This document shows positions 1 through 23,921 of a stretch of DNA of 23,921 nt, one piece after another. Positions within the stretch are counted from its first letter, which is position 1; every line of letters starts with the position of its first letter. This DNA is from a virus, in the IMG/VR virus record IMGVR_UViG_3300021091_000419, positions 1 through 23,921 of that record. One strand, written 5' to 3'. Position numbers and translations under genes: made by a program. The notes beneath the pieces are model-generated. The model saw only the letters and a list, made by a program, of their open reading frames with translations, did not search any database and had not been told where the DNA came from.

Positions 1-330
1 CACCCACATCCACACGGCCACGAAGATGCTGGCAAAATCAATGCAGAAAATACAAATGATGCTGTACCAGATCAGACCCAAATACCAGTACAACAAATTA
101 AATTAAGACTATTAAGAGACAATTTACACAAAAATCTAAGTAGAAGAGTATTTTTAACAGGCGGTGGATATGCACCTGGTAGTAACGGCGTTAAACCACC
201 GGGATCTGGCGGTGAGTGTAAAGATCCAGTTGAAATAAATACTGTTACGGGAGAAGGCGTTGTCGGTGATTTCAAAGGTAGAAATCGTCGTGAAGGTCCG
301 GTACAAATTGAATTTGAATTGGAGAACTAA
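1..330 (+). CDS. 3' end of an unidentified phage protein (5' truncated by the window)
   Basis: Frame 1 is open from the first base to a TAA at 328-330, giving the last 109 residues of a protein whose start lies outside the window. The visible part begins with a histidine-rich stretch (HPHPHGHEDAG) and an acidic/polar linker. A basic helical segment (about residues 34-50, IKLRLLRDNLHKNLSRR) follows, then a glycine-rich tail ending VQIEFELEN. I do not recognise a family from this fragment. The next gene starts two bases after the stop, and the GGAG serving that gene overlaps the last codons here, so the two are probably co-transcribed. The position just upstream of baseplate genes makes a baseplate or hub component plausible, but this is inference from context only. 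Confidence 0.75.
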   Translation, partial: HPHPHGHEDAGKINAENTNDAVPDQTQIPVQQIKLRLLRDNLHKNLSRRVFLTGGGYAPGSNGVKPPGSGGECKDPVEINTVTGEGVVGDFKGRNRREGPVQIEFELEN

Positions 331-331
331 T

Positions 332-2632
332 ATGGCAAAAGAATTATTTTTTGATTATCCTACAGTCGATCTTTTAGGTAATTTACAATCCAGTAAAAAA
401 CCTGTTAAGAGTATAAATGACACAAATGATATTTCTATAATTCTTTTTTTTGATGGTGTACCATTAGTTGGCGATTTATTGGATGTTTTAAAAAACCATG
501 TAAAATATTCAAATTTACCAGATGAAATTAAAAATAATGTAAATAATATACAAAATATTCCTATTGGCGATCCTAACGCGTTTAAAACTATTAATACTGC
601 ATTTGGTAGAGATCCATTATCTGTTAGTCCGTTGATTATTAGATCGAATTACGATTTAGAAAACGATAAACCAGATCAATCAAAAACTTTTACTTTAATT
701 TTAGCGGAGACATCTGAAAGAGATTGGTTTAAAAAAGAATATGCCAGTGATGATAAAGCTTTTATAAGTGCAGCTATAAAAAACAATTATAAATTTATTT
801 CAATTTGGCGTAATCAAGTATTAGTTGCTGAACTACAATTATTAAGCGGCGAATTTTCTGTAAAAACCCGACTTCTTTTTAGTAAAACTACGACGGGTGG
901 TTATGTAAACACACAACGAGATACATATAATGAATTAATTGATGTTTATAAAAGTTTTAAAGAAAAAGCTAAAGCCGGCAATCAAGAAATTCGTAAAGAT
1001 TTCGGATCGGTTTTTAATTTACCAAGTGATCCTGAACCAGCTTTGCCGGGTCCGCCTACACAAACTATAACCGGGATAACAAATAAAGCACCAACCGTAG
1101 ATAATCCAAATATAAAATTACCAACACAAGAAGTTAAAAGTCTTACAGCTACATCTGCAACAGATGCAGTTTCTCAGGCTACGCCTAGTGTTCAAGTGGG
1201 TTCAGCAATACAACAAGCTCAAGGTGCTGCGAGTGGTGCAATTGGTAAAATTCAAGGTGCTGCAAGTGGTGCAATTGGTCAAGTTCAAGGTGCTGCAAGT
1301 GGAATAACTGGTGCAGCAGGTAATTTAGTTGGTGGAGTAACGGGTGCAGCGGGTAGTTTAGTTGGTGGAGTAACGGGTGCAGCGGGTAGTTTAGTTGGTG
1401 GAGTAACTGGTGCAGCAGGTAGTGTGGTAGGTGGAGTAACCGGTGCAGTTGGCGGTGCATTAAGTAAAATACCATTAGTTGGTGGTATAGCAGGCGGTTT
1501 AGTAAGTGGTGTTGGTGGCGCAGCAGGTGGTTTAGTAAGTGGTATTGGTGGCGCAGCAGGTGGTTTAGTAAGTGGTATTGGTGGATCTGCCGGCGATATA
1601 CTAGGTAATCTATCATCCGGCGTTAAAGGTTCATTGGGTGGTGGTGCATTAGGCGCGGGTATAGGAGCATTGGCGGGTGGTAAAAAAGGTGCTTTAATAG
1701 GTGCGGGAGTTGGTTTATTAGCGGGCAAATCGTTAGGTAAGGCTGTTGATAAACTTAAATCTAAAGCTGATGGGTTAGGTAAAAACTGGAATCCAAACAA
1801 ATTTTCACCCGCAGATATCGCTGGTAACGATAAATTCGTTGACCCTAAAACAGGAGTTATTGGTTCTACTTCAAAACTAGCAAAATCAGTTGGGGGTTTA
1901 ATTGGTAAAGCTAAAGGTGCTGCAAGTGGTGTATTAGGTGCAGCGGGTAGTTTAGTTGGTGGAGTAACGGGTGCAGCGGGTAGTTTAGTTGGTGGAGTAA
2001 CTGGCGCAGCAGGTAGTATGGTTGGTGGAGTAACTGGCGCAGCAGGTAGTGTGGTTGGTGGAGTAACGGGTGCAGCGGGTAGTGTGGTAGGTGGAGTAAC
2101 GGGTGCAGCGGGTAGTGTGGTTGGTGGAGTAACCGGTGCAGTTGGCGGTGCATTAAGTAAAATCCCATTAGTTGGTGGCGCAGCAGGTGGTTTAGTAAGT
2201 GGTGTTGGTGGCGCAGCAGGTGGTTTAGTAAGTGGTGTTGGTGGCGCAGCAGGTGGTTTAGTAAGTGGTGTTGGCAGCGCTGCCGGTGGTTTAGTGAGCG
2301 GAGCTGGCGGATTAGTAGGTGGTGCCATAAGTGGAGCTACAGGTGCTATTGGTGCCGCGGCTGGTAAACTTGCTTTGGTTAAAAAAGGTATGCCTAAACC
2401 AAATATACCAAAACCACCGAGTACTCCACGTATTAAAACTGTAAAAATAAAAGCTCCAAATATAAATAAAGCCGCGGCAGATGCTTTAAAAAGTACCTCT
2501 GATAAAGTTAAAGGTCAATTACAATCAGTTTCGGGTCAGGTAAGTTCATTAACTGGTCAGGCAAAAGGTCAGTTAAGTTCATTAACTGGTCAGGTACAAG
2601 GTCAGTTATATTCTCAAGTTCCTAAAGGATAA
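332..2632 (+). CDS. Large Gly/Ala-rich protein with 11-residue repeats, probable virion (tail/baseplate) protein
   Basis: I chose the ATG at 332 because GGAG lies about 8 bases upstream and the preceding gene ends at 330; a TTG at 260 in the same frame would overlap that gene. The product is 766 residues. Residues 1-235 look like an ordinary mixed fold. A proline-rich linker follows (around 240-260). The rest is low-complexity and Gly/Ala/Val-rich: a repeat block at about 327-416, a middle section with a glycine-zipper-like stretch (around 441-475, GAGIGALAGGKKGALIGAG), a second repeat block at about 536-658, and a lysine/proline segment. The C-terminus carries 11-residue GQLSSLTGQVQ-type units. 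The 11-residue period resembles hendecad membrane-binding proteins (synuclein, LEA), and the glycine zippers also suggest membrane or helix packing. Family unknown to me. A tape-measure role is an alternative, since the length would suit a tail of roughly 100 nm, but nothing proves it. Confidence 0.85.
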   Translation: MAKELFFDYPTVDLLGNLQSSKKPVKSINDTNDISIILFFDGVPLVGDLLDVLKNHVKYSNLPDEIKNNVNNIQNIPIGDPNAFKTINTAFGRDPLSVSPLIIRSNYDLENDKPDQSKTFTLILAETSERDWFKKEYASDDKAFISAAIKNNYKFISIWRNQVLVAELQLLSGEFSVKTRLLFSKTTTGGYVNTQRDTYNELIDVYKSFKEKAKAGNQEIRKDFGSVFNLPSDPEPALPGPPTQTITGITNKAPTVDNPNIKLPTQEVKSLTATSATDAVSQATPSVQVGSAIQQAQGAASGAIGKIQGAASGAIGQVQGAASGITGAAGNLVGGVTGAAGSLVGGVTGAAGSLVGGVTGAAGSVVGGVTGAVGGALSKIPLVGGIAGGLVSGVGGAAGGLVSGIGGAAGGLVSGIGGSAGDILGNLSSGVKGSLGGGALGAGIGALAGGKKGALIGAGVGLLAGKSLGKAVDKLKSKADGLGKNWNPNKFSPADIAGNDKFVDPKTGVIGSTSKLAKSVGGLIGKAKGAASGVLGAAGSLVGGVTGAAGSLVGGVTGAAGSMVGGVTGAAGSVVGGVTGAAGSVVGGVTGAAGSVVGGVTGAVGGALSKIPLVGGAAGGLVSGVGGAAGGLVSGVGGAAGGLVSGVGSAAGGLVSGAGGLVGGAISGATGAIGAAAGKLALVKKGMPKPNIPKPPSTPRIKTVKIKAPNINKAAADALKSTSDKVKGQLQSVSGQVSSLTGQAKGQLSSLTGQVQGQLYSQVPKG
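1310..1579 (+). repeat. First in-frame array of 33-bp (11-codon) tandem repeats
   Basis: Four copies of a type A unit (protein GAAGSLVGGVT and variants) start at 1310, 1343, 1376 and 1409. A 45-bp spacer encoding GAVGGALSKIPLVGG follows at 1442-1486. Three type B units (GGAAGGLVSGV/I and variants) start at 1481, 1514 and 1547, and a degenerate fourth begins at 1580. Both unit types are 33 bp, so the 11-residue phase is kept through the block. The repeats are close to identical at the nucleotide level, which points to recent expansion or homogenisation rather than only protein-level constraint. Confidence 0.93.
1937..2305 (+). repeat. Second array of the same 33-bp repeats, a duplicate of the first block
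   Basis: Six type A units start at 1937, 1970, 2003, 2036, 2069 and 2102. The same 45-bp spacer follows at 2135-2179 and differs from the first copy (1442-1486) at only two bases. Four type B units start at 2174, 2207, 2240 and 2273, the last diverged. The order A units, spacer, B units is the same as in the first array, so the whole block appears to have been duplicated inside the gene and then changed in copy number (4 versus 6 A units). Confidence 0.93.
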
Positions 2633-2634
2633 AT

Positions 2635-2650
2635 TTTGTTAAATAACAAA
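2635..2650. other. Short AT-rich inverted repeat after the repeat-protein gene
   Basis: TTTGTTA (2635-2641) and TAACAAA (2644-2650) form a perfect inverted repeat just after the stop codon at 2632. As RNA it would be a weak five-pair hairpin with a six-base loop. The rest of the gap to 2675 is almost pure A/T, and no Shine-Dalgarno sequence precedes the ATG at 2676. A weak terminator or a processing site is possible, but in DNA this AT-rich such a repeat can arise by chance. Confidence 0.25.
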
Positions 2651-2675
2651 TAATTTAATAATTATATATTATAAT

Positions 2676-3110
2676 ATGAAAGCTGAAGTACTAAAAGATT
2701 ATATTAAAAAACTTGTTCAACAAGAAGTTCGTAATGTATTAAAAGTTGAACTACGTGAACATTTGAGTGAAATATTGATTGGTAACGGATCTTTGGCCAA
2801 AAAACAAACTGTAGTGGAAGAATCTGTTGAACATATAGTTCAAGAACCACAACCAACCAAAAAATTTGTCAAATATACGAAAAATGATATGTTGAATCAA
2901 ATTTTGAATGAAACCACAGGTGGAATACCGAGAGAAGGATCTATGGTTGATTTAACAGAGGGTTTTAATGGAAGTCAAAATAGCATTCTCAATGAAGTAA
3001 AACCTCCTGAAAATGCATCTGAGCCTGTTAAGACGGTGTATAATGCTATGACCAGGGATTATTCAAAATTATTGAAAGCTATTGATAAAAAGAAAGGCAC
3101 CAAAGATTAA
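2676..3110 (+). CDS. Small charged helical protein of unknown function, upstream of gp25
   Basis: This is a 144-residue protein that I do not recognise. The N-terminal 35 residues (KDYIKKLVQQEVRNVLKVEL region) are predicted by eye to be an amphipathic helix, possibly a short coiled coil or oligomerisation helix. The middle is polar and Gln/Glu/Thr-rich. The C-terminus, VYNAMTRDYSKLLKAIDKKK, looks like a second short helix and ends in a basic tail. There is no signal peptide or membrane segment. Its stop overlaps the start of the gp25-like gene (TAATG at 3108-3112), which suggests translational coupling with the baseplate wedge genes. It could therefore be a small virion or baseplate assembly protein. 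This role is inferred only from position. Confidence 0.75.
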   Translation: MKAEVLKDYIKKLVQQEVRNVLKVELREHLSEILIGNGSLAKKQTVVEESVEHIVQEPQPTKKFVKYTKNDMLNQILNETTGGIPREGSMVDLTEGFNGSQNSILNEVKPPENASEPVKTVYNAMTRDYSKLLKAIDKKKGTKD

Positions 3111-3520
3111 TGAAACAATCTATTGGTTTAAAAATACCGTTTAGATTAGGTCAAAATGGATATTTTGAAACCAATGACACTACTGCTGATCAGATTAGTA
3201 GTAATATTCAAAATCTTTTATTAACTAAACCGGGTGAAAGAAGATTCAATAACAGTTTTGGTTCAGGTTTACATAAATTGTTGTTTGAACAAAATAGTTT
3301 AGAACAGTTTAAACAGATAATTATTGATGTAATACAAACGGATTTAAATAGATTTATACAAGGTGCATTAATTCAAGATGTAAAAGTAGAATTATCAAAC
3401 AACCAAAATTTTCTAGGGTCTGTTAATAATGACTTAAATAAAGTATTTATAAGTGTAGTATTTACTTATAGAAACGTAACGTCACAAACTCAAGTAACAT
3501 TACAAACCAATAACATATAA
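3110..3520 (+). CDS. 25: Baseplate wedge protein, gp25-like (GPW/gp25 family)
   Basis: This 136-residue protein matches T4 gp25 in length (132 residues). It carries the diagnostic family motif at residues 37-54, LLTKPGERRFNNSFGSGL, with the Gly-Glu-Arg core at 42-44 and the downstream FGSGL. In the family, gp25 (related to P2 gpW and T6SS TssE) sits at the inner wedge, contacts gp6, gp7 and gp53, and nucleates sheath assembly at the baseplate. The direct neighbour downstream is a gp6-like gene with a TAATG stop/start overlap at 3518-3522, the usual partner in T4-like tail clusters. No strong Shine-Dalgarno sequence is near; AAAGG lies about 14 bases upstream inside the previous gene. The assignment is firm. 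Confidence 0.95.
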   Translation: MKQSIGLKIPFRLGQNGYFETNDTTADQISSNIQNLLLTKPGERRFNNSFGSGLHKLLFEQNSLEQFKQIIIDVIQTDLNRFIQGALIQDVKVELSNNQNFLGSVNNDLNKVFISVVFTYRNVTSQTQVTLQTNNI

Positions 3521-5499
3521 TGGCACAAATAGTAAATAAAACATTTAAGGCAAATACAAAAGACGTTAACTACGTCAATAGAGATTTTGCATCATTACGT
3601 CAACAATTGATAGATTTTACAAAACAATATTATCCTCAAAGTTATAAGGATTTTAGTGATAGTTCACCCGGTCAAATTTTTATTGAACAAGCGGCTTACG
3701 TCGGTGATATTCTTTCGTATTATACTGATTATCAATTTAAAGAAAGTTTTGTACAGTTTGCAACTGAACGTAAAAATCTAGTTAATTTATCTAAGATTCT
3801 AGGTTATACACCTAAAGTATCTTCCGCATCATCAACCGAAGTCGATTTGTATCAATTAATACCATCTACTCGTAATGAAAATAACGAGTATTTACCCGAT
3901 TATAGATACGCTTTAATTCTAAAACCGTTTACACAACTAAAAAGTGTAAGTAATGTACCATTCGTAATTGAAGATAGTATAGATTTCAGTGAAGACAGTA
4001 AGTTTTCTCCACGTACTATTAGTGTTTATAGTAGAGACAATACTGGAGCACCACTTTATTATTTGATAAATAAAAAAGCACAAACTTATTCTGGTAAAGT
4101 TGTTACCAAAGAAATAGTTGTAAACGAACAACAACCGTTTCTTAAAATTAAATTGAACGAAACAAACGTTCTTAAAATAATAAGTGTAATCGATAGTAAT
4201 AACAACAATTACTACCAAGTTTACTTTCTAGCACAAGATACAATTCCAATCGAAGTAGATAATTTACCAATTAACAATCAATTTTTATCACAATATAGAT
4301 CCGAAACTCCTAAGATATTAAAAGTATTAAGAACGGAAAATCGTTATGTACTTGAAATTGATGAAAATAACAACACTTATCTTCAATTCGGAGCTAATTT
4401 AGAAAATTATGATAATACAGTGATTATTCCTAATCCAACAAATGTTGGAGTTGGATTATCAAATCTTAAAAATTTAAACATATCACTTGACATTACAAAT
4501 ACATTAAAATCAAACAGTTATGGTGTATCTCCTTCTAATACAACACTAACAATTACATATGTTGTTGGTGGTGGACTGACAAGTAATGTTAATAGTGATG
4601 AGATTAATACAATTGGATCAGTTGCATTTTTAAATGATAAAAGTACTTTATCTGACAGTGAATTAAGAATACTAAATAATATAAAGAACTCTTTAAGAGT
4701 TAATAACGTGAATCCGTCAACAGGCGGAGATGACGCTGAGTCAGATGAAGAAATACGACAAAATAGTTTATTAAATTTTTCAACACAAAATCGTATGGTA
4801 ACAGACGATGATATGTTGTTGAGAGTTTATTCTTTACCATCTAGATTTGGATCTATTGCAAAAGCTTATATAGAACCTAATGCTACAAGAGAAGTAATGT
4901 ATAATGGGTTGATTAATGGTATAACTGATGATAATGGTAATCAGAATCTTAATTTGTCCCCATTGAGTCCATTAGATAGACAAAAGTTTTTACAATCTAA
5001 TAATCCTTTTACAAATAATTTATACGTTTTGACTTTCAATGCAAATAAAAATTTAACAAAAATTAACCAAGCAACTGTTCAAAATTTAGTAACTTATTTA
5101 AACAATTATAAAATTCTTACCGACAAAATTAATATAATCGATGGATATATAATTAACATCGGGGTTGAATTTAAAATTACAGTTTTCAAAGGATTTAATA
5201 AAAAAGACGTTCTAGATAACTGTATTAATTCTGTTAAATCATTTTTTAATATCGATAATTGGAGTTTCAACCAAGTTATAAATTTAAGTCAATTATCATT
5301 TGAAATCATGAAAAACGAAGGTGTACAATCAGTAACTGATTTGGGTATAAAAAACTTTACAATTGATGATGGCGATTATTCTCCAATCGCTTACAACATC
5401 GACGTAGCTACACAAAACAATATAATTTATCCTTCAAAAGACCCATCTGTTTTTGAAGTTAAATTTCCGAATAAAGATATTAAAGGAGTAGTAATGTAA
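3520..5499 (+). CDS. 6: Baseplate wedge subunit, gp6-like (baseplate J-like)
   Basis: The product has 659 residues, essentially the length of T4 gp6 (660). The N-terminal region at about residues 17-98 is typical of gp6-type proteins: NYVNRDFASLRQQLIDF, then DFSDSSPGQIFIEQAAYVGD, and an SKILGYTP segment. This helical region is what T4 gp6 uses in the gp6-gp7 core bundle. The centre contains a baseplate-J-like section (around 390-450, with STGGDDAESDEEIRQNSL). Known role: gp6 dimers form the continuous inner ring of the baseplate and tie the six wedges together. It lies between the gp25-like gene (overlapping start) and a gene one base downstream, in operon-like packing. No unusual truncation is seen. 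The assignment is firm. Confidence 0.95.
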   Translation: MAQIVNKTFKANTKDVNYVNRDFASLRQQLIDFTKQYYPQSYKDFSDSSPGQIFIEQAAYVGDILSYYTDYQFKESFVQFATERKNLVNLSKILGYTPKVSSASSTEVDLYQLIPSTRNENNEYLPDYRYALILKPFTQLKSVSNVPFVIEDSIDFSEDSKFSPRTISVYSRDNTGAPLYYLINKKAQTYSGKVVTKEIVVNEQQPFLKIKLNETNVLKIISVIDSNNNNYYQVYFLAQDTIPIEVDNLPINNQFLSQYRSETPKILKVLRTENRYVLEIDENNNTYLQFGANLENYDNTVIIPNPTNVGVGLSNLKNLNISLDITNTLKSNSYGVSPSNTTLTITYVVGGGLTSNVNSDEINTIGSVAFLNDKSTLSDSELRILNNIKNSLRVNNVNPSTGGDDAESDEEIRQNSLLNFSTQNRMVTDDDMLLRVYSLPSRFGSIAKAYIEPNATREVMYNGLINGITDDNGNQNLNLSPLSPLDRQKFLQSNNPFTNNLYVLTFNANKNLTKINQATVQNLVTYLNNYKILTDKINIIDGYIINIGVEFKITVFKGFNKKDVLDNCINSVKSFFNIDNWSFNQVINLSQLSFEIMKNEGVQSVTDLGIKNFTIDDGDYSPIAYNIDVATQNNIIYPSKDPSVFEVKFPNKDIKGVVM

Positions 5500-5500
5500 T

Positions 5501-7384
5501 ATGCATAAATTTATTTACTCAACAAAAGATTCTTACATAAACAATACGAGTAAGTATGAAGGAAAAAATTTTGGAATTGACGAAGTTTTAGAAATTTATG
5601 CTTCAAATAAAGGTACGAAGACCGAGTTCTTAAGTTACTATTGGCACGACGCGCCACAAACCACATCCTCATACGGTAATGAAGGATGGTTAGCTTTCAC
5701 TACATCATCTCTTTACGTTTATTCCGGTAGTAAATGGAGAAGATTTGATTTAACGTCGGATACAATCACAGGCACTTCTTTTCTAGCTAATTTCAACGGT
5801 AAATTTTTAAATAAAACGTCAAGTACTATTAGCGAGTTATACGTTAGTGGCAGCGGAACTTCTTTTTCGTCATATTTAAGTGGAAGTTTTCAGTTAACAA
5901 CCAATTCTACTATTAGTGGTAGTATTTCTACTGGTAGCTTTACAGGATCTATAAAACAAGGTTCATCTTTCGGTTCTTTATTTTTAAATAATAAAGTTTT
6001 TACATCTAATCCACTCACATCTTCAATTCAAGGATCTGGAAGTTTTGGAAATTTTTCTGGTATAATTACTTCGTCATTTATTAGAACAGGACCAAAATGT
6101 GGAGCAAACTGTCTTTATTCTGGTAGCGGAACTGTAAAGATAACTTCTTCTGTATTCAACGGGTTAATTTCAAGCGAACTCACCGATCAAAGAGTTTACT
6201 TTGCTAAAATAACCGATTTTCTAGGTTATTTTAAAGGTATCTATACTGGATCTTTTACCCGACCAAAATCAGCAGAATATTTACTTTATCCTGAATTTTC
6301 TAGAACTTTATTGCAATTTGATTTAACCGAAATAAGTAAATCTGTGGCGAATAATACGATTTCGGGATCAAATGTAAAATTTACACTTAATCTCAAAGCC
6401 TGTGGTGCTAGAAATCTACCACTAGATTATAAAATCTACGCCTTTCCAGTAAGTCAAAGTTGGCAAAACGGTAATGGAAGATACGCTGATGACGGTAGTG
6501 AATTAGGTGTAAGTTGGTACTTTAGAAATTATTCAGGTAGTGGTACTTGGTATGATGATGGCAATTATGTACAATTATATGAGGCTGTTGACTATCTTGA
6601 AACAAGTTCGTTTGCTTCTGCAAGTTGGCAAAATGGAGGAGGAACTTGGTTTTATGATGTACCCGAATCGTATAACAACAAAAAACATTGGATTTGTTCC
6701 TCATCAGCTTATACACCATTAAGTGGTTCCAGTTTGATAACTTATCAACAGTTTTCTTATGGACAACAATCAGATTTAGAAATGGATATAACTAAAATAG
6801 TTCGTTCGTGGTTATGTGGGTGTGTACCAAATAACGGATTAATTTTATTGAGTTCGTTTGAAATTGATGTACCACCTGTTTATCATACAGATGGTTTACT
6901 ACAGTTTTTCAGTAGAGAAACAAATACCATTTATAGTCCATACATAGATGTGGCGTGGGACGACAGTGTATTCAATACAGGAAATTTAGCACCATTAAGC
7001 GGATCAACTGATAATGTAATACTTTTACAATATATCAAAGATGCTTACAAAGCTGGTAGTTTACCAAAAATATTCGTTTTTGGTAGAGATAGATATCCTT
7101 TGAAAGGATTCACTAAAGCTTATCAACAGTCTGCTATGTTAACACCAAAGTATCTTCCATCCAGTTCATATTATATGATTAAAGATGCAGAATCCGAAGA
7201 GGTTTTAGTTGAATTTGACGAATATTCTAAATTGAGTTGTGATGCTACAAAGGGTAACTATTTTAAATTAGATACATCATTCCTTCCTCAAGAACGTTAT
7301 TTTAAAATACTTATTAAAGTAGAATATTCTGATGGTACTACTGATATAGTTGATACTCAAAAAATCTTTAAAGTGACACGATAA
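5501..7384 (+). CDS. Virion protein with a DNRLRE-like domain and a Ser/Gly-rich beta insert
   Basis: The product has 627 residues and starts one base after the gp6 stop, with AAAGGAG about 12 bases upstream. The N-terminus (TKDSYINNTSKYEGKNFGID) and later segments SRTLLQFDLTEIS, FPVSQSWQNGNGRY, ASWQNGGGTWFYD and DITKIVRSWLCG...NNGLILL follow the pattern of DNRLRE/disaggregatase-type beta-sandwich domains. In those domains, an 'R-x-LLQFDLT' strand, a 'V..SW..G.G' strand and a 'D.T.IV..W..G...N.G..L' strand recur. Between them, about residues 95-205 are a Ser/Gly/Thr-rich stretch with repeated GSF/SGS patterns, probably an extended beta structure. The family is often found on surface or carbohydrate-binding proteins. 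The position after gp6 suggests a baseplate-associated protein, but I do not see T4 gp7 or gp8 similarity. Function is inferred. Confidence 0.85.
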   Translation: MHKFIYSTKDSYINNTSKYEGKNFGIDEVLEIYASNKGTKTEFLSYYWHDAPQTTSSYGNEGWLAFTTSSLYVYSGSKWRRFDLTSDTITGTSFLANFNGKFLNKTSSTISELYVSGSGTSFSSYLSGSFQLTTNSTISGSISTGSFTGSIKQGSSFGSLFLNNKVFTSNPLTSSIQGSGSFGNFSGIITSSFIRTGPKCGANCLYSGSGTVKITSSVFNGLISSELTDQRVYFAKITDFLGYFKGIYTGSFTRPKSAEYLLYPEFSRTLLQFDLTEISKSVANNTISGSNVKFTLNLKACGARNLPLDYKIYAFPVSQSWQNGNGRYADDGSELGVSWYFRNYSGSGTWYDDGNYVQLYEAVDYLETSSFASASWQNGGGTWFYDVPESYNNKKHWICSSSAYTPLSGSSLITYQQFSYGQQSDLEMDITKIVRSWLCGCVPNNGLILLSSFEIDVPPVYHTDGLLQFFSRETNTIYSPYIDVAWDDSVFNTGNLAPLSGSTDNVILLQYIKDAYKAGSLPKIFVFGRDRYPLKGFTKAYQQSAMLTPKYLPSSSYYMIKDAESEEVLVEFDEYSKLSCDATKGNYFKLDTSFLPQERYFKILIKVEYSDGTTDIVDTQKIFKVTR

Positions 7385-7385
7385 A

Positions 7386-7853
7386 ATGATTGAACTAGTT
7401 TATAATAAAGCATTAGTCGATTACGACAATTTCCGTAATTATGGTCAGTTTCAAAATAATTTTGATCCTTTTGGAAACGACCAATTGGTTTTTAATGTAG
7501 ACCAAGCTAACCAAGGTAAATTTTTCTACATTAAACTTGATATTCGTACTTTGGTATATAATGAAGAAAAAATATTGGATTCTAATTCAACATCATTTGA
7601 TGAGTTACAAACTAGTCAAACTCAAGAAAAAAGAGATGTAAATCAAATTTTGAATGCTTATAATACTCTTTTAGAAGAAAATCGTATTTTGAATCAAACG
7701 GTAAATGATTTGGTTGAAAAATATGAAAACAATGATGATAAACAAGTGATTAATGAACAACAAAAAACAATAATTAATTTAAGAATTCAACTTGGACAAG
7801 GAACGGTAGCATCAGATTTTAGTAACGATTTTCCATATTTACCATTAGTATAA
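7386..7853 (+). CDS. Small coiled-coil protein between baseplate genes
   Basis: This is a 155-residue protein of unknown family. Residues 1-60 look like a mixed alpha/beta N-terminus (FDPFGNDQLVFNVDQANQGK and following). Residues about 65-135 are strongly helical and polar with a heptad-like spacing of hydrophobic residues (ILNAYNTLLEENRILNQTVN, then NEQQKTIINLRIQLG), so a coiled coil is likely. The chain ends in a short hydrophobic tail, FPYLPLV. The start is one base after the preceding stop, and the next gene begins one base after its own stop. It is thus embedded in the baseplate operon and is probably a structural or assembly protein that dimerises or trimerises. No enzyme motif is visible. 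Confidence 0.8.
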   Translation: MIELVYNKALVDYDNFRNYGQFQNNFDPFGNDQLVFNVDQANQGKFFYIKLDIRTLVYNEEKILDSNSTSFDELQTSQTQEKRDVNQILNAYNTLLEENRILNQTVNDLVEKYENNDDKQVINEQQKTIINLRIQLGQGTVASDFSNDFPYLPLV

Positions 7854-7854
7854 T

Positions 7855-10800
7855 ATGCCATACAATTATTTATATTTCAATGAAAATTCAGTTAACAATG
7901 GCATTGTAAGTTGTTCATATTTTCCAACTGATTTACAATCACTTTACGAACAATCCTTTTTGTCATCAACTAACTTTTTCGGTCAATCTGAGTCCGATTT
8001 AGTTGAAATGACAGTTTATGACACTTCAAATAATAGAATAGCTTATGATACAATAGTTCCTAAAGTTACTTTTAACGTATTAGAAGGAAACTATTTTGAT
8101 GTAAATTATCAATTACAAAGTTATAGATTTTTAGATCCGTCTACTAACTTTACAAAATTTAATAATTTTTTATTATTAAATCCACAGAATGATTTATCAA
8201 AACTGACAGTCAGTCCTGGCCAATACTATGTACTTTACAATCCTGTCAGAAACGTTGCGGGTAATTCTAAGTACAAGATGTTTATAAAAGAGATTTCTCC
8301 TTCAAGAAAAGAGTTAAGATTATCAATAGCATTTAATTCTACTCTCAACGATGAGAGTTTGTTTGAAGCTACAAAGATTTCTACTTTTGCAAATAAAAAA
8401 CTGATTACGTCTCACTTTATTGACAATTTAACTTTTGCATTAGATAATAACAGTATAAACAATAGTTTCGATAATTCTGCACAATTTCAAAATGTAGTTC
8501 AATATGCCTATCTCTTAGGATTAAAATCTGTACCAGAACTTGTTAAATTTATTAGTGATACATATTATGGATTCAATAGAGTAGTTACACTTGGCGAAGG
8601 TGTGAAAGAACTGAGAAAATTTGATGGTATAAAGCAACAGATCAAAAATTTTTGTTATCAATATTCAAATACTGAGTTTGCGAGCGACGAACTATTAGAA
8701 GTATTTAGATTAATTACAGCTAAAATTTCTCAAGAAAGAATTATTCAATATACTAGTATCAATAATGTAGATTTAGAAAGATTAACTGCATTTTTTATTG
8801 ATGTTATTTATAACAATTTATTACAAATAAATATCTCTTTTATTTTTACAAATTTTACAAATACGTACTACGGCTTATATAAAAATGCTTTAAATTTTGG
8901 AGATGGTAATTTAATTAAAATTTTAGATCATTCGTTTTATTTTAATAATCAAACAGGAAGAAATGAAATTCAAATTAAGTTAGATGAACCATTAAGCTTG
9001 GATTATAATTTAAAATCTTTTTGTTGGATATCTAATATTTCTCTTTCACCTTTATATTTTAAAGTCAATTTATTTACTAAACCGGTTTCTAAAAAAGTAT
9101 TTTTGAACGGAGTGAATTTTTCTGTAAATGTTAACAAAACGTCGGTTGAGACGGAAAAATTTACATCAAAAGAAAAAGAAACGTTGTTTGATGCAAAATC
9201 AAATTTGAAAATAAAGAATAACGATTTATTGATAGATTATAATAATTTTGAAAATTTTATAAATTATTCATCTGCTGAATTAAGAACAAAGATTGCTAAT
9301 TCAAAAATTAATAAATTTAATTCTTTAGAAGTTAAAAAATCATTAATCAAAACAAAGGCTAACGCTAGCGTTTTATCGGTTTCTGCTTCATATACAACAG
9401 ATTATGATTCGGTTGTAAATGAACAGATTTCGTTGTTAAATACGTTTGATGAATATGAATCACATTTGTTTTATAATCCTAATAATATAAACGACAGAAT
9501 TTTAAGCGGATCTGAGTATGACCGTGATAATTTAGATAGTTTAATAAATCAATTACCCGAATATATCCGTGATGATAGTGATTCAGAAGATTATATAAAA
9601 TTTACAGCAATGGTTGGTCATTTCTTTGATAATATTTTGGTATTTGTCAAAAAATTTCCTAAAAATTATCCAATAAATTACAACGATTTAAATGATTATC
9701 CTAAAAATTACATTGAAGAATTGTTAAATTCATTGAATTGGGATACAAACTTTAATACATTTGAAAACAGTTCTATTTCGAGATTATTATTTAATAATTC
9801 TCAGATCTCTAGTTCTTTATCTTCGTCATATTTCGACTATTGTAAATCAATTTTAAACAGAGTTACAAATAATTTGCCTTACATTTATAAAACAAAAGGC
9901 ACTCGTACTAGTTTAGAATTGATAAGAAATATATTTGGTATACCACCACAAATTATTAATATTGATGAATATGGTAGCGCAGACGTTCTTATAAATCGTA
10001 ATCAGTTTTACGATTTTAATGATATTAATTATCTAACAAAATATAACGGTCGAGGTGAATACATTAAATGTAGTTTTACGGGCAGTGATTTTAAATATGA
10101 TTTGATAAACTCTATAACAAGTAGTGTTTATAAGTTAACGCAATCTTATACACAAATATTTGATGGAATTTCATCAGTGGAATTGAGTTTTCGTTTGAAT
10201 TCAAATAAATACAGTTTTAACGATAAAATATTATTAGCTAGAAAAGTTAGAAATGGTAATTTTGATTGGGACATAAGCATAACAAAAACCCGTCAAAAAG
10301 ATTCTGGAATATTAAACTTTAATTTTTATCCGATTGAAATAGGTTATACCTCATCATTTAGTACCAATGAATTGCCAATGTTGAATGGCAATTTATTTAC
10401 TATGTTGTTGCAAAGAGATGTACCAAACGGTTTAAACTTAGATAATTTACCACAAGATGAAGTTGAAGTAAATAACACGTTGATAATTTCTTCATCATCA
10501 CCTTTAAGATACGTTCCATTTAACTATACTTTGGATGTTAAAAATTATGATGGTAGTAAATTACAGTTTAGTTCAAAGAACTCAAAAATAATCGATGCAA
10601 ATCAAAATCAATATTTTGGTAAAGGTGATTATTATTTTGGAAATTTTAGTTCTTCTAAACAAATTTATGGTAATATAGATAAAATAAAAATTTATAAGAA
10701 TTCAGTGTTGTCTGAAGAAGTTTTTAATGAACATTGTTACAATATTAATTCTATTTCCAACGGAGATACTAGTACTACGTATCCAAGTTTGTTATATTTA

Positions 10801-12447
10801 TGGAGTTTTGATACACCTATAAATTTATGGCCGGCTGGTATCGAATCTTTTACTGAATCTGACGTTGTTAACATACCATCTGAATATAAGAATGGATATT
10901 TTAGAATAATTAATAACTCCGATTTAAGTATTTCGCCAAATATCAATTCGTTAGTAAAACAAAAGAGTTCAACGCAACTAAATGTTAATTTCGAAGGCAA
11001 GTATGGTTATATGTACATACTTGAAACTTCGATTGACCAAATCAATTGGACTACTTTAAAAATTTATGATTTTACAGCGGAAGTTTATGTACCAAAAACA
11101 ATAAATATACCAAATCAAAATAGTTTTTATAACAACTATTTTACTGCTGTTAATTTTACAGCAAATGAAACTGTTACCAAAAATTGTGTTGAATTGGGAG
11201 TTGCAAATTTTCCATATCAATTTGAACAAGTTGATTTATTACAGTCCGTCAATATCAACAATTTTGGTCCAAATTATAAAAGTAATGTAAAAATAAATAA
11301 AATCGAGCAAGAAGCTATTTCTAATTTGGTACCATCGTCTTATTCTACGAAGAATAAAGACATTTTAGGTGACGATTCAAATCTAATTGGATTTTATTTT
11401 ACACCTTACAATTATTTGAATAATAAAATTGAACGTTTCTTGGGTAGTATAGGAATTATGGATGTAATCGGCAATCCAGCAAATTTAAACAAAACAAGTT
11501 ATCCACAATTACAAGCAAGACGCAATGAATTTGCGGAATTAGGAACCAAATACGTTTATCCACAAGAATTTATTACTACATTTAAATTTTATGTAGATTT
11601 GTCTGTTTTTGATTTTGTTCAACAATTAAAACCTAGTCGCGGTAAATTAATGACCGGTTTATTGTTATCTCCGTCTATTTTTGATAGACAAAAGGTAACT
11701 TACAAAAATATAGTATCATCAGCAGAAAGCACACAAGCAACAAGATATCAATTTAGTTTGGATAACAAGGTTAAATTTGATTCGAATAGATCAAGTACTA
11801 ATGACACATCCAGTCTAATGTCAATAGATACTAATATTGAAAATATAAAACAAGATACGTCTCAAAAAAATTTCACACAATTTTGTATACCTGACCGAAT
11901 CGACAACAGAGACTTCATATGGAGTTATAAAAACAAATATGTTGATTTTAATAATAACGTTTTTAATGTTTATAATGTAATGTCACAAAGTTTAAACGAT
12001 TATTATTTAAATTTAAATTCAAACGGTAACATAATTGCTTTTACAAATAGTTTCTATCGAATTAATTTGGTACAAACCGGTTCAGTTTCAAATAATGGAG
12101 GTTTTGGATATTATAATCAAAATTCTAGAAGACATTTGAGTAAACTTAATTTACCAGGTCGCCGTGACAAGTATATAGCTATACTTAGTAACCGAAATCT
12201 CGTTAAAAAATACAAATTTATAAAATATATAAAAGGAAAAAATGATTCTGGATCGACTGTAGATAAAGATGGTATTACCAACGGAGGTTTTCCTATTATT
12301 TCAATACCAGGGTTCTTGAAATTGTCTATATCCAGTAGCAGTTCTCCGATTTTTGGAACGGTGAGTGGCAGTACATTTCAACGATTACCTCTTACAGCTT
12401 CATCAAATACTAGTGGAAGTCTAGAAACTTATATAAACAATTTGTAA
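7855..12447 (+). CDS. Giant baseplate wedge-type protein: P2 gpI/T4 gp7-like motif plus LamG-like fold
   Basis: At 1530 residues this is the largest product in the window. Residues about 555-700 contain a helical region that ends in LPYIYKTKGTRTSLELIRNI followed by FGIP (about 674-697). This 'KGT..sLeLi...FGIP' signature is characteristic of phage tail protein I (P2 gpI), whose fold is shared with T4 gp7 in the wedge trifurcation. Residues about 765-965 then resemble a concanavalin/LamG beta-sandwich: FDGISSVELSFRLNSN opens it, and YGNIDKIKIYKNSVLSEEVF closes it with the usual 'iD.ikIY...lseeev..H' pattern. The N-terminal 550 residues and the C-terminal 560 residues are beta-rich and unrecognised. 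T4 gp7 has 1032 residues, so this protein is about half as long again. A gp7-equivalent with an inserted lectin-like module is my best reading; it is not proven. Confidence 0.85.
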   Translation: MPYNYLYFNENSVNNGIVSCSYFPTDLQSLYEQSFLSSTNFFGQSESDLVEMTVYDTSNNRIAYDTIVPKVTFNVLEGNYFDVNYQLQSYRFLDPSTNFTKFNNFLLLNPQNDLSKLTVSPGQYYVLYNPVRNVAGNSKYKMFIKEISPSRKELRLSIAFNSTLNDESLFEATKISTFANKKLITSHFIDNLTFALDNNSINNSFDNSAQFQNVVQYAYLLGLKSVPELVKFISDTYYGFNRVVTLGEGVKELRKFDGIKQQIKNFCYQYSNTEFASDELLEVFRLITAKISQERIIQYTSINNVDLERLTAFFIDVIYNNLLQINISFIFTNFTNTYYGLYKNALNFGDGNLIKILDHSFYFNNQTGRNEIQIKLDEPLSLDYNLKSFCWISNISLSPLYFKVNLFTKPVSKKVFLNGVNFSVNVNKTSVETEKFTSKEKETLFDAKSNLKIKNNDLLIDYNNFENFINYSSAELRTKIANSKINKFNSLEVKKSLIKTKANASVLSVSASYTTDYDSVVNEQISLLNTFDEYESHLFYNPNNINDRILSGSEYDRDNLDSLINQLPEYIRDDSDSEDYIKFTAMVGHFFDNILVFVKKFPKNYPINYNDLNDYPKNYIEELLNSLNWDTNFNTFENSSISRLLFNNSQISSSLSSSYFDYCKSILNRVTNNLPYIYKTKGTRTSLELIRNIFGIPPQIINIDEYGSADVLINRNQFYDFNDINYLTKYNGRGEYIKCSFTGSDFKYDLINSITSSVYKLTQSYTQIFDGISSVELSFRLNSNKYSFNDKILLARKVRNGNFDWDISITKTRQKDSGILNFNFYPIEIGYTSSFSTNELPMLNGNLFTMLLQRDVPNGLNLDNLPQDEVEVNNTLIISSSSPLRYVPFNYTLDVKNYDGSKLQFSSKNSKIIDANQNQYFGKGDYYFGNFSSSKQIYGNIDKIKIYKNSVLSEEVFNEHCYNINSISNGDTSTTYPSLLYLWSFDTPINLWPAGIESFTESDVVNIPSEYKNGYFRIINNSDLSISPNINSLVKQKSSTQLNVNFEGKYGYMYILETSIDQINWTTLKIYDFTAEVYVPKTINIPNQNSFYNNYFTAVNFTANETVTKNCVELGVANFPYQFEQVDLLQSVNINNFGPNYKSNVKINKIEQEAISNLVPSSYSTKNKDILGDDSNLIGFYFTPYNYLNNKIERFLGSIGIMDVIGNPANLNKTSYPQLQARRNEFAELGTKYVYPQEFITTFKFYVDLSVFDFVQQLKPSRGKLMTGLLLSPSIFDRQKVTYKNIVSSAESTQATRYQFSLDNKVKFDSNRSSTNDTSSLMSIDTNIENIKQDTSQKNFTQFCIPDRIDNRDFIWSYKNKYVDFNNNVFNVYNVMSQSLNDYYLNLNSNGNIIAFTNSFYRINLVQTGSVSNNGGFGYYNQNSRRHLSKLNLPGRRDKYIAILSNRNLVKKYKFIKYIKGKNDSGSTVDKDGITNGGFPIISIPGFLKLSISSSSSPIFGTVSGSTFQRLPLTASSNTSGSLETYINNL

Positions 12448-12477
12448 AAAATCATAATTTAATAATACTTATAGTAT

Positions 12478-13116
12478 ATGGCATACTTAGACAATAATGT
12501 TATCACAATAAACGCGGTATTAACACAAAAAGGTAGAGAGATTCTATCCAAAACTGGTGGTTTAAACATAACGTCATTTGCTCTAGCGGATGATGAAATT
12601 GATTATGCATTATATAATCCATCACATCCGCTTGGAAGTGCATATTATGATATAGCTTTGAGAAATACACCGATTACAGAACCTCTTACTAATGAATCTC
12701 AAATCATGAAGTATAAATTAGTTACTTTAAATCAAGGTGTAACTGCCGTACCAATTATAAGTGTTGCTCAGTCAATTATCAGCGTGGATAGAGATTTTAC
12801 AGGCGAAATCTTAATCAGTCCTAGTACAAATCCAACTTATAATGTAACTTTAGGATACACCGCCATACTTTCAAACAAAAACGTTGGTACGTTGATTGTA
12901 ACAGAAACCAATTCTATTAATTCAACTACATCAACAGTACCTGCTTTTTCCGGCGATTTAGCTTCAGATTCATCTCAAGCTGTAGTTGGTAACAAATTTA
13001 GATTCGTACCTAACGCAGCATTAGCAAAAACTACCACAACAAACATTACTATTATAGGTAATGAAAGCGGCGGAAGTACATCAATTACAGTAACAGTTAA
13101 TGTACCAACAAGTTAA
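12478..13116 (+). CDS. Phage structural protein with conserved N-terminal domain and beta-rich C-terminus
   Basis: This is a 212-residue protein. The N-terminal 80 residues (LTQKGREILSKTG, then FALADDEIDYALYNPSHPLG) match a pattern I recognise from uncharacterised tail or structural proteins of T4-like phages: a 'lT.kGRe.La...g....fAl.DDEidY.ly' opening. The remaining 130 residues are Thr/Ser/Val-rich with alternating hydrophobic residues, consistent with an immunoglobulin-like or other beta-sandwich domain, ending in ITVTVNVPTS. The start follows a 30-base AT-rich gap and has no Shine-Dalgarno sequence. It lies between the giant wedge-type protein and the appendage-type genes, so a connector or peripheral baseplate role is likely. 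No catalytic motif is seen. Confidence 0.82.
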   Translation: MAYLDNNVITINAVLTQKGREILSKTGGLNITSFALADDEIDYALYNPSHPLGSAYYDIALRNTPITEPLTNESQIMKYKLVTLNQGVTAVPIISVAQSIISVDRDFTGEILISPSTNPTYNVTLGYTAILSNKNVGTLIVTETNSINSTTSTVPAFSGDLASDSSQAVVGNKFRFVPNAALAKTTTTNITIIGNESGGSTSITVTVNVPTS

Positions 13117-13121
13117 TTTAT

Positions 13122-14225
13122 ATGATATTTACTCAATTTGATTCAACAGATATTGTATCAGGAAGAACTAACCAAGTATCTTCCGGACTTTTTACCACAG
13201 GTAGTATCGAAGTCGATCCATCATTGTTCAATACATCATCAATCCAAGCTAGAAAAGTGACGGGTTCTAGTGCTAGTGACATTAAAAATGGACAGTATTA
13301 TACTGATATATATTACGATAACGAGGTTTATTTTTCAATTGCATACGGTGATAACACAGCATCCGGTAGTTCAGCGTTTAATGCACCAGATTCAACTCCT
13401 GTTTTATATTCTGAAGAAACTAAGGCTATTTATGCACAGTATCGTAACACGTTGTTACAACCCGGTGATACGTTATTTAGTTTCATTACAGGTAGTTCAA
13501 CAACTTCAACAATCGATTCAGATGCAATTTTTATTATTAATTTCGCGGCTGATAAATTTAAGGATCAGGTAGATCCCGGTCAACTCCAATTAAATATTTC
13601 AGGCGCAAACGGACAATTCTCTTTGATTGACGATTCAAGCGTACTCTCCAAAAATTCATCTGTATATAATTTGATTTCAGGTTCTGTTATATCTGGAGTT
13701 TCAACACCATATAAGGTTAGTGGTACTGTAAATTACAGAGGATTTGGATTATTTTATCCACAAAATGGTGTAATAGTTTTAAATGCTCTAGCGATAGATA
13801 GAATCGTTGGATTAGGTGGTGTTATTATAAACCGTCATAATACACCAAACACAAACAACTATGCCGGCCAATACTTAAATAAATATCGTATGTGGTCTTG
13901 GAATCTGTTTGATGCAATAAAACGTTGTACTAAAACTTGGAAAGCAAGAAAGAGTGAATTTGTTCCATCATCGTGTTATTTCGTTAGGGCAAAAAACAGA
14001 GACTATAATTACACAAACAATCCAACATTTGTTTCGGACGGTTTAGATGGATTGGTAAAAGGTACAATTATATACCAAGATTTAATTAATAATCCAAAAA
14101 CTTATATTACTAGTGTTGGTTTATATAATGATAATAATGAATTATTAGCTATAGGCAAATTAAGTAGACCAACACAAAAGTCTTTTGATAACGAATTATT
14201 GATTAAAGTAAGAGTAGATTTCTAA
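13122..14225 (+). CDS. Baseplate/appendage structural protein with the shared C-terminal 'VGLY' module
   Basis: The product has 367 residues and begins five bases after the preceding stop. Residues 1-225 are Ser/Gly/Asp-rich and beta-like (for example FNAPDSTPVLYSEETKAIYA, which reads like a T4-like wedge or peripheral protein). The middle has a YRMWSWNLFDAIKRCTKTWK segment. Residues 328-367 form a compact end module, YITSVGLYNDNNELLAIGKL followed by SRPTQKS and a final VRVDF. The same module closes the 838-residue protein two genes downstream (residues 800-838). Shared termini in neighbouring virion proteins usually reflect a common attachment or trimerisation unit, but that is inference. 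I cannot equate it with T4 gp8, gp9 or gp10 from sequence alone. Confidence 0.83.
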   Translation: MIFTQFDSTDIVSGRTNQVSSGLFTTGSIEVDPSLFNTSSIQARKVTGSSASDIKNGQYYTDIYYDNEVYFSIAYGDNTASGSSAFNAPDSTPVLYSEETKAIYAQYRNTLLQPGDTLFSFITGSSTTSTIDSDAIFIINFAADKFKDQVDPGQLQLNISGANGQFSLIDDSSVLSKNSSVYNLISGSVISGVSTPYKVSGTVNYRGFGLFYPQNGVIVLNALAIDRIVGLGGVIINRHNTPNTNNYAGQYLNKYRMWSWNLFDAIKRCTKTWKARKSEFVPSSCYFVRAKNRDYNYTNNPTFVSDGLDGLVKGTIIYQDLINNPKTYITSVGLYNDNNELLAIGKLSRPTQKSFDNELLIKVRVDF

Positions 14226-14234
14226 AATCATTTT

Positions 14235-14279
14235 AATAGATCTATGAATAATTTATCCAATTCATTGGAATAATCTATT
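14235..14279. other. Nested inverted repeat in the 63-base gap before the 229-residue protein gene
   Basis: AATAGAT (14235-14241) pairs with ATCTATT (14273-14279). Inside it, TCCAAT (14256-14261) pairs with ATTGGA (14264-14269) around a two-base loop. Together they could form a bulged hairpin ending nine bases before the ATG at 14289. There is no T-run typical of an intrinsic terminator and no Shine-Dalgarno sequence. A TATTTATA (TATAAATA on the minus strand) lies at 14276-14283. Its function is unknown; it could be an RNA processing or translation-control structure, or chance. Confidence 0.35.
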
Positions 14280-14288
14280 TATATTAGA

Positions 14289-14978
14289 ATGGTAAAGTTT
14301 TTCAAAAAAGAAGATATTATTAATACTAGGTTTGCTATATCAAATGAGCAAAACTATAACAACATTTTAGCCGATCTTTTAATAGGAAATGATGAGGATA
14401 ATGCTATATTTCCACTTTTTATTCCTACATTTGAGTGTAATGACAATCAATCTGGCAGTTGTAATGCGAGTTTAAATTCTGAAGTTTTTTTGGAGATTGA
14501 TAATAACAAAGATGACGATTTAAAGTTTGAAATAGGGAAAAATTTGTTTACGACTAAAAGTTGTTTTTTTCCCGTTGATAGTCAATATTATGATACTACA
14601 ACCAACCCAACAAATAGTAACGGTACTTATCAAGGTTTAGTTTATAATACCATTGAAAAAATGTATTATAATAATTATAACAACTGTTATAATATATTTG
14701 GATCAAGCACGTTTGATATTTCAAAAACAAATAAAACTATTGCCAAAGAAATTTCTGTATTTACTTTAACTGTGAACCAAGCCGGCGATGAAATTCTACC
14801 GAAATCAGTAGTTATTAAGAATCAATCGGGTGATATTGTTACTGATATAGTTGACGATGGAAATGGAAACTTAATATTATCAGGTACTTTTTTTGTTGAA
14901 AATTACGAACTAACCAGTAGTTCAAATCTAATTGATAATTTAGGTTTGTATGGTGTTGGAAAGATAATTTTATCATGA
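14289..14978 (+). CDS. Phage structural protein of unknown function, coupled to the propeller gene
   Basis: This 229-residue protein has no recognised enzyme motif. The N-terminal half contains a cysteine pair in FECNDNQSGSC and two further cysteines (KSCFFP, NNCYN), more than its neighbours. The middle, VYNTIEKMYYNNYNNCYNIF followed by GSSTFD, and the later segment with EISVFTLTVN, KSVVIKNQSGDIVT and DDGNGNLILSG follow a pattern that I associate with repeated structural proteins of large tailed phages; this is recognition, not a database match. The C-terminus NLIDNLGLYGVGKIILS looks like a shortened form of the 'VGLY...LA.gKL' module of the flanking genes. Its TGA overlaps the next ATG (ATGA at 14975-14978), so translation of the two is probably coupled and the products may assemble together. 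Confidence 0.83.
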   Translation: MVKFFKKEDIINTRFAISNEQNYNNILADLLIGNDEDNAIFPLFIPTFECNDNQSGSCNASLNSEVFLEIDNNKDDDLKFEIGKNLFTTKSCFFPVDSQYYDTTTNPTNSNGTYQGLVYNTIEKMYYNNYNNCYNIFGSSTFDISKTNKTIAKEISVFTLTVNQAGDEILPKSVVIKNQSGDIVTDIVDDGNGNLILSGTFFVENYELTSSSNLIDNLGLYGVGKIILS

Positions 14979-17491
14979 AATTGACAAATTTTAGAAATGA
15001 AAGATTTGGTTATAATGTAGTAACAAATGGTACATTCGTTGCTGTGGGAAATCCTCCTTCAAAAAAGTATTCTGAATTTGAAGATTTTACACGTGCGGGA
15101 GAAATCTGTCTTTATAAGAAAAACCGTTTCGAAAAAAACTATTCATTTGTAAGATCTTTTACTAAACCTAGATTATCAGATTTAACAAATTTATATTCAG
15201 TTTACGCGGAACAAAGCAGTAGTGCTGCGCGTACAGGCTCTATTGTACAAGAAAGTGGATCAAAATCACAAAATTTAACAACATGTAGCTTAATATTATT
15301 AGAAGGATCTGAATATAATTTAGAATCTCATTATGGTATTAGTGTAGATTTATCTGATTATTTTCTTGCTATAGGTGATCCTGCATTTTCCCAAAGTTTT
15401 GAAAGACTCTTAACTACTAGTGGTTCGAGCGTCGATATCTATAGAATTGCAAATTCAGTCGCTGAAACTGATGGTTGTTTGGTTGAAGAAAACGAGACTT
15501 ATGAAATATCAAATTTACCATTTTGTTTTATTAAAAACGATGAAAAAAGTTTTGGTAAAGTAGTTAATGTTGGTAATGAAGTTTTGGTTATTTCTGCTCC
15601 TGATGCTAATAATGGTAAAGGTAAAGTTTTTATTTACAGATATGATACTACCAAATGTGATGGATATGTCCTTGAATCCACTCTTTCTTCAAGCGACTCT
15701 ACACAGTATGGATTCGGAACATCAATTTCGTTAGACAAATATAATGAAGATAAAATCTTAATTGCTAACGCACAAATTAGTCCACATACATCTTCTACTG
15801 TTCATTTGTATAAATATATCAACGGTAGTTGGGGTGAAATCCAAACTTTTTCAAAAGATATAAGGGACAAATGGATAAAAAATCAATTAGATAGTTTCGG
15901 CGATACACCACCTTATATCATTTCACAGAGTTTTGATAAATTTGGTCATTCTGTATCAATATATGATAAAGTAATTGCAATCGGCGCGCCCAATGACGTT
16001 ACATATTACCAAACTAGTGCATCTGCGATACTACATCAAGAAGGTGCTTTTTATTTATATGCTTTAGATGAGTGTACTACTTCAGGTAGTTATAATTTAG
16101 TTTCAAAATATTATGGAGGTTCCGAAGTTTTTAAAGACAACTTATATGGGTATAGTGTAAGTGTATATGATAATAAAATTTTGGTAGGTTCACCAAAGCC
16201 ATATTTTCCATTTAGTTCACTTTATGTTTCTTCATCGGTACATCGGTTTAACAAAAATATTGAAGAAAATACATTAGGTGCCGCACAATATTTAGGTCAA
16301 GTATTTATATATAATTTTGAAAATAAAACTCTTAATAAACTAACTACACATCCTATTACAAAACGAAAAACTACTGATTATCCGTTCTCTGCATTTGGAA
16401 GTTCTGTTTCATTATCTTCCAGAAATTTAGCTATTGGTTCACCTATAGAGTTAAATAACGATTTTTACTTAAATAATCCTATAATAAGCGAAAGTATTTA
16501 TGCACAAGGAGATTGTGGTGTTTCTACAGCTTCATATTTTATAATAGAACAAAGTGCATCAAACAGTTTAAATCAATATCAAAATATTGTATTGGTTGAA
16601 GAACAAGATTTTATTTCTCCAATTAAAGGAAGAAGTTTTATTTATGATTTTGAAAATTTAAGTGAAAACTCTCAAATAGGTAATGTTTTTTATAATAATA
16701 ACAAAATTGTAGTAAATAACACAGGCAGCATTTTACAATCATTATTACGTGATCCTATAAATTACAACAATCCGTACTATTACATAGATTTTAAAAGTCT
16801 AATAACTTTAAGAGAAACTCAATATATTTGTACCATAGATAAAGGTGAATTCAATATATCAACAAATCCCACTTCTTATGATTTTACCAGTTTCGACTAT
16901 GGAATTTTAAATAAAATGGTATTTGATTTTGATAACCTTGATATTGTTTTAAGATATATAATTTACAAAAATACCTCGCCAAAAACAGAAGAATGGTGGA
17001 ACTATGTGTCGTTCAGCGACGGTGGTAAAAATATTTTCGATTACAATGTTTCTTTACGTGACAACTTTTATAATAATAAACTCACTCAAAAGTTGTTATG
17101 TCAACTTAATAATATTAATTTTGACGTAAACAATGACGGTAAGGCCGATCTCCTCGATTTGGGACTAATTTGGAAGTATTGGATAAGTGAATTAAATATC
17201 ATTAACTATAGTAGTTATATAAATCCATTATCAAGAAACAAAACAATTGACCAACTCTTATTTTTCTTAAATGAAAAAACAGGAAAATTTGTTAAAAAAG
17301 AAGTAAATAATGAATTTTTCAAATTTAACTATAGTTCATCTATAGATTCAACCGGTTCTTATCTAGCTCCATATATCACACAAGTAGGTTTATATAGCGG
17401 AACAGATTTAGTAGCTTTGGCTAAATTAGCACACCCTATTAAAAATACAGGACAATATCCTATTAATATTATTGTAAAATGGGATACATAA
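14975..17491 (+). CDS. Seven-bladed FG-GAP-type beta-propeller virion protein with an EF-hand/dockerin-like calcium loop
   Basis: The product has 838 residues. Seven repeats of the form (F/Y)G-x-(S/N/K)-V-x(5-7)-(A/V/L)-(I/V)-(G/S)-x-P start near residues 11, 120, 193, 247, 323, 391 and 474. Examples are FGYNVVTNGTFVAVGNP, YGISVDLSDYFLAIGDP, FGHSVSIYDKVIAIGAP and FGSSVSLSSRNLAIGSP. Several are followed by a 'G.vfiY' strand (GKVFIYRYD, GQVFIYNFE). This is the pattern of FG-GAP/integrin-type propellers; blade 4 (YGFGTSISLD) is the most diverged. Residues 717-728 are a canonical 12-residue calcium loop, DVNNDGKADLLD, followed by a helix as in dockerin/EF-hand units. Residues 800-838 carry the C-terminal module shared with the 367-residue protein. 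It probably acts outside the particle as a peripheral baseplate or receptor-binding protein. That role is inferred. Confidence 0.88.
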   Translation: MKLTNFRNERFGYNVVTNGTFVAVGNPPSKKYSEFEDFTRAGEICLYKKNRFEKNYSFVRSFTKPRLSDLTNLYSVYAEQSSSAARTGSIVQESGSKSQNLTTCSLILLEGSEYNLESHYGISVDLSDYFLAIGDPAFSQSFERLLTTSGSSVDIYRIANSVAETDGCLVEENETYEISNLPFCFIKNDEKSFGKVVNVGNEVLVISAPDANNGKGKVFIYRYDTTKCDGYVLESTLSSSDSTQYGFGTSISLDKYNEDKILIANAQISPHTSSTVHLYKYINGSWGEIQTFSKDIRDKWIKNQLDSFGDTPPYIISQSFDKFGHSVSIYDKVIAIGAPNDVTYYQTSASAILHQEGAFYLYALDECTTSGSYNLVSKYYGGSEVFKDNLYGYSVSVYDNKILVGSPKPYFPFSSLYVSSSVHRFNKNIEENTLGAAQYLGQVFIYNFENKTLNKLTTHPITKRKTTDYPFSAFGSSVSLSSRNLAIGSPIELNNDFYLNNPIISESIYAQGDCGVSTASYFIIEQSASNSLNQYQNIVLVEEQDFISPIKGRSFIYDFENLSENSQIGNVFYNNNKIVVNNTGSILQSLLRDPINYNNPYYYIDFKSLITLRETQYICTIDKGEFNISTNPTSYDFTSFDYGILNKMVFDFDNLDIVLRYIIYKNTSPKTEEWWNYVSFSDGGKNIFDYNVSLRDNFYNNKLTQKLLCQLNNINFDVNNDGKADLLDLGLIWKYWISELNIINYSSYINPLSRNKTIDQLLFFLNEKTGKFVKKEVNNEFFKFNYSSSIDSTGSYLAPYITQVGLYSGTDLVALAKLAHPIKNTGQYPINIIVKWDT

Positions 17492-17520
17492 TAATATTTA
17501 TTATATAACAATTCTAATTT

Positions 17521-17823
17521 ATGGCAACATCATCTGACAGCAAAACAATAGATCGTGAATCATTAAAACAAGATTTGGCAACAAAATACGAAAAAGGTGC
17601 TAGAGCTGGTGGAGCTTTTAATGTTCAAACCGATTTAAAAACTGACGGTGCTAACGAAATTTCGTTGGCAGGCAGTACATTTGACAAATTATATACTACT
17701 ACAAAAGGTTTTAAACTCAAAATGGCACAAGGTCAAACCCAATTTAAAGACGCTGCGGGAAATACATCACGACAACTATCTATTTATACAAAAGGTTTGG
17801 ACGTTAGACCATATAAAAAGTAA
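17521..17823 (+). CDS. Small basic hypothetical protein at the end of the structural block
   Basis: This 100-residue protein starts at an ATG after a 29-base AT-only gap without a clear Shine-Dalgarno sequence. It is Lys/Thr/Gly/Ala-rich and contains ESLKQDLATKYEKGARAGGA, then DGANEISLAGSTFDKLY, and ends in a basic tail (YTKGLDVRPYKK). No cysteines, membrane segment or enzyme motif are visible, and I recognise no family. It is the last gene before the recombination/replication cassette, so it could belong to either block. The codon style is like the neighbours. I prefer this frame over an overlapping +3 frame at 17648-17854 because it has the cleaner start and ordinary amino-acid composition. 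Confidence 0.7.
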   Translation: MATSSDSKTIDRESLKQDLATKYEKGARAGGAFNVQTDLKTDGANEISLAGSTFDKLYTTTKGFKLKMAQGQTQFKDAAGNTSRQLSIYTKGLDVRPYKK

Positions 17824-17828
17824 TTTTA

Positions 17829-17852
17829 AAAAATACTTTTCTATGTATTTTT
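17829..17852. other. AT-rich hairpin immediately before the resolvase start codon
   Basis: AAAAATAC (17829-17836) and GTATTTTT (17845-17852) form an eight-pair stem with an eight-base loop, ending one base before the ATG at 17854. The right arm is T-rich and overall resembles a weak intrinsic terminator, which would separate the structural operon from the DNA-metabolism genes. The stem has only one G-C pair, so a terminator is doubtful. Being so close to the start, it could instead reduce ribosome access to the resolvase gene. Confidence 0.35.
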
Positions 17853-17853
17853 A

Positions 17854-18360
17854 ATGGTTATATTAGGACTTGATACATCAACATCTGTTACCGGCTGGGC
17901 ATTTTCAAAAGACAATGTTATATTAGACGCGGGTTTTATCAACACAAAAAAGTTAGAAACAACGAAAGAAAAAACGTTTCACGTTATAAATGAGTTGGAA
18001 AAAAACAGTTTAATTAGACAAATCTCAAAAATTAACATTGAAGCTGCTTTAAGTGGTTTTGCGGGTGGTTTTACCAGTCAACAAACAATAATTACTTTAG
18101 CAAGACACAACGCTGTTTTTTCTTATATCATCGAAGAACATTTTAAAATCAAAGTAAACTTGTTGTCTGTAAATACTATGCGTAAACAGTTATTTGGTAA
18201 ATGTAGAATAAAAGGTATTAAATCAAAAGATTTTGTAAAACACCATCTTGAATTATTGTTACCCGAAGTAAAAAACTTCACGATAAAAAACAAAAATGGT
18301 AATTGGGATGAGAGAAATGGTGATATGTATGATGCAATCGTTACATCTCTTTTTAAATAA
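17854..18360 (+). CDS. RuvC-like Holliday junction resolvase
   Basis: The product has 168 residues, close to E. coli RuvC (173). The RNase-H-like fold is evident: the first strand VILGLDTSTSVTGWAF carries the first catalytic aspartate D7, E63 lies in INIEAALSGF, and the C-terminal helix GDMYDAIVTSLF supplies D157 and D160. These equal the D-E-D-D set of RuvC-type enzymes (E. coli D7, E66, D138, D141). Known role: resolving four-way DNA junctions left by recombination and replication before packaging. T4 itself uses the unrelated endonuclease VII (gp49), so this would be a functional replacement. The gene opens the DNA cassette, 21 bases upstream of the DUF2786 gene. Active-site residues look complete, so I expect an active enzyme. 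Confidence 0.93.
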   Translation: MVILGLDTSTSVTGWAFSKDNVILDAGFINTKKLETTKEKTFHVINELEKNSLIRQISKINIEAALSGFAGGFTSQQTIITLARHNAVFSYIIEEHFKIKVNLLSVNTMRKQLFGKCRIKGIKSKDFVKHHLELLLPEVKNFTIKNKNGNWDERNGDMYDAIVTSLFK

Positions 18361-18381
18361 ATTGTATTTCTATTATTTTAA

Positions 18382-18954
18382 ATGAACAGAGACAAGATAT
18401 TAAACCTAGCAAAAAAAGTAAAAGCATTAGCTGATAAAGGTAGTGACGGTGAAAAAAATGCTGCTAGAGACAGACTAACAAAAATATGTCAAAAGTATAA
18501 CATATCAGAAGATGAATTAATTGTTTTAGAAGAAATAAACGATTTTTTTATTTATGTATCAGACCCTTTAGAAAAAGAACTATTAAAAAATATTGTTTGT
18601 ATGATTCTTAATGTAAAAGGATTTAGATGGAAAGAACGCAATAATTGTATTAAATTAAAAATGACATCTTCCGATTTTAATAATGTTAATCAAGCCTTCG
18701 AACATTACAGAGATATGTTTTTTAATTATAAAAAACATTTACTAGATGCTATTATAATTAAAAACGACATATATTGTAAAAAAGTTAATTCATCTTCTAA
18801 TCCAATAAATCCTAATTTAGTTACTAAACAAGAAAAAGTTGACCAATCAAACTCTACTGAATTATCACCTATAAAAATCTCAGAAAAATTGGTTAGAATT
18901 GCTAATATCGTTGATAGAAACGTATGGCGACCAAAAAGAAACAATTTGACTTAA
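18382..18954 (+). CDS. DUF2786-domain protein in the recombination/replication cassette
   Basis: This is a 190-residue protein. Residues 4-47 match the short helical DUF2786 domain: KILNLAKKVKALADKGSDGE, then KNAARDRLTKICQKYNISED, with the typical 'i..L..kA....n..EA..A......Lm..y.i...eL' layout. Residues 55-120 form a second, mixed region (FRWKERNNCIKLKMTSSDFN, then an aromatic-rich helix). The C-terminal 70 residues are polar and Lys/Asn-rich, ending in a basic RPKRNNLT. DUF2786 has no assigned function to my knowledge; it often sits next to other phage or bacterial domains of unknown role. Location between a resolvase and a primase suggests a DNA-related accessory role. That is context only. 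Confidence 0.8.
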   Translation: MNRDKILNLAKKVKALADKGSDGEKNAARDRLTKICQKYNISEDELIVLEEINDFFIYVSDPLEKELLKNIVCMILNVKGFRWKERNNCIKLKMTSSDFNNVNQAFEHYRDMFFNYKKHLLDAIIIKNDIYCKKVNSSSNPINPNLVTKQEKVDQSNSTELSPIKISEKLVRIANIVDRNVWRPKRNNLT

Positions 18955-18981
18955 ACATAGTTTCATCGTATCGTTATATTG

Positions 18982-19899
18982 ATGTCATTACAAACTGAAA
19001 AAGTAGTTTCAACGTTAAATAATTTATTGAATCAGACTGCTAGAATTAGAAAAGGTACCGATGCGGTATATCATTGTCCTGTTTGTAATCATTATAAACG
19101 TAAACTTGAAATCAATTTATTAACAGGTAAATATAATTGTTGGGTATGTGGATTTAGTGGTGTAACGTTCAAAAGTTTACTGAAAAAATTACAAGCCGGT
19201 AAAGAATATTATGAAATATTATGTAATATAAAGGTAAAAAACACATTTTCAAAAGAAGACAAAAAAATATTAACTTTACCAGAATCGTTCAAACCGTTGA
19301 TTAAACTCTCGAACGATATTGAATATAAAAATGCATTAAATTACTGTTTGTCGAGAGGAATAACAGGTTATGACATCGCTAGATATAATATAGGCTATTG
19401 TGATGACGGCGTTTTTAGAAACAGAGTGATAATTCCTTCATATGACGAAAATGGTTCATTGAATTTTTATTCAGGTAGAGATTATTATAACAGTAAAATG
19501 AAATATAGACTGTGTGACTCAACTAAAAATGTAATTGGATTTGAGTTACTTATTAACTTCAACGAGCCAATTACATTAGTTGAAGGACCATTTGATGCTT
19601 TTGCTGTAAAATATAATGTAATTCCATTATTTGGAAAATTATTATCAGAAAAGTTAAAGATTAAAATTTTGGAAACTAAACCACCACGTATAAATGTGTT
19701 GTTAGACAACGACGCAATTAAAGAAAGTATAAAGATGTGTGAGTTCTTATATAAGAATAGTATAAATACATATTTTATAAATTTAGACGGAAAAGATCCA
19801 AATGAAATTGGTCATGAAAAAACTTGGCAAAACATACATTCGGGTGTTAAGATAGATGAAAGTACGATTTTCAGACTTAAATTGAGTAATAAAATATGA
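18982..19899 (+). CDS. DNA primase, zinc-finger plus TOPRIM (DnaG/T4 gp61-type)
   Basis: I take the ATG at 18982 as the start; a TTG directly before it (18979) is less likely. The 305-residue product has an N-terminal CHC2-like zinc ribbon with C32, C35, C53 and C56 (CPVC...CWVC). The TOPRIM core follows: E201 in LVEGPFDAFAVKY, D242 and D244 in VLLDNDA, and KDPNE at 271-275. Length is near T4 gp61 (342). In the family it makes RNA primers for lagging-strand synthesis, normally with a separate replicative helicase, which is not in this window. There is no fused helicase domain. The last codon overlaps the next start (ATGA at 19896-19899), so it is translationally coupled to the Mre11-Rad50 fusion. 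All expected metal and TOPRIM residues are present. Confidence 0.92.
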   Translation: MSLQTEKVVSTLNNLLNQTARIRKGTDAVYHCPVCNHYKRKLEINLLTGKYNCWVCGFSGVTFKSLLKKLQAGKEYYEILCNIKVKNTFSKEDKKILTLPESFKPLIKLSNDIEYKNALNYCLSRGITGYDIARYNIGYCDDGVFRNRVIIPSYDENGSLNFYSGRDYYNSKMKYRLCDSTKNVIGFELLINFNEPITLVEGPFDAFAVKYNVIPLFGKLLSEKLKIKILETKPPRINVLLDNDAIKESIKMCEFLYKNSINTYFINLDGKDPNEIGHEKTWQNIHSGVKIDESTIFRLKLSNKI

Positions 19900-22800
19900 T
19901 TTTATTAAAAAATACAGAATCAAAAATTAATGCAATTGTACATATAGCGGATATTCATATTCGTCTAACCAAAAGACACGATGAATATATCACAGTATTT
20001 GAAAGATTTTATCAAGCTCTAGATAAAGTAAAAAAATTAGGCTCTGTTCTAGTTATCGCTGGTGACATTTTTCATAATAAAAGTGATTTGAGTCCTGAGT
20101 GTGTGAAAATTGGTAGTGATTTTCTTAAAAACTGTGCTGATAGAATACCTACCATATTAACCGCTGGAAACCACGATGCTACGCTTGCGAATAAATCTCG
20201 TTTAGATTGTTTGACTCCTATTGTTGATGCTCTACAACATAATAATTTGTATTATCTGAAAGCCACAGATGTATATCGGTATGAAAATATACTATTTAAC
20301 AATTTTAGTGTATTTGATGATTCCGAAAAATATATCATGTATAAAGATATATCGTCTAAATACAAAGTTGAAACCGATCATCACATTGCATTATTTCATG
20401 GTCCGGTCAATAATGCTATTACAGATATTGGATATAAGGTAAGTAATCGTGCTATTACAAACGAATTGTTCGACGGTCATCACATTTCAATGTTAGGTGA
20501 CATTCATAAACATCAAATTCTACAAGAATATGATGAAACTGATGAAAAGCCTGTTATTGTTTATGCTGGTTCTATGATTCAACAAAATCACGGCGAAGAA
20601 CTTAAAGGTCACGGATTTTTGATGTGGGATTTAAAACGTAGAGTATTTAAACATTATGAATTACAAAATGAATATGGATACTTCACATTAGAAATCAACA
20701 AAGGTAAATTAGTTACTGATATTACGGAAATGCCGAAAAAGGTTCGTATACGAACCAAATGTTTTGAATCTATTCCATCACAAGTAAAAGAGGTGATGAA
20801 TGATATCAAAAACAAATGTAAAATTCTTGAATCAACCTTTATTAGGGTAGATGAAGCCGAAGTTGATCTCACTCTTAAGAATGGTCAAATTTTTGATATT
20901 CATAATATTTTAGATGTAGATTATCAGAACAAACTAATTGAAGATAACTTACTTGCAAAAAATATAGACAACAGTCTTATCGAAAAAGTTAAAGAACTAA
21001 ATAAGTCAATTAACAAGGAAATTTCCAAAGACAAATCTCCGAAAAATATTCGTTGGAAACCAAAGACTTTTGAGTTTGATAATATGTTTAGTTATGGTGA
21101 GAATAATTATATTGATTTTACCAAATTAAAAGGTACTATTGGTTTATTTGCTCCGAATGCTAGTGGTAAATCAAGTATAATGGATGCACTGGCTTTTTGT
21201 GTATTTGATAAATTTAGTAAAGGATATAAAGCTGTACACGTATTGAATACTCAGAAAATGAGTTTCAAATGTAAGTTTAATTTTGAAGTAAACGGCGTAG
21301 ATTACTTTATTGAACGAGAAGGCAAATCTGATAAAAAGGGTAATATTAAAGTTGAAGTTAAATTTTACAAGTTAGAAAATGATAAAGAAGTACCATTGAA
21401 TGGCGAAGCACGTAGAAGTACCAATGACATTATTAGAGATTATGTTGGTACATACGATGACTTTATTCTAACGGTATTAAGCATTCAAAACAGTAAAGCG
21501 AGTTCATTTATTGATTTGGGACAAACTGAACGAAAGGATTTGTTGTGTCAGTTTATGGGATTAACTGTATTTGATCAATTATATACCCTCGCAAATGACA
21601 GATTTAAAGAAACTAACACTTTGTTAAAAAATGTAAGTAAGGATCAACTATTATCAGAATTAACTCAGATTTCTTCGAGTATTGAATTAAATAATAAAAA
21701 TATTATCAAATACAATGATGAAATAAAACAGTTAGAGTCTAAAAAAGAAGAACAAAACAATAAATTATTGGAATTATCAAATAATGTAATTAAAACTACA
21801 TCTTTCGATTTTAATATTACCGAATTAGAATCCGAAAAAACTGACTTGGAATCGAAAATTTCAAAATTTCAAGGTGATATTATTGAAAAAAAGAACAAAT
21901 TATCTATAGTTGAATCAGATCTGTACAACTTATCCTCTTCTTTAAAAAGTTGTGAAAATATTAACAATGATTATGAACAATATAAATTAAAAAAAGAAGA
22001 GGAGTCTAAAAAGAGTTCTGAAATCGAAAAATTAAAAGTAATTGTCAAAAATAAAATTGATAAACTTAAAAAATTAGAAGAACACAAATATGATCCAAAT
22101 TGTATATATTGCGTAAATAATGTTTTTGTAAAAGATGCAATTAAAACTAAAGAAGAACTTGAACTTGACAAAAATAAAGGTAAAATATTAGTTGATGAAT
22201 TTAATGTGATTAAATCTATATTGGATTCTTTTGGTAATATCGAATTACGTTATAAAGAATATCAACACACTACTGCTGAAAAGGTCAGATTAGATAAAAG
22301 CAAGGAAATATTGTCTACTGCAATATTGAAAGACGAAAATTATATAATAACATTACAAAACAAATTAAAAGAAACCAATCAAAAGATTGAAACATTTTAC
22401 AAAAATAAAGATATTATTGAAAATAACTTAAAATTGATAATAGAAATAAACAGTGTAAAAACTGAAGTCAGAAAATATGAATTAGATATTAAAAATATAA
22501 ACAGTAGTATTTTTACAGCATCCACAGAAAAAGGAAGAGTTGAATTACAATATAAAAACACTACCGATCAATTAAACAAAGTAAAGGAACTTGAAGAATC
22601 ATATGAAGCTTATAAGTTATATTCTAATATTATAAGTCGTGATGGCATTCCTTACGAAATCATTACCAAAACTCTGCCTGAAATAGAAAAGGAAATAAAT
22701 AATATTCTTCATCAATTAGTAGAATTTAATGTTTCGATGCAAACTGACGGTAAAAACATCATGACTAATATTGTTTATGATGATAAACAATGGCCACTCG

Positions 22801-23078
22801 AAATGGCTAGTGGTATGGAAAAATTTGTCAGTGGATTGGCGATTCGTGTTGCTTTAATTAATATTAGTAACTTACCACGACCAAATATTATTTGTATCGA
22901 TGAAGGTTTTGGTTGCGCGGATAGTGACCATTTAGGACAAATGGGCGCTTTGTTTAATTATTTAAAACATCAATTCGATTTTATCTGGATTATCAGTCAT
23001 TTAGACCAAATGAAAGACATGGTAGATAGTCAAATTGAAATTAAAAAAGAAAATGGATTTAGTAAAGTAAATTTTTAA
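19896..23078 (+). CDS. Fused Mre11/SbcD nuclease and Rad50/SbcC ATPase (gp47-gp46 in one chain)
   Basis: One 1060-residue frame contains both subunits. The Mre11 part shows all phosphoesterase motifs: D19 and H21 (HIADIHI), D57 and H60 (AGDIFHNK), N92-H93-D94 (TAGNHD), H168 (FHGPVNN), and H204/H206 (LGDIHKH). A helical linker at about 345-380 is where Mre11 normally binds Rad50. The Rad50 part starts near 386 and has Walker A at 419-427 (APNASGKSS, with Ala for the first Gly). It continues with a Q-loop (VLSIQNSKASSFIDL), coiled-coil arms around a zinc hook C736-x-x-C739, a signature segment (MASGMEKFVSGLAIRVAL), Walker B at about 998-1003 (IICIDE) and the H-loop H1035. Known role in T4: gp46/gp47 resect DNA ends for recombination-dependent replication. 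T4 uses two genes (560 and 339 residues). No stop or frameshift separates the halves. Confidence 0.95.
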   Translation: MILLKNTESKINAIVHIADIHIRLTKRHDEYITVFERFYQALDKVKKLGSVLVIAGDIFHNKSDLSPECVKIGSDFLKNCADRIPTILTAGNHDATLANKSRLDCLTPIVDALQHNNLYYLKATDVYRYENILFNNFSVFDDSEKYIMYKDISSKYKVETDHHIALFHGPVNNAITDIGYKVSNRAITNELFDGHHISMLGDIHKHQILQEYDETDEKPVIVYAGSMIQQNHGEELKGHGFLMWDLKRRVFKHYELQNEYGYFTLEINKGKLVTDITEMPKKVRIRTKCFESIPSQVKEVMNDIKNKCKILESTFIRVDEAEVDLTLKNGQIFDIHNILDVDYQNKLIEDNLLAKNIDNSLIEKVKELNKSINKEISKDKSPKNIRWKPKTFEFDNMFSYGENNYIDFTKLKGTIGLFAPNASGKSSIMDALAFCVFDKFSKGYKAVHVLNTQKMSFKCKFNFEVNGVDYFIEREGKSDKKGNIKVEVKFYKLENDKEVPLNGEARRSTNDIIRDYVGTYDDFILTVLSIQNSKASSFIDLGQTERKDLLCQFMGLTVFDQLYTLANDRFKETNTLLKNVSKDQLLSELTQISSSIELNNKNIIKYNDEIKQLESKKEEQNNKLLELSNNVIKTTSFDFNITELESEKTDLESKISKFQGDIIEKKNKLSIVESDLYNLSSSLKSCENINNDYEQYKLKKEEESKKSSEIEKLKVIVKNKIDKLKKLEEHKYDPNCIYCVNNVFVKDAIKTKEELELDKNKGKILVDEFNVIKSILDSFGNIELRYKEYQHTTAEKVRLDKSKEILSTAILKDENYIITLQNKLKETNQKIETFYKNKDIIENNLKLIIEINSVKTEVRKYELDIKNINSSIFTASTEKGRVELQYKNTTDQLNKVKELEESYEAYKLYSNIISRDGIPYEIITKTLPEIEKEINNILHQLVEFNVSMQTDGKNIMTNIVYDDKQWPLEMASGMEKFVSGLAIRVALINISNLPRPNIICIDEGFGCADSDHLGQMGALFNYLKHQFDFIWIISHLDQMKDMVDSQIEIKKENGFSKVNF

Positions 23079-23107
23079 TAAAAGGCATATATTTTTTCAA
23101 AAGTTGT

Positions 23108-23115
23108 TATAAATA
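23108..23115 (+). promoter_or_regulatory. T4-type late promoter octamer TATAAATA upstream of the tail sheath gene
   Basis: A perfect TATAAATA lies 66 bases before the sheath ATG, in the left inner arm of the leader hairpin. With T4 spacing (octamer at about -13 to -6), transcription would start near 23121, in the apical loop. The symmetric arm contains the same octamer on the minus strand (23141-23148). By chance several copies are expected in 24 kb of such AT-rich DNA, and copies do occur inside genes (2461-2468, 19761-19768). The support is the position in the gap before a late gene. Confidence 0.6.
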
Positions 23116-23166
23116 GTAAGATGTTCTAGTTTTTAGACACTATTTATAAAGTAAACATAACTTTTG

Positions 23167-23172
23167 AAAGGA
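23167..23172 (+). promoter_or_regulatory. Shine-Dalgarno sequence (AAAGGA) of the tail sheath gene
   Basis: AAAGGA ends nine bases before the ATG at 23182, which is good spacing and decides the start. It is one of the clearest ribosome binding sites in the window, where most genes lack one. It forms the base of the right arm of the leader hairpin, so it would be paired in read-through RNA and free in RNA starting near 23121. Confidence 0.8.
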
Positions 23173-23181
23173 TACTAAATT

Positions 23182-23921
23182 ATGCCAATAACAGAAGGTG
23201 GACGTTTCAGTCCAGTACAACAAATCGTAAGTCCGGGTGTATTTACCCGCGAAAATGACCTATCAGGTCTCGCGCAAGGTGTTGCTAACATAGGTGGGGC
23301 AATAGTAGCACCATTCGCACAGGGCCCGGCATTTTTTCCAACTCTTATACAAGACGTTCCAACACTTGAATCTAAATTCGGTATTGCAGACGGCGTGTAT
23401 TATGGTCCATATACTGCCAAAGAATATTTACAAGAACAAGGTATCGTAACCGTAGTTCGTGTAGGTGGTTTGACAGGCTATTGGCAAAAAAATCCGTTGG
23501 TAATTTATGCTCAACCAGGCGAATGGCAACGTAATAGTGATGCGGGTGCTCTAACCACAGCTTCATTTTTATATTTAAACAGTGACAATTATATTGCAAA
23601 CATTGTTTATACACACGCATCTACATTGTATAGTATTACGGGCAGTCAGAATACGACATATTCACAAGCAGGTGGTGGTGCAGATAAATCAGGTTCATTT
23701 ACACCAAGCATAGCCGATACTAACACACTAGGCACAACTGCTACTGTTACATATCCAACCAACGATGCTATTAATAGCTTTATAAGCTCAATTAACTCAT
23801 TAACATATGCAAGCGATTTGAGCTCATCTTTAGCAGCTGCAAAAACTTCACGTAAGCTTGTTTCGTTAACCGTATCAAGTATTCTTCCCGCATTTAGTGC
23901 TTCGATTACAAAACAAGCAGC
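23182..23921 (+). CDS. 18: Tail sheath protein, gp18-like (3' truncated by the window)
   Basis: The frame is open from the ATG at 23182 to the window end, giving the first 246 residues. The opening (MPITEGGRFSPVQQIVSPGV, then FTRENDLSG) is the standard start of T4-like contractile sheath proteins, where 'SPGV...E.D.s' is highly conserved. It is followed by IGGAIVAPFAQGPAFFPTLI, LESKFGIADGVYYGPYTAKE and a GIVTVVRVGG strand, the typical first sheath domain. Later residues are a Ser/Thr-rich insertion domain. Known role: the sheath polymerises on the baseplate and contracts to drive the tube through the host envelope. The start is supported by AAAGGA at 23167. The first 200-300 bases are visibly richer in G+C than the rest of the window, as expected for a highly expressed gene. 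Confidence 0.95.
   Translation, partial: MPITEGGRFSPVQQIVSPGVFTRENDLSGLAQGVANIGGAIVAPFAQGPAFFPTLIQDVPTLESKFGIADGVYYGPYTAKEYLQEQGIVTVVRVGGLTGYWQKNPLVIYAQPGEWQRNSDAGALTTASFLYLNSDNYIANIVYTHASTLYSITGSQNTTYSQAGGGADKSGSFTPSIADTNTLGTTATVTYPTNDAINSFISSINSLTYASDLSSSLAAAKTSRKLVSLTVSSILPAFSASITKQA

Follow-up and report, generated by a model that had tools for sequence, protein, structure and literature searches.

We analyzed a window of 23,921 nucleotides that makes up positions 1 to 23,921 of a viral record (IMG/VR IMGVR_UViG_3300021091_000419) and is free of N. Its plus strand carries, at positions 19896-23078, a fused Mre11-Rad50 (SbcD-SbcC, hereafter MR) gene that forms one open frame of 1060 amino acids. 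The ATG of this gene overlaps by 4 bases (ATGA) the stop codon of a DnaG-type primase gene (18979..19899, +; PHROG 47, E 1.3e-39; TIGR01391 dnaG), and a RuvC-like Holliday-junction resolvase gene lies further upstream (17854..18360, +; PHROG 827 and 159). No Rfam match or tRNA was found in the window.

The 1060-aa protein is a single-chain Mre11-Rad50, with both halves of this universal enzyme of DNA-break processing in one polypeptide. Pfam places Metallophos at residues 14-204 (E 2.6e-10) and AAA_23 at residues 395-623 (E 6e-10), both passing the curated cut-off, so that Metallophos is followed by the Rad50 ATPase domain within one unbroken frame, as in the fused proteins of the Mimivirus R555 type. 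The PHROGs matches run in the same order, from an SbcD-like to an SbcC-like family, NCBIfam yields clear though sub-threshold scores for sbcd and sbcc, and the sequences of solved structures that match the protein are those of Rad50, SbcC and Mre11. The single uninterrupted Mre11-Rad50 frame proposed by the initial annotation of this DNA is thus borne out by the open reading frame itself, by Pfam for both domains and by the relatives, in most of which the frame is also open. The two separate genes that define the T4 gp46/gp47 complex are replaced here by a single one.

To describe the layout of the protein we used an AlphaFold2 (AF2) single-chain model built on a 29-sequence alignment (mean pLDDT 79.6, pTM 0.45, the low pTM being unsurprising given the long coiled coil). 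The Mre11/SbcD phosphoesterase core and capping domain with motifs I-V occupy residues 12-318 (19929..20849, +), as indicated by Pfam Metallophos, AF2 and motif conservation. They are followed at residues 341-373 (20916..21014, +) by a helix-loop-helix (HLH), modelled as helices 341-354 and 359-373, which is likely the Rad50-binding domain of Mre11 judging from the model and from the published fusions (PMC3175470). A linker of 12 residues (374-385; 21015..21050, +), seen in AF2 and in an alignment of 77 relatives where its length is 11-13 residues, joins the Mre11 part to the Rad50 part.

The Rad50/SbcC N-lobe with Walker A and Q-loop corresponds to residues 386-556 (21051..21563, +), supported by AAA_23 and by structural similarity to E. 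coli SbcC (7yzo). The C-lobe with SGMEK, Walker B IDEG, D-loop and H-loop corresponds to residues 914-1060 (22635..23075, +), supported by structure matches and conservation. Between the lobes, AF2 helices form two antiparallel coiled-coil arms (557-729 and 746-913; 21564..22634, +) around a zinc hook, C736/C739, whose CxxC is present in 77/77 relatives. The arms were expected to be shorter than those of SbcC, which is correct in comparison with E. coli SbcC, but at about 173 and 168 residues they exceed the length of about 160 residues each first given. The Rad50 half of the model (residues 387-1060) superimposes on 7yzo with Z 30.4 and an rmsd of 3.2 over 347 residues, and the Mre11 half (residues 12-317) on T. 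maritima Mre11 (2q8u) with Z 23.2 and an rmsd of 6.2 over 259.

All five metal-binding phosphoesterase motifs of Mre11/SbcD are present (D19/H21, D57/H60, N92/H93/D94, H168 and D202/H204), as initially claimed, with one departure: motif V reads GDIH (201-204) instead of the usual GHxH, so the usual metal-ligand histidine is replaced by aspartate. Similarly, the full Rad50 set is found as claimed, namely Walker A APNASGKSS (419-427), Q531 of the Q-loop, the coiled coil with C736-x-x-C739 between the lobes, the signature SGMEK (972-976), Walker B IDEG (1001-1004), D1009 and H1035, but two of these motifs are degenerate while keeping their key residues. Of GxxGxGKS, Walker A retains GKS and lacks both earlier glycines; the ABC signature has SGME where SGGE would be canonical.

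Conservation was counted in 77 non-redundant relatives clustered at 90% identity. D19, D57, H60, N92, H93, H168, D202 and H204 on the Mre11 side and K425, S426, Q531, C736, C739, G973, E975, D1002, E1003, D1009 and H1035 on the Rad50 side are invariant in 77/77; the exceptions are H21, which is glutamine in 8/77, and S972, which is glycine in 1/77. GDIH itself is found in all 77, is general in the clade of the window protein and recurs in the majority of the remaining fused phage proteins, while GHxH is the usual form in most split phage enzymes and in E. coli. It is nevertheless ruled out as a hallmark of fusion, the fused protein of Sphingomonas phage PAU having GHIH and the split enzyme of Vibrio phage D239 having GDLH.

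The change in motif V raises the question of whether the nuclease site has been lost or altered, leaving either an ATPase that mainly tethers ends or a nuclease that prefers a different metal. The aspartate found throughout the 77 relatives and shared with Mimivirus R555, the glutamine that replaces the motif I histidine in some relatives and the prevalence of GHxH elsewhere are all compatible with this idea. We nonetheless consider it unlikely: aspartate is able to bind metal, so that the motif V residue could still be a ligand, nearly all remaining ligands are invariant, the PAU and D239 enzymes uncouple the change from the fusion, and a site this strongly conserved speaks for catalysis. A broader proposal is that in the large fused clade of phages and giant viruses the active site has been rebuilt (GDIH in motif V, a degenerate Walker A and the SGME signature), that its metal use or gating is unlike that of all characterized MR enzymes, and that these changes and the fixed linker jointly define a mechanistically distinct sub-type; we consider this rather improbable.

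Another explanation for the fusion is an assembly error or missed stop that joins two adjacent genes, given that T4, Klebsiella phage Muenster, Xanthomonas phage XaC1 and E. coli have two separate genes near each other. To address this question, we scanned IMG/VR with the protein, which gave 79 loci, and with an alignment, which gave at least 585 matching stretches, the best 80 of which added loci. The whole fusion lies in one open frame in 138 of the 147 related loci, drawn from many metagenomes (this count includes L119, where a stop is located ahead of the start codon). Five loci end at a contig edge (L056, L066, L073, L075 and L099), the other four are broken elsewhere (L028, L122, L065 and L082; in L122 the break is internal to the coiled coil), and none of the 147 is broken at the Mre11-Rad50 junction. 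The frame is also uninterrupted in the isolate Microcystis phage Mel-JY01. With the same unbroken frame in independent contigs, a linker held at 11-13 residues and isolate phages carrying the fusion, an assembly artefact was rejected; it has next to no probability, and the error at the junction against which the initial annotation had cautioned is excluded in practice.

Several of these loci have features of their own. The fused gene of L028 is complete apart from a lone in-frame stop (8821-8823) at roughly residue 941, which may reflect a pseudogene, a sequencing error or another cause. On a 303-kb contig, the fused gene of L029 (5998-10161) contains, directly after GNHD of Mre11 motif III, an intein of about 320 aa that is in frame and keeps the fused frame open. 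This intein starts CYSEDHELLTQSGW, has a LAGLIDADG-like DGYLHGDG motif, ends with ICGN ahead of a cysteine and matches Pfam Intein_splicing just below the cut-off (E 1.5e-7). Two distant relatives, L082 (5953-10175; LR756508, a 484-kb phage) and L065 (5986-9335), have the fused gene split inside Mre11 at an identical point just past motif V (window residues 207/219), with an HNH-like homing endonuclease ORF (PHROG 1271) between the halves in L082 and only a short spacer in L065. An extra tail and a separate stop or possible start are present on every half, which suggests genes-in-pieces rather than a spliced intron; a group I intron was rejected in both loci since no Rfam family reached threshold.

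The fused enzyme is widespread in aquatic phages and in giant viruses. In the annotated phage collection the fused relatives are those of Mel-JY01 (38% identity), the uncultured large phages LR756508 and LR756501/3, Tenacibaculum phages pT24, PTm1 and PTm5, Chryseobacterium phages MA9V-1 and MA9V-2 and Sphingomonas phage PAU; two-gene MR is found in Muenster, XaC1, Bacillus phage Troll, Vibrio phage D239 and T4. Among the predicted viral structures of BFVD, full-length proteins of giant viruses (969-1417 residues) with the same domain order rank highest, led by a Tupanvirus protein (27% identity over 1316 alignment columns), with the Tenacibaculum phage fused proteins also among the nearest. 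The nearest full-length relatives are therefore fused giant-virus and phage proteins, as for an R555-type enzyme. A search of PLSDB with this query gave no full-length fused match on plasmids.

A tree built on columns from the head and the nuclease, which contained no giant-virus sequence, has a branch (SH-aLRT 97) that separates 27 fused rows from 7 split rows. Some of the split rows (E. coli, Vibrio and Troll) are long branches, so the tree gives a lead towards a single origin of the fusions in phages and not a proof.

Such a fusion was first described in 2011, when Yoshida, Claverie and Ogata reported Mimivirus R555 as an Mre11-Rad50 fusion along with twelve further fusions from bacteria, plasmids, eukaryotes and Bacillus phage 0305phi8-36 (PMC3175470). 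In R555, Asp242 replaces His206 (P. furiosus numbering), and the HLH region is kept in most fusions. The fusion was argued to be compatible with the geometry of the T. maritima complex, where about 28 A separate the Mre11 C-terminus from the Rad50 N-terminus, a gap that 9-12 residues would bridge. In aquatic samples, the viral size fractions were enriched in R555 homologues, some of which lay near phage primase genes, and these homologues were inferred to be abundant in aquatic viruses including phages. The fused sequences did not form one group once cellular and split phage ones were included (PMC3175470).

The window protein fits each point of the 2011 description. It shares with R555 and its relatives the Mre11-HLH-linker-Rad50 order in one chain, with the HLH at 341-373 and a 12-residue linker where about 9-12 residues are expected (PMC3175470), the aspartate for the first histidine of motif V, a fused gene that is the sole MR copy, as is probably the case here, and phage relatives near primase genes in aquatic samples. 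At 1351 aa, R555 itself is about 290 residues longer than the window protein, which comes from a tailed phage. Taken together, the locus as a whole very probably encodes an R555-type fused MR enzyme of phage origin, which is probably the only MR enzyme of its virus.

The closest cultured counterpart, the Mel-JY01 protein WWT39521.1 (annotated as 'AAA domain containing protein'), aligns to the window protein with 99% coverage and 38% identity and has the same length at 1066 aa. Its gene likewise has a primase upstream, but in this cultured phage the primase and the fusion are separated by one small gene. The Tenacibaculum, Chryseobacterium and PAU phages have the same fused order in a single gene but differ in size (about 1300 aa), identity (only about 23%) and gene neighbourhood, and PAU further differs by the GHIH in motif V.

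T4 gp47/gp46 and the gp47 and gp46 of the jumbo phages Muenster and XaC1 represent the same two enzymes with the same likely phage role, but are encoded by two genes, have GHFH in motif V and a signature that ends in GE, the canonical form among ABC ATPases. The Muenster pair (346 + 714 = 1060 aa) has a total size like that of the window protein, while T4 gp46, at 560 aa, is smaller than its Rad50 half and has shorter arms. E. coli SbcCD has the same folds, and its SbcC shares Walker B DEGFG, but it consists of two proteins with much longer coiled coils (SbcC 1048 aa) and about 22% identity in the head.

A fused chain fixes the Mre11:Rad50 stoichiometry at 1:1, which follows from the one-gene fusion as initially proposed. 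Judging from the fold, two identical chains would come together as the usual M2R2 assembly, joined at the Mre11 dimer interface, at the ATP-engaged Rad50 heads and at the zinc hook. The HLH may dock on the Rad50 coiled coil, and the tether may constrain how the nuclease moves, as initially proposed. The ATP-gated heads would bind DNA ends and pass them to the di-metal nuclease site, which, by homology to T4 gp46/gp47 and SbcCD, may act as an endonuclease and a processive 3'-5' exonuclease.

The most likely role of the enzyme, by analogy with T4, is the processing of DNA ends for recombination-dependent replication and repair. According to the T4 record, both recombination and the breakdown of host DNA need gp46/gp47. 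Working alongside the neighbouring primase and the RuvC-like resolvase, the fused enzyme most likely prepares ends, and it may also help degrade host DNA. All 125 relatives whose flanks are long enough have the primase immediately upstream, and 69 of these 125 also have a RuvC-like gene close by. In seven related records (the 190-kb isolate Mel-JY01 and contigs of 105-484 kb), each has one AAA_23 match, on the fused gene, with no second, Rad50-like one. The fused protein is probably the only gp46/gp47 equivalent of this phage, although the window covers just a 24-kb fragment.

Alternatively, the fusion may serve anti-defence or superinfection exclusion rather than DNA replication and recombination, as SMC-like defence complexes acting on foreign DNA (JetABCD, Lamassu) are among the structural matches. 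These matches cover the shared SMC/Rad50 head fold only, and a primase adjoining in every checked relative together with a sole AAA_23 match in the searched records is what is expected of a core replication gene; we regard a defence-related function as highly unlikely.

The initial annotation regarded the architecture as unfamiliar and knew of no characterized enzyme of this kind. The architecture was published in 2011 (PMC3175470), and our searches show it to be widespread in phages and giant viruses. For biochemistry the statement holds: we found no report on a natural fused MR and no biochemically characterized homologue in the open-access literature searched, although absence there is not proof. 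The fusion is real, but because it was already described and occurs commonly among aquatic phages, the find is for the most part ordinary and adds little as a discovery. Its practical value lies elsewhere. Two-chain MR complexes are harder to prepare than a single chain, and a compact 1060-residue protein with short arms and a relative in a cultured phage (Mel-JY01) would be handy for structural study of Mre11/Rad50 movement; the invariant motif V aspartate offers a simple testable question.

The surroundings of the replication genes are also of note. Within 2676-23919 of the window, the RuvC-like, primase and fused MR genes have baseplate/tail structural genes on one side and, on the other, a gene from 23182 whose start resembles tail sheath by eye, with no family match. 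Two structural-region genes and the primase precede the MR gene in the same order in Mel-JY01. At 260-2632 the window encodes a protein resembling a tail tape measure; it contains a stretch of glycine-zipper repeats in which GC reaches ~0.45 with strong G skew, compared to ~0.28 across most of the window.

Follow-up and report, generated by a model that had tools for sequence, protein, structure and literature searches.

A predicted late promoter inside a hairpin that may gate translation of a phage tail sheath gene

Introduction

Phage T4 places a late promoter within a hairpin that hides the ribosome binding site at genes e, soc, 49 and I-TevI (reviewed in PMC3014915), and the hairpin of gene e is not universal among T4 relatives (PMC3014915). 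Late promoters of the T4 family carry the box TATAAATA, which takes the form NATAAATA in cyanophages, and the late factors are gp55, gp33 and gp45 (PMC2988020, PMC2984593). In T4 this box lies roughly one helical turn upstream of the transcription start (PMC2988020).

Here we analyze the leader of a tail sheath gene in a virus record of 23,921 bases from a T4-like phage, the whole of which we refer to as the window. Similar to the T4 e leader, RNA that reads through into this leader would hide the Shine-Dalgarno sequence (SD) and/or the AUG in a helix, and the computed accessibilities of the two leaders are alike. Unlike the e leader, the window carries the promoter motif TATTTATA rather than TATAAATA, and carries it in the right inner arm; its gene encodes a major structural protein; its hairpin is laid over an inverted promoter core; and its switch is a prediction from computed folds, in a phage whose host probably belongs to the Bacteroidota, which rarely use SDs.

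Compared with T4-family late promoters, TATTTATA is likewise an 8-base AT box with a predicted start about one turn downstream and no conserved -35 region in the aligned non-sheath sites, although in the same frame it differs from TATAAATA at two positions. As in the T4-family late system, relatives of the window phage encode a protein resembling sigma region 2; unlike in T4, the gp55 family itself is undetected in 16 relative contigs, and the relatives' candidate bears a C-terminal helical extension that T4 gp55 lacks. Flavobacterium phage vB_FspM_immuto (Immutovirus; hereafter immuto) also has TATTTATA ahead of its late genes and a homologue of the sigma candidate (KNV73_gp118), but its sheath leader has neither an SD nor an ATAAATA arm at 31-32 bp.

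Results

The sheath leader and its surroundings

The window contains genes for the baseplate and tail, for a RuvC-like protein and for a primase, together with a fused SbcD/SbcC gene and the first part of the sheath gene. The two genes that flank the leader are as follows.

19896..23078, + strand: fused SbcD/SbcC (gp47/gp46-like) gene, from matches to phrog_77 and phrog_100
23182..23921, + strand: tail sheath gene (gp18-like), from tblastn matches to annotated tail sheath proteins and a weak match to Pfam Gp18_domIII_N

The gp18-like gene is incomplete and continues past the contig end. The hairpin is located at 23079-23181, between these two genes, where no terminator-like site was found on the + strand, and the gp46/47-like gene is the presumed source of RNA reading through into the sheath gene. 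The SbcD-like (gp47) and SbcC-like (gp46) domains share a single reading frame of 1060 aa. Elsewhere the window encodes a 790-aa protein rich in GAAGSLVGGVTG-type repeats (260-2632) and an 838-aa FG-GAP repeat protein (14975-17491). For comparison we collected about 50 relatives having the sheath start; the six long relative contigs are G001, G003, G004, G006, G008 and G010.

A predicted late promoter motif

Among 202 distinct upstream regions of the relatives, 121 contain TATTTATA on the sense strand, compared with 7 expected, and 26 contain TATAAATA, compared with 8 expected. The excess of TATAAATA comes mostly from the left arm of the sheath hairpin, and elsewhere this motif is at or near background. 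Ahead of late genes the enriched motif is thus not the T4-type TATAAATA or NATAAATA but TATTTATA. The latter is among the top upstream 8-mers in each of the six long contigs, with intergenic sense:antisense counts of 36:3, 27:2, 12:2, 14:2, 13:1 and 14:1. (A control with the reversed pattern was uninformative, since ATATTTATA is identical when read backwards.) Some copies lie directly 3' of terminator-like sequences.

The same motif stands 24-38 bp ahead of the terL, gp20, sheath, tube, hub and tape measure genes of immuto, always in the sense direction. Phage Mel-JY01 contains 15 copies, compared with 2.2 expected; the first 240 kb of LR756508 show no enrichment, although a homologue of the sigma candidate is present. 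A search confined to the open-access literature found no description of TATTTATA as a promoter in phages. On these motif statistics, TATTTATA is strongly supported as the late promoter of the phage group.

Across the six contigs, 72 of the 123 intergenic copies sit 11-15 nt ahead of an ATG (for example, in the window, TATTTATA at 14276 precedes an ATG at 14289), and the aligned non-sheath sites share no conserved -35 region. Because of this spacing, and because the T4 late box lies about one turn upstream of its start (PMC2988020), we infer a late transcription start near 23153 in the sheath leader. Many late mRNAs of the group are predicted to be leaderless, with TATTTATA serving as their -10 element.

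The initial annotation had instead taken TATAAATA, in the left inner arm, for a T4-type late promoter with its start near 23121, in the loop. The motif is indeed present at 23108-23115 and matches the T4 consensus perfectly; its ATAAATA is retained in most close sheath leaders, and RNA begun at 23121 would likewise leave the SD open (computed unpaired probability 0.49). Distant sheath leaders, however, keep TATTTATA and lose ATAAATA, and the T4 gp55 family is undetected in 16 relative contigs. On the motif counts we reject TATAAATA as the promoter, and we accord this reading very little probability. What stands of the original proposal is that late RNA would lack the left arm: the start near 23153 predicted from TATTTATA also leaves that arm out, so that the switch still stands as a proposal once the promoter is corrected.

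A hairpin enclosing the SD and the start codon

The features of the leader, in order of position, are listed here.

23084..23089, + strand: GGCATA, which in the fold pairs with TATGCC (23181-23186) over the start codon
23090..23107, + strand: left outer arm (anti-SD arm) TATTTTTTCAAAAGTTGT, which in the fold pairs with 23157-23174
23108..23117, + strand: left inner arm TATAAATAGT, which in RNA pairs with 23139-23148 and in DNA repeats the promoter core in inverted orientation
23139..23148, + strand: right inner arm ACTATTTATA, overlapping the promoter, from the fold and repeat analysis
23141..23148, + strand: TATTTATA, a -10-type element predicted to be the late promoter for the sheath gene, from enrichment and position in relatives
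23153..23154, + strand: predicted late transcription start, 12-13 nt past the first T of TATTTATA
23157..23174, + strand: right outer arm ATAACTTTTGAAAGGATA, which includes the SD, from the fold
23167..23172, + strand: SD AAAGGA, from the sequence; GAAAGGA is present in most relatives

Two nested repeats, of 10 and 11 pairs with a 21-base spacing, had been described initially, and repeat analysis bears out their arms and coordinates. The inner repeat (23107-23117/23139-23149) is perfect over 11 pairs, 21 nt apart; the outer one (23090-23105/23159-23174) is 16 nt long and 88% complementary, and holds a perfect stretch of 10 pairs (23096-23105/23159-23168). The minimum free energy (MFE) fold pairs 23084-23089 with 23181-23186, 23090-23107 with 23157-23174, 23108-23117 with 23139-23148, and 23118-23122 with 23129-23133. 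It encloses both the SD and the sheath start codon, whose burial had previously been missed, as had the copy of TATTTATA in the right inner arm, the motif of importance here. This stable fold, SD included, is computed for RNA 23079-23190 at -29.9 kcal/mol (z -6.0; equal stability in 0 of 200 shuffles), but RNA 23121-23190 reaches only -4.6 kcal/mol (z +1.2).

On the read-through RNA the computed probability of being unpaired is 0.004 for the SD and 0.003 for the AUG, compared with 0.57 and 0.42 on RNA begun at 23153, both of which are moderate as open values. In computation, then, the SD is hidden on read-through RNA and open on RNA begun within the hairpin, as first claimed, and at the strength of T4 gene e. 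The same pipeline applied to e gives unpaired probabilities of 0.001 (SD) and 0.035 (AUG) on read-through RNA, rising on late RNA to 0.55 and 0.98; for T4 soc the effect appears at the AUG only (0.007 versus 0.47).

Our flank-shuffle test randomizes 23040-23107 while keeping the sequence from 23108 onward. The SD was buried equally well in 3 of 2400 such trials and the MFE was reached in none; that is, the SD is freed when the flank containing the left outer arm is shuffled. Since one hairpin was chosen among about 16 gene starts, we estimate a corrected significance for SD burial of about 0.02. The hairpin is real and non-random.

The hairpin starts right behind the upstream stop codon, where an RNA processing or termination element ending the upstream operon might be placed, and other relatives (L060, L066, L074, L075) have a terminator-like inverted repeat directly 5' of TATTTATA. 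The window's stem, however, has no T-run behind it, it has no match in Rfam, the + strand is free of terminator-like sites as described above, and the start codon of the next gene lies within the stem. An element of this kind is, in our judgment, highly improbable.

A proposed translational switch

If the sheath gene is driven by TATTTATA (23141-23148), which the long hairpin contains in its right inner arm, then RNA reading through from the gp46/47-like gene would carry both arms, the left arm would pair with the SD and the start codon, and translation would be blocked; RNA begun near 23153 would lack the left arm and would be translatable. We give about even weight to the reading that the sheath gene of this lineage has a late promoter inside a hairpin that hides its ribosome binding site and gates its translation. 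Repression of sheath translation by the fold in the cell, as we infer it, would be a property of this phage alone or of a small lineage. The e/soc-type switch first proposed for the sheath thus retains the computed hiding of the SD and AUG and the lack of a + strand terminator-like site, but neither its promoter arm nor a family-wide reach. If the reading is true, the T4 trick of hiding a start on early RNA and freeing it through a late promoter within the hairpin has a counterpart in a distant phage group, at a gene for a major structural protein and with a different late signal.

Conservation of the hairpin among relatives

Over 28 nonredundant leaders, SD accessibility on the read-through RNA is 0.44, compared with 0.45 when the flanks are shuffled (Fisher P 0.33, or 0.62 with the window omitted; L054 was left out of the test), and the mean accessibility of -16..+3 across the relatives' leaders is at chance. 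A family-wide translational switch is not supported by these results, and the SD-hiding arms, which had been expected to be conserved, are not kept across the 28 more distant leaders. We take the SD-hiding hairpin to be local to the window phage or a small lineage, and most relatives are without it.

Individually, SD burial reaches P < 0.05 in three leaders: the window, L041 and L042 (P 0.04 for the latter two, which are close to each other). Each of the three has a gp46/47-like gene directly upstream, a pattern noticed post hoc; L002-L004 have this gene upstream too, yet show no SD burial. An exact-pattern search for near relatives of the leader found only L009-type leaders or unrelated sequence, and no close relative in which to seek compensatory changes.

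We also looked for covariation of the hairpin in 18 leaders. Some measures of covariation exceed column shuffles, but a control slid by +3 scores higher, so that there is no reliable signal; by pair counting, 39.5% of cells in the SD-covering helix are paired. The covariation anticipated in the initial annotation is therefore not convincingly present, and the SD helix is poorly paired.

The left arm as a possible DNA element

ATAAATA occurs in 24 nonredundant sheath leaders and is absent from seven. In 22 of the 24 its distance to the downstream TATTTAT is 31 or 32 bp, the exceptions having spacings of 65 and 76, and in all 24 its opposite strand reads [AC]TATTTAT, the same as the promoter consensus. 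Within 18 close leaders the element is invariant, even where the flanking pairs have been lost. It also occurs at a similar distance ahead of a few unrelated late promoters, at both tandem and divergent gene pairs.

These patterns are consistent with an explanation purely at the level of DNA, in which the inner inverted repeat consists of two late-promoter cores facing apart, about three helical turns from each other, and the RNA hairpin is a by-product with no translational switch. The left core could be half of a divergent promoter pair and give RNA antisense to gp46/47, or it could belong to the sheath promoter as an element upstream of it. The chance level of SD burial family-wide also fits such an explanation, which we consider quite possible, if somewhat short of probable. 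It leaves unexplained, however, the burial of the SD and AUG by the outer arms, which goes far beyond shuffles, and most late promoters, the immuto sheath promoter among them, lack the left element. In the reading that we prefer, which retains the switch, the left ATAAATA has probably been preserved for its role in DNA, as an inverted promoter core some three turns off, more than as a conserved RNA stem, and the SD-hiding outer arms are probably a local addition to it.

A candidate late sigma factor

A gp55-like late factor had been expected elsewhere in the genome. The T4 gp55 family (phrog_234) was found in none of 16 relative contigs, which are fragments and in which the controls also scored 0; the sliding clamp gp45 gave partial phrog_223 matches in two of the 16. 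A weak Sigma70_r2 match, however, pointed to a conserved protein, which we call the sigma candidate.

L140:1111-2115 (G003:97702-98706), - strand: sigma candidate, from a profile match
L142-L221, L223:28174-28872 (immuto), L228 and L229: homologues of the sigma candidate, from homology

Four of the six long contigs encode the candidate, as do at least 80 IMG/VR loci, and the annotated parts of the window fragment have no gene for it. Its homologues in immuto, Mel-JY01 and LR756508 are annotated as hypothetical or carry no annotation. The candidate's profile aligns in register with that of gp55 (hhalign P 0.00063, probability 28%). In a low-confidence structural model (mean pLDDT 58) the best structural matches are nearly all sigma factors, none of them significant; a sequence search of solved structures gave no match. 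This protein, with its C-terminal extension, is a candidate for a divergent gp55-type late sigma, judged from profiles and a model. The expected factor may thus exist in divergent form, although the T4 family itself is undetected.

Translation context

SD-like 5-mers precede 7-14% of genes in the six long contigs and 2% in immuto. This low share is what would be expected in Bacteroidota, whose ribosomes fail to recognize, or largely ignore, SDs (PMC9976891). The sheath gene is an exception with an SD. Few genes of G001, G003, G004, G006 and G010 carry an SD-like sequence. From contig to contig this small set recurrently includes the sheath gene and others that appear to be structural, and in G001 it also includes the sigma candidate; an SD-dependent subset of genes, in hosts that usually ignore SDs, is possible. 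The gene for bS21 is absent from 11 relative contigs and immuto, and present in Mel-JY01 and LR756508. If the host of the window phage belongs to the Bacteroidota, hiding the SD may weigh less than hiding the AUG, since SDs go largely unused by their ribosomes (PMC9976891); burial of the start codon would still have an effect.

A broader picture, which we offer tentatively and regard as less than probable, is that of a large T4-like phage group, at least some of whose members infect Bacteroidota, with a late code of its own: a divergent gp55-like sigma with a C-terminal extension would read TATTTATA, most of these promoters would put the start codon at +1 and so make many late mRNAs leaderless, and the sheath gene with its SD would be an exception, gated in addition by a hairpin in the window lineage. 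A by-product, which may carry more weight than the switch, is a late-promoter motif that can be recognized, along with a candidate sigma, in a phage group where many genes lack annotation. Both could be tested in Flavobacterium phage immuto, which is available as an isolate. A further by-product is a group of late mRNAs that are probably leaderless, in hosts whose ribosomes make little use of SDs.

Other elements in the relatives' sheath leaders

The sheath leaders L007, L010, L012, L014, L017 and L021 contain a perfect or near-perfect 10-bp palindrome, GTTATATTTA-5-TAAATATAAC, that overlaps the late promoter and is possibly operator-like or an alternative RNA hairpin. Six others (L060, L066, L070, L074, L075, L078) have an inverted repeat just 5' of the sheath's TATTTATA, with changes on both sides (for example, ATCCAAA/TTTTGGAT and GTTCAAAA/TTTTGAAC), which is possibly the terminator of the upstream unit. 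In L031 (G008:1500-2208), a sheath-type promoter at 1500 is separated from the sheath start at 2208 by extra sequence that is apparently coding.
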